DNA of 64,000 nt from Vulcanimicrobiota bacterium (GCA_013290125.1 JABCYQ010000001.1:1-64000); one strand, 5' to 3'; positions 1 to 64,000 are shown, counted from the first letter of the stretch. Numbers and translations are program-made. Notes: generated by a model not told the origin, from the sequence alone.

Positions 1-781
1 AATTCGCGTGACACGTCGCGTCGTGCTTGCACGCCGCGATCAACTCGTCCATCGCTTGCTGCGCGCCGTCCGGAGAGCCGGGAAGCGGTTGGAAGTGAGG
101 CGCCGAGACCCCGTCGAGAATCACGCTCTCCACGCTGCTCGGATGGCGCCGCATGTAGACGAGCGAGAAGAACGTCCCGTACGAACCGCCGTCGAGCACT
201 ATTCTTGGATAGCCCAGCGCGGCCCGCACATCGTTGAGATCATCCACGGTATTGTTCGTGTTGTAAAAGCTCGGGTCGTGCGTCGCGGCGATCTTCGCGC
301 GACATCCCGACAAGAGCTGGTCCGGCCAGAGTTTGAGGAAGTAGGATTTTGGATCGCCGGCGGGCGCGAAATCGCACGAGAACGGATTCGATGCGCCCAT
401 GCCGCGATCGTCCACGAAAAGCAGATCGTAGCGATCACGAAGCGCCATCAATTCCTTTCCGAAATAGCCGTCGAGAATGTACCCGGCAAACGGCGTTGCA
501 CTCTCGCCGGGACCGCCGGCTATCACAGCGACAGCCTGGTGCGTTTCATGTTTCGCGCGCAATACTATGACGGCAAGGTCGATGACGCGCCCGGTTCGCG
601 TCGCGCGGTTCTCGTAAACTCCGTAGGTGCCACAATCGGCCGGCGCTTTTGACTGGCCTTGCGTGCACGGGGTCAGATGCAAGCCCAGCTGCGGCGGGGT
701 GGCAGCGCGTGCGGCTCCGTCAGCGATCGCGGTGATAGCGATTGCGAGAGAGATAGCGGTAAGGTTTTTGCAGGGCGCCAT
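1..781 (-). CDS. Secreted alpha/beta hydrolase, S33 tripeptidyl-aminopeptidase-like (C-terminus cut by window edge)
   Basis: The frame is open from an ATG at 781 down to base 1, so only about 260 N-terminal residues are present. The first 25 or so residues form a signal peptide rich in Ala and Ile. A GGPGES oxyanion-type motif (about residue 80), a DDRGMG strand and the nucleophile elbow GGSYGTF (about residue 175) appear in the order typical of S33 proline-iminopeptidase/tripeptidyl-peptidase hydrolases. The catalytic Asp and His would lie beyond the window. Likely a periplasmic or exported peptidase that trims short peptides. It starts 26 bases after the YihY gene stops and may be co-transcribed with it. 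Confidence 0.85.
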   Translation of the reverse strand, partial: MAPCKNLTAISLAIAITAIADGAARAATPPQLGLHLTPCTQGQSKAPADCGTYGVYENRATRTGRVIDLAVIVLRAKHETHQAVAVIAGGPGESATPFAGYILDGYFGKELMALRDRYDLLFVDDRGMGASNPFSCDFAPAGDPKSYFLKLWPDQLLSGCRAKIAATHDPSFYNTNNTVDDLNDVRAALGYPRIVLDGGSYGTFFSLVYMRRHPSSVESVILDGVSAPHFQPLPGSPDGAQQAMDELIAACKHDATCHAN

Positions 782-807
782 GTGCCGGTGATTCCTCTCT
801 CTAGATT

Positions 808-1656
808 TTATTCTTCTTGCGCGGCACGGAGCTGCGCCCGCACGTGCGTGAACTCCGCGCCGAAGAGGATGATCTGCGCCGAATAGTTCGTCCACAATAA
901 GAAAACGATGATCGACGTGAACGCTCCGAACGTCGAGCCGATCCCCACGTAACCGAGGTAGACGCCCATCAGGAACTGTCCGATCACGAAGAGCAACGAC
1001 GTGACGGCGCTTCCCACCCAAACATCGCGCCACTCCACGTGACAATCCGGCAAGAAGCGAAACGCGAAGCCCAAGAGGCAAGACATGACGATGAACGAAC
1101 CTACGAAGTCGGCGATCTTTGTCAGCACTGGAAGTTCTAGAACGATGTGCGACGTTGAAACCCCCGCCATCGTGAGCGCCCCGTTGAAAGCGAGCGAGAT
1201 CGTCAGCAGTATCGCCAACAGCACGATGGTCCCGAAGGCGAGCCCGCGACTGCGGATGTGATGGAAGGCGCCGCGCTTTGTCGGCGGCACATCCCAGACG
1301 ATATTCAGCGCGTCTTGGAGCGCGGCGAACAGACCGACCGTGGCCACGAGGAATATGGCCCAGCCGATCAGTTGCGTCAGCAAGCTCGCTCGCTCTTTGT
1401 TGAAGGTCGCAGAGACCACCGTGCGCAGCGCGTTCGCGGTCTGCTGGCCCGCCGTGAGTTGGATGTAGCCGAAGATCTCGTCGAGCACCGCTTTGTGGTG
1501 GCCGAGCAGAAAACCGGCGATGTGGACGGTGACGATGATCAACGGCGCGATCGCGAACAGCATGTAGTATGCGATCGCGGCCGCCAGCCATTGCCCTTTG
1601 TGTCTTTGGAAGTTCTGAAGCGTTTTACGCAGCAACGATCTGTTCGACGATCTCAA
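808..1656 (-). CDS. YihY/virulence-factor BrkB family inner-membrane protein
   Basis: 282 residues with about six hydrophobic helices and the family hallmarks: KGQWLAAAIAYYMLFAIAPL near the N-terminus, a central amphipathic stretch, and the GSTFGAFTSIIVFLLW segment followed by ILFGAEFTH near the end. The family is widespread, often mislabelled RNase BN, and its true function is unknown. The start is a TTG that overlaps the stop of the upstream lipoprotein gene as TTGA, implying translational coupling. No ATG or GTG lies between the upstream stop and the conserved region, so TTG is the only reasonable start. Confidence 0.9.
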   Translation of the reverse strand: MRSSNRSLLRKTLQNFQRHKGQWLAAAIAYYMLFAIAPLIIVTVHIAGFLLGHHKAVLDEIFGYIQLTAGQQTANALRTVVSATFNKERASLLTQLIGWAIFLVATVGLFAALQDALNIVWDVPPTKRGAFHHIRSRGLAFGTIVLLAILLTISLAFNGALTMAGVSTSHIVLELPVLTKIADFVGSFIVMSCLLGFAFRFLPDCHVEWRDVWVGSAVTSLLFVIGQFLMGVYLGYVGIGSTFGAFTSIIVFLLWTNYSAQIILFGAEFTHVRAQLRAAQEE

Positions 1657-4124
1657 TGTCGCACGAGCTCGACGCGGCGGTTGCGGGCGCGGCCTTGCGG
1701 CGTGTCGTTGCCGGCGACCGGACGTGAGAATCCATAGCCGACTGTGCTCAGCCGACTTGCCTCGATGTGATATCCCGACACGAGCGCGCTTTTGACCGAT
1801 TCAGCCCGACGTCTCGAAAGATCGAGATTGTAGCCGGCGCCGCCGACGTTATCGGTATGGCCTTCGATCGTCAGCTTCCACGACGGATTCGCCTTCAGCG
1901 CGTCGGCGATCTCCAAAAGCACCGGCGCGGATTCCGGCTTGAGCGTCGCGCTCGCGAAGTCGAAGTAGATCCCATAGACCGCGACCCGCTTGGCAGTCGC
2001 GAGCGCTTTGGCGATTTTCGGCGTTGGCAGTCGCGGCGCGGCGCGACGCGTGGGCGCCGGCGTCGGCACAGCACCGGCTGATTCGATGGTCACGGTCGCG
2101 CTCGACGTCTGTCCTGCCGCATCCGTGCCCGTCACATCGAATGAGTACGCGCCCGGCTTGGCGTCGGCGGGTATGCTGAGCATAAGGTCGGATTGCGCGC
2201 TATCGCCGTTGAGCGCGACCTGATCGTGCGACAACGAGGCCGGCCACGCGATGTCTGGCGCCGCATGCACCGTGAGACCGACCGTACCGGCGAACACGCC
2301 GTTCGCAAAAACCGATATCGGAAAAGTCACGGTCTGCGACGTACCTGGTTTGAATGTGTCGGGACCGCCGGTCTGAGCTATCGTAAAAGAGGACGCCACC
2401 CGCGCATCGCACGGCAGCGCGGCATTGGCAGGCAGCTTCAGCTCGAAGAAGGCCAGCCTGTCGTATTCCGGTATGTACGCGTCGTCGTCATCGAGACCAT
2501 CGTAGATGATCAAGCCTTCTCCGAACGGCGCGTACATCTGAAAGAACCCGCTCTGGCCGAGCAAGTTGGCGCCGAAGAGATGACCGCACCAATGACTGTC
2601 CTGGGTGATGACGGTATTCGCATCGCCGAGTTGCTGCCGCGCCGTGTCGACGTACTTCCTCAGGTCGACGTAGTGCGCTTTGTCTGTGACATCGCTGCCT
2701 AATGCGTCCGATTCGACAAGGATGAGCTTGGCGCCACCCGCGCCGTGCCGGCCAGGGTTTGACGTCGCGAACGAATACGGCAAAAAACTATAGTCGGTGT
2801 TTGTGCAAACGTCGGCGTCGTGGATGATCATCTTTCCGCCGCCGTACACAAAGTCGGTCAGCGCCCTCGTCTGCGTCTTCGTCAAGACCGCGTTGGCGTT
2901 GCATATCGACGAGAGCACGACAGTTTGATAGCCGCCGAGCATCTGCGGTTGGAACTGCGCGACCGTCTGCGGCACGAGCCGATACCCAGGGTACGGCGTG
3001 ACAATGCCCGGCGCGAGCGTCGCGTGCGGGTTATATGGGTCATAGCGATCAGGCCCCGCATCGTAGTTCATCGCATCGTAGAGCAACAGAACGGGAGTGC
3101 CGTGGCCTTGCGGCTGCCTTGCGACGAAGATCGAATCGCATGAGGGCGCGTTGCGGACGCGCAGCGCGAACCAACCGCCGTCCCCCGCGATCATCGTCCC
3201 CTCTGCGTTCTCGGTCGCGACACCGAACGGACCGTCTGCGCCGTTCAAGTTGACGACGGGACCAGCTTGGTCGCCCAAGACCGCGCCGATGGCGTCGTGC
3301 AGGCAGAGCGCCGCGGTCAGCTGGCCGCCGGATTGATGGATGTCGAGCAGCCGCTGCTCCAATTCTGCGGTCACGATCTTCGGCGGTGGCGTCGGAAACG
3401 ACCCAGCCTCTTCACCTGGAATGAGGGGATTCGGATTCGTTCCGGCTGCGTAGTACAGCCAAACGCCTGCGACGCTTGGCGCCGGTCGCGGATCGAACGT
3501 TCCGGTGATCTGCAGTGGTTGCAGTTGCGTGCCTTGCACGTTTCCGTCAATCGTCAGTTTTATCCAGCGGCCGTGCGCCGGCGGCGACAACGGAAACGCC
3601 TTCATATCGGCGCCGCTCAGCTGATACGTCCCGATATCAGCGTATCCGGCTGTTGCGCTCTCTGATGAGATCGCGACGTGGACAGTTTGATCCGGCGCCG
3701 CTTGACTTTCTTCGTTGGTGCCGACGCCGAGTGAGATTTGCTGGATCGTCGCGGCACCGGGCAACTCGAGTATGAACTGGTACGGGCCGTGCGAGCCGTC
3801 GTTCGCCTTCCACGCCTCGTTGGCGAACATATATCCGGGCGACGAGCCCATCGGCGACGCCGGCCACGAGCGAACGATCGTGCCGTTCGCAAATGAGGCG
3901 AGATTGGGTGGGGTGGCTGAACTCGCCGGGGATTCCGGCTGGGTTGATTCGGCGGCGCCGCTTGGGACCGCGGACGAAAGCACAAGAGGCGCCGTCGCGC
4001 TTTCTTCAGCGGTCGGCGAGTTTTGCGGCGATGGAACGGACGCCGGCGCCTGTGCGGTTTTTGCGCAACCAAAAAGCATCCACACCGCTATACCCGTAAG
4101 GATCAATCTCGAGACGGACTTCAT
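1653..4124 (-). CDS. Outer-membrane lipoprotein with C-terminal OmpA peptidoglycan-binding domain
   Basis: About 823 residues. The N-terminus has a lipoprotein signal with lipobox LFGC, followed by a Pro/Ser/Ala linker of 60 residues. Residues about 75-210 resemble a discoidin-type beta-sandwich; the centre (about 330-560) looks like a glutamine-amidotransferase/ThuA-type fold (PVLLLYDAMNY, GYQTVVLSSICNAN). The last 110 residues are an OmpA-like domain with FDFASATLKP, IEGHTDNVG and LSRRRAESVK, which binds diaminopimelate in peptidoglycan. A GTG at 4127 directly precedes the ATG used here. The large middle part is not assigned to any function; the OmpA end indicates an envelope anchor. Confidence 0.8.
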   Translation of the reverse strand: MKSVSRLILTGIAVWMLFGCAKTAQAPASVPSPQNSPTAEESATAPLVLSSAVPSGAAESTQPESPASSATPPNLASFANGTIVRSWPASPMGSSPGYMFANEAWKANDGSHGPYQFILELPGAATIQQISLGVGTNEESQAAPDQTVHVAISSESATAGYADIGTYQLSGADMKAFPLSPPAHGRWIKLTIDGNVQGTQLQPLQITGTFDPRPAPSVAGVWLYYAAGTNPNPLIPGEEAGSFPTPPPKIVTAELEQRLLDIHQSGGQLTAALCLHDAIGAVLGDQAGPVVNLNGADGPFGVATENAEGTMIAGDGGWFALRVRNAPSCDSIFVARQPQGHGTPVLLLYDAMNYDAGPDRYDPYNPHATLAPGIVTPYPGYRLVPQTVAQFQPQMLGGYQTVVLSSICNANAVLTKTQTRALTDFVYGGGKMIIHDADVCTNTDYSFLPYSFATSNPGRHGAGGAKLILVESDALGSDVTDKAHYVDLRKYVDTARQQLGDANTVITQDSHWCGHLFGANLLGQSGFFQMYAPFGEGLIIYDGLDDDDAYIPEYDRLAFFELKLPANAALPCDARVASSFTIAQTGGPDTFKPGTSQTVTFPISVFANGVFAGTVGLTVHAAPDIAWPASLSHDQVALNGDSAQSDLMLSIPADAKPGAYSFDVTGTDAAGQTSSATVTIESAGAVPTPAPTRRAAPRLPTPKIAKALATAKRVAVYGIYFDFASATLKPESAPVLLEIADALKANPSWKLTIEGHTDNVGGAGYNLDLSRRRAESVKSALVSGYHIEASRLSTVGYGFSRPVAGNDTPQGRARNRRVELVRH

Positions 4125-4217
4125 CACGACCCGGCCTTACATCGTCGCCGACGCGCCCGAGTAGTTGTCGAGGCGCGTGTGCATCTACATGCGTTCATTC
4201 CTTGGTTGCTTCGTCCT

Positions 4218-4883
4218 TCACCCGTCGAAAACCACGACAGTGACGTTTGCCGGGCCGTGCGCGCCTAAGACGATCGTCTTCTCGATGTCGGCCGTCCTGC
4301 TCGGTCCGCTGATGATCACTCGCTCGCCGCGTTGCGAGGTATCTCCCATAAGCGCCGCGCCGTCGAGGCGTTGGCACAAGTCCGCCGCTCGCTCGATGAT
4401 GATGCACGACGGTGGGAGATACGGAAGCAGTCGTTCGCCACGAGTCGCGACGTGGACGATCGCCGATCCCGTTTCGGCGATGAGCGATTCGGCCTCCAGG
4501 ATCGAAAACGCCGCCCGTTCGATCTCTTCGATCGTCGCGCTCGCGGCTTCAAATTTGCGATCCTGCGCGACTGTTGAAGAAGCTGCGTGCACCATTGCAG
4601 CGGTCTGCACGGCGACGACTCCGCCGTTGCTTGCGACGAGATCCGCGACCGCGGACGCTACATCGGAGACAAAAAGCGCTCGGCCACCGACTGCCGCGAG
4701 TTCGGCAGCGAACCGATCGAAAAGCGACTGCTCCGGCGACCTCCCCGATGGGGTCGACGCTGGTCGGCCTATGTCGGAACCCGCTGAAGGGGCCGACGCT
4801 AGTCGGCCCACAACAGATTCGCCTATATCCGCCAGCGCGGACCGGATGCGAGCGATTATCTCCGCGCGCGCGTCTTGCGTCAT
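4218..4883 (-). CDS. lutC: LutC-like LUD-domain protein of lactate oxidation
   Basis: 221 residues. LutC is the third component of the LutABC complex that oxidises L-lactate to pyruvate. The C-terminal LUD core is clear: AETGSAIVHVATRGERLLPYLPP, then SGPSRTADIEKTIVLGAHGP, which is the family signature. The ATG at 4883 overlaps the lutB stop as ATGA. Residues about 26-52 (low-complexity Ser/Pro/Ala/Gly) are encoded by two copies of the palindromic repeat described elsewhere in this window, so the N-terminal linker appears to have been lengthened by repeat insertion without breaking the frame. Last gene of the operon. Confidence 0.88.
   Translation of the reverse strand: MTQDARAEIIARIRSALADIGESVVGRLASAPSAGSDIGRPASTPSGRSPEQSLFDRFAAELAAVGGRALFVSDVASAVADLVASNGGVVAVQTAAMVHAASSTVAQDRKFEAASATIEEIERAAFSILEAESLIAETGSAIVHVATRGERLLPYLPPSCIIIERAADLCQRLDGAALMGDTSQRGERVIISGPSRTADIEKTIVLGAHGPANVTVVVFDG
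4749..4810. repeat. Palindromic repeat copies embedded in lutC
   Basis: Two degenerate hairpins: GGGGTCGAC-GCTG-GTCGGCC (4749-4769) and TGAAGGGGCCGAC-GCTA-GTCGGCCCA (4785-4810). They match the single-hairpin form of the intergenic repeat. Both are in frame and encode a Ser/Pro/Ala-rich linker in LutC. Confidence 0.75.
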
Positions 4884-6259
4884 GACCTTCGCGCCCACCA
4901 TTCTCGAAACGATTGGCGCGCGGGCTTGGGAATTGCGCGGGCGCGCATCCATCGCCCAAGCGCACCGAAGCGGATCGGCAGTGCCGCTCCAATCGCAAGC
5001 GCGGTCCGCAAGAGCGAAACGGCGCGCTGGTACGCTTTCGCGTCGGACATCGCCGCAGCAAACCTGCGGATCGCGCTGCGCTCCAACGCGCCGCCTTTCG
5101 CGCCGCTTTCGACGGCTGAAGCGCGCAGATAAAGCAGTTGGCGCGGCAGGTCGATCGCGACGGGGCATTCTTCTTTGCACGCGCCGCAAAGCGTGGACGC
5201 GTACGGCAGATCCGACGCCTCTTGTGTACCCAACATCGCGCCGGTGACCACTGCGCCGATCGGCCCGGGATAGACCCATCCGTACGCCCCGCCGCCCACG
5301 CGACGATAGACCGGACAGACGTTCATGCACGCGCCGCAGCGTATGCAATAGAGCGACTCACGCAGGACCGGGTCGGCGAGCAGATTGGTCCGACCGGCGT
5401 CGACGATGATGCAATACTGTCTCTTGCCGGGCTCCGGTCCGAGAAAGTGGTGCGTATAGGTCGTGATCTTCTGACCGGTGCCGGCGCGCGCAAGTAATGG
5501 AAGAAACACGTCGAGGTCGGCCACGCGCCGGATGACCTTTTCGATTCCCATGATCGCGATGTGCACGGGCGGCACGCTGGCGGACAGACCACCGTTGCCT
5601 TCGTTCTCGACGACGACGAGCGTGCCGCTCTCGGCGATCGCGAAGTTCACGCCCGTCATGCCGACGCCGGCCTTGAGATAGCGCTCTCGCAACAGCGTGC
5701 GCGCTGCGAGCGAAAGCTTCTGAGGATCATCGCAATACGGCATCTTCAGCTCGCGCTCGAAGATCCGGCCGACGTCCTGGCGGGAGAGATGCGCCGCCGG
5801 CGCTATGACGTGCGTCGGCTTCTGACCGGCGAGCTGGACGATAAATTCACCAAGGTCCGTCTCCACGGCGGCGATGCCTGCAACGCGCAAGCGCTCGTTG
5901 AGTTCGAGCTCCTCAGAGAGCATGGACTTGCCCTTGACGACAGACTCGGCTCCTGCGTCGCGACAGATCCGGATGAATCGCTCGGCAGCCTCGTCCGCGG
6001 TTCGCGCCCATATCACCGTTCCGCCGCGCGCGATGAAATTGCGCTCGAATTCGGCCAAGAGCGAACCGAGATGCTCGATCGCGTCTTTCTTCAGCGCGTG
6101 CGCTTGCGCGCGCAACGCCGCCCAGGGGACCTGCGCCTGTGCCGCTCGCTTGTGTTCCAGCGAACGCTGCATAGATGTCGTGACTACGGAAGCGGCATGC
6201 GGCGACCGCAAGTCGCGGGCGACACGCGCCCGGTCGAAGTGCGTCGTCACGCCGCACAC
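4880..6259 (-). CDS. lutB: LutB-like iron-sulfur/LUD protein of lactate oxidation
   Basis: 459 residues. The N-terminal LUD domain contains KGKSMLSEELELN and GMTGVNFAIAESGTLV. The C-terminal half carries two 4Fe-4S clusters: CIRCGACMNVCPVYR and CGACKEECPVAIDL. This matches LutB, which passes electrons from lactate within the LutABC complex. The chosen GTG at 6259 sits 16 bases after the lutA stop; an ATG at 6172 is a shorter alternative that keeps the domain intact. Overlaps lutC by 4 bases. Confidence 0.92.
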   Translation of the reverse strand: MCGVTTHFDRARVARDLRSPHAASVVTTSMQRSLEHKRAAQAQVPWAALRAQAHALKKDAIEHLGSLLAEFERNFIARGGTVIWARTADEAAERFIRICRDAGAESVVKGKSMLSEELELNERLRVAGIAAVETDLGEFIVQLAGQKPTHVIAPAAHLSRQDVGRIFERELKMPYCDDPQKLSLAARTLLRERYLKAGVGMTGVNFAIAESGTLVVVENEGNGGLSASVPPVHIAIMGIEKVIRRVADLDVFLPLLARAGTGQKITTYTHHFLGPEPGKRQYCIIVDAGRTNLLADPVLRESLYCIRCGACMNVCPVYRRVGGGAYGWVYPGPIGAVVTGAMLGTQEASDLPYASTLCGACKEECPVAIDLPRQLLYLRASAVESGAKGGALERSAIRRFAAAMSDAKAYQRAVSLLRTALAIGAALPIRFGALGRWMRARAIPKPARQSFREWWARRS

Positions 6260-6275
6260 CGGTCGAACTGCGTTC

Positions 6276-7010
6276 TCACGTGGCGGCCAGCACTTCTGCG
6301 AGATGCAGCGTCGTCAGCGCGGCGCCGCTCTGACGCACGAGGCCGTCGAGGTGAAGCAAGCAGCTCGAATCGCCTGAGACGAGATACTGCGCGCCTGTAG
6401 CGAGCGCGTTCGCGCACTTCGCTTCGCCCATCGACGCGGAGATGCGGTCGAATTCCACGCTGAATCCTCCGCCGAAGCCGCAACATTCCTCGGCCGCGGG
6501 CAGCTCGACGAGCGTAAGCTCACGCACGGCGCGAAGAAGACGCAGCGGCGCATCGCCGGACTCGAGGATCCGCCGCGCGTGACATCCTTCGTGGTACGTA
6601 ACGGCGTGCGGAAAGCGCGCTCCCACATCCGTGACGCCGACCGCGTCTATCAAAAACGAAGCCAAGTCGAACACTTTCGCGCCGATCGCGACTGCCGACT
6701 CCGAGGCGCCGGCTTCTGCGAAGCCGGCACGCGCCATCGCTGCGCACGATCCTGACATCGTGACGATCCAGTCAAAACCTGCGAACGTCCGCGCAAAGCG
6801 ATCGGCTAACGCACGCGCTTGCGGTCTGAATCCGGCGTTGTGCGCGGGTTGACCGCAGCATGTTTGGTCGGCCGGATACGAGACGTGCACGCCCAGCCGC
6901 TCGAGCAACGTCACGGTCGCGATCGCGGCTTGCGGCGCGAAGACGTCGACAAAGCAGGGAACGAATATCGCGACCTGTTCCCCGCGTCGATACGCGCGCA
7001 CGTCCGCCAT
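6276..7010 (-). CDS. lutA: LutA-like cysteine-rich (CCG-domain) protein of lactate oxidation
   Basis: 244 residues with two CCG domains that bind a noncubane iron-sulfur cluster: DQTCCGQPAHNAG in the N-terminal half and AEECCGFGGGFSVEF in the C-terminal half, plus YHEGCHARR and SGDSSCLLH. Together with lutB and lutC downstream this is a complete lactate utilisation operon read on the minus strand. The ATG at 7010 was preferred over an upstream in-frame extension because conserved sequence (VAIFVPCFVDVFAP) begins 13 residues after it. Divergent from the S9 peptidase gene. Confidence 0.92.
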   Translation of the reverse strand: MADVRAYRRGEQVAIFVPCFVDVFAPQAAIATVTLLERLGVHVSYPADQTCCGQPAHNAGFRPQARALADRFARTFAGFDWIVTMSGSCAAMARAGFAEAGASESAVAIGAKVFDLASFLIDAVGVTDVGARFPHAVTYHEGCHARRILESGDAPLRLLRAVRELTLVELPAAEECCGFGGGFSVEFDRISASMGEAKCANALATGAQYLVSGDSSCLLHLDGLVRQSGAALTTLHLAEVLAAT

Positions 7011-7157
7011 GCCGCCGCGTTCGGCTTGCACGCGCGCGCCCCTCGTCGGCGACGCTATGACGCGCAAGGTCAACAAAGAGAAATCCAGGAAATGCGCGTG
7101 CCAGACCACATCGGCGACCAGTGCTCGGCCGCCATTCCTTTGGGGGACGAAAGCGAA

Positions 7158-9233
7158 ATGCAGTCCACTCGTGCAATCATTCGATTCTCTATCGCCATGC
7201 TATGCGCCGGGGCGCTGACCGCGCCGGCTGCGGCGGCGCCGCGCCACGTTATGGCGGAAGATCTCTTCAAGATCTCGTTCGTCGGATCGGACCAGATCTC
7301 GCACGATGGTTCGCGCGTGGCGTTTGTCGTCACCAAGCTCGACGGCCCGAAGAACACATATCTGAGCAACATCTGGGTGGCGGACGTCGCGAGCGGCAAG
7401 GTGTGGCAGCTCACGCGCGGCGATAGCGACGCCGATCCCACGTGGTCGCCGGACGACAAGTGGATCGCGTTTGACAGCGGACGCGGGGACAAGCAGCAGC
7501 TGTACAAGATCGCGCTTGACGGAGGTGAGGCGCAGCGGCTGACGACCGCAGCCGGCGGTGCGTTCGGCCCGCAATGGTCGCATTCGGGCTCACGCATCCT
7601 CTTCCAATCCGTCGCCGTCGCACCCAAACCGAAGGCCGATGTCGACTGGCAGGCCGCTGGCTTTACACCCACCGGCGATCAGGCGACGAGCGACGTCCGC
7701 ACCATTGACGTTCTACACTTCGAAGACAACGGTCAGGGCGAGACGTGGTCGAAGACGACGCACCTGTGGACCGTGAACGAAGATGGAACGAGTGCGCGCG
7801 CGCTGACGAGCGGCACGACCTACTCCGAAGGGCAAGCGGCGTGGTCACCCGACGATAAGCAGATCGCGTTCGTCACGTATCGCGGATTCGATCCCATGCT
7901 CTTCCGCAGCGACATCTATGTCATCCCATCCGGCGGCGGAGACATGCACAAGCTGCCGTTCGCACCCGGTTCGCTCAACGGCCCGACGTGGTCGCACGAT
8001 GGGGCGTCGCTCTGGTACTTCGCATCCAAATCGTCCGACCCGGCGGGATATCCGTCCGTCATGCGCTCGACGCTCGACGGCTCTTCGAGCCATCTCTTGG
8101 TTCCCGAAAACTCGTACGCGTTCGGCGACGCGGTCCTCACCGACACGAAAGAAGGCGGCGCCGGCTGCGGTCCACTCTTCGGCCCCGGCGATCGCTGGTT
8201 CATCGCGAACGTCAGCGCGCCCGGGGCCGCGGTGTTGATGCGCTTCGACACGCAGACCGGACAGGCTCAGACCGTCATCGGCAACGACTCTGAGGTCTCC
8301 GAATGCTCGATGAGCGACGACGGATCGCGCGTGGCGTACGTCTCCTCCGATGCGACACATCCCGGCGAAGTCTTCGTCGCCGACTCGTCCGGCGGCGGGC
8401 AGCGTCAACTGACGCAGATGAATCGCGACTATCTCGCGTCGGTCGCGCTTTCCGAGCCCGAGGCGATCTCGGTGCGCAACAGCGCCGGTGAGACGGTGCC
8501 CGCGTGGATCATGCGCCCGCCGAACGCAGTTCCTGGCAGACGCTACCCCACGATTCTCAACATCCACGGCGGCCCGGAGACGGAGTTCGGCAATTCTTTC
8601 TTCCACGAATTCCAGTATCTCGCGGGCCTCGGCTACAATGTCGTCTACGCCGACCCGCGCGGCAGCGTCGGCTTCGGCTACAAATACGAAGCCGAACTCA
8701 ACGGGAATTGGGGCGATCCGATGTTCCAAGACGAGATGGCCGTCGTGGACGCGGCGCTGCGCAGGCCGGACGTCGATGCGTCGCGACTCTGCGTCTCGGG
8801 CGGCAGCTACGGCGGCTACTCGACGCTCTGGATCATCGGGCACACGCATCGCTTCAAGTGCGCGATCGCAGAACGGGTGGCGAGCAACTTGGAGACGCTG
8901 ATCCTCGCGAGCGATTTCGCGAGCGGTCAGAGCACCGAGCACAGCTGGGGGAACCCATGGGATCATCCGGCAGTCTACTGGAAGCAGTCGCCGGCCGCAT
9001 ATGTCGCCAACGTGACAACGCCGTTGATGCTGATCCACGGCGATCAGGATATCCGCACGCCGATCGATCAGACGCTGCAGGAATACTCCGCGCTCAAGAT
9101 CCTGGGCCGGCCGGTCATGTACGTCGCGTTTCCGCGGGAAAATCACGATCTCTCGCGCACCGGCGAACCTATCCATAGAGTCGAGCGGCTGCGCATGAGC
9201 GCGAAGTGGTTCGCGCGCTACCTCGGGCCGTGA
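7158..9233 (+). CDS. Exported S9-family serine peptidase (acylaminoacyl-peptidase type)
   Basis: 691 residues. A signal peptide (about 25 residues, ending near AAAAPRH) is followed by a beta-propeller made of TolB/WD-like repeats (DPTWSPDDKWIAF, AAWSPDDKQIAF, GPTWSHDG). The C-terminal alpha/beta-hydrolase domain has the nucleophile elbow GGSYGGYST, the catalytic Asp in HGDQDIRTP and the His in ENHDLSR. Such enzymes release N-terminal acyl or dipeptide residues from small peptides. The ATG at 7158 was chosen because it begins the signal peptide. It has a GGGGGA purine run 12 bases upstream. Confidence 0.92.
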   Translation: MQSTRAIIRFSIAMLCAGALTAPAAAAPRHVMAEDLFKISFVGSDQISHDGSRVAFVVTKLDGPKNTYLSNIWVADVASGKVWQLTRGDSDADPTWSPDDKWIAFDSGRGDKQQLYKIALDGGEAQRLTTAAGGAFGPQWSHSGSRILFQSVAVAPKPKADVDWQAAGFTPTGDQATSDVRTIDVLHFEDNGQGETWSKTTHLWTVNEDGTSARALTSGTTYSEGQAAWSPDDKQIAFVTYRGFDPMLFRSDIYVIPSGGGDMHKLPFAPGSLNGPTWSHDGASLWYFASKSSDPAGYPSVMRSTLDGSSSHLLVPENSYAFGDAVLTDTKEGGAGCGPLFGPGDRWFIANVSAPGAAVLMRFDTQTGQAQTVIGNDSEVSECSMSDDGSRVAYVSSDATHPGEVFVADSSGGGQRQLTQMNRDYLASVALSEPEAISVRNSAGETVPAWIMRPPNAVPGRRYPTILNIHGGPETEFGNSFFHEFQYLAGLGYNVVYADPRGSVGFGYKYEAELNGNWGDPMFQDEMAVVDAALRRPDVDASRLCVSGGSYGGYSTLWIIGHTHRFKCAIAERVASNLETLILASDFASGQSTEHSWGNPWDHPAVYWKQSPAAYVANVTTPLMLIHGDQDIRTPIDQTLQEYSALKILGRPVMYVAFPRENHDLSRTGEPIHRVERLRMSAKWFARYLGP

Positions 9234-9257
9234 AAGTGGCGGCCAGCGCATGATTCG

Positions 9258-9287
9258 GATAGCGGGCGCGCCGCCGGGCGCGCTATC
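9258..9287. promoter_or_regulatory. GC-rich inverted repeat overlapping the putative -10 of the Ada-like gene
   Basis: GATAGCG (9258-9264) and CGCTATC (9281-9287) form perfect arms around a GC-rich centre. The right arm overlaps TATCAT (9284-9289), a -10-like hexamer placed 7 bases before the GTG start of the downstream gene. It could be an operator for autoregulation or a terminator for the S9 peptidase; it has no T-run. Confidence 0.4.
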
Positions 9288-9296
9288 ATTGTTCTT

Positions 9297-10121
9297 GTGA
9301 AAACATCTGAATCCGTGCGGCGCGCCTGCGCCCACATCGACGCGAATCTCGACGCTCCGGTGACCTTGCGCACGCTCGGCCGCGAAGTCGGTTTGAGCCC
9401 GGCGCACTTGCAGCGTGTGTTTAGCAAGGCGCTCGGTGTCTCGCCTCGCCAGTATCAAGAAGCGCGCCGCTTGGACCGCGTGCGCACGACGCTGCGCGAC
9501 GGCAAACCTGTGACGCACGCTCTGCATGACGCGGGCTTCGGATCGAGCAGCCGGCTCTACGAGCGCGCGGCCAAGCACTTCGGTATGTCGCCGGCCGCGT
9601 ATGGACGCGGCGGAGACGGCGCCGAGATCGGCTACGCTGTCGCGCGCTGCCCGCTTGGTTGCGTGCTGGTGGCGGCCACGCCGAAGGGTGTCTGCTCCGT
9701 GCGACTCGGCGCAGAAGAACGCGCGCTCGTATCTGCGGTCCGCGACGAATTTCCTAGCGCGCGTCTCGCTCCGGCGGATAGGCGCTTGCATACGTTTCTC
9801 ACGCGAATAGTGCGGCATATCGAAGGACGCCAACCCGATCTTGATCTGCCGCTCGACGTGCGCGCCACCGCGTTCCAGCGCCGTGTCTGGCAAGCGCTGC
9901 AGCGCATCCCCTACGGCGAAACTCGCTCGTACGGCGAGGTGGCACGCGCCATCGGCCGGCCGACGGCGGCGCGTGCGGTGGCGCAAGCATGCGCGACCAA
10001 TCCGGTCGCACTTGCGGTGCCTTGTCATCGCGTCGTGCGCGCGGATGGCGCGATGGGCGGCTATCGCTGGGGAGCGCAGCGCAAGCGCGCGCTGCTCGCA
10101 GCCGAGCGAAGCGCCTCATAG
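9297..10121 (+). CDS. Ada-like AraC regulator fused to O6-methylguanine-DNA methyltransferase
   Basis: 274 residues. Residues 1-105 are an AraC-type double helix-turn-helix (VTLRTLGREVGLSPAHLQRVF, ALHDAGFGSSSRLY). Residues 115-270 are a DNA-alkyltransferase domain with the acceptor cysteine in PCHRVVRADG and the preceding RAVAQACATNP helix. Enterobacterial Ada additionally has an N-terminal zinc domain that repairs methylphosphotriesters and triggers the adaptive response; that domain is absent, so the activating signal is unclear. The GTG start at 9297 follows TATCAT by 7 bases, with no Shine-Dalgarno, suggesting a leaderless mRNA. Confidence 0.9.
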   Translation: MKTSESVRRACAHIDANLDAPVTLRTLGREVGLSPAHLQRVFSKALGVSPRQYQEARRLDRVRTTLRDGKPVTHALHDAGFGSSSRLYERAAKHFGMSPAAYGRGGDGAEIGYAVARCPLGCVLVAATPKGVCSVRLGAEERALVSAVRDEFPSARLAPADRRLHTFLTRIVRHIEGRQPDLDLPLDVRATAFQRRVWQALQRIPYGETRSYGEVARAIGRPTAARAVAQACATNPVALAVPCHRVVRADGAMGGYRWGAQRKRALLAAERSAS

Positions 10122-10144
10122 GAAAGCGCGTTAGTTCAAGAAAT

Positions 10145-10172
10145 GGGGGCCGACTGGCGTCGGCCCCTTCAG
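10145..10172. repeat. Palindromic repeat, single-hairpin copy between convergent genes
   Basis: Perfect 9-bp stem GGGGCCGAC / GTCGGCCCC with loop TGGC (10146-10167), followed by TTCAG. It fills the 61-base space between the 3' ends of the Ada-like gene and the TonB receptor gene and may act as a bidirectional terminator, though it lacks a clear U-tract. Confidence 0.8.
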
Positions 10173-10182
10173 GCACGGAAAG

Positions 10183-12567
10183 TTACATCGAGACCTTGAT
10201 CCCCGTCGTGAACGTCCGCGGCGGCGCGTAGTGATTTCCTTGCGCGTTCAAGTACGTCACAAAGTAGCGATCGTTGAGCACGTTCTGAATGCCGAACGTC
10301 AGCGCCGTGTGCGGTGCGATCGCCACTCCCTTTTCCACGTTGAAGGTCGTGTGTGGCGTGCGCTTGCAGTAGCTGGGCGTTCCGGGCGGACAACTGGCAG
10401 AGGATAAACCGCTCCCGTACTCACCGTCCGCCGAGAACCAGCCGCCGCGATCGTCGTTGCGCAACAGGCCGGTCGCGATGCTGTAGCGTTGTTCGTGGTC
10501 TGCCGGCGTGTAGATCGTGGGAGATCCGAAGCATGGTGCGAGAAGCTGCGTTTCGCAGCCCTTGTTGAGCGACACGACGTGTGCGATCGAGAAATATACG
10601 CGACCCGCTTGCGTCGGCTGGACGAAATTCAGCGCCTCTTGCGATAGGCGGCCGAGCTTGTAGTTGATGTCTTGATGGAGGAGCGTGACGCCCACCTGGG
10701 TGTCATCGATAAGGTCGTTCGCGTTCTTCTGCCAGACCCGGAAGCCTAGGTCGCCGTGGCCCAGCGGCATGTGTCCGCCGAGTTCGAGCTGCGTATCGCG
10801 TTCCGGCTTCAGGTCGAACTGCGTCAGCGCCGGCTGAAGCGGGAGATTGAGCCGTTGCGCCGCGGTCGGGCTTACGTTTTCGAACGAGAACGGCTCGAAG
10901 AACCGTCCTACGTAGGCGTAGACGCTCGAACGCTGGCCGATGTAACGCGTCAGCTTCAGCCGCGGGCTGAACGATCCGAAGCCCTGTGAGAATTGCGTCG
11001 ACTTGATCGTGAAGAAGTCGTAGCGCAGGCCGTAGTCCATCTGGAATGCGTCACTCATGCGCCAGCTGTCTTGGATGTACGACTGATACGTGTTGCCCAG
11101 GTTCGGATTGTTGTCGACGACTGTCGCCGGTGCCGCCGAGATGAAGTTGTTCGGTTGCAAGGTGACCGCGTAGTTCTTGAAGATGTGCGCGAGGTCGTAC
11201 GAAACTCCGGCCGCCACATTGTGGTGACCGACGCCCTGCGCGTAATCAACCTGCACGATCTCGTCGACGGCTGTCCGCTGATCGGATAGCGAAAAGGCGC
11301 ACGTCGTCGGTAGAAACACGGCGCCGGGGTTGAGCGCGTTTGCGCAATCGATCGACGTGCCGCCGTTGCCGTATGGCGGCGCCTCGACGTTGAGGGCTTC
11401 GCCGTAGATGAAGTCGTTGGTCGGATCGCCGAAGTCTTGGATGGTCGAAGTCTTGAACGCCGGGCCGAACGTCAGCGAGCCCGTGCTGCCGATCGCGCGA
11501 TGGATCTGCAGCGCGAGAAACGTGTCGTCTTGCCATTCGTTGTCGTCCGTCGAAGCCGGTTCGCCGTTGTTCACGTCGTTCGGGATCTGAAACGTGCTGC
11601 GGCTGTGGACGAGCGTTATGTTCGTGAAATCATTCGTGCCGCCGGGCAACGTGAAGCGGACGAACTGATTGGCCGAGCTTGAGTTGTCGTGCGGCGAGTT
11701 CAAGTTCGGCGGATCGAGGCCGCGCGTGGTCTGCTGACCGCCGATCGCCACGTCGTAGCCGCCGCCGCCCGCGATCGGCGAGTGAAAACCGAACGTCGAG
11801 TGCAGCGTCGTGAAGGACCCGACGGACGCGTCGTAGTCGACACCTGGCACGCCGGTTCCAGCGCGCGTCGCCATGTTGAACACGGAGCCGAATTTCAGAC
11901 CGTACTGCGCGGGATACGCGCCCTCGAGCAGGTCGACGAACGAAAGGTCGTTCAGGTTGATCTCGCCGCCGATATCGCGATTGAGCTCCTGCGGGAGAGC
12001 GACACCGTCCAGCAGGTAATTGATGACGCCGTGATCGCCGTTCATGTGCACGACGCCGTTCGCACCGCGCACGGCGCCAGGAAGCTGGATCTGCATTTCA
12101 GTGAAGCTGTTGTTGACTGGGAGGCGTGTCAGCGCCGTGCTGTTCAGCACGACGTCGCTGCCGCTCCCGTGAATCGGCGGCGAGCCGGTCACGACGACGT
12201 GGCCCAGCGCCTTCAGCGGCTGCAGCGCCAGTTCAATGCTGGCTCCTCCGCTGCCGAGATCGACGCGGGCGTCGCCGCGTAGATCGCCGTGCACCGCCGA
12301 CACTTCGTACGTGCCGAGCGCGAGAGGCGGAAATGTGAACTGTCCTCTGTCGTCGGTCGTCGCCTTCGCGATGAGATTGTTTCCGGCGGCGGTAACGAGG
12401 ACATGCACGACTGGCGCGCCGTTGCTGGTCACAGTTCCGGTCAGGAAGGCGCTCGCGTTGCCGGCGTACGAAGGCGCCGCGAATGCGAAAGATAAGATGA
12501 GAATCGCTGCGGTGAGAGCAACGCGCACGGCCGCGAGGGCGCATAGCGCCTGAAGATATCGGTACAT
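10183..12567 (-). CDS. TonB-dependent outer-membrane receptor with N-terminal carboxypeptidase-regulatory-like domain
   Basis: About 794 residues. A signal peptide is followed by a CarboxypepD_reg-like beta-sandwich (residues about 38-115), a plug domain (about 120-240, containing LLDGVALPQELNRDIGGEINL), and a beta-barrel with alternating aromatic strands to the C-terminus (TFTTGIKVSM). Such receptors import chelated metals or other ligands with TonB energy. It lies 55 bases downstream of a small membrane-protein gene, and that unit has a Fur-type operator upstream, so a metal substrate (zinc, iron or manganese) is likely. The substrate itself cannot be read from the sequence. Ends facing a palindromic repeat. 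Confidence 0.88.
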   Translation of the reverse strand: MYRYLQALCALAAVRVALTAAILILSFAFAAPSYAGNASAFLTGTVTSNGAPVVHVLVTAAGNNLIAKATTDDRGQFTFPPLALGTYEVSAVHGDLRGDARVDLGSGGASIELALQPLKALGHVVVTGSPPIHGSGSDVVLNSTALTRLPVNNSFTEMQIQLPGAVRGANGVVHMNGDHGVINYLLDGVALPQELNRDIGGEINLNDLSFVDLLEGAYPAQYGLKFGSVFNMATRAGTGVPGVDYDASVGSFTTLHSTFGFHSPIAGGGGYDVAIGGQQTTRGLDPPNLNSPHDNSSSANQFVRFTLPGGTNDFTNITLVHSRSTFQIPNDVNNGEPASTDDNEWQDDTFLALQIHRAIGSTGSLTFGPAFKTSTIQDFGDPTNDFIYGEALNVEAPPYGNGGTSIDCANALNPGAVFLPTTCAFSLSDQRTAVDEIVQVDYAQGVGHHNVAAGVSYDLAHIFKNYAVTLQPNNFISAAPATVVDNNPNLGNTYQSYIQDSWRMSDAFQMDYGLRYDFFTIKSTQFSQGFGSFSPRLKLTRYIGQRSSVYAYVGRFFEPFSFENVSPTAAQRLNLPLQPALTQFDLKPERDTQLELGGHMPLGHGDLGFRVWQKNANDLIDDTQVGVTLLHQDINYKLGRLSQEALNFVQPTQAGRVYFSIAHVVSLNKGCETQLLAPCFGSPTIYTPADHEQRYSIATGLLRNDDRGGWFSADGEYGSGLSSASCPPGTPSYCKRTPHTTFNVEKGVAIAPHTALTFGIQNVLNDRYFVTYLNAQGNHYAPPRTFTTGIKVSM

Positions 12568-12622
12568 GGATGCTCCGTTCGTCAACTCGCCCTGCGCGAT
12601 TCACGCGCGGACGAACATCAAG

Positions 12623-13246
12623 TTACAGTGATGTGGTTGCGAGACGGAGCGAGGGCGGAGGCCGATTGAAGAGCGGCGCCGTCCAGATCGGCAGCGGCAG
12701 CGCTGTGGCAATTCGTTCGATCGCGAGCGCGAGCTGTTCGCTCGCAGGACGTGCGGCCTGCAGCACGACGACGAGTGCGTCCACGATCGACGGCATGCGC
12801 GCGGCGGCCGCACGAGTGGCGAGCGCCAGGATGATGACGGTGAGCAGCGCACCGGCGACACCGCCGGCGACGTCGTGACCGCAGAACGGACAACCTTCGC
12901 CGATCTGGGTCAGCATGCCGATCCCGAGCTGCAGTGCAGCCGTGAGACCGAGAAAGCGGATGCCGCTGCCGCTGAACGGCAGCGTCGCGAGACCGACGTG
13001 TATCATGCGTTTGAGATCTCGCGCGCTCGACGACTGCGCGCGCAGCGCCCACCATCCGAAGTAAAATGCGGCGATGCACGCAAGCGCCGTAAGCCCGAGA
13101 TACCAGTGGCGTGCGCTGAAGAGCACTTCGTCCGCGTCAGACCCCATGGCGGCGAACTCAGCTGCAAGGTGAGCCACGATCGCGCCTGCGGCGACGAGGA
13201 CGAAGTAGAACGGTTTCAGGTCCGGATGGACGAGCTTCGAGCGCAT
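12623..13246 (-). CDS. Four-helix membrane protein of unknown function, Fur-operator-linked
   Basis: 207 residues with about four hydrophobic helices. It has a GCPFCGHD motif (CxxC plus His) between helices 3 and 4, and a C-terminus ending in FNRPPPSLRLA. I do not recognise the family. The design resembles the membrane protein at 14537-15220: similar helix spacing, an LTAALQLGIG versus LIAGMQIPAL segment, and a shared NRPPP tail. An in-frame extension reaches an ATG at 13369 inside the operator, but its sequence is not membrane-like and 13246 is preferred; TAACAT lies 8 bases upstream. Probably co-transcribed with the TonB receptor and involved in metal handling (inference). Confidence 0.7.
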   Translation of the reverse strand: MRSKLVHPDLKPFYFVLVAAGAIVAHLAAEFAAMGSDADEVLFSARHWYLGLTALACIAAFYFGWWALRAQSSSARDLKRMIHVGLATLPFSGSGIRFLGLTAALQLGIGMLTQIGEGCPFCGHDVAGGVAGALLTVIILALATRAAAARMPSIVDALVVVLQAARPASEQLALAIERIATALPLPIWTAPLFNRPPPSLRLATTSL

Positions 13247-13356
13247 GCTATGTAATGTTATCGTCTGTTTGACCGGCGAGAGCAAGCCCTTGTCCCGATT
13301 CTTTTCGGAGAACGGCGCGCTGACCGTTGTCACAATCAGCTCGGTTGGCTGAATCA

Positions 13357-13377
13357 TATTGAGAATCATTCTCTATA
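13357..13377. promoter_or_regulatory. Fur-family operator (metal box) upstream of membrane protein/TonB receptor unit
   Basis: A 13-bp perfect palindrome GAGAATCATTCTC (13361-13373) with partly symmetric flanks. The 21-base site differs at only two positions from the site at 29017-29037 in front of the metal ABC importer. It has the 7-1-7 layout of Fur/Zur/PerR-type boxes. It lies about 110 bases upstream of the membrane-protein start and about 70 bases from the divergent GlxA gene, so it could also affect the latter. Confidence 0.8.
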
Positions 13378-13446
13378 AATCGGGGAGTCCCGAATTGTCG
13401 GATTTATGGCATAGCGGACATCGCTGTGTCGTGATATAGTTCGGAC

Positions 13447-14433
13447 ATGAAACATGCGACGAAGAAGATCGGGCTCGTCGCGTACGATAGAGTTCAGGCG
13501 CTCGACCTCGTCGGACCGATGGATGTCTTCTCGTCCGCGAACTCGGTCTCAGGCATGAACGCACCGGCATACGAGCTGATCGTGATCGGCATCGAGGCCG
13601 GCCCGTCTAAGACGGAATCCGGCCTCTCGTTTCGGCCGCAGTGCCTCCTCGGCGAAGCGCCTCGGCTCGACACGCTGATCATTCCGGGCGGCGCGGGAAT
13701 TCGAAAACAGGGACCGTGCGATAAGGTCGCCGCCTTTCTGCGTGGCCCCGCGAAGAACACGCGCCGCATCGCGTCGGTCTGCACTGGAATCTACGCCCTC
13801 GCGCAAAGCGGACTTCTTGACGGTCGCCGAGCGACCACGCATTGGCGCTGGGCGGACGACGTCGCGCGCAAGTTTCCTGCCATCAAGATGGATGCCGACC
13901 TCATCTTCGTGGAGGACGGCCGCATATTCACGTCCGCCGGAATCTCCGCCGGCATCGATCTGTCTCTCAAATTTGTCGAGGACGATTTGGGAAGCGATGC
14001 GGCGCTCGCGGTGGCGCGATCACTTGTCGTCTACCTCAAGCGCCCCGGCGGCCAGCTGCAGTATTCGGAACCGTTGCAATTCCAAGCGCGCGCGACCGAT
14101 CGATTCCGTGACGTCGCGACCTGGATGATCGGCCACCTCGACGAGGATCTCTCGGCCGAGGTGCTGTCGGAGCGCGTGCACTTGAGCACTCGTCATTTCA
14201 ACCGGCGATTCAAGTCGGCGTTCGGTACGACGCCGGCGCGCTTCGTCGAGCGATTGCGGCTGGACGAGGCGAGGAAAAGAATGATGGACGGCGCGCGGGG
14301 ACTCGATCACGTCGCACGTTCCGTCGGCTTCGCTAGCGAAGATGCATTTCGGCGTTCGTTCGAGCGGCGCTTCGGCGTCAATCCCAGCCGTTATCGCGCG
14401 CGATTCCATACGACGACGGCTCTCGCCGACTAG
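13447..14433 (+). CDS. GlxA-type transcriptional regulator (DJ-1/PfpI domain plus AraC helix-turn-helix)
   Basis: 328 residues. Residues 5-190 form a DJ-1/PfpI-like domain (IGLVAYDRVQALDLVGPMDVF, the elbow SVCTGIYALAQSGLLDGRRATTHW) and residues 225-320 an AraC double HTH (LSAEVLSERVHLSTRHFNRRF, DHVARSVGFASEDAFRRSF). The Cys of the elbow is present, but family members act as ligand sensors rather than enzymes. Upstream, TATAGT (13435-13440) precedes the ATG by 6 bases with no ribosome-binding site, which suggests a leaderless transcript. Targets are unknown. Confidence 0.92.
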   Translation: MKHATKKIGLVAYDRVQALDLVGPMDVFSSANSVSGMNAPAYELIVIGIEAGPSKTESGLSFRPQCLLGEAPRLDTLIIPGGAGIRKQGPCDKVAAFLRGPAKNTRRIASVCTGIYALAQSGLLDGRRATTHWRWADDVARKFPAIKMDADLIFVEDGRIFTSAGISAGIDLSLKFVEDDLGSDAALAVARSLVVYLKRPGGQLQYSEPLQFQARATDRFRDVATWMIGHLDEDLSAEVLSERVHLSTRHFNRRFKSAFGTTPARFVERLRLDEARKRMMDGARGLDHVARSVGFASEDAFRRSFERRFGVNPSRYRARFHTTTALAD

Positions 14434-14536
14434 AACGGCTCTGGCTATTCGTGCCCATTACCGATATTTTCATCATGCCTCGTGCACACCGCTCCGGCGA
14501 GGGTAACAGCCCGCCACTGGTGTACGTCTAACCGTC

Positions 14537-15220
14537 ATGCACCTGCTTCTGCGGCGCACCGCGTACTGGCCCCTGGTCACAGCATTCGCGCTCGCCGCGA
14601 TGGTCTCTGGCCACGCGCTCGAACTCGCTCTGGAAAACGCGGGTTTGTTCGGCGATGGTCGAGCGGCGTATAGCCACATGGCACAAGGACCGGCAGGGTT
14701 GTTCATGCTCGGCTTGGCGTTAGTCGCGCTCGTCGCGCTTGTTGTTTCCGTCGCACGCAGCCTCGGCACTCATCGGGCGACCTCCCTCTCGATCGTGCCT
14801 GACTTCGTCGCGCTGCGCCGCTTGGGTGGATCAAGGGTCGCGCTGCTGATCGCGGGCATGCAGATCCCCGCGTTGATCGCCACTGAGCTGTGCGAACAGC
14901 GCCTATCCGGATTCGCGCATCCCGGCCTGGCGGCGATCTTCGGCGCGGGCCACTTGACGGCACCGATCATCCAATTGGCGATGACGGCTCTCGCCGCACT
15001 TGCTCTCGCTTCGCTCGCGCGCATGTCATGCGAGCACGCAGACGACCTATTCCGCGCCGCGCGTGCGATCGCAAAGATATTTGTCGTCGCACGGCCACAG
15101 GCGCCGCGCGCGGCACTTGTCGCGTCGGTCTTCGCGCGAGCCGAGCACCCCGTTGATCATCCACTCGCCTTCCGCCTCGCCAACCGGCCTCCACCTGCGA
15201 TAGCCGCCGCGCGCGCGTAA
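14537..15220 (+). CDS. Four-helix membrane protein of unknown function upstream of copper genes
   Basis: 227 residues, about four transmembrane helices, with charged and His-bearing loops (GHALELALENAG, ATELCEQRLSGFAHPG, GAGHLTAPI) and a tail LANRPPPAIAAA. I do not recognise the family. It shares architecture and the NRPPP tail with the Fur-linked protein at 12623-13246, suggesting paralogues. It is followed 83 bases later by a putative outer-membrane protein, CopC and CopD, so a role in metal (copper) handling is plausible but not shown. No convincing Shine-Dalgarno before the ATG at 14537. Confidence 0.7.
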   Translation: MHLLLRRTAYWPLVTAFALAAMVSGHALELALENAGLFGDGRAAYSHMAQGPAGLFMLGLALVALVALVVSVARSLGTHRATSLSIVPDFVALRRLGGSRVALLIAGMQIPALIATELCEQRLSGFAHPGLAAIFGAGHLTAPIIQLAMTALAALALASLARMSCEHADDLFRAARAIAKIFVVARPQAPRAALVASVFARAEHPVDHPLAFRLANRPPPAIAAARA

Positions 15221-15303
15221 ACGCGTCGTCGCGGTCCGTCCTTACGGTCTGCCGGCTCATGCCGCGGCCGTCTTTGTGCGCATCGCTTTGTGGAGATATC
15301 GTT

Positions 15304-16215
15304 ATGAGAATCCGATTGATCGCGGCCGCGGCCGCACTGCTCACAACGTTTTGGGTGGTGCATTCCGCCGCTGACGCGCACGTCGTTTGCGGAGACCGGG
15401 TATTTCCCACAACGCTCACGATGGACGATCCTGGAGTGAGCGACGAGCTGTCGCTGCCGACTATCGTGCTTACGCCGACGCCGTCGGGTGAAAGCAACGT
15501 CTACGCGTACGAATGGGATAAGACGATCACCGACAATCTGGATTTGGCCTTTAACGGTGACTACCTCACACAGCGCGGCCCGGCAGAGAATTTGAGCGGC
15601 TGGGACAATCTGACGGTGACAGTCAAGGATCAACATCCGTGCAAGGAACGATATCAGCACGAGGAGGTCGCCTGGTCGGTGGGCGTCGTCCGCCTATTCC
15701 CGGGAACTGGCTCGACGCAATTGCGCAACGCGGGTGCAATCGCAAACGTTGGAAGTACAGCGCCCACGTTCTACCTCGGCAAGGGTTTGGGTGAGTTGAA
15801 GGCAGGCTATCTGCGTCCCCTTGCGCTCACCTTTGAAGCGAGCCGCGTGTTGTCCGATAAACCGAGCCTGAACCCAAACGCATGGAGTTACGCGGCGTCG
15901 TTACAATATTCCATGCCGTATCTGCAGCAGCACGTGAAGGCGTTGCACGTGCCGCAGTTCTTCACACGAATGACGCCTATCGTCGAGGTCGCGATGAACA
16001 GTCCGGACAGCGGTTCACCAAGCACGACGATCTCGCCCGGAATTCTCTACGACGCCAACACGTGGCAACTTGGTGCCGAGGCCATCATACCCTCAGCCCA
16101 TGCCACGCGCCAAGCGCAACACACCGGTATCCTGATTCAGTATCACGTGTTTCTCGACTCGTTCTATAAGAGCTGGTTCGGCAAACCTCTCATCAAAAGG
16201 AATCCTTCGCAATGA
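15304..16215 (+). CDS. Exported protein, putative outer-membrane beta-barrel, in copper operon
   Basis: 303 residues. A signal peptide (residues 1-25, cleaved near ADAHVV) is followed by alternating beta-strand segments without long hydrophobic helices, as in transporter-like barrel proteins of about 300 residues (NVYAYEWDKTITDNLDLAFNG, PGILYDANTWQLGAEAI, and a final aromatic strand). GGAGAT lies 10 bases upstream of the ATG, deciding this start over a longer in-frame one at 15259. Its stop overlaps the copC start (ATGA), tying it to copper resistance. Specific function unknown. Confidence 0.75.
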   Translation: MRIRLIAAAAALLTTFWVVHSAADAHVVCGDRVFPTTLTMDDPGVSDELSLPTIVLTPTPSGESNVYAYEWDKTITDNLDLAFNGDYLTQRGPAENLSGWDNLTVTVKDQHPCKERYQHEEVAWSVGVVRLFPGTGSTQLRNAGAIANVGSTAPTFYLGKGLGELKAGYLRPLALTFEASRVLSDKPSLNPNAWSYAASLQYSMPYLQQHVKALHVPQFFTRMTPIVEVAMNSPDSGSPSTTISPGILYDANTWQLGAEAIIPSAHATRQAQHTGILIQYHVFLDSFYKSWFGKPLIKRNPSQ

Positions 16216-16586
16216 AAACCACACGCTCGATTGCGGCGGCACTTGCGCTTGCCGCACTATTCTTCGCTCCCGCACCGATCTGGGCGCACGCGTTCCTCGA
16301 CCATTCTGATCCCGCTGTCGGCAGCACAGTACCGGCAGCGCCTGCGGCTCTGAACTTGTGGTTCACGCAAGAGCTCGAGCCGGCTTTTAGCTGGGTGACG
16401 GTGACCGATAAATCTGGAGCAACCGTGAACGACGGATCTGCAGCGGTCGATCCAAACGACCAGACGAAACTCATCGTCAAGCTAAAACCGTTGGATCCGG
16501 GGACATATACGGTGAAATGGCACGTTCTCTCGGTCGACACGCACACGACGGAGGGCGACTTCACCTTCCAGATCGGAAAGGGGTAA
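16212..16586 (+). CDS. copC: CopC-like periplasmic copper-binding protein
   Basis: 124 residues. A signal peptide ends at WAHAFLDHSDP; the mature N-terminus begins with His, which in CopC proteins binds Cu(II). The rest matches the CopC/YcnJ fold: PAVGSTVPAAPAALNLWFTQELEPAFSWVTV and TVKWHVLSVDTHTTEGDFTF with the conserved His-x-Leu-Ser-x-Asp-x-His. It hands copper to, or receives it from, CopD encoded immediately downstream. ATGA overlap with the gene before it indicates coupled translation. Confidence 0.93.
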   Translation: MKTTRSIAAALALAALFFAPAPIWAHAFLDHSDPAVGSTVPAAPAALNLWFTQELEPAFSWVTVTDKSGATVNDGSAAVDPNDQTKLIVKLKPLDPGTYTVKWHVLSVDTHTTEGDFTFQIGKG

Positions 16587-16640
16587 GCGATCGATACGGT
16601 CCTGATCGCGACCCGCGTACTGCACTATGCCGCGACGGCC

Positions 16641-18560
16641 TTGCTCGAAGGCACGTTCGTCTTCTGGGCACTAGTGTCGGGGCCAGCGTTTCAGAACGCT
16701 GGGGCCGTGCAAGGGATGAAAACGCGGCTCGACCGACGATTGCTTGCACTTGCGCGGTCGAGTCTGCTCGTTGCAGTCGTGACCGGCGCTGCCTGGCTCG
16801 TCATCGTCGGATCGCAAATGAGCGGGATGCCGCTCAGTGGGGTGGTGCAGAGCGGTGTCGTCAAGATCGTCTTGACGCAGACGCGATTCGGTGAGGCGTG
16901 GCTGATACGCGCTGCACTCCTCGTCGTGTTAGCAGGCTGTCTGGCGATGCGGCACAACTGGAGGCATGTGTCAGCCTGGATCGGATTGCTTGCGTCCGGT
17001 GCGTTCATCGCGTCTTTGGCGTGGGCCGGACACGGAGCGGCGGCCGAGCAGGTGCCGTTTGACGGCTTACATCTGCCGGCCGATATTCTGCATTTGCTGG
17101 CTTCTGGTGCTTGGCTCGGCGCGCTCTTGCCGCTAGCCTTAATGCTCTCGGTGGTGGGTCGCGATGGCAGCCCGGAAGAGGTGGCAGTCGCGCGGACCGC
17201 TACGTTGCGGTTCTCGGCGATCGCACTCACGAGCGTCGGAACTCTGCTTGTGACGGGTATCGTGAATACCTGGTTTTTGTCCGGCACCATTCCGGCGTTG
17301 CTCGGTACGCTGTACGGTCAGCTTTTGCTCGTGAAAGTGCTTCTCTTCGCTGTGATGATCTCGGTCGCGAGCCTTAATCGGCGTCGGTTCATACCGGCAC
17401 TCACAGCCATCGCGAGCGATGCTGCCATCAGATTGCGTGCGGTTCGGCAACTGAGAAGCAACGTTTCCATCGAGGCGAGCATCGGAATCTTCGTGCTCGC
17501 GATCGTCGGCATCATGGGCATTCTACCCCCGGGGTCGCACACTGAGCCGCAATGGCCGCTCCCGTTCCAGGTCGATCTCGGCGAAGTTGCGACGCGCATT
17601 CAAACCGCGCTCGACGTCATCGCTGTCGCAATCGTCCTGTGCCTTGCGGCCATGGCATTCGCCGCTCAGACAAGGCGCCGACGAACATTGGCCGCTTCTA
17701 TCGTGGGACTTATCTTTTTTAGCGCCATTGGCTTGGTTGCTCTTCGGCCGGCGATCGTGCGCGCGTACCCTACGACGTACTATGCGTCGACGCAGCCATA
17801 TTCGGCGCCGTCGGTTGCTCGGGGCGCGCCGCTATTTTCTGAGAATTGCGCGGTCTGTCACGGAGCCGGAGGCCGCGGCGACGGCCCGATGGCAACCAAA
17901 CTTCCAGTGCGCCCCGCTGATTTGACCGAGCCGCATCTGTTCGCGCATAAAATCGGCGACATTTTCTGGTGGGTGAGCAATGGCAGCGACAATCGGGTGA
18001 TGCCGGGCTTCGCGAATAAACTGAGTCCCGACCAACGGTGGGATCTCATCAACTTTGTGTTGGCGCGTACGGCCGGCGTCCTAACGGCCAAGACAAGCTC
18101 ACAAGTCAGCACCACGGCCGCGCCGCCGCTTCCAGATTTCGCCTTCCAGCAGAATGGCGCACAGAATACCTTGAGTCAAACGCTCAAGAACGGACCTGTC
18201 CTCCTTGTTTTGTTCGCGACCCCCGCACCCCGTGCGCGTCTCGAGCAATTGGCCACGTTGGGGCCGCGGCTCACTGCCGCGGGGTTAAACGTCGTTGCGA
18301 TCGGGCTCGCGACGCCAGCCAACAAAGCGCCCTTGATCGCGGACGTCTCAGACGATGTTCGGGCCGCGCTCGGTCTGTTTAGGTCCGGCACGGATGGCGG
18401 TGAGACAGAGCTCATGCTCGATCGCAACGCAAGCGTCCGCGCGCGCTGGACGGCGAGCGGAGCGGGTGGTCTCGCCGACACCACAACGTTACTCGCCGAT
18501 GCTGTTCGCGTTGCGCGCATCCCTGTGGCCGCAGCCAACCATGCTGGGCATGCTCACTAG
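16641..18560 (+). CDS. CopD membrane domain fused to cytochrome c and a degenerate thioredoxin-like domain
   Basis: At least 639 residues. Residues about 1-330 hold multiple helices of CopD (GHGAAAEQVPFDGLHLPADILHLLASGAW, LLVKVLLFAVM). Residues about 395-470 are a c-type cytochrome (CAVCH at about 403, distal Met in NRVMPGF). Residues about 490-625 resemble TlpA/SCO, but the usual CxxC is replaced by TPAP. The tail AANHAGHAH could bind copper. The frame stays open to the copC stop, and the 17 residues encoded from 16590 (ATRVLHYAATALLEG) complete helix 1. AAAGGGG (16577-16583) lies 6 bases before ATC at 16590, suggesting a non-canonical start there; the TTG at 16641 is the first canonical choice. 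Confidence 0.85.
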   Translation: MLEGTFVFWALVSGPAFQNAGAVQGMKTRLDRRLLALARSSLLVAVVTGAAWLVIVGSQMSGMPLSGVVQSGVVKIVLTQTRFGEAWLIRAALLVVLAGCLAMRHNWRHVSAWIGLLASGAFIASLAWAGHGAAAEQVPFDGLHLPADILHLLASGAWLGALLPLALMLSVVGRDGSPEEVAVARTATLRFSAIALTSVGTLLVTGIVNTWFLSGTIPALLGTLYGQLLLVKVLLFAVMISVASLNRRRFIPALTAIASDAAIRLRAVRQLRSNVSIEASIGIFVLAIVGIMGILPPGSHTEPQWPLPFQVDLGEVATRIQTALDVIAVAIVLCLAAMAFAAQTRRRRTLAASIVGLIFFSAIGLVALRPAIVRAYPTTYYASTQPYSAPSVARGAPLFSENCAVCHGAGGRGDGPMATKLPVRPADLTEPHLFAHKIGDIFWWVSNGSDNRVMPGFANKLSPDQRWDLINFVLARTAGVLTAKTSSQVSTTAAPPLPDFAFQQNGAQNTLSQTLKNGPVLLVLFATPAPRARLEQLATLGPRLTAAGLNVVAIGLATPANKAPLIADVSDDVRAALGLFRSGTDGGETELMLDRNASVRARWTASGAGGLADTTTLLADAVRVARIPVAAANHAGHAH

Positions 18561-19036
18561 GAATCGATGATGGTCGGCGCCTCTACAAGATAAAGGCGCG
18601 CTCTTGACCACCACGTGAGGTAGACGGCCGGCAGCGCGAACAGTGCGTCTCTGCCGACCGTCCACCACGTGGCGAACGAAGAATCCGCAGGCCCGAAACA
18701 GCCGCACGACGTGTGGATGCCGCGCGCGACAACCGAAGCTAGCATGGCGATAAAGCCGATCAAAATCACGCTCGCCGCCGACGACGTGGCGGGCAAGAAC
18801 CAGCCGCCCGCCAAATAGATTCCAAGCAAGACTTCCAGCAACGGAAGCGCAACGGCGAGCACGGCGACCACGAGCCCGGGTATACCGAGCGCGAAACCCG
18901 TGATCGTGGCCGCAAGATCGTCCGGATGACCGACCTTCAGCGCTCCTGCGATGATGAACAGCGCGGCGAGAAATAGTCGCGCGATGAGGGGTACGACATG
19001 GGCTCGCGGGCCGAACGCCGCAGAAAAGAACGGCAA
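18557..19036 (-). CDS. MauE/DoxX-family membrane protein
   Basis: About 159 residues, four helices, with LFLAALFIIAGALKVGHP in helix 1, PLLEVLLGIYLAGGWFLP, and the conserved TSCGCFG motif between helices 3 and 4. MauE-type proteins supply reducing power for periplasmic disulfide chemistry or cytochrome/amine-dehydrogenase maturation. The start is uncertain: the TTG at 19036 gives a family-length protein, whereas ATG 19138 adds a hydrophilic tail. Either way its 5' end overlaps the divergently read tlpA gene, and its 3' end overlaps the CopD-fusion stop by 4 bases. Confidence 0.8.
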   Translation of the reverse strand: MPFFSAAFGPRAHVVPLIARLFLAALFIIAGALKVGHPDDLAATITGFALGIPGLVVAVLAVALPLLEVLLGIYLAGGWFLPATSSAASVILIGFIAMLASVVARGIHTSCGCFGPADSSFATWWTVGRDALFALPAVYLTWWSRARLYLVEAPTIIDS

Positions 19037-19645
19037 AATCTTGAACCTTCTGGAGCTGGTGCCGGCGGCTGGATCGGCCTCGCCGTCGCTGCCGCTGCGA
19101 TCATCGGAATCGCGATCTACGCGTGGGTCCGAGGACATGGCGTTTCGAGCGCGGCCGTGCAGACGCTGCCGACGATGCCGCCGCCCTCGAAGATCGGGTC
19201 GCATGCGGTCCCGTTCGAGGTCGACACACCGGCCGGGCCGTTCGTTTCAACGTCGTTCGCCGGGAAGCCTTACCTCTTAGAGATCTTCGCGACGTGGTGC
19301 CCGCACTGCCAGCGCGAGACCCAAATCCTGCGGGTGATCCGCACGAAGATCCCGCCGTCCAAACTGATGATGCTGTCGGTATCCGGGTCGCCGTTCGGCG
19401 CCGCATCCACGGCTGGCACAAATGTTCCTGAATCGCAAGCCGATGTCGACGCGTTCGACAAGGAATACGGCGTGACGTGGGTCGCGCTGTACGATGCGAA
19501 TCTGACCGTCGCACGGCTGTGGGGCATGGTCGGATTCCCCACGATCTACATCGTGGACAAAAACGGCGTCATCCGCTACGAAGGCCAAGGCGATCAGGAC
19601 GCGCCGACGCTGTTGAAGGGTCTCGCAAACGCCGGCGTGCATTAA
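18998..19645 (+). CDS. TlpA-like membrane-anchored thioredoxin
   Basis: 215 residues. A basic N-terminus (MGSRAERRRKERQ) and one signal-anchor helix (WIGLAVAAAAIIGIAIYAWV) place the thioredoxin fold in the periplasm. The active site is ATWCPHCQRE (CxxC), and the cis-Pro region reads VGFPTIYIVDKNG. It probably reduces disulfides or apocytochrome/copper sites, fitting the neighbouring CopC/CopD-cytochrome and MauE genes. It begins on the opposite strand inside the 5' part of the MauE gene. Confidence 0.9.
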   Translation: MGSRAERRRKERQNLEPSGAGAGGWIGLAVAAAAIIGIAIYAWVRGHGVSSAAVQTLPTMPPPSKIGSHAVPFEVDTPAGPFVSTSFAGKPYLLEIFATWCPHCQRETQILRVIRTKIPPSKLMMLSVSGSPFGAASTAGTNVPESQADVDAFDKEYGVTWVALYDANLTVARLWGMVGFPTIYIVDKNGVIRYEGQGDQDAPTLLKGLANAGVH

Positions 19646-19663
19646 TTTTCTGAAGGGGCCGGC

Positions 19664-19730
19664 TGAAGGGGCCGACTTTATGTCGGCCTTGGCAAACATA
19701 ACGTGGGCCGACGTAAAGTCGGCCCCTTCA
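19664..19730. repeat. Palindromic repeat, full double-hairpin copy between convergent genes
   Basis: 67 bases: TGAAGGGGCCGACTTTATG then GTCGGCC-type half hairpin, a spacer containing AAACATAACGT, and the reverse-complement half ending in CCCCTTCA. Each half can fold alone (GGCCGAC/GTCGGCC) or the two halves can form one long hairpin. A partial extra start TGAAGGGGCCGG lies at 19651. Sits between the ends of tlpA and the DUF3105 gene. Confidence 0.9.
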
Positions 19731-19741
19731 GGATGGTCGGG

Positions 19742-20446
19742 TTATTGAGACGCGTTCGTGCGGTTCGACAGATACGAATTGATGAACGAGTTGACCTTCG
19801 CGTGATCGACGTGATCGAGTGAGGCGACCCGCGTCCACGCAGTCAGCGCGATCTTCTGATGCATCGACGGATACGGCGCGACGATGACGGCTTCGCCTTG
19901 TTCTTCCGCATTTTGCACGTCTTGTGCAGTCGGCTGCAAGTCTGCCGCTGGAATTAGGCGGCTGTCATAGTCCATGGCGATCGCGCCGAGGGCGGCTGCC
20001 ACGTCGTCGCACTTACAGCTATACTGTAGTAAGACATTGCCGTGCTCGAGCAAATGCACCTGGACATATGACGGAAGCGGCGTCGGGCTGAGAAACGAAT
20101 CGGTGAACTGTTCTCGGTGCGGGCCCGATGTGGGCGGATTTGAGTTGTATTTGAAATCGTCGGGCGTGCCTGGATCGAGATGCGCATGACCCTGCGACGG
20201 ATAGAAGGTGCCGTAGAAGGGAACGGGAGTCGGTGTGGATCCGGCACCCGAGGCCGTAGAGATGGGCGCACCGCCCGATGCCGCAGCTCCGCTTGGAGCC
20301 GCGGCCCCGCTTTGCGAGGCGCCGCGCCCGAATATCAAGTAGGCCCCCGCCGCGCAGATGAACACCACCACCGCGATGATCGGAACGATCGGTCGCGACG
20401 GGGGCCTCTGCGTCTGAGATGCATTCGACGTCTTTTGCTTTGCCAT
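19742..20446 (-). CDS. DUF3105-family membrane-anchored protein
   Basis: 234 residues. One N-terminal anchor helix (residues about 21-42) and a low-complexity Ala/Gly/Ser/Pro linker precede the DUF3105 domain, with the hallmark YNSNPPTSGPH and the HLLEHGNVLLQYSC region. In this family His and Cys residues of these motifs are conserved; the CKCDD following them here is a further possible metal site. Function is not established. The location beside MauE, TlpA and CopC/CopD suggests a periplasmic redox or metal role (inference). ATG at 20446 preferred over an upstream start. Confidence 0.85.
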   Translation of the reverse strand: MAKQKTSNASQTQRPPSRPIVPIIAVVVFICAAGAYLIFGRGASQSGAAAPSGAAASGGAPISTASGAGSTPTPVPFYGTFYPSQGHAHLDPGTPDDFKYNSNPPTSGPHREQFTDSFLSPTPLPSYVQVHLLEHGNVLLQYSCKCDDVAAALGAIAMDYDSRLIPAADLQPTAQDVQNAEEQGEAVIVAPYPSMHQKIALTAWTRVASLDHVDHAKVNSFINSYLSNRTNASQ

Positions 20447-20531
20447 GCGGCGCACTTCGCGTCACGGACTTAGTCCGCCTGGCGTTGCGCGCGGGGATGA
20501 ACCCGGCGCGCGGTTGCAGAACCGCGCGCGA

Positions 20532-21419
20532 ATGGCGGGCGACTACGTGCTGGTCGTCAATCCACATGCCGGTGTCGGACGCGCCGCATCGATGGTGCGC
20601 GCCGTCTGCGCAAAATTGCACATCGAACCCGACACAGCGATCGAGACGTCTCTCGCGCCGTCGTTCGCAGAGCGGCTTGCGGCTGCGGTCCGAACTGCGG
20701 CGAATCCGGTCACGGTGATATCGGTGGGCGGCGACGGCACGCTCTCGATCATCGTGAACGCACTTGCGGATCCCCGCGCTGTCCGGCTCGCGATCGTGCC
20801 GGCCGGATCCGGAAATGATTTCGGTGTCGCGCTCGGGATCCGGTCGCTCGATCAAGCGCTCGAGGCCGCCGCCGGCGCGCGCGCGGCGGATGTCGATCTC
20901 GGCACGTGCAACGGCCGTCGCTTCATCAATTGCATCGGGATGGGTCTCGATGGCGAAATCGCACGCACGGCCGCCGCCATTCGCCGCCGCGGACTCGCGC
21001 GCGGCATGTCGTACTACTGCGCGGCACTCCTAGGATTGTGGCGCGTCCGCTCCGTTCGCGCTGTACTCACGACTGCGACCGGCGAGATGCGCATAGACGA
21101 CCTGCTTATGTTGACGGTCGGCAACGGCGCATGGTATGGCGGCGGCTATCATGGCGCCCCCGGCGCGTCGCTCGACGACGGGGAGCTCGACTGCTACGCG
21201 TTCGCCGATCTCAAAAGTCCGATGCGACGACTTGCGCTCATGGAGCGGGTACGGCGCGGAACGCACCCGTCGCATCCGGTCGTGACGGGTTTCAAGACTT
21301 CGTCGCTTCACGCAGACTTCGATCGCGAGCTCGCGATGCACGTAGATGGTGAATTGACCTCCGCTGCGCGCGTCGACATCGGCGTGCTGCGCGCAGCGCT
21401 CTCCATAGCGATTTTGTAG
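20532..21419 (+). CDS. Diacylglycerol kinase-family lipid kinase
   Basis: 295 residues. N-terminal DAGK catalytic domain: VLVVNPHAGVGRAA, then the nucleotide-binding ISVGGDGTLSIIVNAL and IVPAGSGNDFGVALGI. The C-terminal YegS/DgkB-like beta domain has INCIGMGLDGEI and GGGYHGAPGASLDDGELD. It phosphorylates diacylglycerol or a related lipid (sphingosine, undecaprenol) with ATP. The ATG at 20532 is placed just before the conserved strand; longer in-frame sequence upstream lacks similarity to the family. Confidence 0.93.
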   Translation: MAGDYVLVVNPHAGVGRAASMVRAVCAKLHIEPDTAIETSLAPSFAERLAAAVRTAANPVTVISVGGDGTLSIIVNALADPRAVRLAIVPAGSGNDFGVALGIRSLDQALEAAAGARAADVDLGTCNGRRFINCIGMGLDGEIARTAAAIRRRGLARGMSYYCAALLGLWRVRSVRAVLTTATGEMRIDDLLMLTVGNGAWYGGGYHGAPGASLDDGELDCYAFADLKSPMRRLALMERVRRGTHPSHPVVTGFKTSSLHADFDRELAMHVDGELTSAARVDIGVLRAALSIAIL

Positions 21420-21420
21420 A

Positions 21421-21550
21421 CCGGCCGCTGTAGTACAAACGGCCAGGAGACACCGGAGGCACGTCCGAAGCGAGCGCTCGATTCACGGGAGGCCGGCGGC
21501 GATCGCTCGATCGCTTGCACGAGCCGTCCGCGCTTCGGCTTTTTGATTGG
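21421..21550 (+). promoter_or_regulatory. Structured leader with terminator-like hairpin ahead of TonB receptor
   Basis: The 144 bases between the lipid-kinase stop and the TonB receptor start can fold. A first hairpin pairs GGCCG (21423-21427) with CGGCC (21440-21444). A last hairpin pairs AGCCG (21522-21526) with CGGCT (21536-21540) and runs straight into TTTTT (21540-21544), then GGAGACGG, the receptor's ribosome-binding site. It may be a terminator for the kinase gene, or an attenuator or riboswitch for the receptor. No known riboswitch consensus was recognised. Confidence 0.45.
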
Positions 21551-21563
21551 AGACGGTAACGAT

Positions 21564-24500
21564 ATGTTCAACCGAATCTGCATCGCCGCTTGCGCGGCAG
21601 TCGCCATCGTCGCGAGCGGCAACACGGCGTTCGCCGGCACGACGGGCACGCTGTACGGTCACGTCGTCGATAGCGCGCTAGGCTCGCCACTAGCGGGCGT
21701 CAAGGTGACCGCGATTTCGGCCTCGCAGTCAGCCTCGGCTGTCACCAACGCGACGGGCGTGTTCTCGTTCGTATCGCTTGAACCGGACACGTATGCAGTG
21801 ACGGCGCAAGCGACCGGCTACGATGTCTCCACGCTGAACGGCGTCACCGTCCAAGCCGATCAGACGCAGACGGTCACGCTCGCGCTCGTCAAAACCATCG
21901 CGGTTCTCGGCAAAGTCAACGTGCGCGCGACGACGGATCTCATCCGTCCAGGAACGACGAGCGATGTCTACTCGATAAACGCGGCGGGGCAGCAGGCGGC
22001 TGCAACGCTCGCCGGCGCCGGAAATCTCAATCAGGCTTACAGCGCGATGGCGTCGGTACCCGGCGTGACCGCCGTGCAGGGCCAGCAAGGCTGGTACCAG
22101 CCGATCTATATCCGCGGCGGCGACCTCGATCAAGTGGGTTGGGAGTTCGACGGCATCCCGGTCAACCGCACGTATGACAACGCGCCGCAGACATTTTTGT
22201 CGAATCTCGGCCAACAGGAGCTGCAGGTCTACACCGGCGGCACGTCCGCGAACGCGGATGCATCGGGCATCGCCGGGTACGTCAACCAGGTGGTGAAAAA
22301 GGGTAGCTATCCGGGCTTCGCAAGCTTGAGCTTGGGCATGGGCGGTCCGACATTTTACAATAAGGGATCGATCGAATTCGGCAGCGCCACCCCCGACCAG
22401 CGGTTTTCGTACTACATCGGCACGTCCGCGGTCAACCAGAACTACCGCTACATCAATCAGAACAACGGCGTCGGATCGGGCGGCTTCTTCTATCCGATCA
22501 ACACCACGTCGTTCGGCGGACCAGCCAATGCGTTTGGCCCGGGATACCTCTACGGCATCTCCAGTACCGTCGATCGCGAGAACATCGCGAACTTCCACTA
22601 TCAGATCATGCACAAGAACGACGCGAACACCGATGACGTGCAGCTTCTCTATCTCACGAGTTATTTGTACAACCAGTACTACAGCTCGGTGAACGATCTC
22701 GGCGGACCAGCGCTCGTCGATCCGCTCGTATTCGGGGCCCCGACGTTCCAGGACGGCCTCGTGTACAACGGTACGCTGATGGCGGCGCCGAACTCGTTGG
22801 ACATCGTGCCATACAAATATCCGAGCACGCCGCACGCTCTGCTCTGGAATCCGGTCACGCGCCAGCTGACCGGACAGCAGCAGATCCCGGCCGACCTGCG
22901 CGAGTCGAACTCGAACAACGTCAGCGTGATGAAGCTGCAGTATCAGCGCAACATCTCGAGCACGTCGTACTTCCGCATCTTCGGTTACCAGCTCTACTCC
23001 AACTGGTTCATCCACGGCCCCGTCTCGGCGTTCTTGCCGTTCGGCGGGGAGATCGCCGACTACGAGCTGCCGTCGCACACGTACGGCACGGTGGCGAGCT
23101 ACACGAACCAGATCAACGACCAGAATTTATTGACGCTCTCGGCCTATTATTCGACGACGCGCATCCAGCGCTACACGACCAACGGCGGGTTCCCGGGCTC
23201 ATCGCCGAACTACGCCGTGACCAACGACGTCAACGCGAGCGGACAGTGCGTGGACGGCACCGGCGCTATCGTCTCGTGCTTCGGCAACGGCAATCCCAAT
23301 CGGTCTTCACTCAACAAACTGCTGGCTGGAGTCGTCCCCGGAGCGTGTCCGCAAGACGCCGGCGAGCCGTTCTGCGCCGCGCCCGGCACATCGTGGATGA
23401 TGACGGAAAACGGCTACCACGCGAACTTCAACAAGCTCAACCCGGTGTTCAGCGCGTTTTCGATAAACGACAACTGGAAGCCGAGTCAACGAGTGACTTT
23501 CAACGTCGGTGCGCGCATCGAACAGTACACCAATAGACTCACCGACAACACCGTCAACGGCTACGCTTCGCGCGCATTCTGGTTTGCGAACTATAACCGG
23601 GAGTATTGTTTCGGCCCCGGCTACTTCAACCCGATCCTGAAGTTCAACCCCGCCGACACGTGTTCGGCGGACTTCCCGCTGACGACCGCCGTGCATTTCG
23701 TCAACCAGAATCCGGCCAATTTCTCGCACGTCGAGGCGCAGCCGCGATTCGGCGTGACGTTTGAAACGGGCCCGAACGACGTATTCCGCGGGTCGGCCGG
23801 CATTTATTCAAGACCAGCGAGCACGCGCGAAGCGTCGTGGAACACGGCGCAGGAGGACCTCGCCTCGTTCCTCGGCACGAACTTCGCGGCGTACGGTCAG
23901 TACACGCCCAACCACGATGTCCGCCCCGACCGCTCCACGAATTTCGATCTGTCGTGGGAGCACCATTTCGCCAACACCAACGTCTCGTTCAAGGTGACGC
24001 CGTTCTATCGGAGCACGCAGGACCAAGTGCAGCAGATGATCATCAGCGCGCTGACGGGGTTGTTCGGCAGCTTCAACACCGGCAAGCAGACCTCGTCAGG
24101 CGTGGAGTTCGCCCTGCACGATGGGAGCTTCTCGCAAGACGGATTCGCTTTCCAGCTCGCGTACACGCACACGAATAGCCGCATCCGTTTCAATACATTC
24201 GCGAACGGGTTAAACGTGATCGACAACATGAACGCGTACGTCCAGTGGTACAACTCGTTCACGAGCGCGTGCGCCGCAGCGGCGCCATCGTCGATTCCGA
24301 CATCGCGCTGCGGCGTCTTCGGCGCTTCCAACGCGCAAGCGATGTTTGGCACGACCGTCAACCCGTATTTCAATCTCGCAGCCCAACCGCTGTTTGACCG
24401 CGGCGGCTCGTACACGCCATACGATCTCATTCCGCAGCCCTACGCAGCTGGCAACGGCTATGAAGTGCCGGACGTCGCGAACCTGATCCTGAACTACAAG

Positions 24501-24986
24501 AGCGGAAAGTGGGCTGTCTCGCCGAGTCTTGTTTACAGCTCCGGGTCCACGTACGGCTCTCCGCTGGTCTGGGGCGGAAGCATTCCAAATCCGAACGAGC
24601 CGAACTACGGTCCATCGTTTATGATCCCGGATCCGTACACCGGCAAGTTCGACGGGTTCGGTGTGTTCAAACAGCCCTCGCGGCTCACGCTCAACACACA
24701 GTTCTCGTATGCGTTTACGAAGAACACGAAGGCCACGCTTCTGCTCACGAACCTGATCGATCAGTGCTCGCAGCGCGGCTACGCGTGGGACTATGCGAAC
24801 ATCTGCCAGTACTCGAATCTGCCGTCGAGCTTCTTGCCGCCGACCGGAGGCACACTCGCGCAGGCGGCCGCTGGACCCATCCAACTGAAGTATCCGTATG
24901 GGATGTGGCTCAACAACAACAACACGGGCTTTGTGGGCACGAAGATCCCGTTCCAAGCGGCGATCAACGTGGACTTCAAGATCTGA
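21564..24986 (+). CDS. Large TonB-dependent receptor with carboxypeptidase-regulatory-like N-terminal domain
   Basis: About 1140 residues. Signal peptide (residues 1-25), a CarboxypepD_reg domain (TLYGHVVDSALGSPLAGVKV), a plug (residues about 125-245: IYIRGGDLDQVGWEFDGIPV and GIAGYVNQVVKKGSYPG), and a very long barrel rich in Asn, Tyr and Phe ending in FQAAINVDFKI. Cys pairs in loop regions (CPQDAGEPFC, CQYSN) suggest extracellular disulfides. It resembles the Oar/SusC-type receptors that import large peptides or glycans; the ligand is unknown. GGAGACGG before the ATG at 21564 fixes the start. Confidence 0.88.
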   Translation: MFNRICIAACAAVAIVASGNTAFAGTTGTLYGHVVDSALGSPLAGVKVTAISASQSASAVTNATGVFSFVSLEPDTYAVTAQATGYDVSTLNGVTVQADQTQTVTLALVKTIAVLGKVNVRATTDLIRPGTTSDVYSINAAGQQAAATLAGAGNLNQAYSAMASVPGVTAVQGQQGWYQPIYIRGGDLDQVGWEFDGIPVNRTYDNAPQTFLSNLGQQELQVYTGGTSANADASGIAGYVNQVVKKGSYPGFASLSLGMGGPTFYNKGSIEFGSATPDQRFSYYIGTSAVNQNYRYINQNNGVGSGGFFYPINTTSFGGPANAFGPGYLYGISSTVDRENIANFHYQIMHKNDANTDDVQLLYLTSYLYNQYYSSVNDLGGPALVDPLVFGAPTFQDGLVYNGTLMAAPNSLDIVPYKYPSTPHALLWNPVTRQLTGQQQIPADLRESNSNNVSVMKLQYQRNISSTSYFRIFGYQLYSNWFIHGPVSAFLPFGGEIADYELPSHTYGTVASYTNQINDQNLLTLSAYYSTTRIQRYTTNGGFPGSSPNYAVTNDVNASGQCVDGTGAIVSCFGNGNPNRSSLNKLLAGVVPGACPQDAGEPFCAAPGTSWMMTENGYHANFNKLNPVFSAFSINDNWKPSQRVTFNVGARIEQYTNRLTDNTVNGYASRAFWFANYNREYCFGPGYFNPILKFNPADTCSADFPLTTAVHFVNQNPANFSHVEAQPRFGVTFETGPNDVFRGSAGIYSRPASTREASWNTAQEDLASFLGTNFAAYGQYTPNHDVRPDRSTNFDLSWEHHFANTNVSFKVTPFYRSTQDQVQQMIISALTGLFGSFNTGKQTSSGVEFALHDGSFSQDGFAFQLAYTHTNSRIRFNTFANGLNVIDNMNAYVQWYNSFTSACAAAAPSSIPTSRCGVFGASNAQAMFGTTVNPYFNLAAQPLFDRGGSYTPYDLIPQPYAAGNGYEVPDVANLILNYKSGKWAVSPSLVYSSGSTYGSPLVWGGSIPNPNEPNYGPSFMIPDPYTGKFDGFGVFKQPSRLTLNTQFSYAFTKNTKATLLLTNLIDQCSQRGYAWDYANICQYSNLPSSFLPPTGGTLAQAAAGPIQLKYPYGMWLNNNNTGFVGTKIPFQAAINVDFKI

Positions 24987-25015
24987 CAATGTGGGGCGGG
25001 CCCTTGCCGCTCGCC

Positions 25016-25082
25016 TGAAGGGGCCGACTTCATGTCGGCCCGACCAAACGTAACGTGGGCCGACATAAAGTCGGCCCCTTCA
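25016..25082. repeat. Palindromic repeat, full double-hairpin copy between convergent genes
   Basis: 67 bases with the same arms as at 19664 and a spacer containing AAACGTAACGT. It lies between the 3' ends of the large TonB receptor and the Fur-operon secreted protein gene. Confidence 0.9.
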
Positions 25083-25084
25083 TT

Positions 25085-25906
25085 TTATTGCCCGACGGAT
25101 TGGGAGCGCAGTGCGTCTAGCGACGTCGTGATCTCGCTGCGATAGTCACCGCGGCCGAACGCGACGAGTGCGGTCTGCCTGTCTATGCCGAGATATCGTG
25201 CCCGCGATGCGACTGTGCCGAGCGGCACGTCGGGTGATTGCCAAACTTCCACGATGCTCGGCGGTACGGTTGCTCCTTCGGCCACGCTGACGCCTTGGAA
25301 TGAGACCACGATGTGCGTCGCGTGCACGGTCGTGCCGCCGATGACGAGATCTTTCGGCTCAACCGCCATGACGGTACCCGTTGATAGCGCGAACGGCATT
25401 CCGTCGGCCAGCGAATACGTCGGCGCCGGGGCCGCTCCGGAAGACAGCGTCGGATAACCCGCCGTCCTGTCGCTGAGCCTGAACGATCGGTCGCCGATAC
25501 CTGCGACCGAAGCGACGACATCGTACTGCGCGCCGAACGCTCCGAACGCATCGCCTCCCACATATGTCTTCAAGACGATCGGCTGTGCGATGTCGCCTGC
25601 CTGCATCGAACCGAGGCCCGACACCGGCTGCGAATCCACCCGCGTCTCGATCCACAGCGTCTGTTTTCCGGCGACGGTTTCCACGCCGAAACCGGTCGTG
25701 ACGACGCTCGCAACGCCGCCGCCCGTGCTGCGGACGGTGATCCAATCGCCCGGTTGCGGCAAGGGCGACAAGAAACCGTAGAGATCGGCAAGTGTCACGC
25801 TGTCGCCGGGGTGGAGCGCCGCAGGTCCGGCGTTCGCCGCGCCGCCGTTTGCGCTCGCGATAAGGCCGGTGAGCGCCGAGAGCACCGCGATCAGCGGCGC
25901 GCGCAC
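25085..25906 (-). CDS. Secreted protein of unknown function, last gene of the metal-import operon
   Basis: About 273 residues. A signal sequence (RAPLIAVLSALTGLIASANGG) is followed by an all-beta protein with no recognised motif (HPGDSVTLADLYGFLSPLP, YLGIDRQTALVAFGRGDY). The GTG at 25906 overlaps the fur stop by 16 bases; an in-frame region upstream lies within fur and is not signal-like. Its position after znuA, znuC, znuB and fur implies co-expression under metal control, so an extracytoplasmic metal-related role is possible. No family recognised. Confidence 0.65.
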   Translation of the reverse strand: MRAPLIAVLSALTGLIASANGGAANAGPAALHPGDSVTLADLYGFLSPLPQPGDWITVRSTGGGVASVVTTGFGVETVAGKQTLWIETRVDSQPVSGLGSMQAGDIAQPIVLKTYVGGDAFGAFGAQYDVVASVAGIGDRSFRLSDRTAGYPTLSSGAAPAPTYSLADGMPFALSTGTVMAVEPKDLVIGGTTVHATHIVVSFQGVSVAEGATVPPSIVEVWQSPDVPLGTVASRARYLGIDRQTALVAFGRGDYRSEITTSLDALRSQSVGQ

Positions 25907-26349
25907 GACCGGCAGATCCCGAAGAACTCCATGCGATGTTGCGTGAGCGTGAACCGCAGCTCGTGCGCGAGCGTGTTCTCGAAGCGCGCGATCGAGGCGC
26001 ACGGCACATCCTCCACGCGGTGACACTTCGTGCAGACCGCGTGGTGGTGGTGTTCGATCGGACAATAGAGGTAGGCGATCTCGCCGTGAGCCTGCACCTG
26101 TTCGGTCGCGGCGCCGATCTCGCGCATCACTTCGAGCGTGCGATAGACGGTCGCCAAGCCGATGGCGGGAGAACCGTTGGTTCCACGCGTTGCGGCAAGT
26201 TTTTCGTGGAGCTCTCGCGCGGTCAAATACCGGCGCGACCGGACAAAGGCGTCGATAACCGCGCGCCGCGGTTTTGTCGAGCGAAAGCCGCGCGCGGTCA
26301 TGCGCGCCAGCATGCCGTCGAGATTCGCCGAACGAGCCGAAACCGTCAC
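25891..26349 (-). CDS. Fur-family metal-responsive repressor
   Basis: 152 residues. N-terminal winged helix (RSTKPRRAVIDAFV, GLATVYRTLEVM) binds DNA; the C-terminal half has EHHHHAVCTKCHRVEDV and a final GICRSCARR, giving two CxxC pairs for structural zinc plus His ligands for the sensing metal. Encoded inside the zinc/manganese importer operon, it is most simply a Zur- or Mur-like regulator. Two nearly identical 7-1-7 palindromes (13357 and 29017) are its obvious candidate operators, including one at its own operon promoter, implying autoregulation. The GTG start overlaps the permease stop as GTGA. Confidence 0.92.
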   Translation of the reverse strand: MTVSARSANLDGMLARMTARGFRSTKPRRAVIDAFVRSRRYLTARELHEKLAATRGTNGSPAIGLATVYRTLEVMREIGAATEQVQAHGEIAYLYCPIEHHHHAVCTKCHRVEDVPCASIARFENTLAHELRFTLTQHRMEFFGICRSCARR

Positions 26350-27209
26350 CGCGCTTGCAGCGCGTTCCCGCGCGCCTCCATGACGGCAGTCAGAAGCGAG
26401 CGACGTTTTGGCGAAAAGATGACCGCGATGAAGAAGAACGCCGTCGCGCAGAGCACGATCGTGGAGCCCGAGGCGGCGTCGAGGTAATACGAAGCGTAGA
26501 GGCCCACCACCGACGACAGCAATCCGAACACGGCGGCATAGCCCATCATGCGGCCGAATCTGTTGGTGAGCTGAAACGCGGTGGCCGCGGGAGTGACGAG
26601 AAGCGCGGCGACCAGCACGATGCCCGCCGCTTGCAGCGAGACGATGATGGTCACCGCAAGGGCGACGAGCAGGATCGCATCGAGCAACGCCGTGGGCAGG
26701 CCGCTGGCCTGCGCGCTGACCGGATCGAACGACGCGAACAGCAGTTCTTTATAGAGCAGTGCGACGAGCGCCAGCACGGCCAGGGCGAGCGCCGCGACCA
26801 GGATGATGTCCATCGCATCGACACCGAGCACGTTGCCGAATAGGAAGTCCTGCAGATCGACGGTGTACGTACGCGCGCGCGACATCAGCAGCACGCCGAG
26901 CGCGAAGGCCGCGGTGAATAGCACGCCGATCGATGTGTCGAAGGAGACGTTCGAACGCCTGCTCACGACGCCGATGCCAAGCGCGGTGATGATCGCGAAG
27001 ATCAGCCCGCCGACGTAGAGATTTATCTTCAACATATACGCGATCACGATGCCCGCGAAGGACGCGTGCGCGAGGCCGTCACCGATGAACGCGAGATTGC
27101 GCAGCACGACGTAGACGCCGACGATCGAACACGTCAGCCCGATCAGCGCCGAAGCGATCAGCGCGCGAACCATGAAGGCGTTCTGCAGAGGATCGACGAG
27201 CCAATGCAT
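26346..27209 (-). CDS. Metal ABC transporter permease (ZnuB/MntB type)
   Basis: 287 residues with 8-9 hydrophobic helices and family motifs FIGDGLAHASFAGI, SVSFDTSIGVLF-like stretch and AAGIVLVAALLVTPAATA. It forms the membrane channel for Zn or Mn uptake with the ATPase encoded 3 bases upstream and the lipoprotein before that. ABC-3 family; specificity cannot be decided from the permease alone. Confidence 0.93.
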   Translation of the reverse strand: MHWLVDPLQNAFMVRALIASALIGLTCSIVGVYVVLRNLAFIGDGLAHASFAGIVIAYMLKINLYVGGLIFAIITALGIGVVSRRSNVSFDTSIGVLFTAAFALGVLLMSRARTYTVDLQDFLFGNVLGVDAMDIILVAALALAVLALVALLYKELLFASFDPVSAQASGLPTALLDAILLVALAVTIIVSLQAAGIVLVAALLVTPAATAFQLTNRFGRMMGYAAVFGLLSSVVGLYASYYLDAASGSTIVLCATAFFFIAVIFSPKRRSLLTAVMEARGNALQAR

Positions 27210-27212
27210 CCG

Positions 27213-28094
27213 CTAGTCGGCGACGGCGGGAATGAGCAGTACGTGGCTGCCGTACGTCTTCGAGAGGATCTCATCGTTGAGGACTTCGGACGGCGGACCA
27301 TACGCGATGACGCGATGGTTCAGACAGAGCAGCCGGTCGAACCACGTGGCCACACACGAAAGGTCGTGCGTGCTCGCCACGATCGTCATGCCGCGGCGCT
27401 GCCGGTCTTCGAGCAGGGTGAAGATCGCGTGCTGGCTGGCGGCGTCCACGCCGGCGATCGGCTCGTCCAGCAACATCAGTTCTGGTTCCGAGGTGAGTGC
27501 GCGCGCCACGAAGACGCGCTGCTGCTGGCCGCCCGAGAGCTCGCCTATCTGCGATGACGCGCGATCGGCCATGCCGACCTCCTCAAGTGCAGCGCGCGCT
27601 GCATCCACGTCCTTCTTGCCCGTGCCCCTGAAGAAGCCGAGCTTCGAGTAGCGACCCATGAGGACGACATCGAGAGCGGTGACCGGAAACGCCCAATTCA
27701 CCGACTCCGCCTGCGGCACATAACCCACGATCCGACGGCGCGGATCAGGCGGACCGCCGAAGACGTTCACCGCACCGCATTGCGCCGGGTGCAGGCCCGC
27801 GATCACCTTGAGCAGCGTGGATTTTCCGGAGCCGTTCGGGCCGATGATCCCGACGAAATCACCCTGCTCGACGTCGAAACTGACCTCATCCAAAACGTCG
27901 CGGCCGTAGTAACCCGCGCAGACATCGCGCAAGCTCACGGCCGATCGAACGGGAGACGGCGCCTGTCCGTGCGGGTGACCGCTATGGACATGTAAGTGGG
28001 GTACGACGGGCGCGATCGCATGCGCGTGGTCGCGCGGCGAGGCGACGCGCTCGGGCGAGAGGTGTGTGTGGTCGTGCGTCTCGCGCGGTCTCAA
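27213..28094 (-). CDS. Metal ABC transporter ATPase with His-rich N-terminal extension (ZnuC type)
   Basis: 293 residues. Walker A GPNGSGKSTLL, Q-loop VPQAESVNW, signature LSGGQQQRVFVARAL, Walker B LMLLDEPIAG and the H-switch STHDLSC are all present. The first 43 residues hold ten histidines (THDHTH, DHAHA, PHLHVHSGHPHG) before the ABC domain starts at about residue 50, an extension not found in standard ZnuC/MntA and suggestive of cytoplasmic metal buffering. The TTG start overlaps the substrate-binding protein's stop as TTGA; no ATG or GTG is available between that stop and the ABC domain without losing the His-rich part. Confidence 0.9.
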   Translation of the reverse strand: MRPRETHDHTHLSPERVASPRDHAHAIAPVVPHLHVHSGHPHGQAPSPVRSAVSLRDVCAGYYGRDVLDEVSFDVEQGDFVGIIGPNGSGKSTLLKVIAGLHPAQCGAVNVFGGPPDPRRRIVGYVPQAESVNWAFPVTALDVVLMGRYSKLGFFRGTGKKDVDAARAALEEVGMADRASSQIGELSGGQQQRVFVARALTSEPELMLLDEPIAGVDAASQHAIFTLLEDRQRRGMTIVASTHDLSCVATWFDRLLCLNHRVIAYGPPSEVLNDEILSKTYGSHVLLIPAVAD

Positions 28095-29029
28095 CTTTGG
28101 AGCGCCTGGACGATTCGATTCACATCGTAACGCATCAGCCCGACATACGTGGAAAGTGCGGGAGTGCCTCCTAATGTGTCGTCGTAGAGATCGGTGACGG
28201 TCGCGATCCCCGCTCCCGAAGCGAGCTGCTGCGCGAGCTTCGGCGAGAACTGCGGTTCGGCGAATACGGCGTGGACCTGGTAGCGCCGCGCGTCTGCGAT
28301 GAGCTGCGCGAACGCACCAGCCGACGGCTCTTCGCCGGGTACGGGTTCGACTGCGCCGACATCCCGTATGCCGTAGCGCGCGTCGAAATGAAACCACGCA
28401 TCGTGAAAGCAGATCATCGCGCGGCGGCGCGGCGGCAGCGTGGCCACGCGCGACGCTATCCAGTGATCGAGCGCGGCGTACTTCGCTCGTGTCGCCGCGA
28501 GATTGCGACGATAGACGGCGGTGCCGGACGGGTCCGTGCGTTCGAGCGCGGCGGCGATCTCGTTCGCGTAGAGTTCCGCGTACGTCGGAACGAGCCAGTA
28601 GTGCGGGTTGACGCGTCCGTCGGATCCGGCTGCTGACTGCGGCGCTAGGACGACCAGCTTCTGCCCCGGGTTCACCGAGCGCAACAGGTGATCCATCCAC
28701 GTCTCGAGTCCGGCGCCGTTTTCGAAGACGAGATCGGCGTGTTCGAGCGTGACGATGTCGGATGGTGCCGGCTCGTAGGTCTCGGGCGCGGCGCCGATCG
28801 GCACGAGTGAAGTGACAGCGATGCGATCGCCGCCGACGTCGGAAACGATAGCGCCGAGCGTGGAGAACGTCGCTATGACTTGGAGCTTCGGGGTTGTGAG
28901 GGGCGCAGCGTGCACGAGATGCGCAACGGGCGTGCCGGCTGCGAGCCGCTCGGTCTTCTGACCGCATGCTGCGAGGCCGATGAGGCACAGCCCGACGAGA
29001 CAGATATTGAGCGCTTTATCGAGAATCAT
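28091..29029 (-). CDS. Metal ABC transporter substrate-binding lipoprotein (ZnuA/TroA type)
   Basis: 312 residues. Lipoprotein signal with lipobox LAAC at residue 22. Cluster A-I metal ligands can be seen as NPHYW (His), CFHDAWFHF (His), AVFAEPQF (Glu) and VTDLYDD (Asp). The family captures Zn or Mn in the periplasm; the usual zinc-type His/Asp-rich loop is missing. The ATG at 29029 is the only start before the signal peptide and it lies inside the Fur-type operator, directly downstream of a strong promoter, so the mRNA is probably leaderless. Confidence 0.92.
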   Translation of the reverse strand: MILDKALNICLVGLCLIGLAACGQKTERLAAGTPVAHLVHAAPLTTPKLQVIATFSTLGAIVSDVGGDRIAVTSLVPIGAAPETYEPAPSDIVTLEHADLVFENGAGLETWMDHLLRSVNPGQKLVVLAPQSAAGSDGRVNPHYWLVPTYAELYANEIAAALERTDPSGTAVYRRNLAATRAKYAALDHWIASRVATLPPRRRAMICFHDAWFHFDARYGIRDVGAVEPVPGEEPSAGAFAQLIADARRYQVHAVFAEPQFSPKLAQQLASGAGIATVTDLYDDTLGGTPALSTYVGLMRYDVNRIVQALQS

Positions 29030-29037
29030 TCTCGATA
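29017..29037. promoter_or_regulatory. Fur-family operator overlapping the start codon of the metal importer operon
   Basis: A perfect 10-1-10 palindrome: left arm TATCGAGAAT, centre C, right arm ATTCTCGATA. It starts immediately after the -10 hexamer and covers the predicted transcription start and the ATG of the lipoprotein gene. Repressor binding here would block initiation directly. Nearly identical to the site at 13357-13377. Confidence 0.9.
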
Positions 29038-29067
29038 AGAATAGGCCATAGCCGTGGTGGTTGTCAA
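29038..29067 (-). promoter_or_regulatory. Sigma-70-type promoter of the metal importer operon
   Basis: Read on the minus strand: -35 TTGACA (29067-29062), an 18-base spacer, and -10 TATTCT (29043-29038). The ATG of the lipoprotein gene begins 8 bases after the -10, so transcription should start at or next to the start codon. No ribosome-binding site is present, consistent with a leaderless mRNA. Confidence 0.8.
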
Positions 29068-29090
29068 GCGGGCACCCAGTTCGGCGCGCT

Positions 29091-29801
29091 TTATCCCGAG
29101 AGCGCCGATCTGCGGTATGCGCCGAGTATGCCCTGGACGTACGCGCGCGTCTCGGCGTACGGCGGCACGCCGCCATAGTGGTCGACGGCCCCCGGGCCTG
29201 CATTGTAGGCGGCGAGCGCGAAATCCAGACGACCGTGATAGCGGTCGATGAGCCCGCGCAGATACGTCGCTCCACCTTCCACGTTCTGCGCCGGATCGAA
29301 CGGGTCGCGCACGCCGAGACCGCGGGCGGTGTCGGGCATCAACTGCATCAACCCCATAGCTCCGGCCTTCGATACCGCGTGGGGGTCGTAGTTTGATTCC
29401 CGCTCGACCACTGCGGACAACAACGCAGGATCGAGTTCGTGGCGCTGCGCGGCGCGGTCGATGACGCCGTCGAACGCGGTCGACGATCGCGATGTCGACG
29501 TCGGTGCAGACCCAGATATCGAAGTCGAGGCCGACGCGGATGTCGTGCGAGCCGCCGCGCGGCACTGTGCGACCAATTCTCGAAGCGCGCCGGTGATTTT
29601 TTGCTCCAGCGCCGCGAGCTGCTTGCTCACGCTCGCGATCATGGAACTAAAGCGTCCTTCGAGTTCGGCGAAGACGTCGGGCACGGGCTGCTGCCTCTGG
29701 TCGCTTGGGGCTAGCGCGGTCTCCCCTGCGTCGCCATATGTGGCGAACGTCGCCGGTGGCGCAGGCGTCGAATGAGAGAACCCCACTTGGTCGATGCTCA
29801 T
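29091..29801 (-). CDS. Lytic transglycosylase (SLT domain), last gene of flagellar-type operon
   Basis: 236 residues. The N-terminal 120 residues are Ser/Ala/Thr-rich with a coiled segment and no signal peptide. Residues about 125-230 are a goose-lysozyme-like SLT domain: catalytic Glu in SAVVERESNYDP, then GAMGLMQLMPDTA and AAYNAGPGAVDHYGG. It cleaves peptidoglycan glycan strands. Without a Sec signal it may be exported by the flagellar apparatus, like the FlgJ-type enzymes that open the wall for the rod; the gene follows fliI after 32 bases. That role is inference from context. Confidence 0.85.
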   Translation of the reverse strand: MSIDQVGFSHSTPAPPATFATYGDAGETALAPSDQRQQPVPDVFAELEGRFSSMIASVSKQLAALEQKITGALRELVAQCRAAARTTSASASTSISGSAPTSTSRSSTAFDGVIDRAAQRHELDPALLSAVVERESNYDPHAVSKAGAMGLMQLMPDTARGLGVRDPFDPAQNVEGGATYLRGLIDRYHGRLDFALAAYNAGPGAVDHYGGVPPYAETRAYVQGILGAYRRSALSG

Positions 29802-29833
29802 AGCTTCACTCTTTCCGGCATTTCAATTGAATT

Positions 29834-31132
29834 TCACGCCGCCGCTTCTAGGGCCGATGCGATCGCGCGCAACCGCGAGAATGCGTCTTCGCCGCCGTCG
29901 GCGTCGCCGCTGTAGACGAGCGAGTCGAGTTCGTCGCGTATCGATACCGCGGCGTCCAACCACACGTCGCCGCCCGGTTGGTACGCACCGAGGGCGAACA
30001 GATCGCGCGCACGTTCGAGCGCGTCAAACGCACGGCGGGCCAGCGCGGCGTCGCGACGATGCTGCGGCGCGGCAAGCGCCGGCATTAGGCGGCTCAGCGA
30101 GCGCAGCACATCGATCGCCGGAAATCGTCCGGCGTCGGCGACCGCGCGGTCGAGGACGACGTGCCCGTCGAGCATGCCGCGAATCGCGTCGCTCACCGGC
30201 TCGGTTCGATCATCGCCGTCTACGAGTACCGCGTAGATCGCCGTGATGGTTCCGTCGCGTCGCGCGCCGGCGCGTTCGACGGCGGCACTCAAGTCTGCGG
30301 CGACGGACGGCGGGTAACCGCGCTGTGCCGGTGGCTCCCCGCCGGCGAGCGCTAGTTCGCGCAACGCATGCGCTGTGCGGGTCAGCGAATCGACGACGAG
30401 CAACACGTCTAGGCCTTGCGCGCGCAGCCACTCAGCCTGCGCGGTCGCGGTGTGCAGCGCTGCGACGCGTTCCTGGGCGGGCGATCCGGCGGGCGCGCAG
30501 ACGACCGTGGTCGTAGGCCACGCGCGCGTCGTTCGCAAAGCGTCCACGGTCTCGCGAACCTCTCTGCCGCGTTCGCCGACGAGCGCGACGACTCGCGCGT
30601 CGACGCGCGCGCACGAGACGATGCGCCGCAGGAGTGACGTCTTGCCGACTCCGGCTCCCGCAAACAACGCGATGCGCTGACCGTAGCCGAGCGTGGCGAA
30701 CAGATCGATCGCCGCGACGCCAGTGCACAGCGTGCGCTCGATCGCGACCCGATCCGAACTAGATTGCGCCGGCGGCGTGGACGAGACGACGAAGCGCCCG
30801 CGCCCAGCGAGGTCGGCGCAATCTCCCCACGCGTTAGACTCCGCGCCGCAGAGCGCACGGCCGACGTATGCGCCAGCCTCTGCTCCGTCACACTCGACGA
30901 CATCGCCGGGGCCGACGCCCGCGCGCTCGTCGATCAGAGCGCACGTGGCGCTCATGGCGCTCGACGACCGAACGCGCGCAAACGCCGCGCCTCCGCGCGA
31001 TTGGATCTTGACCAGCCAACCAGGCCGGCACGCGGGTATTCGAACGTTCACGAACGTTCGCTGCGCCGAGATGACGGTGCCGCGGCGAAGCCAGCCGTCG
31101 GCGGCGATATACAACTTCGGCAGGTGAGTCAT
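29834..31132 (-). CDS. fliI: Flagellar-type export ATPase FliI
   Basis: 432 residues, close to the usual 440. F1-beta-like ATPase: Walker A FAGAGVGKTSLLRR at about residues 157-170, VALVGERGREVRE, Walker B LLVVDSLTRTAHALREL and GYPPSVAADLSAAVERAG. It unfolds or releases substrates at the entrance of the flagellar/type III export gate. The ATG at 31132 overlaps the fliH stop (ATGA). No fliJ follows it; a transglycosylase gene does. Confidence 0.9.
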   Translation of the reverse strand: MTHLPKLYIAADGWLRRGTVISAQRTFVNVRIPACRPGWLVKIQSRGGAAFARVRSSSAMSATCALIDERAGVGPGDVVECDGAEAGAYVGRALCGAESNAWGDCADLAGRGRFVVSSTPPAQSSSDRVAIERTLCTGVAAIDLFATLGYGQRIALFAGAGVGKTSLLRRIVSCARVDARVVALVGERGREVRETVDALRTTRAWPTTTVVCAPAGSPAQERVAALHTATAQAEWLRAQGLDVLLVVDSLTRTAHALRELALAGGEPPAQRGYPPSVAADLSAAVERAGARRDGTITAIYAVLVDGDDRTEPVSDAIRGMLDGHVVLDRAVADAGRFPAIDVLRSLSRLMPALAAPQHRRDAALARRAFDALERARDLFALGAYQPGGDVWLDAAVSIRDELDSLVYSGDADGGEDAFSRLRAIASALEAAA

Positions 31133-31671
31133 CGCGCGGCCGATCGCACTAAGAGATCGGCGCGTTCGTCCAAGAGAGCGCCGATCGAACCCGCCGGCGT
31201 GTCGATGAAGGCGTCGCCTGGTCCGAGGTCTTCGTCGGCGGCGACGGCGTGTGCGCGCTCGGGACCGAACGCTCCGACATAATCCGGCATGACCCTGATC
31301 GTAGCTCGCCGGGCGGCGACTCCGGCTGCAGCCAACGCGTCGTCGACGAAACGGACCATCAGCCGAGGATTGCGGTCGATCGCGTAGCGCAGAGCGCGCG
31401 CGCAGGCCGCCGCCGCGAGAGGGATAGCAGCGGCGCGAATCAGTCTCGGATCGATCCCGTCGTCGTTGAACGCGCGCGCCGCGCAGCGCTCGCACGCAGG
31501 GATTGGGGCATCTGGGACTGGCTCGGCCGATTCGCACGCAGCTTCTTCTGCGCTGGCTTCCAACGATTGCACTATCTCGGGCGCGACTTCCGCAGCGCGA
31601 AGCTCTGACGAAGCGCCGACCGACCGTCGGCGACAGCGCGGCTCAAACGCCGCAAAACGGCTATCCGTCAT
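31129..31671 (-). CDS. fliH: FliH-like export ATPase regulator (divergent)
   Basis: 180 residues, shorter than typical FliH (about 230). The N-terminal half is low complexity and acidic; the C-terminal half (RAAAIPLAAAACARALRYAIDRNPRLMVRFVDDAL) fits the FliH/YscL E-like domain that binds FliI. Identification rests mainly on the position between fliF and fliI, with overlaps on both sides (11 bases with fliF, 4 with fliI). It would act as a stator for the ATPase. Confidence 0.65.
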   Translation of the reverse strand: MTDSRFAAFEPRCRRRSVGASSELRAAEVAPEIVQSLEASAEEAACESAEPVPDAPIPACERCAARAFNDDGIDPRLIRAAAIPLAAAACARALRYAIDRNPRLMVRFVDDALAAAGVAARRATIRVMPDYVGAFGPERAHAVAADEDLGPGDAFIDTPAGSIGALLDERADLLVRSAAR

Positions 31672-33103
31672 CGCGCCAAGCCGCGAGACATTCTTCTATA
31701 GATAGACGGCGGTCGTCGTCGAATCCGGCGAGCACCCGCGAGCGGATGGCAGCGGGGATGCCGTTGAGCACGTACGCGGCCGTGCGCGGTGCTTCAGCGC
31801 CGATCGCTCCGCCTATCGCCGCCGCGGGATCCGTTTGGGGCGCGGCCGGCGCATCGATGCGCGCGCGAATGCGCGGCCAAAAAGCGCCGGCGGCGGTCAG
31901 CACGAGCGCCGCGAGCGCAGTGACCGCCGTGATGGCAAGTCTGCTGCGAGGCGCGGCTGCCGCCGGCGCGGCCACCGCGACCGTGCGAGCGGCGAACGGC
32001 AATACGCCTACGACGACGTCGTCGCCGGATCGCAAGTCTGCGCCTGCGGCAGCACGGACGAGTGCTGCGACATCGTCGCGCCTGCCAGTGTCAACCCTGC
32101 GTGCGTCGAGGAACACCGCGACCGAGATGCGGCGGATGACATCCGCTGGCGATGACCGGTGCTCGACGACCGTGTCGTAGGCATAATGCTGGACGTGGCG
32201 TTCCTTGTCGTAGGCTCTCCCACCGTCGGCGCCGTGTTCGCGTCCGGCGTCCGCGTCGAGAAGCCCGTGCGGCGTGACGCGAGTGGATTGCAACGAAACA
32301 GCCGTTCCTTCGGTCGTGACGCGCACGCGCACCACGGCGGCGCCCGGGCCGAACACCGCATCAAGCGCCGATTGCACGGACGACTGTAAGCGCGATTCGC
32401 GCGCGAGCGTGCGATCCTGTTGCGGTGCGTCTTTCAGCAGAGCTCCGTCTTCATCGGTAACAGCGACCCGATCGGGGCTGAGCCCGGGAACCGCAGCGGC
32501 GACGAGATTGCGGATGCCGTCCACCGCGGCGGGCGCCAAACTCGCCCCTGGATGCGCGACGATCTGCACGGCGGCACTCGTCTGCGGCGGGTCACCTAGC
32601 GCGGAGATATCGGTTCCGGCGGGCGTGATGAACACGCTCGCGTCCTCAACGCCCGCGATGCGGCGCAAAGCGGCGACGAGATCGCCTTCCAATCCGAGCC
32701 GCCTACGATCGTCGACGAGCGCGCTGGGAGCAAGGGGGCTGATCGGTTCGGCGAGTTCGTCAGCGGACGTGGGAACGTGTGCGTGCGGAAGGCCGGCTAG
32801 CGTGAGCCGCAAGAGCAAGGTTTCACGGCGAGCGGCAGGCACGAAGATCTGATCGCTCCCTGGTGCGGCGGAGTGCGGCTCGCCCCAGAGCGTGAGCGCG
32901 CTTGCGACCTCGGTGACCTGATCGGCGTGCAGCGGCGCGTCGAAAAGACTGACATCCGAAGTTGAGCGCAGAGCGAATACTGTTGCGATCGCAAGAACGA
33001 CGACGGTCAACGCGATCGCGACCACCGGCGTCCGCCGACGCTCCATCCATGCGGCGGTTCGGCCGATGATGACGGGCACTCCCTCGGGCAGCCGCGCGAG
33101 CAT
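31661..33103 (-). CDS. fliF: Flagellar MS-ring protein FliF (short form)
   Basis: 480 residues, shorter than the usual 530-570. Helix 1 (VVAIALTVVVLAIATVFAL) is followed by YscJ/FliF ring-building motifs (ALTLWGEPHSAAPG, GLEGDLVAALRRIAGVEDASVFI, DGIRNLVAAAVPGLSPDRVAVTDEDG). A second helix lies near residue 395, and a short cytoplasmic tail ends in SIEECLAAWRDDG, the position where FliF binds FliG. FliF forms the membrane ring housing the export gate. No fliG gene follows: the next gene is fliH, overlapping by 11 bases. Confidence 0.88.
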   Translation of the reverse strand: MLARLPEGVPVIIGRTAAWMERRRTPVVAIALTVVVLAIATVFALRSTSDVSLFDAPLHADQVTEVASALTLWGEPHSAAPGSDQIFVPAARRETLLLRLTLAGLPHAHVPTSADELAEPISPLAPSALVDDRRRLGLEGDLVAALRRIAGVEDASVFITPAGTDISALGDPPQTSAAVQIVAHPGASLAPAAVDGIRNLVAAAVPGLSPDRVAVTDEDGALLKDAPQQDRTLARESRLQSSVQSALDAVFGPGAAVVRVRVTTEGTAVSLQSTRVTPHGLLDADAGREHGADGGRAYDKERHVQHYAYDTVVEHRSSPADVIRRISVAVFLDARRVDTGRRDDVAALVRAAAGADLRSGDDVVVGVLPFAARTVAVAAPAAAAPRSRLAITAVTALAALVLTAAGAFWPRIRARIDAPAAPQTDPAAAIGGAIGAEAPRTAAYVLNGIPAAIRSRVLAGFDDDRRLSIEECLAAWRDDG

Positions 33104-33110
33104 GCGATCT

Positions 33111-33422
33111 TTACGCCTGTGTCTGCAGCAGCGAATTCACGGCTTGCGAAACGCGCGTAGCCGCTGCAGAGGCGACTGCAAGCGCGACGTCGGCTTTCGC
33201 GCGGGCGATGGCCGCTGCGGCGATGTCGCCTCCGCCCGCGGCCAGGGCAGCAGCGGCGGAATCGGCGGCAGTCACTGCGCCGGCCGCGCCGTCGGTCAGC
33301 GCACTGAGTTCGGCGGCGAAACTCGCGCCCTGCGGCGCCGGCGCGGCGCCGGTGCGCGAAACCATCGCATCGATGGACGCTGGAATCGATGCAGGTGCAA
33401 GCGCGTTCGACATCGCGATCAC
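33111..33422 (-). CDS. fliE: Flagellar hook-basal body protein FliE
   Basis: 103 residues, the normal size. Matches FliE by the SFAAELSAL stretch in the middle and the C-terminal helix ADVALAVASAAATRVSQAVNSLLQTQ, which inserts between MS-ring and rod. GGAGG (33434-33430) lies 7 bases before a GTG at 33422, which decides that start over an ATG three codons later. Seven bases separate it from fliF. Confidence 0.82.
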   Translation of the reverse strand: MIAMSNALAPASIPASIDAMVSRTGAAPAPQGASFAAELSALTDGAAGAVTAADSAAAALAAGGGDIAAAAIARAKADVALAVASAAATRVSQAVNSLLQTQA

Positions 33423-33434
33423 GAGATTGCCTCC

Positions 33435-33902
33435 TTAGTACTTGTCGATGTCGGACGCCTCGACATCCATCTGCTTCGCCGCTTGAAGCGACGCGACGTT
33501 CGCATCGTACGCGCGGCCGGCCGAGATGAGTGAGATCATGGCGCCTATCTGATCATCGCTCGAAGTGGCGCCGGCACGCTCAGTAGTGCCGGACCACGGG
33601 CGCTGGTTCACGCCCGTCGCCCACTCGTCTGCCTGCACCATCGCCAATCCGTTGTCGTTGGCAAATCCCTCGTCGCCGGCAGATCCGTCGTCGCCAGGTA
33701 GCCCGCCGACGTCATCCGGTCCGCCGATCGCAAGCGCCGTGTCGAGCGCGCCTGAGAAAGATGCCGGCACGAACTCGAAGCTTCGCTGCGACGCGGTCGA
33801 CACGGCCGCGCCCGTCCCCGCGATCTGCCGCGCGACCTCATCCATCGCAACGCGCTGCGCTTCCATGCCGCTCGCGGCGATGTTGAATGCTTCGTCGCTC
33901 AT
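33435..33902 (-). CDS. flgC: Flagellar rod protein FlgC (divergent)
   Basis: 155 residues. The N-terminal rod helix (NIAASGMEAQRVAMDEVARQIAGTG) and the C-terminal helix (ISLISAGRAYDANVASLQAAKQM) are those of FlgC and pair as a coiled coil in the rod. The classical ANNIANxxT motif is degraded to ARQIAGTG, and the middle is Gly/Asp-rich with no similarity. The start overlaps the flgB stop (ATGA). Confidence 0.8.
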   Translation of the reverse strand: MSDEAFNIAASGMEAQRVAMDEVARQIAGTGAAVSTASQRSFEFVPASFSGALDTALAIGGPDDVGGLPGDDGSAGDEGFANDNGLAMVQADEWATGVNQRPWSGTTERAGATSSDDQIGAMISLISAGRAYDANVASLQAAKQMDVEASDIDKY

Positions 33903-34201
33903 CGGCGTGCGTCGTCGGCCGCGTTGCGAAACTCGCGCAGCATGGCACGCTCTTGGTCGGCAAGCGCGCGATAACGGACGGAATTTTGCGCGGAAGCTGC
34001 CATCGCGTTCTCAATCGTCGCCGACGTGCCCGGCCCGAGCGCGCGCGCGACGAATCGACCGAAACCGCTCGCTCCCGGCTGGAGATCAACCGCGACGAAG
34101 TCCGGACGGCGCGCATTTGCCGCGTCCATGGCGAGAACGACCGCGCGATCGCGCCCAAACGCGAGCCCGGCTTCAACTTTTGCAAAGGCCGAATCGGCCA
34201 T
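33899..34201 (-). CDS. flgB: Flagellar rod protein FlgB (short, divergent)
   Basis: 100 residues versus about 130 in typical FlgB. The N-terminal helix VEAGLAFGRDRAVVLAMDAANARRPDFVAVDL aligns by position with the family pattern ending in NxANxxTPxYKAxDxDF, though Asn-Ile-Ala-Asn is lost. The C-terminal helix (ENAMAASAQNSVRYRALADQ) fits. GGAGG 6 bases before the ATG at 34201 supports the start. First gene of the operon flgB-flgC-fliE-fliF-fliH-fliI. Confidence 0.72.
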   Translation of the reverse strand: MADSAFAKVEAGLAFGRDRAVVLAMDAANARRPDFVAVDLQPGASGFGRFVARALGPGTSATIENAMAASAQNSVRYRALADQERAMLREFRNAADDARR

Positions 34202-34245
34202 CCGTGGCCTCCGATCAGTGACGGTTTGTGGTACTCTGACGGTAC

Positions 34246-34337
34246 GCCGGTCTTGCGTCCCCGATGAGGCAAACGCGTGTCCGCAAACGCGTCCCGCCAC
34301 TCTAATGAGCGGTCCTATTAGGCAGCAAGACCCTGGC
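34246..34337 (+). ncRNA. Candidate structured 5' leader of the adenylate cyclase gene
   Basis: GGTCTTGC (34249-34256) pairs perfectly with GCAAGACC (34325-34332), closing an approximately 90-base region. Inside are a 10-base direct repeat GCAAACGCGT at 34269-34278 and 34283-34292, an ACGCGT/ACGCGT hairpin and a CCGC/GCGG hairpin. It lies in the divergent space between flgB and the cyclase, 35 bases before the cyclase ATG. It may be a regulatory RNA or a DNA operator region; it does not match a riboswitch consensus I know. Confidence 0.35.
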
Positions 34338-34371
34338 TTCGATCTGCCGCTATGCCGATGATTATAGTAAT

Positions 34372-36153
34372 ATGGATCACGAGCGGCGCGACAATCCCTG
34401 GGAGCGTATCTCCTCCAGGCTCGACGAGGCATTGGACGGCGCGCGGCACCTCGTGGACGAACCCTCCACAATCGGCTCGAGCAGCGCGGCAAAGCTCCTT
34501 GACCTCGTGGCCGATGCTCGCCGCGAGGTCCGCGCACGCGAACTCGAGGGCAAAGTCGCGGCGACACGGGCCCATCGCCTCGAGCTGGAACTCGATCAGC
34601 AGCGCCGGCGCGCAGACACGCTCGTCCGGATCGGCAAAGCGATCAACGCGGTTCGCGAATTGCCCGCCCTGCTGCAGTTGATCATCGACCTTGCCGTCGA
34701 CGCGGTCGGCGCGGAACGCGGCATCGTCGTCGTACCGGATCCCGCAGGCGGGCGGCGTGAATTCAGTGCCGCCACAAACCTCGACGCGGCGCTCATCGGC
34801 CGGCCGGAGTTCTCCGTCAGCCGCTCGATCGTCGACCGCGTCCTCGTGACAGGCGAGCCGATCGCAACCACCGACGCCCAGAATGATCCAGAGATCGGCG
34901 GAACGCCCAGCATCCGCTCATTGCACATACGTTCGATAGTCTGCGTGCCGATCAAGAGCAAAGACGGAGTGATCGGCGTGCTTTACGTGGACGCGCGCAT
35001 CCGGACCGACGCGCTCGAACGGCACGATCCGGAGCTTCTCGCCACGATCGCAGACCAGGCCGCCGTCGCGATCGACAACGCGCGTCTGTACGAAGATCTG
35101 AGCGCGAGTTTTGGCCGCCTTTCAGCCACGAAATCGCAGAACGACGAGATCCTCGAATCGATAGCCTCCGGCGTCGTCGTGCTCGACAGCCAGGACGTGA
35201 TCGGACAGTTCAACCGCGCGGCCGAGATGACGTTCGGCCTTTCCGCCACGACGATCGTCGGGCGCCACGCGCGCTTGCTGAACACGTGGTTACCGGGATT
35301 CACGTCGCTGCTCGAGCAGTATCGCTCCGGGACAGACGCTCATTTCCAGACGGAAATCGACGGAAACCACTTCATCCGCGGCCCGATTGTGCTCCAGATC
35401 ACATTTTTCAGGATTCGTGACTTAGGCAACGGCGGCACGGGGACCGCCGTCGTACTCAACGACTTGACGGACAGCCGCGCGCTCGAAGCCGAAAACCAGA
35501 TGCAGGCCGAGAAAAGCAAGCGCATAGCCCGTTCGTTCTCGCGCTATCTCGCCCCGCACGTGGTCGGTGATCTTATGAAAGATCCCGATGCCGTCGTGCT
35601 CGGCGGAACGCGCGCGACGGCGACGATGCTCTTCGCCGATATCCGCGGGTTCACGGAATTGTCGGAGCGTCTAATGCCTGAAGAAGTCGTCGAACTTCTC
35701 AACCGCTATCTCGGGCCGGTGGTGAACGTGATCTTCTCGAACAACGGCTTGCTCGACAAATTCTACGGCGACGGCATCATGGCGGTCTTCGGCGCACCCC
35801 GACAAGCTGAAGACGATGCGCGCCGCGCCGTCACAGCAGCGCGCGAGATCCTCGAACAAGTGCACGTTCTCAACTCGCAGCCCGGTGCCCCATGGCCGCT
35901 CTCGGTCAGCGTGGGACTCGCGACGGGTGAAGTGGTGGCGGGGCACATCGGATCCGAGAGACGGCTCGAGTATACTGTCATCGGCGACGCCGTCAATCTC
36001 GCAAGCCGGCTGCAGGCGATCGCCGCGCCGAACCAGATCCTTGCCGATGAGGCGACGTACCGCAAGGTGCGCGGACTCCTCACCTCGACCAGGCGCATGG
36101 CGCGCATCAAAGGAAAAGCGGCTCCGATCTCCGTCTACGAGCTTCATGCGTAA
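34372..36153 (+). CDS. Class III adenylate/guanylate cyclase with GAF and PAS domains
   Basis: 593 residues. A helical N-terminus (1-90) leads to a GAF domain (about 95-245: ICVPIKSKDGVIGVLYVD) and a PAS domain (about 255-370: ILESIASGVVVLDSQDVIGQFNRAAE). The C-terminal cyclase domain (about 410-590) has metal-binding Asp residues in LFADIRGFTELSE and FYGDGIMAVFGAP, and GDAVNLASRLQ. The Lys in LDKFYGDG favours ATP, so the product is probably cAMP. No transmembrane helix: a soluble sensor. The ATG follows an AT-rich stretch (GATTATAGTAAT) with no Shine-Dalgarno. Confidence 0.92.
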   Translation: MDHERRDNPWERISSRLDEALDGARHLVDEPSTIGSSSAAKLLDLVADARREVRARELEGKVAATRAHRLELELDQQRRRADTLVRIGKAINAVRELPALLQLIIDLAVDAVGAERGIVVVPDPAGGRREFSAATNLDAALIGRPEFSVSRSIVDRVLVTGEPIATTDAQNDPEIGGTPSIRSLHIRSIVCVPIKSKDGVIGVLYVDARIRTDALERHDPELLATIADQAAVAIDNARLYEDLSASFGRLSATKSQNDEILESIASGVVVLDSQDVIGQFNRAAEMTFGLSATTIVGRHARLLNTWLPGFTSLLEQYRSGTDAHFQTEIDGNHFIRGPIVLQITFFRIRDLGNGGTGTAVVLNDLTDSRALEAENQMQAEKSKRIARSFSRYLAPHVVGDLMKDPDAVVLGGTRATATMLFADIRGFTELSERLMPEEVVELLNRYLGPVVNVIFSNNGLLDKFYGDGIMAVFGAPRQAEDDARRAVTAAREILEQVHVLNSQPGAPWPLSVSVGLATGEVVAGHIGSERRLEYTVIGDAVNLASRLQAIAAPNQILADEATYRKVRGLLTSTRRMARIKGKAAPISVYELHA

Positions 36154-36170
36154 CAGGCGACACCTAGGAG

Positions 36171-39100
36171 TTGAAGCATCTGAGCGATTCGAACCCGGCT
36201 GCGGCGAACCAGCATAGATTATTAGAAGAAGCGAGCCGTCAGGCTGCGAGCGACGTTGCGTGGTCTGCGATGGCATTGCTCGGGTGCAGCGCCGTCGAGG
36301 TTCATCTGCTCGACGATGCTACGTCCATGTATGTTCCGGCCAGCAGCACGTCGGCGGGCGATGGGCCGCCGGCTTCACACCGCATCGCTTCGGAAGATGT
36401 CTCCCGCTCTCTGCCGTTCGGCACCGTCTTGCTTGCCGTCGAGGACCAGTCGGCGGTAGCCGGTCCGCTCGGCGACGCGCTCGCTCGCCTGGGCGCGGCG
36501 TCTGCATTGATCGTGCGGCTCGACCGAGGCCGCCGCGCACTCGGGCTCGCGATTTGCGTCTATGCAGATCCGCGGTCGTTCGGCGCGGACGATCGGCGCC
36601 AGGTCGCCGGATTCGCGCGCGTCTCTGCGGCAAGTCTCGACTTCGCGCGGCGGACGTCTGACGCACTTGACCGCGCCGATCGACTTGCGACGCTGCTGGA
36701 CAGCGCGGCCGCATTCGCCGGCGAACTCGATCTCGAATCGCTTTTCGCTTCCATACATGTCCAGATCCAGCGGCTCATGGACGCGCCTGCGTTCTATGTC
36801 GCCGTCGCATCGACTGACACGGGCGTGCTGCAGACCGAGTACGCGGTCGACTGCGGTCAGCGGCTGCATCCTGACTCGCCGCGCCAGATCGACAGCATCG
36901 CGGCCGAAGTCTTCGCATCGGGCAAACCGCTTGTGCTCGAGAATTCACAGTTTCCACGGCAGGGCACGCCGACCGAGCATGAGACTATCGAACTGCGAAA
37001 AGAGTCCGCCTTGCTCGTGCCGATGCAGCTGCGCGACCGGGTCATAGGCGTCATGTGCGTACAGTCTCCGCGGCGCAGCGCGTACGCTCCCGAACACGTC
37101 GAACTGCTGATCGAAGTCGCTGAGCATGCATCGACTGCGATCCAAAATGCCGGTATATTCCGTGAAGAGCGCCGACGGACGGAAGAGCTGACCGTCTTGC
37201 ACCGGCTCGCCACTTTGACGTCCTCCGAGGACGATCTCGACCGCGTCATGGCTGCGATCGTCGCCGAGGCGGCCGCCGTGTTCCACGCCGATGCGGCGAG
37301 CATCGCCCTCGAAGACGAGAGCGGAGTCTTCGTCGCGGTCGCCGATCATGGACTTTCGGAAGATTTCCGCCGCCGGCGCATCATCGACGGCGACGCGCTT
37401 CGCCTTCTGTTCGGCGATCCGCCAACGGATCGGTTCTTCAGCGCCGAACGCTTTGACGCGGTTGGCCAGGCGGATCTCCTTGCAACCGAAGGCATCGCAT
37501 CTGTCTCACTCGCGCCGCTTGTCTACCGCAGCCGGCTAGTCGGCTGCCTCGCATTTTACGGACGGCAGCGAAGCGTGAGGCTGAGCGCCGGTGAGTCGCG
37601 CCTTGCGCAACTCTTCGCGGATCAGGCGAGTGCAGCTCTCGAGCGCGCTCGCGCCGCACGCAACCTGCACGAACGCGTTGAAGACGAGGCGTTTCTCGCG
37701 CGAGTCGGCCACACGTTGACGTCGCGGCTCGAGGTGGACAGCGCCGGCGTGCTTTCGATGCTGCGCGACCACTTCGGTTACCGGTACCTTTCGATATTCA
37801 CTTTGGAAGGCGATCCGCCGTCGCTCATATTGGGAGCGTCGCTCGGCTACGCGCTCGATGCCTTGCGTCTGGCGCCTCACGCAGTCGGCGACGGCATCGT
37901 CGGAGCGGTCGCACAGGCAAACGAGGCGAGCTACGTGCCGGACGTCACGGCCGATTCGCGCTACGTCGCGGGTGCGGTCGAAATCCAGTCGATGGTCGCA
38001 TACCCGCTTTCATTCGGCGGACAGGTCCTTGGCGTGATCAGCATAGAGAGCCCGATCGTCGACGGATTCTCGAGCCGCGAGCGCCGCATAATCTCCGCCT
38101 TCGCCGACCGCTGCGCGATCGCGCTTTCGAATGCGCGGCAGTACGCGACCGCGACGGATCGACTGGCCGCGCTCGATCTCGCGCGCGCGGAACTCGAGCG
38201 GCACGCGCAGCATCTCGAGCGCCGGCAGAGCGAGTTGAAGCTCATCAACGCGGTCTCGGCCGCGGTGAGCGGTACGCTCGATCTCGAACGTCTTCTGCAG
38301 ACGGCGGTGCGCAGCATCGCCAAAGGCCTGCGAATGGAGCGCGTCGCCGTCGGCATACTTTCCGACGACCAATCGCATCTAGAGATCGCGGCCGAGTACC
38401 GCAGTGATAACGTTCCCGTGACGGTCGGGGCGAAATTGCCGGTCCGACGTCGCTCGGCGCTAGCCGAAGTGATCTTCGAACGTCGGGTCGTGTCGGCTGA
38501 CGATTTGCAAAACGACCCGATCATGCGCGATTGCCGCGACTGGGTCAACGAGCGTCACCTCATCTCCGGTGCGATCTTGCCGCTGATCGTGGAAAGCCGC
38601 GTGATCGGAACGCTCTCCGTCAACGCGACCACGGCGGCGCGGCTCCTCACCGCCGACGAGCTCGGCGTGCTTGAGACCGCGGCCAATCAGATCGCAGTCG
38701 GGATCCGCAACGCGCGGCTGTACGGGCGTGCGAAGGAGCGAGCCAACGAAGATTCGCTCACCGGGCTCTTCAATCACCGATACCTGCAAGAACGGCTCGA
38801 AAATGAGCTGGCGCGCGCAGAGCGCGGATCGCAGTCGCTCGCCATCGTGCTCTTCGATCTCAACAATTTCAAGAGCTTCAACGATAACTTCGGCCATCAG
38901 GCTGGCGATGAAGTCCTTCGATTCGTCGCGACCGGGCTTACATCGTGTCTACGCACCACGGATATCGCTGGGCGCTACGGCGGCGATGAGTTCCTCGTGA
39001 TTTTGCCGCAGGCCGACGAAGGCGGCGCCCGTCTTCTTCTCAGCCGGCTACACAACAAGATCGAACGCCGCGATGCCGGCTTCCCGCCGATCCCGATCGA

Positions 39101-39233
39101 GATGTCGGCGGGTATCGCGGTCTATCCGCGCGACGGCAACGATGCCGCCGAACTTGTGACGCGCGCCGACAAGGGCATGTACGCCGATAAGAAACGTCAC
39201 GGCGCAACGCCGGCCGGTTTCACGGCTCGCTGA
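36171..39233 (+). CDS. Soluble multi-GAF diguanylate cyclase
   Basis: 1020 residues. About five GAF domains fill residues 15-845 (for example LLVPMQLRDRVIGVMCVQSP, MVAYPLSFGGQVLGVISIE, AILPLIVESRVIGTLSVNA). A GGDEF domain (about 860-1017) carries DSLTGLFNHRYL, the intact active site RYGGDEF at about 935-941 and an inhibitory I-site RTTD five residues before it, so it should make c-di-GMP with product inhibition. The start is uncertain: AGGAG directly abuts the TTG at 36171, too close for normal initiation. It follows the adenylate cyclase by 17 bases and is probably co-transcribed. Confidence 0.92.
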   Translation: MKHLSDSNPAAANQHRLLEEASRQAASDVAWSAMALLGCSAVEVHLLDDATSMYVPASSTSAGDGPPASHRIASEDVSRSLPFGTVLLAVEDQSAVAGPLGDALARLGAASALIVRLDRGRRALGLAICVYADPRSFGADDRRQVAGFARVSAASLDFARRTSDALDRADRLATLLDSAAAFAGELDLESLFASIHVQIQRLMDAPAFYVAVASTDTGVLQTEYAVDCGQRLHPDSPRQIDSIAAEVFASGKPLVLENSQFPRQGTPTEHETIELRKESALLVPMQLRDRVIGVMCVQSPRRSAYAPEHVELLIEVAEHASTAIQNAGIFREERRRTEELTVLHRLATLTSSEDDLDRVMAAIVAEAAAVFHADAASIALEDESGVFVAVADHGLSEDFRRRRIIDGDALRLLFGDPPTDRFFSAERFDAVGQADLLATEGIASVSLAPLVYRSRLVGCLAFYGRQRSVRLSAGESRLAQLFADQASAALERARAARNLHERVEDEAFLARVGHTLTSRLEVDSAGVLSMLRDHFGYRYLSIFTLEGDPPSLILGASLGYALDALRLAPHAVGDGIVGAVAQANEASYVPDVTADSRYVAGAVEIQSMVAYPLSFGGQVLGVISIESPIVDGFSSRERRIISAFADRCAIALSNARQYATATDRLAALDLARAELERHAQHLERRQSELKLINAVSAAVSGTLDLERLLQTAVRSIAKGLRMERVAVGILSDDQSHLEIAAEYRSDNVPVTVGAKLPVRRRSALAEVIFERRVVSADDLQNDPIMRDCRDWVNERHLISGAILPLIVESRVIGTLSVNATTAARLLTADELGVLETAANQIAVGIRNARLYGRAKERANEDSLTGLFNHRYLQERLENELARAERGSQSLAIVLFDLNNFKSFNDNFGHQAGDEVLRFVATGLTSCLRTTDIAGRYGGDEFLVILPQADEGGARLLLSRLHNKIERRDAGFPPIPIEMSAGIAVYPRDGNDAAELVTRADKGMYADKKRHGATPAGFTAR

Positions 39234-39242
39234 CCCAAACAA

Positions 39243-39272
39243 AAGGCCGGCGGATGCCGGCCTTCTTCTTTT
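39243..39272. terminator. Rho-independent terminator between convergent genes
   Basis: Perfect 9-bp stem AAGGCCGGC / GCCGGCCTT with a GGAT loop (39243-39264), followed by CTTCTTTT; A-rich sequence on the other side allows use from both strands. Lies between the ends of the diguanylate cyclase gene and rpsI. Confidence 0.88.
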
Positions 39273-39287
39273 CGGAGTCGCGCGTCT

Positions 39288-39689
39288 CTAGCGCTTGCTG
39301 AACTGGAAGCGTTTGCGAGCGCGCTTGCGCCCGTATTTCTTCGACTCTTTCTCGCGCGGATCGCGGGTCAGCAATCCGGCTTTGCGCAGCACCGGCCGAA
39401 GGCTCTCGTCCATCTGCACGAGCGCGCGAGCGACGCCGTGGCGGATCGCGCCGGCTTGACCGGTCAGCCCGCCGCCGTGTGCGGTCACTTCGACTTTGAA
39501 TCGCTCGAGGCTGTTCGTGGCCTCAAGCGGCTGCCGCACGATCTGCATGAGCGAGTCGCGGCCGAAGTATTCGTTGGCCGGACGTTCGTTGACGTTGATC
39601 TCGCCTTTGCCGAGGGTGACGCGGACGCGCGCGACCGCGCGTTTGCGGCGGCCCGTGCCGCCATGGACATCGCCGACTGTATGTGCCAT
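39288..39689 (-). CDS. rpsI: 30S ribosomal protein S9
   Basis: 133 residues. Full-length S9: [54 protein letters not shown], and the basic C-terminus ending in RKRFQFSKR that reaches the P-site tRNA. The ATG overlaps the rplM stop by one base (TGATG), the usual rplM-rpsI pairing. Confidence 0.98.
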
Positions 39690-40120
39690 CAGACCGTTTT
39701 CAACTCTTTCGGAGCCTGCGCTGCGTGCTCGTGTTCGGGGCCTGCGAAGACTCGCAGACGCTTGAGCCGCAGAGCGCGCAATTTGTTACCTGGCAGCATG
39801 CCGCGCACTGCACCTTCGATGATGCGCGTAGGGTGCGTCGCGCGGATCTCGCCCGCAGTACGTTCGGTCAGACCGCCTGGGTACTGCGAGTGCTTGTAAT
39901 ACACTTTGTCCGTCCACTTCTTGCCGGTGAGATGGACGTGCTCGGCGTTGACGACGACGACGAAATCGCCGGTGTCGGCGTGCGGTGTGTAATCGGGTTT
40001 ATGTTTGCCCTGCAGGACGACGGCAATCCGAGTGGCCAGGCGTCCGAGGGTCTTGCCTTTGGCATCGACGACGTACCAGGTACGTTCAACGCCGTTTTTC
40101 GCGAGCAAAGGAGTGCGCAT
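39689..40120 (-). CDS. rplM: 50S ribosomal protein L13
   Basis: 143 residues. L13 signatures: [59 protein letters not shown] and [12 protein letters not shown]. The mRNA leader of about 60 bases shows no clear Shine-Dalgarno before the ATG at 40120. A good sigma-70-type promoter lies upstream. Confidence 0.98.
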
Positions 40121-40187
40121 ATTTGGTGTTAGCGGACCTTGAACATCAGAAGATGGAAGCCGTAGCGAACGCTAGGCGAACCTTGCT

Positions 40188-40217
40188 ATCATACGTGACG
40201 CCTGCTGTTCAAGTCAA
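40188..40217 (-). promoter_or_regulatory. Sigma-70-type promoter of rplM-rpsI
   Basis: Minus strand: -35 TTGACT (40217-40212), an 18-base spacer and -10 TATGAT (40193-40188). Transcription would start about 60 bases before the rplM ATG. Confidence 0.75.
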
Positions 40218-40244
40218 GTTCGCGACTGTCCCACTTCGATGTAG

Positions 40245-40295
40245 GGCGGACCTTTACGGTCCGCCATCTCGTAGTAGGGCAAGCATCGCTTGCCC
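40245..40295. repeat. Two tandem GTAGGGC-type palindromic hairpins
   Basis: GGCGGACC-TTTAC-GGTCCGCC (40245-40265) and GGGCAAGC-ATC-GCTTGCCC (40277-40295), each preceded by GTAG. They form a second small repeat family, distinct from the TGAAGGGGCCGAC family, and sit just after the M50 protease stop and before the rplM promoter, where they may also end transcription. Confidence 0.65.
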
Positions 40296-40318
40296 CTTCG
40301 GCCGGTTCGATGTTTGCT

Positions 40319-41239
40319 CTATTGCGAACCCGCGGCTACCGCGGCCGCATGCCAACCAACGGCAGCGAGCGCCGCGAGTCCGAAGTAGGCCACTGCGATC
40401 ACGACTCGCTCGCGGCTCGGCACCTGATAATACGGATCCGTGGCAGTAGCTGGATGGAATGCCGCCGCGATGCGCTGCCACGAGAGCGCAATCATCACGG
40501 CGATGAACGCGATGCCTGGGCCGGGCCGCAGCAATGCAAACGCCAGCGCGCCGACCAGTCCGACGACCCAAAGCTTCGGCGAAAGCGCGGCCACGACGCG
40601 GCCGCCATCGAGCGGTATCACGGGCAGCAGATTGAACAAGTTGATGAAGTAGCCGGCAGAAGCGAGCGCATACCAGATCTGTCCGCCACCTCGTAAGCCG
40701 ATGATGTGGCATACCGCTGCGCCTGCCGTGCCGAGCAGCGGGCCCGCGATCGCGATCTCCGCTTCGATGCGCGCGTTCGGCGGCATCTCCCGCAGCGCCA
40801 CTAACGCGCCAAAAAACGGGATGAAGATCGGAACGCTCGCTTTGATGCCGCGCACGTATAGTGCGATAACGTGCCCCATCTCGTGCACGAAGATCAGCAG
40901 TACGAAGCCGGTCGCAAACGGCCAGCCGAAGATCGTGGACCAGAGCCAGATGCTCAAGATCAGCGAGCCGCTCGACAGCAGCAGCTTGCCGGCGATCAAT
41001 ATCCATTTAAGATTGAGCAGTAGAAGCAGCGCGCCTTTGAATTTCGCCGCGAGCGCGAGTAGCGTCGCCATGAAGCCGACGGCCCCGGCTCCAGCCGCTC
41101 TGCCGCGCGAAGTATCGTCGCGTGCCGGCTGTGTTCCGTCGCCAATCGGGTGCGGCACAGGTTGCGCGACCGTGACGATCCGATAGCCGGGCGGAAGCAA
41201 TTCGGGCGGCAACCCACCGCTCTGATCAGCTGGACTCAT
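40319..41239 (-). CDS. Site-2 protease-like M50 membrane metallopeptidase
   Basis: 306 residues with about six helices. The zinc motif HEMGH sits in LLIFVHEMGHVIALYVRG, and the third ligand region is NLLPVIPLDGGRV (the NxxPxxxxDG motif of M50). The first 60 residues are polar and Pro-rich. Such proteases cut substrates within the membrane, or act as housekeeping proteins with unknown substrates. Same strand as, and downstream of, greA-lysS-truA, but separated from truA by a palindromic repeat. Confidence 0.9.
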   Translation of the reverse strand: MSPADQSGGLPPELLPPGYRIVTVAQPVPHPIGDGTQPARDDTSRGRAAGAGAVGFMATLLALAAKFKGALLLLLNLKWILIAGKLLLSSGSLILSIWLWSTIFGWPFATGFVLLIFVHEMGHVIALYVRGIKASVPIFIPFFGALVALREMPPNARIEAEIAIAGPLLGTAGAAVCHIIGLRGGGQIWYALASAGYFINLFNLLPVIPLDGGRVVAALSPKLWVVGLVGALAFALLRPGPGIAFIAVMIALSWQRIAAAFHPATATDPYYQVPSRERVVIAVAYFGLAALAAVGWHAAAVAAGSQ

Positions 41240-41288
41240 GACAACGTCCACATTCGGTGACGCGCGCTATCGGTCCCATGTCGATCGT

Positions 41289-41353
41289 TGAAGGGGCCGA
41301 CTTTATGTCGGCCGGCGAACATAACGTGGGCCGACATAAAGTCGGCCCCTTCA
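41289..41353. repeat. Palindromic repeat, full double-hairpin copy between M50 protease and truA
   Basis: 65 bases with arms TGAAGGGGCCGACTTTATG and its complement, spacer containing AACATAACGT. Unlike the other intergenic copies it lies between two genes on the same strand (minus), downstream of truA. Confidence 0.9.
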
Positions 41354-41384
41354 GAATTCCCCTTCAAGATAGTCGCGGGCAACA

Positions 41385-42149
41385 TCACAGCGGCTCTGCG
41401 TAATGGACGCGTTCGAGGTAGAGCGCGTGGGCCGGCGCCGTGAAGCCCGCATCCGATCGCGTCGCCGGCACGAGCAGACGCGCGATATCGCCCGCCTCTC
41501 GTCTGCCGCGTCCGATCTCGACCAACGTCCCAACGATGATGCGCACCATATGATGAAGGAACGAGTCGGCGGTCAGCCAGATATCGATCATGTCGCCGTC
41601 GCGTTCGACGGCGAGCGACGTCATGGTACGCCGCGTGACGACACCGGCCGGCACGCTCGCGCAGAAAGCGGCGAAATCGTGTTCGCCCACGAGCATCGCC
41701 GCACCGGCCTTCATCGCTTCCACGTCGAGCCGCGCCCCGACATGAAAGACTCGGCCGCGCTCGAGCGGTGACGGCGCAAGCCGATTCAAGATCCGATATC
41801 GATACGTACGCGCGAGCGCGCTCCGCCGCGCCGAGAAATCCGCATCGCGTTCGACGGCCCGCAGCACGGCGATGTGCGACTCGCGCAACATCCCGCTCAA
41901 CGCGACCGGCATGCGCCGCAGATCGATCAGCGCGGCCGTCCTGAAAGAGACGACCTGTCCGCGCGCGTGAACGCCGGCATCGGTCCGGCCGGCGACGACC
42001 ACCTGAATGTCCTGGCCGAGCAGCGTGCTCAATGCGAGGTCGAGCGCACCCGCTACGGTCGGCAATCCGGATTGGCGCTGCATGCCGTGCGTAAACGCGC
42101 CGTCGTACTCGACCACGAGGGCAAAGGTGCGTGAGCCGGCCTGCGTCAC
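41385..42149 (-). CDS. truA: tRNA pseudouridine(38-40) synthase TruA
   Basis: 254 residues. Contains the catalytic Asp in AGRTDAGVHARGQV, YRYRILNRLAPSPLERGRVFH and FLHHMVRIIVGTL, all TruA signatures. It modifies uridines 38-40 of the tRNA anticodon arm. The GTG start overlaps the lysS stop as GTGA. The N-terminal motif reads VEYDGAFTHGMQRQ where most TruA have YDGxxFxGWQ: the Trp is a Met here. Confidence 0.95.
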   Translation of the reverse strand: MTQAGSRTFALVVEYDGAFTHGMQRQSGLPTVAGALDLALSTLLGQDIQVVVAGRTDAGVHARGQVVSFRTAALIDLRRMPVALSGMLRESHIAVLRAVERDADFSARRSALARTYRYRILNRLAPSPLERGRVFHVGARLDVEAMKAGAAMLVGEHDFAAFCASVPAGVVTRRTMTSLAVERDGDMIDIWLTADSFLHHMVRIIVGTLVEIGRGRREAGDIARLLVPATRSDAGFTAPAHALYLERVHYAEPL

Positions 42150-43642
42150 TCGGGTCGTTGAAGCGGGAACAACAAGACGTCGCGGATCGACGTCTGACCG
42201 GTCAAGAGCATGACGAGCCGGTCGATGCCGTACCCGATGCCGCCGGTGGGCGGCAGACCGTATTCGAGCGCATGGACGTAATCCCAGTCGGGTTCCGGCG
42301 CCTCCGCGTCGCCGGCCGCGCGATCGGCGACTTGCGACTCAAAGCGCCGGCGCTGGTCGTCGGGGTCGTTCAATTCCGAAAATGCGTTGGCCACTTCCAT
42401 GTGCGCGATGAAGAGTTCGAATCGCTCGACCAGTTCCGGGTCGTCTTTCTTTCGCTTCGCGAGCGGCGAGAGCACGACTGGTTGATCCAAAACGAAGGTC
42501 GGATCGTTGAGGTGCGGCTCTACGACCTTTTCGAAGACCTTGTCGATAATGTGCGCGTGGCTGTCTTTTTCGCTAACCTCGAGTGAAAGCTTGCGCGCGA
42601 GGGCCCGCGCCCGGTCGACCTCGAGGATGTCATCGCTGCCGATGTTCCCATAACGCTGGAGCGCATCGAGGTAGGCGATGCGCCCGAACGGCCTGCGCAG
42701 TTGGATCTTGCCGTCCGCGAATTCGTGCTCACCGCGGATGCCCGCGGCTTCGGCCATATGAAGAATGAGATCTTCTGTGAGTTTGAGCATGCCTTCGACG
42801 TCGGTGTACGCTTCGTACAATTCGAGCATCGTGAACTCCGGATTGTGCGTCCGATCGATGCCCTCGTTGCGAAACGTTCGCCCGACTTCGTAGACTTTTT
42901 CCATGCCGCCCACGATGCAGCGCTTCAAGTTGAGTTCGGTGGCGATACGCAACTGCAGCGGCAAACCGAGTGCGTTTGAATGCGTCAGAAATGGCCTGGC
43001 GTTAGCGCCTCCGGCCACGGTGAGCAGCGTGGGCGTCTCGACTTCGAAGTAACCGCGCTCGTCGAGAAAGCGCCGCGCCGCAGCGATGATGCGGCTGCGC
43101 AGCAGCATCGTGTCGAGGACTGGGCGGTTGACGATCATATCCACGTAGCGCCGCCGGTAGCGCGCCTCGGGATCCGTGAGCCCATGGAATTTTTCGGGGA
43201 GCGGCCGCAGTGCTTTGGAGAGCACGATGAGCTCGCGCGCGCCGACGGTCAACTCGCCGGTCTTGGTCCGGAACGGCTCGCCGACGATGCCGACGATGTC
43301 GCCGCGGTCGAGATCGTCGACGAGTTCGAACGCTTCACCGAGATCCGCTTGGCTGAAAAAGGCTTGGATGCGGCCCGAGATGTCGTCGAAATCCGCGAAC
43401 GCGACTTTCTTGCCCATGCGCCGCAAGCTACCCAGGCGGCCCGCGATGCGCACGCTCGCGCCGGAGTGCGCGGCGACTTCTAGCGAGTCGTACTGCTCGC
43501 GCACTGCAGCAGCCGTATGCGAGCGTTCGTACTTCGTGTGCGCGAACGGATCGTGACCGGATGCCCTGAGCCGTTCGAGTTTTGCGCGACGAGCCGCGAT
43601 AAGGTCGGCTTCGGTCGCGCCGACCTCGGGCTCTCGACTCAC
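42146..43642 (-). CDS. lysS: Lysyl-tRNA synthetase, class II
   Basis: 498 residues. N-terminal OB-fold anticodon domain (ASVRIAGRLGSLRRMGKKVAF) and class II catalytic core: motif 1 near MIVNRPVLDTMLLRSRIIAAAR, motif 2 FRNEGIDRTHNPEFTMLE, motif 3 GIGYGIDRLVMLLTG. Charges tRNA-Lys with lysine. Overlaps greA upstream by 4 bases and truA downstream by 4. Confidence 0.98.
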   Translation of the reverse strand: MSREPEVGATEADLIAARRAKLERLRASGHDPFAHTKYERSHTAAAVREQYDSLEVAAHSGASVRIAGRLGSLRRMGKKVAFADFDDISGRIQAFFSQADLGEAFELVDDLDRGDIVGIVGEPFRTKTGELTVGARELIVLSKALRPLPEKFHGLTDPEARYRRRYVDMIVNRPVLDTMLLRSRIIAAARRFLDERGYFEVETPTLLTVAGGANARPFLTHSNALGLPLQLRIATELNLKRCIVGGMEKVYEVGRTFRNEGIDRTHNPEFTMLELYEAYTDVEGMLKLTEDLILHMAEAAGIRGEHEFADGKIQLRRPFGRIAYLDALQRYGNIGSDDILEVDRARALARKLSLEVSEKDSHAHIIDKVFEKVVEPHLNDPTFVLDQPVVLSPLAKRKKDDPELVERFELFIAHMEVANAFSELNDPDDQRRRFESQVADRAAGDAEAPEPDWDYVHALEYGLPPTGGIGYGIDRLVMLLTGQTSIRDVLLFPLQRPE

Positions 43643-44148
43643 GTAGCCTTCGCTTTAGCGCCGGTCTTGCGGTTGCCGCGGATCGAGATAATCTTCAGCT
43701 GGATCTCGCCGCTGGGCGTGGTGGCGCTCACCGTCTGACCCGGTTTCGCGCCGATGAGCGCTTGGCCGATCGGCGACTCGTTTGAGATCTTCGCGTTGAG
43801 GGGATCGCTCTCGGTGGATCCGACGATCGTGTAGTCGAGGTCCAGACCACTCGTCATGTTCTTGATCTTGACCGTGCTGCCCAGATGGACTTCGTCGCCA
43901 AGGCCTTCGGTCTCTTGGATGATGCGGGCGTTGCGGATCATGGTCTCGAGTTTGAGGATGCGCCCTTCGACGAACGCCTGCTCTTGCTTGGCGTCTTCGT
44001 ACTCCGCGTTTTCGGAGATGTCGCCGAACTCTTTGGCCTGGCGGATGCGGTCGTTGACTTCCTTGCGGTGGACGGTCTTCAGGTCATCGAGCTCGGCCTC
44101 GAGCTTGCGCAGACCTTCTTCGGTGAGCAGGGTCTCTTTCTCGTTCAT
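43639..44148 (-). CDS. greA: Transcription elongation factor GreA
   Basis: 169 residues: an N-terminal coiled coil with the acidic tip (GDISENAEYEDAKQEQAFVE) and a C-terminal FKBP-like domain (SPIGQALIGAKPGQTVSATTPSG). It rescues backtracked RNA polymerase by stimulating transcript cleavage. GGAGAG lies 5 bases before the ATG. First gene of greA-lysS-truA. Confidence 0.97.
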   Translation of the reverse strand: MNEKETLLTEEGLRKLEAELDDLKTVHRKEVNDRIRQAKEFGDISENAEYEDAKQEQAFVEGRILKLETMIRNARIIQETEGLGDEVHLGSTVKIKNMTSGLDLDYTIVGSTESDPLNAKISNESPIGQALIGAKPGQTVSATTPSGEIQLKIISIRGNRKTGAKAKAT

Positions 44149-44352
44149 CTTCTCTCCAGGTCGTCGCCGGTCTCGAGCCGGCGAAAGGTGTTACTGGCCA
44201 ATGCTCATGTCATCGTTGTCCCACCTCATTCGCAACGGGGGTCGGATTTCTTTTCGAGAATGCCTCCGCTGTTGTCAATTGTCGACGGCCGGGCCTTCGA
44301 CGACTGAGGAGAGCGGCAGCCAGCCGCCAAGTGGGGATACGGGGGCGAGGCT

Positions 44353-44910
44353 ATGCACATGACTCGAAGCATCGTGTTCGTTCTCATTGCGATTTTGGTC
44401 GTCGCCGGTTCAAGCGCGTCGTTGGCGGCGTGCGTATCAGGAACGCCAGCGACTTACAATGATATTAGCGCGATCATGTTTGAACGCCGAGGCTGCGGCG
44501 AAATGCGTCCGCCCGAACTCGGCCAGAATCCCTCGATAGATTGTTCGCACTACTGGGTCTTTTTTGGAAACGATGAACCTGGCGGGACTTACAGCCAATC
44601 CAGCAAGCGCGTCGATTTCGGGACCTACCACATCGACGCGACGATTTCGCAAGCGATAGATGTTCTTCGCAAGGACGATTTCTATCTTCTCGGCCCTGGC
44701 GATGCTTATATCACCGATATCAGGGAAACGGTGCTGACCGTCCGCCACTGCGGCGTCGTAACTCGTGTCATGATGTACTCAAACGGCAAAGACGCCAAAA
44801 CGCTGGAACTATTCTACGACCTCGAAAAGCTAGTGACGGATGCGAAGAAGAAGCAAACGCTCGACCTACCGTCAGATTTTCCGTACCGATCTCTATTTGA
44901 CGGTAATTGA
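44353..44910 (+). CDS. Secreted protein of unknown function
   Basis: 185 residues with a signal peptide (IVFVLIAILVVAGSSASLAAC); the cysteine after LAA could be a lipobox. The remainder has six further residues of Cys/Trp/aromatic type around ERRGCGEM, DCSHYWVFFGN and TVRHCGVV, and no recognised domain. A second ATG at 44359 is an equal start. Base composition is less GC-rich than its neighbours. It stands alone, divergent from greA and converging, with only 9 bases between, on the next operon. Confidence 0.65.
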   Translation: MHMTRSIVFVLIAILVVAGSSASLAACVSGTPATYNDISAIMFERRGCGEMRPPELGQNPSIDCSHYWVFFGNDEPGGTYSQSSKRVDFGTYHIDATISQAIDVLRKDDFYLLGPGDAYITDIRETVLTVRHCGVVTRVMMYSNGKDAKTLELFYDLEKLVTDAKKKQTLDLPSDFPYRSLFDGN

Positions 44911-44919
44911 CAAACGAAA

Positions 44920-45846
44920 CTAGCTGCGCGTTGCCTTGACGGCGTCGAGGTGTTCGATGCGCGGTTTGAAATTCAGCCGCCGCAGCACGTCCATGTAGTC
45001 TTCTGCGCTGACTTCCTTCCACGGCTTGCCGAGTAGCGCGAGCAGCGCCGCTTCCATGACATTCGTGCCGAACGAGCGGCCGCCGAGCGACGGCGTGCTC
45101 GTGACGAGCGTGCGCACGCCGCGCACGCGCAGCTCCTCGACATTAGCCGGCGTGATCGTGTTGGTGAGCACGATCTTACCAGCGAGATCGTCCGGCATGA
45201 ATTGACGGATGAAATGGAAATCGCCCGCGATCACTTTCGCCTGTTCGAAATACTGCGGGAACTTCGGCGTCGGCGGACGCTCCTGTTTTTTCCCGGTCGG
45301 ATAGAAGAACTGAAACGGCAGCTTGCACGCGTCGGGGAGATATTTCTCTGCCAGCGCTTCGAATTCGGCAAGCGACGTGACCGGCTTGTCCAGGCCAAGC
45401 GCGAAGATGAAATCGCCGAACGTCACGCGCGCGCCCGCGTCGCAGAGCGCTTGCGCCATGCCGAAGCGATCGAGCGCGCTGACCATCAGCACCGGCGTGC
45501 CGAGGAAGTCCACTATGCCGTGCTCTTGCAGATAGCGAACCGTCTCGCGCTCGAGCGTGTTCTTGAGGCCGCTGCCATCCGCCACTGGCGTCTTCTTCAC
45601 GGCGTCGAGCATGCGCAAACCGTCGCGCAGCGCATAGCGCTTTGCTCCGGCGAACAGGTAGACGTCGATTCCACCGAGTCCGATCGCATCGACCTTGCCG
45701 TCAAGCTCATGCAGCGCGGCGATCGCACGCTCAAGTGAACCGTCGAAGCCCTCGCGCCGGATATCGAAACGCTCGCCGAGCCACTCGACATCAACCCGGT
45801 GATCGCGCGTCGACGATCCCAGGCTCACCGAGACCACCTGCTTCAT
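44920..45846 (-). CDS. Conserved protein often labelled quinate 5-dehydrogenase; partner of the acyl-ACP-reductase-like gene
   Basis: 308 residues. I recognise it only as a family usually found next to shikimate-dehydrogenase-like genes and carrying that label without a visible dinucleotide-binding GxGxxG. Notable stretches are VDAIGLGGIDVYLFAG, FLGTPVLMVSALDRFGMA and ILTNTITPANVEELRVRG-like text. Soluble, no signal. The ATG overlaps the upstream reductase stop as ATGA, so the two products are probably made together and may form a complex. The annotated enzymatic activity should be treated as unproven. Confidence 0.7.
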   Translation of the reverse strand: MKQVVSVSLGSSTRDHRVDVEWLGERFDIRREGFDGSLERAIAALHELDGKVDAIGLGGIDVYLFAGAKRYALRDGLRMLDAVKKTPVADGSGLKNTLERETVRYLQEHGIVDFLGTPVLMVSALDRFGMAQALCDAGARVTFGDFIFALGLDKPVTSLAEFEALAEKYLPDACKLPFQFFYPTGKKQERPPTPKFPQYFEQAKVIAGDFHFIRQFMPDDLAGKIVLTNTITPANVEELRVRGVRTLVTSTPSLGGRSFGTNVMEAALLALLGKPWKEVSAEDYMDVLRRLNFKPRIEHLDAVKATRS

Positions 45847-46994
45847 TGGGCTGCTGTTTCGGCCGCCGGCGGGGGCGCCACGCGCGCATGACCGTTGGAC
45901 ATGCCGGTGCTCTTCGCCGCGCGCGCAAGCTCGCGGGTGGCATCGATCTTCGCTTGCGTCACGGGCTTATCGAACGCGCGCATGCCAGCAAGTTCGAAGC
46001 CGTGCTTGTCGGCGAGTCGTTGGATCTCCAAGACCTTCGCGATATTGATGCCGCGACCGAGCGAGTAGTTCTCGATGCGGTTTTCTAGAGCGAGGATCAT
46101 CGTCTCCGACATGCACGCGAGCGCGACCGCATCGGGAAGTCCGAAGTCGAAGTTGAAGTTCGGATCGCCGGGAACGCGGATGTTGCCGCCCTCGGTGACA
46201 AGAACATCGGGCCGCTCCGTCGCCACGCGCCTTGAAACATCGTGCGGCAGCGAGACTTCGCAGACGACCGCGCCGGGGCGCAGATCTTCCGGTTCTACGA
46301 TGGTTGACGTCGCCGCGGTGGCCGTCAGCACGATGTCGGCACTGCGCACGGCGGCCGTCACGTCGATCGTGCAGTCCAGCACGGCGCTGACGTGCGGCTG
46401 CATCGCGTTGCGCAGATTCTTCAAACGCGTCGCGTTGCGCGCCACAAGCGTGAGGCGAGCGACTTTGTTGCCGATGATCTGCGCGCACGCCGATCCGATG
46501 GAGCCGGTCGCACCGATCACGGCGGCGTGGGCGTTTTCGAGATCGATGTCCATCTCGCGCGCGCCGCGAAGTAGACTTTGGATCGCCGACGCGATCGTGT
46601 ACGAGTTGCCGGTCGTCACCGCGATGGGGCAATTCTCCGCCACGGTGACGCCGCCGTCACCGACCACCGCTGTGAAGCCGCCGAGACCGACGATGTCGCA
46701 GCCGAGTTGCGCCGCCAACTTCGCTCCAGCGACGACACGCGCCATCGCCGCTTCGCGCGGCAACTCGAGCCATTGTTCCGGCAAAAGCGGCGTGCCGATG
46801 AAAAAGCCTTCGATCTCCTCGCCCGTCAGACTGCGGACGCCGGTGATGTGCGAGACCTTGTAGGCCGGCATCCACTCAAGGATCTTCTTGATGAGCGGCA
46901 TGCCTTTGCCGACGGCCTTCGGCTCGTAGCGAAGGACGTCGTCATAGGAGAGCGGATGAATGAGAAAACCGAACTTGCGCAATGGGCGTGTCAC
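45843..46994 (-). CDS. Homologue of cyanobacterial long-chain acyl-ACP reductase (AAR-like, Rossmann fold)
   Basis: 383 residues. Its features line up with cyanobacterial AAR in order: GFLIHPLSYDDV (N-terminus), SLTGEEIEGFFIG, GCDIVGLGGFTAVV, TTGNSYT, the NADPH loop GATGSIGS at about 160-167, and SLGRGINIAKVLEIQRLADKHGF at the end. A cysteine at residue 294 in ALACMSETMILALE occupies the position of the AAR nucleophile. AAR reduces acyl-ACP or acyl-CoA to fatty aldehyde; databases often call such proteins shikimate dehydrogenase. No aldehyde-deformylating oxygenase is in the window. The start is a GTG immediately after GAGG, so a TTG four codons later is an alternative. Confidence 0.75.
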   Translation of the reverse strand: MTRPLRKFGFLIHPLSYDDVLRYEPKAVGKGMPLIKKILEWMPAYKVSHITGVRSLTGEEIEGFFIGTPLLPEQWLELPREAAMARVVAGAKLAAQLGCDIVGLGGFTAVVGDGGVTVAENCPIAVTTGNSYTIASAIQSLLRGAREMDIDLENAHAAVIGATGSIGSACAQIIGNKVARLTLVARNATRLKNLRNAMQPHVSAVLDCTIDVTAAVRSADIVLTATAATSTIVEPEDLRPGAVVCEVSLPHDVSRRVATERPDVLVTEGGNIRVPGDPNFNFDFGLPDAVALACMSETMILALENRIENYSLGRGINIAKVLEIQRLADKHGFELAGMRAFDKPVTQAKIDATRELARAAKSTGMSNGHARVAPPPAAETAAQ

Positions 46995-47018
46995 CCTCTA
47001 ACGAGCCTGTCGGGAGAA

Positions 47019-47471
47019 TTACCCAGCCGAACGCCCCGGCCCTTCGCTCTTGGCTTTCAGCGCGCGCAGCATCATGAGCGAATTCTCCTCGACCTTCTTC
47101 TGGAGTATCGGTCCGATGAGCTCGGCCAACGTCGGCACGCCGAAATCGTAGTCCACGCCGAGCACGACGTGGGTCATGCCGTCGCGCTCTTCAAAAGTCC
47201 AGGCGCCTTCGAATCTGTCCAAATCGCCCTCGGTGAGCCGGTAGTCGATGCGCGTGCGCTCGTCGTCGAAGATGTCTTCTTCGGTCCATTCGATCGGCGC
47301 ATCTTCGACCAATGTCTTCCAGCGCGTCACGGTCTTATTGCCGTCGCGGCGCAGGATTTTGACGTACTCGACATCGGGCATGAATTCCGAGTAGCGCTCC
47401 ATGTCTTTCGCTAGCTCGTAGATGACCTTGCGCGGCGCGGCGATGTCGATCTCGGTCTGGACGTAGGGCAT
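47019..47471 (-). CDS. START/SRPBCC-fold protein (polyketide cyclase/aromatase-like)
   Basis: 150 residues, a complete SRPBCC domain: EIDIAAPRKVIYELAKDMERYSEFMPDVEYVKIL and FEGAWTFEERDGMTHVVLGVDYDFG are typical of the Coq10/aromatase-cyclase branch that binds lipids or polyketides in a deep cavity. It lies 24 bases upstream of the AAR-like gene in the same operon and is a candidate lipid-substrate or product carrier. Specific ligand unknown. Confidence 0.85.
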   Translation of the reverse strand: MPYVQTEIDIAAPRKVIYELAKDMERYSEFMPDVEYVKILRRDGNKTVTRWKTLVEDAPIEWTEEDIFDDERTRIDYRLTEGDLDRFEGAWTFEERDGMTHVVLGVDYDFGVPTLAELIGPILQKKVEENSLMMLRALKAKSEGPGRSAG

Positions 47472-47581
47472 CGCGCGCAGTCACTTCGCCTTTCGTTCCA
47501 GCGGAGCACGGCGCTCCCCCGGCACAAGAAACAAGGCGGCCGAGGTAAACTCGACCGGTATGGCCATCCGAACGGAACCCG

Positions 47582-48856
47582 CTAGCTAGCCAGTTTTCCG
47601 AGTTTTTCCTTAGCCAGCGCCGTTCCCTGTGCGAAGATCGCCATCCCCTCGTCGATCTCCGCTCGCGACACGATCAGCGGCGGTTCGAGCCGGATGACGC
47701 GCTGCTGGTTCAGCGTGTATGCCGCCGTCATGCCGAGTCGCAGACATTCGGGGATGATCACACCGGCGTAGCCTTCGCTCACCAACTCCACGCCCACGAC
47801 GAGCCCGCGGCCGCGCACGTCCGCGATCACGTCGGGCATCCGAGCGCGCAATTCCATCGCCTTTGCTAGCAAGTACTCGCCCATCTCGCGCGACCGTTCG
47901 ACCAATCGCTCGTCGCGCAATACGCGCAATGCCGCAAGGCCGGCTGTGCAGGCAAGCGGATTGCCGCCGAACGTGGACGTATGCATGAGCGGCGATTTAC
48001 CGAATGCATTCATCCAGACGTCGCGCCGCGAAATCGTCGCGCCGATCGGCACGACACCGCCGGACAACCCCTTTGCGATCGTCATGATGTCGGGCACGAC
48101 GCCCTCGTGATCGACGCCCCAGAGATAGCCGGTGCGTCCTAAACCTGTCTGCACTTCGTCTGCGATGAAGAGCGCGCCGTGCTTGTCGCACAGATCGCGC
48201 ACGCCGCGCAGATAGCGGTCGGGCGGGATCATCACGCCGCCTTCGCATTGGATCGGCTCGACGATAAATGCGGCGGCGCCGGGCAGCGCGCGATCCAGCG
48301 CGGCGAGATCTCCGTACTGCACGTGCTCGAATTCCGGCACGAGCGGTTGGAACGAATCCTTGAAGACGTCGCGACCGGTCGCCGTGAGGCTCCCCATCGT
48401 TTTGCCGTGGTACGCGTTCTGCGTCGAGACGATGTGCACGCGCTTTGTGGACAAGCGCGCCATCTTCAGCGCGGCTTCCACCGCTTCGGTGCCGCTGTTC
48501 GAGAAAAAACTGATCTCGAGATCGCCGGGCGCGACGGCGGCGAGTTCGCGCGCAAGCGATGCCATCTGCTCGTTGAAGAACACGCGCGTGGAAAGCGACA
48601 TGCGGTCGAGTTGCGCTTTGACCGCTGCGACAACGACCGGATGGCTGTGCCCGAGGGTGAATACGCCGTACCCGCCACAAAAATCCAAGTACGAGCGGCC
48701 GTCTGTATCCCAAACGCGGCAACCCAAGGCGCGCTTTTCGACGGGCGCTCCGGCGATCTTCATGAAGCGCGCGAGCGGCGGATTGATGTGCTCTTTGTAG
48801 TCCGCGTAGACGCGGTCGAAGAGCGAGGGTTGTTCGTGATCGGTGGGTTCGGCCAT
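47582..48856 (-). CDS. Class-III PLP aminotransferase (acetylornithine/putrescine aminotransferase type)
   Basis: 424 residues. Fold-type I class III signatures: FFSNSGTEAVEAALKMAR, the region ADEVQTGLGRTGYLWG, and the PLP-binding lysine in MTIAKGLSGGVVPIG at about residue 261; then TFGGNPLACTAGLAAL. These enzymes move an amino group between an amine or omega-amino acid and a keto acid or aldehyde. It begins the four-gene operon with the START protein, AAR-like reductase and partner, so the amine/aldehyde partner is probably not ornithine (inference). ATG 48856 chosen over a GTG 7 codons upstream. Confidence 0.9.
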   Translation of the reverse strand: MAEPTDHEQPSLFDRVYADYKEHINPPLARFMKIAGAPVEKRALGCRVWDTDGRSYLDFCGGYGVFTLGHSHPVVVAAVKAQLDRMSLSTRVFFNEQMASLARELAAVAPGDLEISFFSNSGTEAVEAALKMARLSTKRVHIVSTQNAYHGKTMGSLTATGRDVFKDSFQPLVPEFEHVQYGDLAALDRALPGAAAFIVEPIQCEGGVMIPPDRYLRGVRDLCDKHGALFIADEVQTGLGRTGYLWGVDHEGVVPDIMTIAKGLSGGVVPIGATISRRDVWMNAFGKSPLMHTSTFGGNPLACTAGLAALRVLRDERLVERSREMGEYLLAKAMELRARMPDVIADVRGRGLVVGVELVSEGYAGVIIPECLRLGMTAAYTLNQQRVIRLEPPLIVSRAEIDEGMAIFAQGTALAKEKLGKLAS

Positions 48857-48945
48857 ACGGATTCTTTCCGTGCGCACTTCGTCGTTGACCTCTTACGTTA
48901 TGGCGGAAAGGGCCGTTCGCACGCCGCGCGAACTGCGCACACGCC

Positions 48946-49728
48946 ATGGCGAACACCGCAGCGAGCGACGGCTTGAACATCGCCTATTCAGATCGCGGGA
49001 GCGGCCTCCCGGTGATCTTCCTGCACGGCGTCGGCGCGACGAGCGCGTGCTGGTCGGAACAGCTGGAGTCGCTGTCGGGCGCGTTTCGCTGCGTCGCGCT
49101 CGACTATCGAGGGTACGGCAAGTCTGATGTTCCTGAGCCGAGCGCGATTTCGCGCGAGGCGTACGCGCGCGACGTCGCTTCGGTCATGGACGCCGCCAGC
49201 ATCGAGAGCGCCGTGCTCTGCGGCAATTCGTTGGGTGGTGTCGTGGCGCTCGAAGTCTACCGCACGATCCCGGAGCGCGTCCGAAAACTCGTGCTGGTCG
49301 ATTCGTTCGCCTACTACCCCGGCGGCGCGGAAAGCATTCCCGACCGACTGAGCACGCTCGACGAGTTAGGCATCGAACAATTCGCGACCACACGCGCACC
49401 TCGCCTATTCGTTCCGGGCGCACCGGAATCGCTTATCGCCCGCGCGCTGACGGATATGCTGTCGATTCCGCTCGCGATCTACAAAGCGTCGACCAATGCG
49501 ACATGGAGCGGCGACTATCGCGCGCTCCTGCCGCGCATCGATGTCGATACGCTCGTCGTCTGGGGCGAATTCGATACGGTCACGCCGCGCCCGTTGAGCG
49601 ACGAACTGGCGGAGCGCATCCCAAAATGTGGGCCCGTCGCGGTCGTGCCGGGCGCCGGCCACCTGCCGCAGATGGAAAACCCGGCGGCGTTCGACACGCT
49701 GCTCACCGACTTCTTGACGCAACGCTGA
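48946..49728 (+). CDS. Alpha/beta hydrolase
   Basis: 260 residues. Canonical fold: oxyanion region FLHGVGATSACW, nucleophile elbow CGNSLGGVVALE (Ser), Asp in WGEFDTVTPR and His in GAGHLPQMENP. Similar in size and motifs to 3-oxoadipate-enol-lactonase/carboxylesterase relatives; substrate not predictable. Divergent from the aminotransferase operon and overlapping the CYTH-CHAD gene by one base (TGATG). Confidence 0.88.
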   Translation: MANTAASDGLNIAYSDRGSGLPVIFLHGVGATSACWSEQLESLSGAFRCVALDYRGYGKSDVPEPSAISREAYARDVASVMDAASIESAVLCGNSLGGVVALEVYRTIPERVRKLVLVDSFAYYPGGAESIPDRLSTLDELGIEQFATTRAPRLFVPGAPESLIARALTDMLSIPLAIYKASTNATWSGDYRALLPRIDVDTLVVWGEFDTVTPRPLSDELAERIPKCGPVAVVPGAGHLPQMENPAAFDTLLTDFLTQR

Positions 49729-51197
49729 TGCTCGAACGCGAAGTCAAGCTTGAAGCGTCGCCCGCTTTCCGTCTGGAGACGATCGCGCGATTAGGCGGCG
49801 GTTACCGCGTGTCGAAGATCATCACCGCCGTATTCGACTCGCGCTATTTCGACACCACCGATCGCCGGCTGGCGCGCGCCGGCTGCTCGCTGCGCTATCG
49901 CACCGGCGACCGCTGGACCCTCAAACTTCCCGACGTTTCTGAGCGCGGCGAATTCGCGCGCGCCGAACACACGGTCATCGCCGGACCGCGGACGCCGCCC
50001 GCGGCCCTCGTCGATCTTGCGACCGCGTATGCGCGCACGCGCAGGTTGCGAGCCGTCGCGACGTTGCGCACTGAACGGCGGAGCGTGACGCTTGCGAGCG
50101 CCGGCGGCGCGGCGCTCGCCGAAGTCGCCGATGATCGTGTGGCGGCGGAACTCTCCACCGGCGCCGCGATGGATTTTCGCGAACTCGAAGTCGAGCTCGC
50201 GCCGCACGGTTCGTCTGCGGTGCTCTTCGATGTCGTACGCCGGTTGCAGGCGCTCGGTGCCGGCCCGCAAGTCTTCGAGTCCAAGATCCATCGCGTCCTC
50301 GGCGCAGCCGGTCCCCTCACCCCCGAATTGCGCAGCCCGCACTTGAGCGCGCACAGCAGCGTGGCCGATCTCTTGCGCGCCGAGCTGACGGTGCAGACCG
50401 GAACGCTCGTCGCAAACGACGCGGGTATTCGTCTTGGACTCGGGCCGGAACCGCTGCACCTTGCTCGCGTTGCAGCGCGAAGGATCCGCTCGGCGCTTCG
50501 TGTCTTTCTCCCGCTGATCGATCGCGGGTGGGCGGCCAGATTGCGTGCCGACCTCGAATGGCTCGGCAACATTCTGGGCGCGGCGCGCGATGCAGACGTC
50601 CTTGTGCAGCGGCTGCGCGCGCGTGCCTCGAATCTGGACGGTCCGTTGGCGCCCCAGCGGGCACGTCTGATCGCCGCACTGCATGAGGGGTCGGACGCGA
50701 AGTACAAGGGCGTGCGCCGCGCGCTGAAGGCGCCGCGCTATGCGCGTCTGCTCGAGCGCCTGGTCGCGGCTGCCGCGCATCCGCGATTGGTGCGCGATGG
50801 CACCGTGGCGGCGCGCGTCGCTGTGCCAGAACTCATCGCGAAGCCGTGGCGCGATCTCAAGACGGCGGTGAAAAAAGCGAAGCGCCGCCCGACCGACGCC
50901 GAACTACACCGCTTGCGCATCCGCGTGCGTCGCTGCCGCTACGTCGCGGATGCGGCTGCTCACGTGCTCGGAGCCGACATGGCGCGGTTCGCGCGCCGCC
51001 TCGCGCGGCTTCAGGACATCCTCGGCGAACAGCACGACGCTGCGGTCGCCGCGGCCTACGTCAGGCGCGTCGCCGCTCGGACGCGCGCCTCGCAGGTGGC
51101 GCCGGCTCTGCTGGAAGCCGAAGGGCGAGTGGATGCGCGCCGCCGAGCCGAATGGCGCAAGTCGTGGGAAAAAGTGGTAAAAGCTCGCCCGGTCTAA
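49728..51197 (+). CDS. CYTH-CHAD domain protein (triphosphate tunnel metalloenzyme plus phosphate-binding helical domain)
   Basis: 489 residues. Residues 1-190 form the CYTH tunnel domain with the opening ExExK motif (EREVKLE) and alternating charged strands (SLRYRTGDRWTLKLP, FRELEVELA). Residues about 205-480 are a CHAD domain with His/Arg/Lys-rich helices (LARVAARRIRSALRVF, LHRLRIRVRRCRYVAD) that binds polyphosphate. Fusion proteins like this hydrolyse inorganic tripolyphosphate or associate with polyphosphate granules. Start by TGATG overlap with the hydrolase. Confidence 0.92.
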   Translation: MLEREVKLEASPAFRLETIARLGGGYRVSKIITAVFDSRYFDTTDRRLARAGCSLRYRTGDRWTLKLPDVSERGEFARAEHTVIAGPRTPPAALVDLATAYARTRRLRAVATLRTERRSVTLASAGGAALAEVADDRVAAELSTGAAMDFRELEVELAPHGSSAVLFDVVRRLQALGAGPQVFESKIHRVLGAAGPLTPELRSPHLSAHSSVADLLRAELTVQTGTLVANDAGIRLGLGPEPLHLARVAARRIRSALRVFLPLIDRGWAARLRADLEWLGNILGAARDADVLVQRLRARASNLDGPLAPQRARLIAALHEGSDAKYKGVRRALKAPRYARLLERLVAAAAHPRLVRDGTVAARVAVPELIAKPWRDLKTAVKKAKRRPTDAELHRLRIRVRRCRYVADAAAHVLGADMARFARRLARLQDILGEQHDAAVAAAYVRRVAARTRASQVAPALLEAEGRVDARRRAEWRKSWEKVVKARPV

Positions 51198-51233
51198 CGC
51201 GCGATCGATAAACGGATGCTGAACGAGGCTTTT

Positions 51234-51299
51234 TGAAGGGGCCGACTTTATGTCGGCCCACGTTACGTTCGCTTGGGCCGACTAGCGTCGGCCCCTTCA
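51234..51299. repeat. Palindromic repeat, full double-hairpin copy between convergent genes
   Basis: 66 bases. Left half TGAAGGGGCCGACTTTATG-type, right half of the TAGC-loop type (GGGCCGAC-TAGC-GTCGGCCCC), spacer CACGTTACGTTCGCT. The two halves come from different loop variants, so halves seem to exchange. Between the ends of the CYTH-CHAD and SPFH genes. Confidence 0.9.
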
Positions 51300-51312
51300 G
51301 ATCTGTTAGCGA

Positions 51313-52383
51313 TCAGCTCCCGAGTTTCGTGCCGCATTCCGTGCAGAACTTCGCACCGGCTGGATTTTGCGCCTTGCACGACGGGCACGTGATCGTCTGC
51401 ACCATCGCTGCACCGCAGTCGCTGCAGAATTTCGCGCCGGGCGCGTTCTTCGCGCCGCATTTCGGGCAGGCGATCGTCGCCGCTGCAGGGGGTGTCGTGG
51501 CTGCCGGCGTTGTGCCGCCGGTCTGCGCCGCGCCTGCTTGCAGTGCTTGATTGATCATCCCCGGCATCGCAAATCCGAGACCAGCGCCCACGCCGAGTCC
51601 GGCCATCGCGCCGGCAGACCCGCCTTGGTTCTGCGCCGCGTCTTCAACGGAGCGCGCGGCTTTGTATTGCATGTACTGGTTCATGTTGCCGACCACGCCC
51701 ATGCCGGTGCGCTCGTCGATGACCTTCTGCACATCATCGGGCGGCGTGATCGCGTTGATCAGGAAGTCGACGATCTCGACGCCATACTGACCGAAGTCGT
51801 CTTTGATGCGCGCTTTAGTGGCGGCGGAGAGCGCGTCGTACTGTTGCGGAAGGTCGAGCAGACTCTTGACCGTCTCGCCCAGCAGATTGTTCAAACGTGC
51901 GAGAATCATGTTGCGGAAGAAATTCTGCAGCGCCTCGGACGTGTAGACGTTCTGCGTGCCCACGATCTTGTTGACGAAGAGCTGCGCATCGTTGACGCGC
52001 ACGCTGAACGCGCCGTATGCGCGCAGCCGCACCATCGAGAATTCGGCGTCGCGGAAGAGAATCGGCTCGGCCGTGCCCCAGTGCAGGTTCGTGAAGACCT
52101 GCATGCCGACGAAGTAGACTTCGGCTTGGAACGGAGAGGTGCCGCCGAATGGGATCGACAGCAGACCGGTCACGAGCGGCAGGTTCTGCGTCGACAGCGT
52201 AAAGCGGCCGGGCGTGAACGTATCGAGCGCTTTGCCGTCGCGGAAGAACACCGCGGCCTGGCTCTCTTGCACGATGAGCTGACTGCCCCACTTGATATCG
52301 GTGGAACCGGTCTCGGGCCAGCGATGCACCATCTGCTGCCCGGTGTTGTCGAAGAACTCGATGACGGACAGACCGAGTGCCAT
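51313..52383 (-). CDS. SPFH (Band 7) domain protein with two C-terminal zinc ribbons
   Basis: 356 residues. An SPFH domain of the YdjI type fills residues about 15-215 ([60 protein letters not shown]). A Gly/Ala-rich hinge follows, then two zinc ribbons: [19 protein letters not shown] and [19 protein letters not shown]. Such proteins form membrane-associated assemblies in envelope stress. A purine-rich site (GAGGGAAGAAG) precedes the ATG. Confidence 0.9.
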
Positions 52384-52525
52384 GTTTCTTCTTCCCTCAT
52401 GCGCGCGAAGCGCTAGTCAAACTTCCCGCGATTGGATACTTATAGCGTCGGCAAGAGTTTCAAGCAGCTTGCAGCCGTGTCCCGCTCGCAGTGTACTACG
52501 TCCGTCTCCGCCGCGGCGCTTTGAT

Positions 52526-53767
52526 TCAACGCACAGCGGCGAACTCGCGTTCTTTTGCCTCGGGTCCAACCGCGGCGAGTACGCCGACCGCGACGAAGAC
52601 GACTAGCGCGACGATGGCGAGCACGCGCGCATAGTCGGCGCCGCCGCCAGGTGATGGGAAGCGAGCAGCGAGGATCGCCTGCCACTGCGCCGCGCCGGCT
52701 GAGATCAGATTTCCCATTTGGTACGTGAATCCAGGAAACGTGCCGCGCACCGCCGGAGGCGAAAGTTCGTTGAGGTGCGCGGGCACGACGCCCCACGCGC
52801 CTTGCACCATGAACTGCATGCAGAATCCGCCCACACCGAGCAGCGCCGCGCTCGGAGCAAACGCCCAAAGCGGGATCACGCATGCCCCCAGAGCGACTGC
52901 GATGACGATCGAGAAGCGCCGACCCAACCGCTGCGACAGTCCGCCGAAGAGCGTGCCGCCCAAGATCGCGCCGACGTTCATGACGATCGTGAGCAGCGAG
53001 ACCTGTCCAACGCTGAAGCCGCGCTGCTTCTCGAGGAATGTCGGGTAAAGATCCTGTGTGCCGTGCGACATGAAGTTGAACGCCGCCATCAAGACGATCG
53101 CATAGAGAAAAAGCGGCGCGTTGGCGGCGGCGCTCCGCCATAACCCAGCCGTCTGTCCGACGCGCGCCGCGCTCTCTTTCCACACCGCCGATTCCGGCAC
53201 GTGCGCGCGGATGTAGAAGATAAGAAGCGCCGGCAGTGTCCCCGCGATGAACATCCCGCGCCAGCCGAAATGCGGGAAGACAAAATAGAAGACGACGGCA
53301 GCGATGAGGTATCCCGTCGCGTAACCCTGCTGCAAGATGCCTGAGAAGAAGCCGCGCGATTTCGCGGGCAACGCTTCCATCGCAAGCGCGGCGCCGACGC
53401 CCCATTCGCCGCCCATCGCGATGCCGTAGAGCGCGCGCAATCCGATGAACGCCCAGTAGTTCGGCGCGAAGGCGGTCAGAAGTTCGAGCAGCGAATACAG
53501 GCCGATGTCGATCATCAGAGGCATGCGTCTGCCGTAGCGATCCGCGAACCAGCCGAAGATGAGCGCGCCGAGCGGCCGCAGCATCAGCGTGATCGTGATT
53601 GCGAAAGCGATCTCGGGGATCGATCGGCCGAAGTCGCCGGCGATGCGCGCGACGACGAAGGTTACAAGGAAGAAATCGAATGCGTCGAGCGTCCACCCGA
53701 GGAAGCTCGCCGTGAACGTCTTGCGCTGATCGCCTGTGAGCGACGAGATCATCGCGAGTGCGGTCAT
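52526..53767 (-). CDS. MFS transporter (metabolite:H+ symporter/SHS-type)
   Basis: 413 residues, 12 hydrophobic helices. LGWTLDAFDFFLVTFVV in helix 1 and the loop motif GWFADRYGRRMPLM (between helices 2 and 3) are typical of the carboxylate/sialate:H+ symporters; GYATGYLIAA follows. Likely imports an organic acid, and lactate would fit the lut operon elsewhere in the window, but the substrate is not determinable. 142 bases separate it from the SPFH gene, with no feature seen there. Confidence 0.88.
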   Translation of the reverse strand: MTALAMISSLTGDQRKTFTASFLGWTLDAFDFFLVTFVVARIAGDFGRSIPEIAFAITITLMLRPLGALIFGWFADRYGRRMPLMIDIGLYSLLELLTAFAPNYWAFIGLRALYGIAMGGEWGVGAALAMEALPAKSRGFFSGILQQGYATGYLIAAVVFYFVFPHFGWRGMFIAGTLPALLIFYIRAHVPESAVWKESAARVGQTAGLWRSAAANAPLFLYAIVLMAAFNFMSHGTQDLYPTFLEKQRGFSVGQVSLLTIVMNVGAILGGTLFGGLSQRLGRRFSIVIAVALGACVIPLWAFAPSAALLGVGGFCMQFMVQGAWGVVPAHLNELSPPAVRGTFPGFTYQMGNLISAGAAQWQAILAARFPSPGGGADYARVLAIVALVVFVAVGVLAAVGPEAKEREFAAVR

Positions 53768-53845
53768 GCCGCGCTCGTTCTTGAGGGGCCGGTCGCTATC
53801 TTGCGCCGGAGGTTGGCGCTCCGAAGCAAACTAATCTAAACAAGC

Positions 53846-54361
53846 ATGATGCGTCGAAGCCCGCCTCCCGAAGCGGTCTTTCCCATCGCCATCTTGCTCA
53901 TGATCATAGGCGTTGTTGGCGGAATTCCGGTTTGGAATTCGTACCCTGCGCAATCTTCTGCAGCGGCTCTGTTTGACGCCGATAAGAGCTGTTGCGTTGA
54001 CAGACCGGCTACTATTCTTGGCCTGTACGACACGTATAGATCTGGCGGGCGCGGAGGGTCGGTTGCCGTCCACCATTTGTCCATCGGATTCGGTGCGAGC
54101 GAGGAACAGGGCGTCGAGCTCAGTGACAACGGGCAGACCGAACGTTTTCGAGCCGGCCAGAGAGTGACGATCCGACTATTTCATGGCGACATCATCAGCG
54201 TGACCAGCCTCGATGGCGACACATTCGAGACTACCGCTCACCCTGATGCGATGCTGGCGAACATACGATTCGGTTCTTTGTTTTTTGTGGCTTTGATCAT
54301 CGCCGGTGTTATTTTCGGCGTCCGGTCATTCTACCAGATGCGTCACGCCACGCCCCAATGA
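53846..54361 (+). CDS. Small membrane protein of unknown function (two transmembrane helices)
   Basis: 171 residues. Helices near residues 11-30 (VFPIAILLMIIGVVGGIPVW) and 140-162 flank a polar domain of about 105 residues with a CC pair (DKSCCVDRPA) and beta-rich sequence, presumably outside the cytoplasm. The family was not recognised. TAATCT lies 8 bases before the ATG and there is no Shine-Dalgarno, suggesting a leaderless mRNA. Its stop codon TGA is the first three bases of a palindromic repeat. Less GC-rich than neighbours. Confidence 0.65.
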   Translation: MMRRSPPPEAVFPIAILLMIIGVVGGIPVWNSYPAQSSAAALFDADKSCCVDRPATILGLYDTYRSGGRGGSVAVHHLSIGFGASEEQGVELSDNGQTERFRAGQRVTIRLFHGDIISVTSLDGDTFETTAHPDAMLANIRFGSLFFVALIIAGVIFGVRSFYQMRHATPQ

Positions 54362-54388
54362 AGAGGCCGACGCTGGTCGGCCCCTTCA
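54359..54388. repeat. Palindromic repeat, single-hairpin copy overlapping a stop codon
   Basis: TGAAGAGGCCGAC-GCTG-GTCGGCCCCTTCA, a 30-base hairpin with one mismatch. It starts at the stop codon of the preceding plus-strand gene and faces a minus-strand gene end at 54407. Confidence 0.88.
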
Positions 54389-54406
54389 GACAAATAGTTC
54401 GGTCGG

Positions 54407-55009
54407 CTACGGCGTGGGGAGGCCGTCGAAGAGGTGCTTGCGGCCCCGGAAGCGCCGGTCGAAGTCAGCGGTGAGCGCATCAAGCGACGTCAATGCGGCA
54501 CGTAGTCGATCGGAGTCGGTGCCAGCCGCCTCCACGGCCGTCGTGGCGCCGTCGAATTGCGAGACTTCGGACATGATCGTGGCGTCGTACTGGTAGATCT
54601 GGATGAGTTGCGCGTCGCCGATCTGCGCATGGTCGAACACCGCATTGTATCCATAGTCGGCAAACCGCATTTGATCCGCGAGACGTTCGAGCTTGCGGCC
54701 GCTCTGGTCGATGAGCGCTAGGCTATCCATATTGCCCGAACGCGAGAGCGAATCCACAACACGGTCAAGCCGGTCTTTGACGGCGCTGATATGCTCACCG
54801 ATGACTGCGCGCATCTGTTTGTCGGCTATGCGCCGATCTTCTACAGCTTTATATCCAGCAAAGCCCGGTATGTGCATCGCGAGATTGTTGAGCGCTTCGC
54901 CGATCGTCGCTGGATGGCCGAGTGGCCCTCCGGCCGATGACGTGGCGGTTGGCGATGCGGCCGAGACGGTGGGCGAACCCGAGGTCAATGGAGTCGGTTT
55001 GATATCCAT
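54407..55009 (-). CDS. Soluble protein of unknown function
   Basis: 200 residues. The first 35 residues are Ser/Thr/Pro-rich; the rest is mainly helical (VIGEHISAVKDRLDRVVDSL, SGRKLERLADQMRFADYGYNAVFD) with likely coiled coil and no signal peptide or membrane helix. An acidic and Tyr-bearing core (QIYQYDATIMSEVSQF) shows no motif I recognise. GGAG occurs 14 bases before the ATG. Stands between a palindromic repeat and dusB. Confidence 0.65.
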   Translation of the reverse strand: MDIKPTPLTSGSPTVSAASPTATSSAGGPLGHPATIGEALNNLAMHIPGFAGYKAVEDRRIADKQMRAVIGEHISAVKDRLDRVVDSLSRSGNMDSLALIDQSGRKLERLADQMRFADYGYNAVFDHAQIGDAQLIQIYQYDATIMSEVSQFDGATTAVEAAGTDSDRLRAALTSLDALTADFDRRFRGRKHLFDGLPTP

Positions 55010-55134
55010 GATCGACTTTTTGTGCTCCTGTCGCTGGTACCAGCTTGCTTCGCGCGGTCAGAAGGGTATATCGAGATTCGGACCCGCTTGTTACATCCGC
55101 CGCTCGCCGGCGGGACGACTGCCTACCGCACCGA

Positions 55135-56160
55135 CTAGACTGCGACCTCCATCGCTTCCTCTGGACCAACGATTACGGCCGGCCTCGTCCGCGCGGTTGC
55201 GAGCAGTTCGCGGACGGACTCGGCGTCGGGTGTGTGATTGATCTGTTCACGCAGCGCCGATGCTCCCGCGATGCCGCGGATGTACCACGCTACGTGCTTG
55301 CGCATCTGGAACACCCCGGATTTTTCGCCGTACCGTTCCACCATGGCATCGAGATGCGCGCGCGCGAAGTCGATCCGCTCTTCAACGGACGGCGGACCTG
55401 GCTGCGGTTCTCCCGCCATCGCAGCGGCGACGCCGCGGATGAGCCATGGATTGCCAAGGGCAGCGCGCCCGATCATCACCGCATCGACGCCGGATTCTTC
55501 GTAACAGCGCAACGCGTCCGCAGCGCTCGCGATGTCGCCGTTGCCGATCACCGGCACTTTGACCGCTTCTTTTAGCCGCGCGATGTACGACCAGTCCGCC
55601 GATGGTTTGTAGAACTGTTTGCCGTAGCGCCCGTGCAACGTGAACGCGTCGATTCCGACCGCCTCTGCGCGCTTCGCGATTTCGAGATACGTGTAGTTGT
55701 CGCGCTCCCAGCCCAAGCGCATTTTCACCGTGACGGGAACGCGCTTGACGGCCTTGCGAACTGCCGCACAGATCGCGACCGCAAGATCGGGATCGCGAAG
55801 GATCGCGGCGCCGTCGCCGCCTTTGACGATCTTGGGCGCGGGGCAGCCGAAATTGATGTCCACGATATCGGCGCCGCACTCTTCGACGAAGGCCGCCGCT
55901 TGCGCCATCACCGCGGGGTCGTTGCCGTGCAGCTGAACGGACGTGGGACGTTCGTCCGGATAGACGTCGATCATCTCGAGCGTGCGCTTGTTCATGCGTA
56001 CGAGCGATTGCGCCGAGACGAACTCGCTCACCGTCAGTCCAAAACCGAACGGTTTGAACAGCTTGCGGAAGAGCGCGTTGGTGACGCCCGCCATCGGAGC
56101 AAGCGCGATCGGCGGCGTGATCTCGATGCCGGCGATGCGCAACGGCGAAGCGGGTTTCAT
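55135..56160 (-). CDS. dusB: tRNA-dihydrouridine synthase DusB
   Basis: 341 residues. FMN TIM-barrel: PPIALAPMAGVTNALFR at the N-terminus, the catalytic Cys in INFGCPAPKIVKGGDGAA, VTVKMRLGW, FTLHGR and VIGNGDI. The helical C-terminal RNA-recognition domain includes QMRKHVAWYIRG. It reduces uridine to dihydrouridine in tRNA D-loops. GGAGAATATC precedes the ATG at 56160, deciding against longer in-frame starts. Confidence 0.96.
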   Translation of the reverse strand: MKPASPLRIAGIEITPPIALAPMAGVTNALFRKLFKPFGFGLTVSEFVSAQSLVRMNKRTLEMIDVYPDERPTSVQLHGNDPAVMAQAAAFVEECGADIVDINFGCPAPKIVKGGDGAAILRDPDLAVAICAAVRKAVKRVPVTVKMRLGWERDNYTYLEIAKRAEAVGIDAFTLHGRYGKQFYKPSADWSYIARLKEAVKVPVIGNGDIASAADALRCYEESGVDAVMIGRAALGNPWLIRGVAAAMAGEPQPGPPSVEERIDFARAHLDAMVERYGEKSGVFQMRKHVAWYIRGIAGASALREQINHTPDAESVRELLATARTRPAVIVGPEEAMEVAV

Positions 56161-56263
56161 GATATTCTCCGTTTTCGGCTTTAGCCATCGGGCCGCCTGG
56201 CATGATGCGCGGCGGAGGACTGCGAAGTGGCGACTCCTTGAAGCCAGCGAAAGGATAACCACG

Positions 56264-57448
56264 ATGCCGAGCAACGTGCTCGACGTGCCCGCGCGTCTCA
56301 TCGATGACGTCGTCTCGGTACGCCGCGATCTCCATATGCACCCTGAGCTGGGTTTCGAAGAGGTTCGAACGGCGGGCATCGTCGCCGAGCGGCTTAAAGC
56401 GCTAGGTTATGAAGTCCGGACCGGCATCGGTCAGACCGGCGTTGTCGGAATCTTGCGCACGCGCAAACCGGGTCGCACGATTCTGCTGCGCGCGGACATG
56501 GACGGTCTGCCCGTGGAAGAGCGAAGCGACGTGGGCTTCGCGTCCGTCAATCGCGGCACCATGCACGCGTGCGGTCACGACGGACACGTGGCGATATTGC
56601 TGGGTGCAGCGGAGATGATCATGGAACGCCGCGACTTATTGTGCGGCACGATCGTGCTCTGCTTCCAGCCGGCCGAAGAAGGCCGCGGCGGAGCCAAGGC
56701 GATGATCGAAGACGGCGTGCTCGCCGATCCGCACATCGAGCGCGTCTACGGTTTACATCTTGCTTCCTTATATCCGGTGGGAGTTGTCGCAGTCAAACCT
56801 GGTCCGGCGATGGCGTCGAGCGATTCGATCGAGATCACCATTCACGGGCGCGGGGGTCATGGCGCCGCGCCGCACCAGACGGTCGATCCGATCCTGACCG
56901 CGGCACAATTCGTGACGAGCGTTCAGTCTGTGGTCAGCCGCGGCGTGGACCCGATCCAACCTGCGGTGGTGACGATCGGCGCGATCAATGGCGGCACGAT
57001 CCACAACGTCATCCCGGATAACGTTAAGTTGCTTGGAACGGTGCGGGCATTCGACGCAGATGTGCGCGCGCAGATGAAACCGAAAATCGAAACCGTGCTC
57101 AAGGGCTGCTGCGAAGGCGCCGGAGCGACGTACGAGTACGAGTATCTGTGGCGTTATCCGGTCACCGTCAACGACGCGACGGAAGCCGCATACATCCGCG
57201 GGCTTGCGGCACGCACGCTCGGTGAATCGAGATCGGTGCAGTTCGAACCGACGATGGGCGCTGAAGACTTCTCGTTCATGCTCGAGCAGCGTCCGGGCTG
57301 CTTCTTCTTCCTCGGCTCGCAGAGCGGTCCCGAGACGGCGGTTCCGCATCACAACGCGCGGTTCGCGATCGACGAACGTTGCCTGGAAGCCGGCGTGCGC
57401 ATGATGACCGCGATCGCCTTGGATGCCCCGCAAATCAAGCCTGAGTGA
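56264..57448 (+). CDS. M20-family amidohydrolase (N-acyl-amino-acid/hippurate hydrolase type)
   Basis: 394 residues. DLHMHPELGFEE, LLRADMDGLPVEE, HACGHDGHVAILLGAA and FQPAEEGRGGAKAM give the ligands of the two-metal site, and a dimerisation domain (GRGGHGAAPHQTVDP) sits in the middle. These cytosolic enzymes hydrolyse N-acetyl or N-acyl amino acids (or IAA conjugates, depending on member). AAAGGA precedes the ATG. The stop overlaps the next gene's GTG (GTGA). Confidence 0.93.
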   Translation: MPSNVLDVPARLIDDVVSVRRDLHMHPELGFEEVRTAGIVAERLKALGYEVRTGIGQTGVVGILRTRKPGRTILLRADMDGLPVEERSDVGFASVNRGTMHACGHDGHVAILLGAAEMIMERRDLLCGTIVLCFQPAEEGRGGAKAMIEDGVLADPHIERVYGLHLASLYPVGVVAVKPGPAMASSDSIEITIHGRGGHGAAPHQTVDPILTAAQFVTSVQSVVSRGVDPIQPAVVTIGAINGGTIHNVIPDNVKLLGTVRAFDADVRAQMKPKIETVLKGCCEGAGATYEYEYLWRYPVTVNDATEAAYIRGLAARTLGESRSVQFEPTMGAEDFSFMLEQRPGCFFFLGSQSGPETAVPHHNARFAIDERCLEAGVRMMTAIALDAPQIKPE

Positions 57449-58011
57449 AGACGTTCTGGCGTTGGACCGGCACCATATTCTTTGCGCTCGTCTTTATCTT
57501 CTTGACTATCGCGGGCATCGGAACAACTTTGCCGGTTGACCATCACGCTTGGTGTACGGCCGCGTATAGGCGCTCGGTTCCGTTCCTATTCGCCGCTGTG
57601 GAAGCCGATGACACGTCCGTGAATTGGCGGTCCTCCATAAAGAGCGCAGTGCTACTCTCTGGCCGCGGGCCGTCGGCAGTCTGGCGCGAAACCGACGCCT
57701 ACGGCAAGACACTAACCTTTCGTACGCTGGCTGATGACGGCAAGTCAAAGTTGGTGCGGCAAATCGATTTTGAACCTGGCTCGGCTTTTGCGGGAACATG
57801 GACGTACATGTTTTTGCCCGGCGGTTTAATGGCTGGGCACAGACGTTACAACCTGACGGTGTTGACGATTACGGAGGATGGCCAGATTTATAACCCGGTT
57901 TTTCGTTTTATGGGTCGCTACGTCGTCGGCTACACGCAGTCGATGCGAACTTATCTTCTTGATCTCGGGCGGATGGCAGCTGAACAAACCTCCGTCATTT
58001 GTACACAGTAG
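57445..58011 (+). CDS. SRPBCC-like protein with N-terminal membrane anchor
   Basis: 188 residues. One N-terminal helix (TIFFALVFIFLTIAGIGTTL) then a domain of the SRPBCC type (VNWRSSIKSAVLLSG, FAGTWTYMFLPGG, LTVLTITEDGQIYNPVFRF). The assignment is from strand order and the final helix, and is tentative. GTG start overlaps the amidohydrolase stop, so translation is coupled. Less GC-rich than its neighbours. Confidence 0.65.
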   Translation: MKTFWRWTGTIFFALVFIFLTIAGIGTTLPVDHHAWCTAAYRRSVPFLFAAVEADDTSVNWRSSIKSAVLLSGRGPSAVWRETDAYGKTLTFRTLADDGKSKLVRQIDFEPGSAFAGTWTYMFLPGGLMAGHRRYNLTVLTITEDGQIYNPVFRFMGRYVVGYTQSMRTYLLDLGRMAAEQTSVICTQ

Positions 58012-58062
58012 TGGTGGCTGCTATGATCGTGCGAGCGAACCGTAAAGTTCCGTGCTGCATGG

Positions 58063-59490
58063 TCACCAGCGTGAGATGACCATCTTCTTGCGCGTGTAGA
58101 ATTCCACCGCGTCTTGACCTTGCATGTGCAGGTCTCCGTAGAACGAGCCTTTCCACCCTGAGAACGGATAGAATCCGAACGGCTGCGCCGTGCCGACGTT
58201 GATGCCGACCATACCGGCTTGGACGGTGTCGCGAAAGCGCCGCGCCGACGCGCCGCTTGAGGTGAAGATCGCCGACATGTTGCCGTACGCCGACCGATTG
58301 GCGAGCGCGATCGCTTCGTCAAGTGAATTCGCGTACGCTATTGAAAGAACTGGCCCGAAGATCTCGTCGCGACCGGCGGCCATATCGTGGGTGACGCCGT
58401 CAAGAACCGTCGGCCCAACAAAGTAGCCCGGCTGCTGGACGTAGCCGCGGCCATCCACAGGAATGCGCGCACCGTCGGCGACGCCGCGCGCGATATGTTC
58501 CAGCACGCGTGTGCGGTGCTCGTCGCGGATGAGCGGCCCAATGTCCACGCCGTCGCGATCACCAGGCCCGACGACAAGCTTTTCCGCGCTCTCCGTGAGC
58601 GCCGCCAGCAGCGGCTTAGCGGACGAGCCGACGGCCACGGCGACGCTGCCGGCCAGACATCGCTCTCCGGCGTTGCCAAACGCAGAGTTCAAGATGGACG
58701 GGATAGCAGTGGCGATATCCGCGTCGGGCATGACGAAGATGTGGTTTTTCGCGCCGCCAGCAGACTGCACGCGTTTGCCCGTTCGCGCCGCTTCACGGTA
58801 GACGTGGGCTGCGACCGCTTCCGATCCGACGAACGAGACCGCCGCGACTCTGCTGTGCGTGATCAGCGCGTTGACGCACTCCGTGGTGCCGTGCACGACA
58901 TTGAGAACGCCGTCCGGAAAACCCGCCTGCACGAACAACTCGGCGAGCCGTACCGCGCCAAGCGGCGTCCGTTCCGAGGGCTTGAGCACGAACGTGTTGC
59001 CACACACGACGGCGAGCGGAAACATCCACAGCGGTATCATCACCGGGAAATTAAATGGCGTTATTCCCGCAACGACGCCGACCGGATAACGATAACAATC
59101 CTGATCAACGCCGGCGCCCACTTCGCGCAACGTGCGGCCCTGCAGAATCGTGGTCGCCGCGCACGCGAAATCAACGACCTCGATGCCGCGCCGCACTTCG
59201 CCGCGCGCTTCGGAGAGCGTCTTGCCATGGTGCCGCGTGATGATGGCGGCAAGTTCGTCCACATGCTGTTCGAGCAGCGCTTTGTAGGCGAACATGAGCC
59301 GTTGGCGGTCCATGACCGTCGTGCGGCTCCAATCTTCGAATGCCACAGCGGCTGCAGTGACCGCGCAATTCACGTCGGCGGCCGTGCTCAAAGGCACGCG
59401 CTCGATTTCCTCGGCCGTCGCGGGATTGAAGACCGGCAGCGTCTCGCGCGGCGGGCGTTCCCACTTGGAGCCGATGAGAACCGGAATCAC
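58063..59490 (-). CDS. mmsA: CoA-acylating methylmalonate-semialdehyde dehydrogenase
   Basis: 475 residues. Aldehyde dehydrogenase superfamily, MmsA branch: GVVAGITPFNFPVMIPLWMFPLA, SVSFVGSEAV-type loop, GAKNHIFVMPDAD and the catalytic Cys in GNAGERCLAGSVAV. MmsA lacks the general-base Glu of hydrolysing ALDHs and uses CoA, converting (methyl)malonate semialdehyde to propionyl- or acetyl-CoA in valine, inositol or beta-alanine breakdown. The GTG overlaps the FMN-reductase stop. Confidence 0.94.
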   Translation of the reverse strand: MIPVLIGSKWERPPRETLPVFNPATAEEIERVPLSTAADVNCAVTAAAVAFEDWSRTTVMDRQRLMFAYKALLEQHVDELAAIITRHHGKTLSEARGEVRRGIEVVDFACAATTILQGRTLREVGAGVDQDCYRYPVGVVAGITPFNFPVMIPLWMFPLAVVCGNTFVLKPSERTPLGAVRLAELFVQAGFPDGVLNVVHGTTECVNALITHSRVAAVSFVGSEAVAAHVYREAARTGKRVQSAGGAKNHIFVMPDADIATAIPSILNSAFGNAGERCLAGSVAVAVGSSAKPLLAALTESAEKLVVGPGDRDGVDIGPLIRDEHRTRVLEHIARGVADGARIPVDGRGYVQQPGYFVGPTVLDGVTHDMAAGRDEIFGPVLSIAYANSLDEAIALANRSAYGNMSAIFTSSGASARRFRDTVQAGMVGINVGTAQPFGFYPFSGWKGSFYGDLHMQGQDAVEFYTRKKMVISRW

Positions 59491-60071
59491 GGACGGACGC
59501 TTTGTTCGGGGCCTTGATTCAAGCGGCGCGCGAAGGCTGCCAGCGCTTCGAGCAGCTCGACGACGCGCTTCTTCGTTTCGTCGTCCGTCAGGTCGCCGTT
59601 CTCGTCGAACTTCGTTCGGGCTTGCGTCACATAGAGCTCGGGATCATTGAGTACGTGCATGTTGTTTTCGATCGCGGCTTGTCGCAGGTGAAGTTGGCTG
59701 CGCACCGTGCCGAATCGGCCGGGCGACGCGCCCATGAGCGCGGTGGGTTTGTCATCGAGCACGCCGTCCGTCCGCGACGCCCAATCCAAAGCGTTTTTCG
59801 TCACCGCCGGGATCGAATAGTTGTATTCCGGCGTCACGATCAGGAGCGCGTCAGCGCCCTTGATCGCGTCGCACAAGCGCTTCACCGGCGGCAGCGGATT
59901 CGTCTCGCTCTCAAGATCCGCGTTGAAAAGCGGCAGATCGTCGATGTCGACGACGCGAATTTCGACGTCTGGCGGCGCGAGAGCGACAACCGCACGCAGC
60001 AAGCCGCGATTGAATGATTTCTTGCGCAGCGATCCAGCGAACGCGGCGATCGAGATCTTACGTACGACCAA
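59487..60071 (-). CDS. NADPH-dependent FMN reductase (SsuE/chromate-reductase type)
   Basis: 194 residues. Flavodoxin-like fold with the family signature FAGSLRKKSFNRGLL at the N-terminus and TPEYNYSIPAVTKNALDW in the middle. It reduces FMN, quinones or azo compounds using NADPH. The TTG start is supported by AGGAAG 8 bases upstream. Overlaps mmsA (GTGA) and follows coaX by 11 bases. Confidence 0.9.
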   Translation of the reverse strand: MVVRKISIAAFAGSLRKKSFNRGLLRAVVALAPPDVEIRVVDIDDLPLFNADLESETNPLPPVKRLCDAIKGADALLIVTPEYNYSIPAVTKNALDWASRTDGVLDDKPTALMGASPGRFGTVRSQLHLRQAAIENNMHVLNDPELYVTQARTKFDENGDLTDDETKKRVVELLEALAAFARRLNQGPEQSVRP

Positions 60072-60082
60072 TTCGATACTTC

Positions 60083-60943
60083 CTATCGTTTGAGTTTTGC
60101 GGTGTTGGGCCGACTGGCGTCAGCCCCTTCAGGGATCCTCTCGGCCCCTTCAGTCGATTGTTCAGACGATCCGGCGGTAGCCCAGATGTAAAGGCCGTGA
60201 AGGCTTAGGCTCTCGTCCACGTGGTGAATGCATTTCGTATTGGTCGCGACGAGTTCGGCGAGGCCGCCGGTCGCGATCACTGTCGGCTTGCCGCCGAGCT
60301 CGGCGGCGATCTTCGCGACGAGGAATTCGGTCTGCCCGACAAATCCGAAGATGATGCCCGACTGTAGTGCGGACGACGTGTCCGTGCCGAGCGCCTTGGC
60401 CGGCCGCACGAGCGGAACGCTCATCAACTTAGCCGCGCGTGCGACGAGCGCGTCGACCGAGATCTCGATGCCGGGCGCGATCGCGGCTCCCGCGAAGGCG
60501 CCGATCGAATCGACCGCCGAGAACGTGGTGGCAGTGCCGAAGCCGACGACGATGTGCGGTGCGCCGTACTTGCGCAGCGCGGCGATCGCATTGGCGATGA
60601 GATCGGCGCCGAGCTCCGCAGGCCGCTGGGTGCGAACCGGCACGATCGTCTGGCGCGCCGCCGAGATGAACTCCGCGCGACAGTTGAAGTAACTTTGCGC
60701 AACACCGGTGACCGCGCGATACAGCTCGGGCACCACGCTTGCGACGACGACCCGCTTGACCACAGATGGCAAAACACCTCGCACCGCGAGCATGCCGTAG
60801 ACGAGCGCCGCAAGTTCATCGCCGGTCTGACGCGGATCGGTGACCGAGCGCCACGTGTGCGCGAGGGTGCCGGCGCTCTTGCCGTCACTCTCGAAGAGGC
60901 CGAACTTGATGTTCGAGTTGCCGATGTCGAGCGCGAGCAGCAC
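60083..60943 (-). CDS. coaX: Type III pantothenate kinase
   Basis: 286 residues versus about 255-260 usually. LALDIGNSNIKFGLFE, ADLIANAIAALRKYG, VVGFGTATTFSAVD and APGIEISVDAL are CoaX motifs for the ASKHA fold; it performs the first CoA step, pantothenate to 4-phosphopantothenate. The last 30 residues after GLYIWATAG (containing EGADASRP) are encoded by palindromic-repeat sequence, extending the native C-terminus. First-step enzyme for the adjacent coaBC; gap to it is 2 bases. Confidence 0.96.
   Translation of the reverse strand: MLLALDIGNSNIKFGLFESDGKSAGTLAHTWRSVTDPRQTGDELAALVYGMLAVRGVLPSVVKRVVVASVVPELYRAVTGVAQSYFNCRAEFISAARQTIVPVRTQRPAELGADLIANAIAALRKYGAPHIVVGFGTATTFSAVDSIGAFAGAAIAPGIEISVDALVARAAKLMSVPLVRPAKALGTDTSSALQSGIIFGFVGQTEFLVAKIAAELGGKPTVIATGGLAELVATNTKCIHHVDESLSLHGLYIWATAGSSEQSTEGAERIPEGADASRPNTAKLKR
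60106..60153. repeat. Palindromic repeat copy forming the 3' end of coaX
   Basis: GGGCCGAC-TGGC-GTCaGCCCCTTCA (60107-60131), then a partial second copy ending CGGCCCCTTCAG (60142-60153). It encodes the C-terminal tail of CoaX on the minus strand. Confidence 0.8.
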
Positions 60944-60945
60944 GG

Positions 60946-62166
60946 TCAGCCGTTGCGCCGCAGAGCGGCGATGCGGTCGAGGATCGTCGCCGCGACGTCG
61001 GCCTTTGACGCGCGCGGCACGTCCTGCTCGCCGCCGGGCCAGAACATTCTTACTTCGTTTTCCGTCGACGCAAACGCACCGCCGTTGCGCCCGATGCGGT
61101 TCACGACGATGCAGTCCAACTTCTTGCGAGCGAGCTTTTCGCGCGCATTTGTTTCGAGATCGTCGGTCTCGGCCGCGAATCCGACGACGAGACAGCCAGG
61201 CGGGCGGCGCTGCGCGACATCGGCGATGACATCCGGATTCGGCGCGAGATCGACGTGCAGATCGGCGTCGCGTTTTTTCGCCTTTGCCGTCGCTTCGACC
61301 GCCGGACGGAAGTCGGCCACTGCCGCGGCGCCGATGAACAGCGACGACTCGGGCAAGTGTTCGAGTACCGCCGCGTGCATCTCGCGCGCCGACACGACGC
61401 GCACGAACCGGACGTCGGATGGGGTGCGGATCTCCGTCGGTCCGCTGACGAGCGTGACGGCTGCGCCGCGGCGGCGCGCCTCATCGGCAAGCGCATAACC
61501 CATTCTGCCGGTGGACGGGTTCGAGAGAAAACGCGCCGGATCCAGGAACTCGCGCGTCGGACCGGCGGTGATCAGCACGCGTTCGTCCGTCATACTTGCC
61601 CCGCGCTCGAGGATGCGAGTTGCGGCGCGGACGATGTCTTCCTCGTCCGCAAGGCGACCGTCGCCGAATTCTCCGCACGCCAAGAATCCGGCTGCAGGCA
61701 TGACGAACTCCACGCCGCGCGCAGCCAGCGTCGAGAGATTCTGTTGCGTGGGTTCCGCTTCGAGCATCGCCGTGTTCATGGCGTGCGCGACCAGAATCGG
61801 GTTGCGCGTCGCGAGAACGCACGTCGTGAGCAGATTGTCGGCGATGCCGTGCGCGAGTTTGGCCAACGTGTTCGCCGTCGCGTTCAGGATGAGGAAAAGT
61901 TCGGACTTGCGCACGAGCGTGATGTGCGCGACCTGCCATGCCGTCCCCGCGTCGAACATCTCCATGTGGACGTCGTTGCCCGAGACGGCCGCAAACGTGA
62001 GCGGTGAGACGAACTTGCGCGCGGCGTCCGTCATGATGACGTGCACGTCGGCGCCCGCCTGACGCAATTTGCTGACGACCCCCGCGCATTTATAAGCGGC
62101 GATACCGCCGCAGACGCCGACGAGGACGGTCCGGCCCGCGAGGCTGGAGTTTTCGGGGGTGCTCAT
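60946..62166 (-). CDS. coaBC: Bifunctional phosphopantothenoylcysteine synthetase/decarboxylase
   Basis: 406 residues. N-terminal CoaC flavodoxin-like domain: VGVCGGIAAYK, active-site His in AHITL, Asn in HAMNTAM, and Cys in FLACGEFGDGRL. C-terminal CoaB domain: ITAGPTREFLDPARFLSNPSTGRMGYALA and AAAVADFRP. It condenses 4-phosphopantothenate with cysteine and decarboxylates the product. The usual PATA loop reads LNATANT here and PAMN reads HAMN; the catalytic residues are kept. Confidence 0.96.
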   Translation of the reverse strand: MSTPENSSLAGRTVLVGVCGGIAAYKCAGVVSKLRQAGADVHVIMTDAARKFVSPLTFAAVSGNDVHMEMFDAGTAWQVAHITLVRKSELFLILNATANTLAKLAHGIADNLLTTCVLATRNPILVAHAMNTAMLEAEPTQQNLSTLAARGVEFVMPAAGFLACGEFGDGRLADEEDIVRAATRILERGASMTDERVLITAGPTREFLDPARFLSNPSTGRMGYALADEARRRGAAVTLVSGPTEIRTPSDVRFVRVVSAREMHAAVLEHLPESSLFIGAAAVADFRPAVEATAKAKKRDADLHVDLAPNPDVIADVAQRRPPGCLVVGFAAETDDLETNAREKLARKKLDCIVVNRIGRNGGAFASTENEVRMFWPGGEQDVPRASKADVAATILDRIAALRRNG

Positions 62167-62208
62167 AGATGGGTGCGGTTGCTTAGTCGGCCCATCCGAG
62201 CGGCCCTC

Positions 62209-63045
62209 CTACGCCGTGTGCGCAGGCACGTTATCTATGAGCCGCGTCGCACCGCAATATGCGGCGCCGACGACCAGCAGATCGACGCCGGCGGGTGCGA
62301 AATCGAGCGGTTCGAACGCGCGCGGATCGACAACCGCGACGTAGTCGTTTCGTAGCGGCAGCAGCGTTGGCAGTGATTCGCGGATCAGCGCGTCTATGTC
62401 GCGACGTCCGGCGCCCAGTCCGTCTGCGATCATACGAAGAACGCGCGAAAGCCGCACAGCATCGCGCCTTTCTTCAGCGCTCAGATACGCGTTGCGCGAT
62501 GAGAGCGCGACCCCGTCGACGTCGCGCACGATCGGGCACGCGACGATGTCGACCGGCACGTCCATATCAGCCGTCATGCGTTGCACGACGGCGAGCTGCT
62601 GTGCGTCTTTCTGTCCGAAGTACGCGCGCTGCGGCGCGACGATGTTGAAGAGTTTGTGCACGATCGTCGCGACGCCGCGAAAATGTCCGGGCCGCCGTTC
62701 GCCTTCTAGACGCGCGGCGACCGCGCCGACCTCTACTGCCGTCTGCGCGTCCGCGCCGACGAGTTCATCATCGGATGGCGCGAACAGTAGATCGACACCA
62801 CCGGATTCCAGCAAGGCGGCGTCGCGCTCGAACGTGCGCGGATAGCGAGCGAAGTCTTCGCCGGGCGCGAATTGCAATGGGTTCACGTAAAGCGAGACGA
62901 CGACCGACGCGCACTCGGAGCGCGCGCGATCAACGAGCGAAGCGTGTCCTGCGTGCAGCGCACCCATCGTCGGGACGAAGCCGACGGGCGCCGGCAAAGC
63001 AGCGCGCTCGGCGCGCGCTTGCGCGACGGATCGAACGACCTTCAC
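62209..63045 (-). CDS. panC: Pantothenate synthetase
   Basis: 278 residues. VPTMGALHAGHASLVDRAR carries the HxGH nucleotide motif; SLYVNPLQFAPGEDFARYPR, YFGQKDAQQLAVVQRM and ALSSRNAYLS are family signatures. It joins pantoate and beta-alanine using ATP. Lies 3 bases after panB. Confidence 0.97.
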   Translation of the reverse strand: MKVVRSVAQARAERAALPAPVGFVPTMGALHAGHASLVDRARSECASVVVSLYVNPLQFAPGEDFARYPRTFERDAALLESGGVDLLFAPSDDELVGADAQTAVEVGAVAARLEGERRPGHFRGVATIVHKLFNIVAPQRAYFGQKDAQQLAVVQRMTADMDVPVDIVACPIVRDVDGVALSSRNAYLSAEERRDAVRLSRVLRMIADGLGAGRRDIDALIRESLPTLLPLRNDYVAVVDPRAFEPLDFAPAGVDLLVVGAAYCGATRLIDNVPAHTA

Positions 63046-63048
63046 GCG

Positions 63049-63900
63049 TTACGGCGTCGAGGGATCCACAGACGCACTTTTTGTCTTCTGCGCCCGCTGC
63101 TGCGTCGTATCCACTTCGTTTTCTGGCCCGGGGAATGCGAGGCTGCGTACGTCAGCGATATACTGGCGCAGCGCGATAAGACCGTCGTCGTAGAAATGCG
63201 CGTAGCGCTTGGCATGCTTTGGCAGATAACCCGTCGACAGCCCGAGGAGATCGTTGATCACGCTCACTTGGCCGTCGCAGCCGGCGCCGGCGCCGATGCC
63301 GATCGTCGGACATGCGATCGCCTCGGTCACGCTCTCAGCTACCGCGCTCGGCACGCACTCCAAGACGATAGAAAAACATCCCGCATCGGCGAGTGCGCGC
63401 GCTTGCTCCACGAGCGCAGCGGCGGCCGTGGTGGTCTTGGCCTGGGCGCGGAACCCCCCGAGCGCGTGGACGGACTGCGGCGTGAGACCGAGGTGCCCCA
63501 TCACGGGGATACCTGTCGCTACGAGGCGCGCGACCAAAGCGGGGTCGTGGCCGCCCTCGATCTTGACGGCGTGCGCGCCGGCCTCTTTGAGGAACGTGCC
63601 GGCGTTGTGCACCGCCTCGTCGTGGCCGCACTGATAGGAGAGAAACGGCATGTCCGCGATGACGAACGCACCCCGGGCTCCACGAACGACCGAACGAGTG
63701 TGGTAGAGCATCTCGTCCATCGTCACGGGCAGCGTCGTGTCATGTCCGCCGAATACCATGCCGGCGGAATCGCCGACGAGGATCGCGTCTGCACCGGCTG
63801 CGTGCACCATCGCCGCGACGAGCGCATCGTACGCGGTGAGCACGGCGATCTTCTCACGGCGCTTCTTCTTCTCAAAAAACGTGTTGACGGTGACGGGCAT
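63049..63900 (-). CDS. panB: 3-methyl-2-oxobutanoate hydroxymethyltransferase
   Basis: 283 residues. TAYDALVAAMVHAAGADAILVGDSAGMV and GHDTTLPVTMDEML hold the Mg-binding Asp residues; VKIEGG, PVMGHLGLTPQS and GIGAGAGCDGQVSVINDLLG complete the PanB core. Transfers a hydroxymethyl group from methylene-THF to alpha-ketoisovalerate in pantothenate synthesis. A C-terminal tail of about 15 Gln/Ser/Lys residues is not conserved. First of panB-panC-coaBC-coaX. Confidence 0.97.
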   Translation of the reverse strand: MPVTVNTFFEKKKRREKIAVLTAYDALVAAMVHAAGADAILVGDSAGMVFGGHDTTLPVTMDEMLYHTRSVVRGARGAFVIADMPFLSYQCGHDEAVHNAGTFLKEAGAHAVKIEGGHDPALVARLVATGIPVMGHLGLTPQSVHALGGFRAQAKTTTAAAALVEQARALADAGCFSIVLECVPSAVAESVTEAIACPTIGIGAGAGCDGQVSVINDLLGLSTGYLPKHAKRYAHFYDDGLIALRQYIADVRSLAFPGPENEVDTTQQRAQKTKSASVDPSTP

Positions 63901-63907
63901 GTGGATT

Positions 63908-64000
63908 TTACGCTTTCAGATCTTCGGATGACTTGCGGATGCACAGCATCGTTCGGCCGACGATGAAGGGCTGACCCAGTTCGACGCGCGTGGCGGTCTC
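63908..64000 (-). CDS. C-terminal end of an unidentified gene upstream of panB (partial)
   Basis: An open frame enters from the right edge and stops with TAA at 63910-63908, 7 bases before the panB start. It encodes 30 residues ending RKSSEDLKA with GQPFIVGRTMLCI before that. The close spacing suggests operon membership, but the fragment is too short to name. Confidence 0.5.
   Translation of the reverse strand, partial: ETATRVELGQPFIVGRTMLCIRKSSEDLKA

Follow-up and report, generated by a model that had tools for sequence, protein, structure and literature searches.

An acyl-ACP-reductase-like protein and a class III aminotransferase in a conserved four-gene operon: a possible aldehyde-to-amine lipid pathway

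Results

The window, by which we mean the whole stretch of 64,000 nucleotides analysed here, carries a compact group of four genes on its minus strand (Table 1). They encode an aminotransferase (AT), a START-fold protein, a reductase resembling acyl-ACP reductase (AAR) and a protein of an unnamed family that we call the partner. Our ORF calls give intergenic distances of 110 (AT/START), 24 (START/reductase) and -4 (reductase/partner), the same packing as reported in the earlier note, which took an alternative ATG of the AT ORF, at 48856, as the end. The flanking lysS-greA block lies outside the pathway. Between greA and the partner gene (window 44353-44910) there is a 185-aa ORF on the opposite strand with a signal-like N-terminus, for which no Pfam or NCBIfam match was found.

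Table 1. Genes of the operon and the adjoining block, in window coordinates
Feature	Position	Strand	Properties
AT, class III PLP aminotransferase of the putrescine-AT/PigE/TamH type	47582..48877	-	431 aa, GTG start
START/SRPBCC-fold protein	47019..47471	-	150 aa; PF03364, PF10604
AAR-type reductase, predicted to act on acyl thioesters	45843..46994	-	383 aa; NAD(P)H site GATGSIG (161-167), Cys294, Glu297
Partner protein, unnamed family	44920..45846	-	308 aa; often annotated 'quinate 5-dehydrogenase'; 4-base overlap with the reductase
Flanking lysS-greA block	42146..44148	-	ORFs 43639-44148 and 42146-43642

The reductase is of the AAR type and is not a shikimate dehydrogenase. Its sequence matches in the PDB are PigE (4ppm, E 1e-37) and cyanobacterial AAR (6jzq, E 2e-22); with a 16-member profile the values become 1e-48 and 2e-31. 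The best NCBIfam match is the reductase half of the PigE model (NF053554, 216 bits), and matches to HemA are weak. Against TIGR04058, the equivalog model of cyanobacterial long-chain AAR, the protein scores 116.7 bits, below the curated cut-off of 449.7, which on sequence grounds places it in the AAR superfamily and outside that equivalog. The earlier note had suggested comparing a predicted structure with AAR. In the AlphaFold model (pLDDT 84) the top Foldseek matches are all AAR chains (E 9.5e-23, TM 0.72/0.79, rmsd 3.3), and TM is 0.72-0.82 across AAR entries versus 0.30-0.46 for AroE/YdiB entries, whose E values are about 4e-7 or weaker. The protein is thus not placed in the AroE fold.

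The note had also pointed to a cysteine at the position of the AAR nucleophile, and the alignment bears this out. Residue 294 is a cysteine (context ALACMSETMIL) that aligns with Cys294 of SeAAR and with the PigE cysteine when the sequence is aligned to 6jzq and 4ppm. The cysteine is invariant in 37 of 37 reductase homologues, drawn from the window's phylum, Bacillota, Deinococcota, Nitrospira, a planctomycete, cyanobacteria and PigE, and so are Glu297, Thr127, Gly129, Gly161 and Gly164. The last two belong to the GxxGxxG dinucleotide-binding motif, present as GATGSIG, whose third glycine is found in 28 of the 37. AAR Cys294 has been named the active, acyl-accepting cysteine (PMC9594044), and PigE Cys296 has been given the same role (PMC8341465). 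By analogy, the reductase is predicted to reduce an acyl thioester to an aldehyde. The homologue in Nitrospira moscoviensis (L197:6868-8619) has some 230 additional residues at its N-terminus, which match no Pfam family.

That the reductase and its partner are shikimate or quinate dehydrogenases, as the usual annotation has it, is very improbable. In favour of the annotation are a Shikimate_DH NAD domain, the only Pfam match of the reductase (E 1e-9), and the label 'quinate 5-dehydrogenase', which is also given to a highly conserved, uncharacterised family of Deinococcus and Thermus (deino9.00587; PMC9425974). Judging from label and range, this is likely the same family as the partner. Against the annotation stand the AAR fold, the invariant Cys/Glu motif of AAR, the partner's failure to match any family above cut-off, and a Pfam search for the shikimate-binding N-terminal domain, which found none in the reductase or the partner. 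The suspicion voiced in the note that the label misleads was well founded.

The AT is a class III aminotransferase (PF00202, Aminotran_3, E 7e-110) with its PLP lysine, K269, in the motif TIAKGLSGG. Its top NCBIfam model is again PigE, with 430 bits over the AT half, followed by putrescine AT. In a maximum likelihood tree, which includes some long branches, it clusters with the ATs of the phylum, of Thermales and of Sulfobacillus, with fused AT-reductases and with putrescine AT; GABA-AT, acetylornithine-type (ArgD-like) and other paralogues from the same genome fall apart from this group (support 93/99). The host genome encodes eleven class III ATs, GABA, acetylornithine-family and putrescine types among them, and hence the operon AT is not the sole housekeeping copy. 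The enzyme is predicted to transaminate an aldehyde, perhaps a long-chain one, to a primary amine.

These data also bear on the idea that the operon serves an amino-acid or cofactor pathway, since an acyl reductase and a class III AT also act together in ArgC-ArgD, LysY-LysJ and HemA-HemL. The structural analogy of GluTR-GSAM to an AAR-like protein plus AT (PMC8341465) and the weak HemA matches would fit. We nevertheless regard such a pathway as quite improbable: the reductase fits AAR and PigE far better than HemA or ArgC, and ArgD- or HemL-type roles for the AT were rejected on the tree and on the paralogues in its own genome.

The START protein matches the Polyketide_cyc/START domain PF03364 (E 1e-19, 71.5 bits, cut-off 23.4) and PF10604 (E 1e-12), and is predicted to be a carrier of a hydrophobic ligand. 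Its gene adjoins that of the AT in the window's phylum and also in Sulfobacillus (L253), where the two lie 40 bases apart and the reductase and partner are found elsewhere.

In Pfam and NCBIfam nothing matches the partner above cut-off; a match to acetylglutamate kinase (E 0.008) was dismissed as noise. Mean column identity is 79% within the class. Most members outside the class, in the same or other phyla, share 45-58% identity with it, and the most distant one shares 36%. The AlphaFold model (pLDDT 87) is a two-domain alpha/beta structure, whose matches to periplasmic-binding-protein-like, dehydrogenase, other Rossmann-like and AAR folds all have a TM below 0.5 (0.42-0.48 for AAR). By eye, some motifs resemble those of the reductase (GLGGI/GLGGF; N262-E265 and C294-E297), a likeness that we keep as a hypothesis only. 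Profile comparisons with the reductase did not establish the partner as an AAR paralogue, the matches being non-significant (hhalign E 0.15-0.2, and likewise our own profile alignment). A search of plasmids for the partner found none.

The grouping of the four genes is not due to chance, because the same order recurs across the class and in other classes of the phylum. Of 40 neighbourhoods sampled from the class, 36 have the complete set of four in this order; contig or stretch ends or inserts account for the rest. Other classes of the phylum (20 neighbourhoods) mostly preserve the order AT-START-reductase-partner as well, the exceptions being loci cut by contig ends and one that lacks a START match. 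In 34 of 61 loci the reductase and partner genes have a spacing of exactly -4; spacings between -20 and 60 are found from AT to START in 46 of 55 loci and from START to reductase in 36 of 59. Where inserts occur, those that separate START from reductase measure 0.7-3.8 kb and those that separate reductase from partner 0.5-0.8 kb. The operon has greA and lysS as neighbours at 44-45 of 60 loci. The partner is present in 103 of 117 genomes of the class and in 135 of 149 of the phylum (81 of the 85 of good quality). Hence, the operon belongs to the core genes of the window's phylum, which is new here, and the search for co-occurrence of its families that the note had called for yields a phylum-wide operon.

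Beyond the phylum, a panel of 13 genomes from many phyla has the partner in Thermus composti and Sulfobacillus only. Of 199 Bacillota genomes, 153 have the partner and 137 the reductase: 132 have both, 21 only the partner, 5 only the reductase and 41 neither (Fisher p 2e-21, without correction for kinship). The 21 genomes with a partner but no reductase suggest that the partner possibly serves more than a single purpose. The commonest layout is dusB-HTH-partner-reductase-greA-lysS, which has the greA-lysS edge in common with the window. At several loci (L269-L273, L275, L278) the HTH gene (about 175-220 aa, weak PF01381 match) lies directly upstream of the partner, after dusB. In the neighbourhoods viewed, most partner-reductase loci of Bacillota have no adjoining AT or START gene (an AT elsewhere in the genome was sought in Sulfobacillus only), and the pair may therefore serve another purpose there. 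Partner and reductase were dropped as markers of amine-lipid makers on their own, both being common in Bacillota.

Some Bacillota carry the two enzymes as one protein. Five sampled proteins of 870-930 aa (L281, L282, L284, L285, L287) are AT-reductase fusions with the AT at the N-terminus, the order of TamH, and several have an extra insertion in the Rossmann region of the reductase; a further protein of 853 aa is a true PigE (1349 bits). In three genomes (G371, G454, G461) there is no reductase beside the partner and the reductase is fused to an AT elsewhere. One reductase-AT fusion was found in a planctomycete.

In Deinococcota (111 genomes) the partner is found in 106, the reductase in 108 and both in 105, and the pathway genes are unlinked. 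The sampled reductases occupy the C-terminal part of longer proteins (about 570-640 aa). The two that were annotated (L195:6263-8023, L200:6560-8320) have PlsY, the glycerol-3-phosphate acyltransferase, as their N-terminal part; one Bacillota genome also has this fusion (L286:1720-3525). With a threshold of E <1e-125, an AT orthologue (554-585 bits, one partial at 466) is present in 58 genomes, including Thermus composti, and was not found in the other 53, which genome size suggests are largely Deinococcales. In Thermales the orthologue is distinct, scoring 557-585 bits, with the next paralogue reaching at most 387 bits in the genomes listed in full. The partner gene of Thermus composti (L174:5922-6824) lies beside genes that we named by eye as efp, accB and accC (the latter two encoding the carboxylase of fatty-acid synthesis), and the reductase does not adjoin it.

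Discussion

Our results suggest that the operon is probably a split module for reductive amination of the PigE/TamH type, which would turn an acyl thioester into an aldehyde and then into a primary amine, most likely a long-chain alkylamine for a membrane lipid. We propose this because the reductase and the AT best match the two halves of PigE, and because PigE and TamH fusions make aldehydes and then amines. For PigE, in which the reductase precedes the AT, the conversion from thioester through aldehyde to amine has been shown in cell lysates (PMC8341465); TamH makes a C12 amine from acyl-ACP bound to TamA, with NADH and L-Glu (PMC9594044). The aldehyde-to-amine pathway proposed in the earlier note is plausibly right, given these precedents, the AT-reductase fusions in Bacillota and an AT orthologue common to Thermales and Sulfobacillus.

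The chain length of the substrate, the cofactor, the roles of the START protein and the partner, and the lipid fate of the amine we infer as follows. Cys294 of the reductase would take over an acyl thioester, probably acyl-ACP, which NAD(P)H would reduce to the aldehyde. The class III AT would turn the aldehyde into a primary amine, and the START protein probably serves to keep the hydrophobic compound, be it aldehyde or amine, bound between the enzymes. The partner could be an accessory subunit of the reductase or a second, perhaps the next, enzyme of the route, as its translational coupling to the reductase and their co-occurrence suggest. Once purified, PigE did not carry out the reductase step, and the authors of that study suspected that factors were missing (PMC8341465), which makes an accessory role of the partner worth testing. 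The amine would most likely be a long-chain alkylamine in a membrane lipid, comparable to the N-glyceroyl-alkylamine phospholipids of Thermus.

One could also argue that the acyl thioester is short or specialised, and that the primary amine which the two enzymes make from it serves a soluble metabolite (polyamine-like, a pyrrole or a building block of an antibiotic) and not a membrane lipid. The product of PigE, a C10 amino ketone, goes into a pigment (PMC8341465), and the AT is close to putrescine AT. On balance we consider this explanation unlikely, although it deserves more weight than any other alternative to the lipid. A gene set that is core to a phylum better suits a structural compound, and both the START protein in the operon and the PlsY fusion in Deinococcota speak against a soluble product.

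It has been known since 1985 that Thermus and Deinococcus have alkylamine phospholipids. To our knowledge, there is no analysis of alkylamine lipids in the window's phylum. The phospholipids of Thermus and Meiothermus include N-glyceroyl-alkylamine (PMC3035268). In T. thermophilus HB8 its alkyl chain is iso-C17 and the acyl groups are iso-C15/C17, and Deinococcus radiodurans makes alkylamine lipids too (PMC3398001). A C17 amine could come from a C17 acyl chain, because reduction and transamination would lose no carbon. A search of the open literature found no paper that names biosynthetic genes for the lipid alkylamine of Thermus or Deinococcus.

Our tie between the operon and these lipids is a correlation: Thermales hold the reductase, the AT, the partner and the lipid. 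The fusion of PlsY to the reductase in Deinococcota and one Bacillota genome links the reductase to glycerolipids. D. radiodurans has the lipid and 53 Deinococcota genomes have no AT orthologue at our threshold; therefore either another AT acts there or the link is wrong. A broader reading, which we put forward tentatively and hold to be possible rather than probable, is that AAR-like reductase, AT and partner form a general bacterial route to membrane alkylamine lipids. They would then make the amine of the glyceroyl-alkylamine of Deinococcota, and the window's phylum, and perhaps many Bacillota, would make related amine lipids as yet unseen. The partner would be a new family of enzymes or subunits of the route, possibly a catalytically altered protein of the AAR fold paired with the reductase.

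The chemistry is already known in fused form. New are the split, phylum-wide operon with its START protein and partner family, and the tie to the PlsY fusions of Deinococcota. Also new are the finding that the partner tracks the reductase in Bacillota and Deinococcota, the AT-reductase fusions in some Bacillota and the retention of an AT orthologue in about half of the Deinococcota genomes. Our study provides concrete candidates for alkylamine-lipid genes (AT, PlsY-reductase fusion and partner) in T. thermophilus, which is genetically tractable, and predicts that amine lipids belong to the core traits of a phylum. It also corrects a widespread shikimate/quinate annotation. A family catalogued as highly conserved but uncharacterised in Deinococcus, and likely that of the partner, is thereby placed in the context of a pathway.

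Among known systems, PigE of prodigiosin synthesis is like the window in combining an AAR-like reductase with a conserved cysteine and a class III AT. PigE is a single fused protein in a pigment cluster, whereas in the window the reductase and the AT have genes of their own, which share a phylum-wide core operon with those for the START protein and the partner. As both window proteins score far below the 850-bit cut-off of the PigE equivalog (NF053554), the module, as far as scores can tell, works like PigE and is not a PigE equivalog. TamH of tambjamine YP1 synthesis in Pseudoalteromonas tunicata also joins an AT to an AAR-like reductase, in a route from acyl-ACP through a C12 aldehyde to a C12 amine. 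Unlike the window proteins it is fused, with the AT first, belongs to secondary metabolism and depends on the dedicated ACP of TamA. Cyanobacterial AAR (6jzq; TIGR04058) resembles the window reductase in its fold, GxxGxxG region, Cys294 and E297, at about 26% identity; AAR feeds ADO for the production of alkanes, while the window has an AT instead. Finally, the N-glyceroyl-alkylamine phosphoglycolipids of Thermus, Meiothermus and Deinococcus hold a long-chain primary alkylamine of fatty-acid-like length, and Thermales have homologues of the AT, the reductase and the partner. Deinococcota differ from the window in carrying the reductase as a fusion to PlsY, with the genes unlinked.
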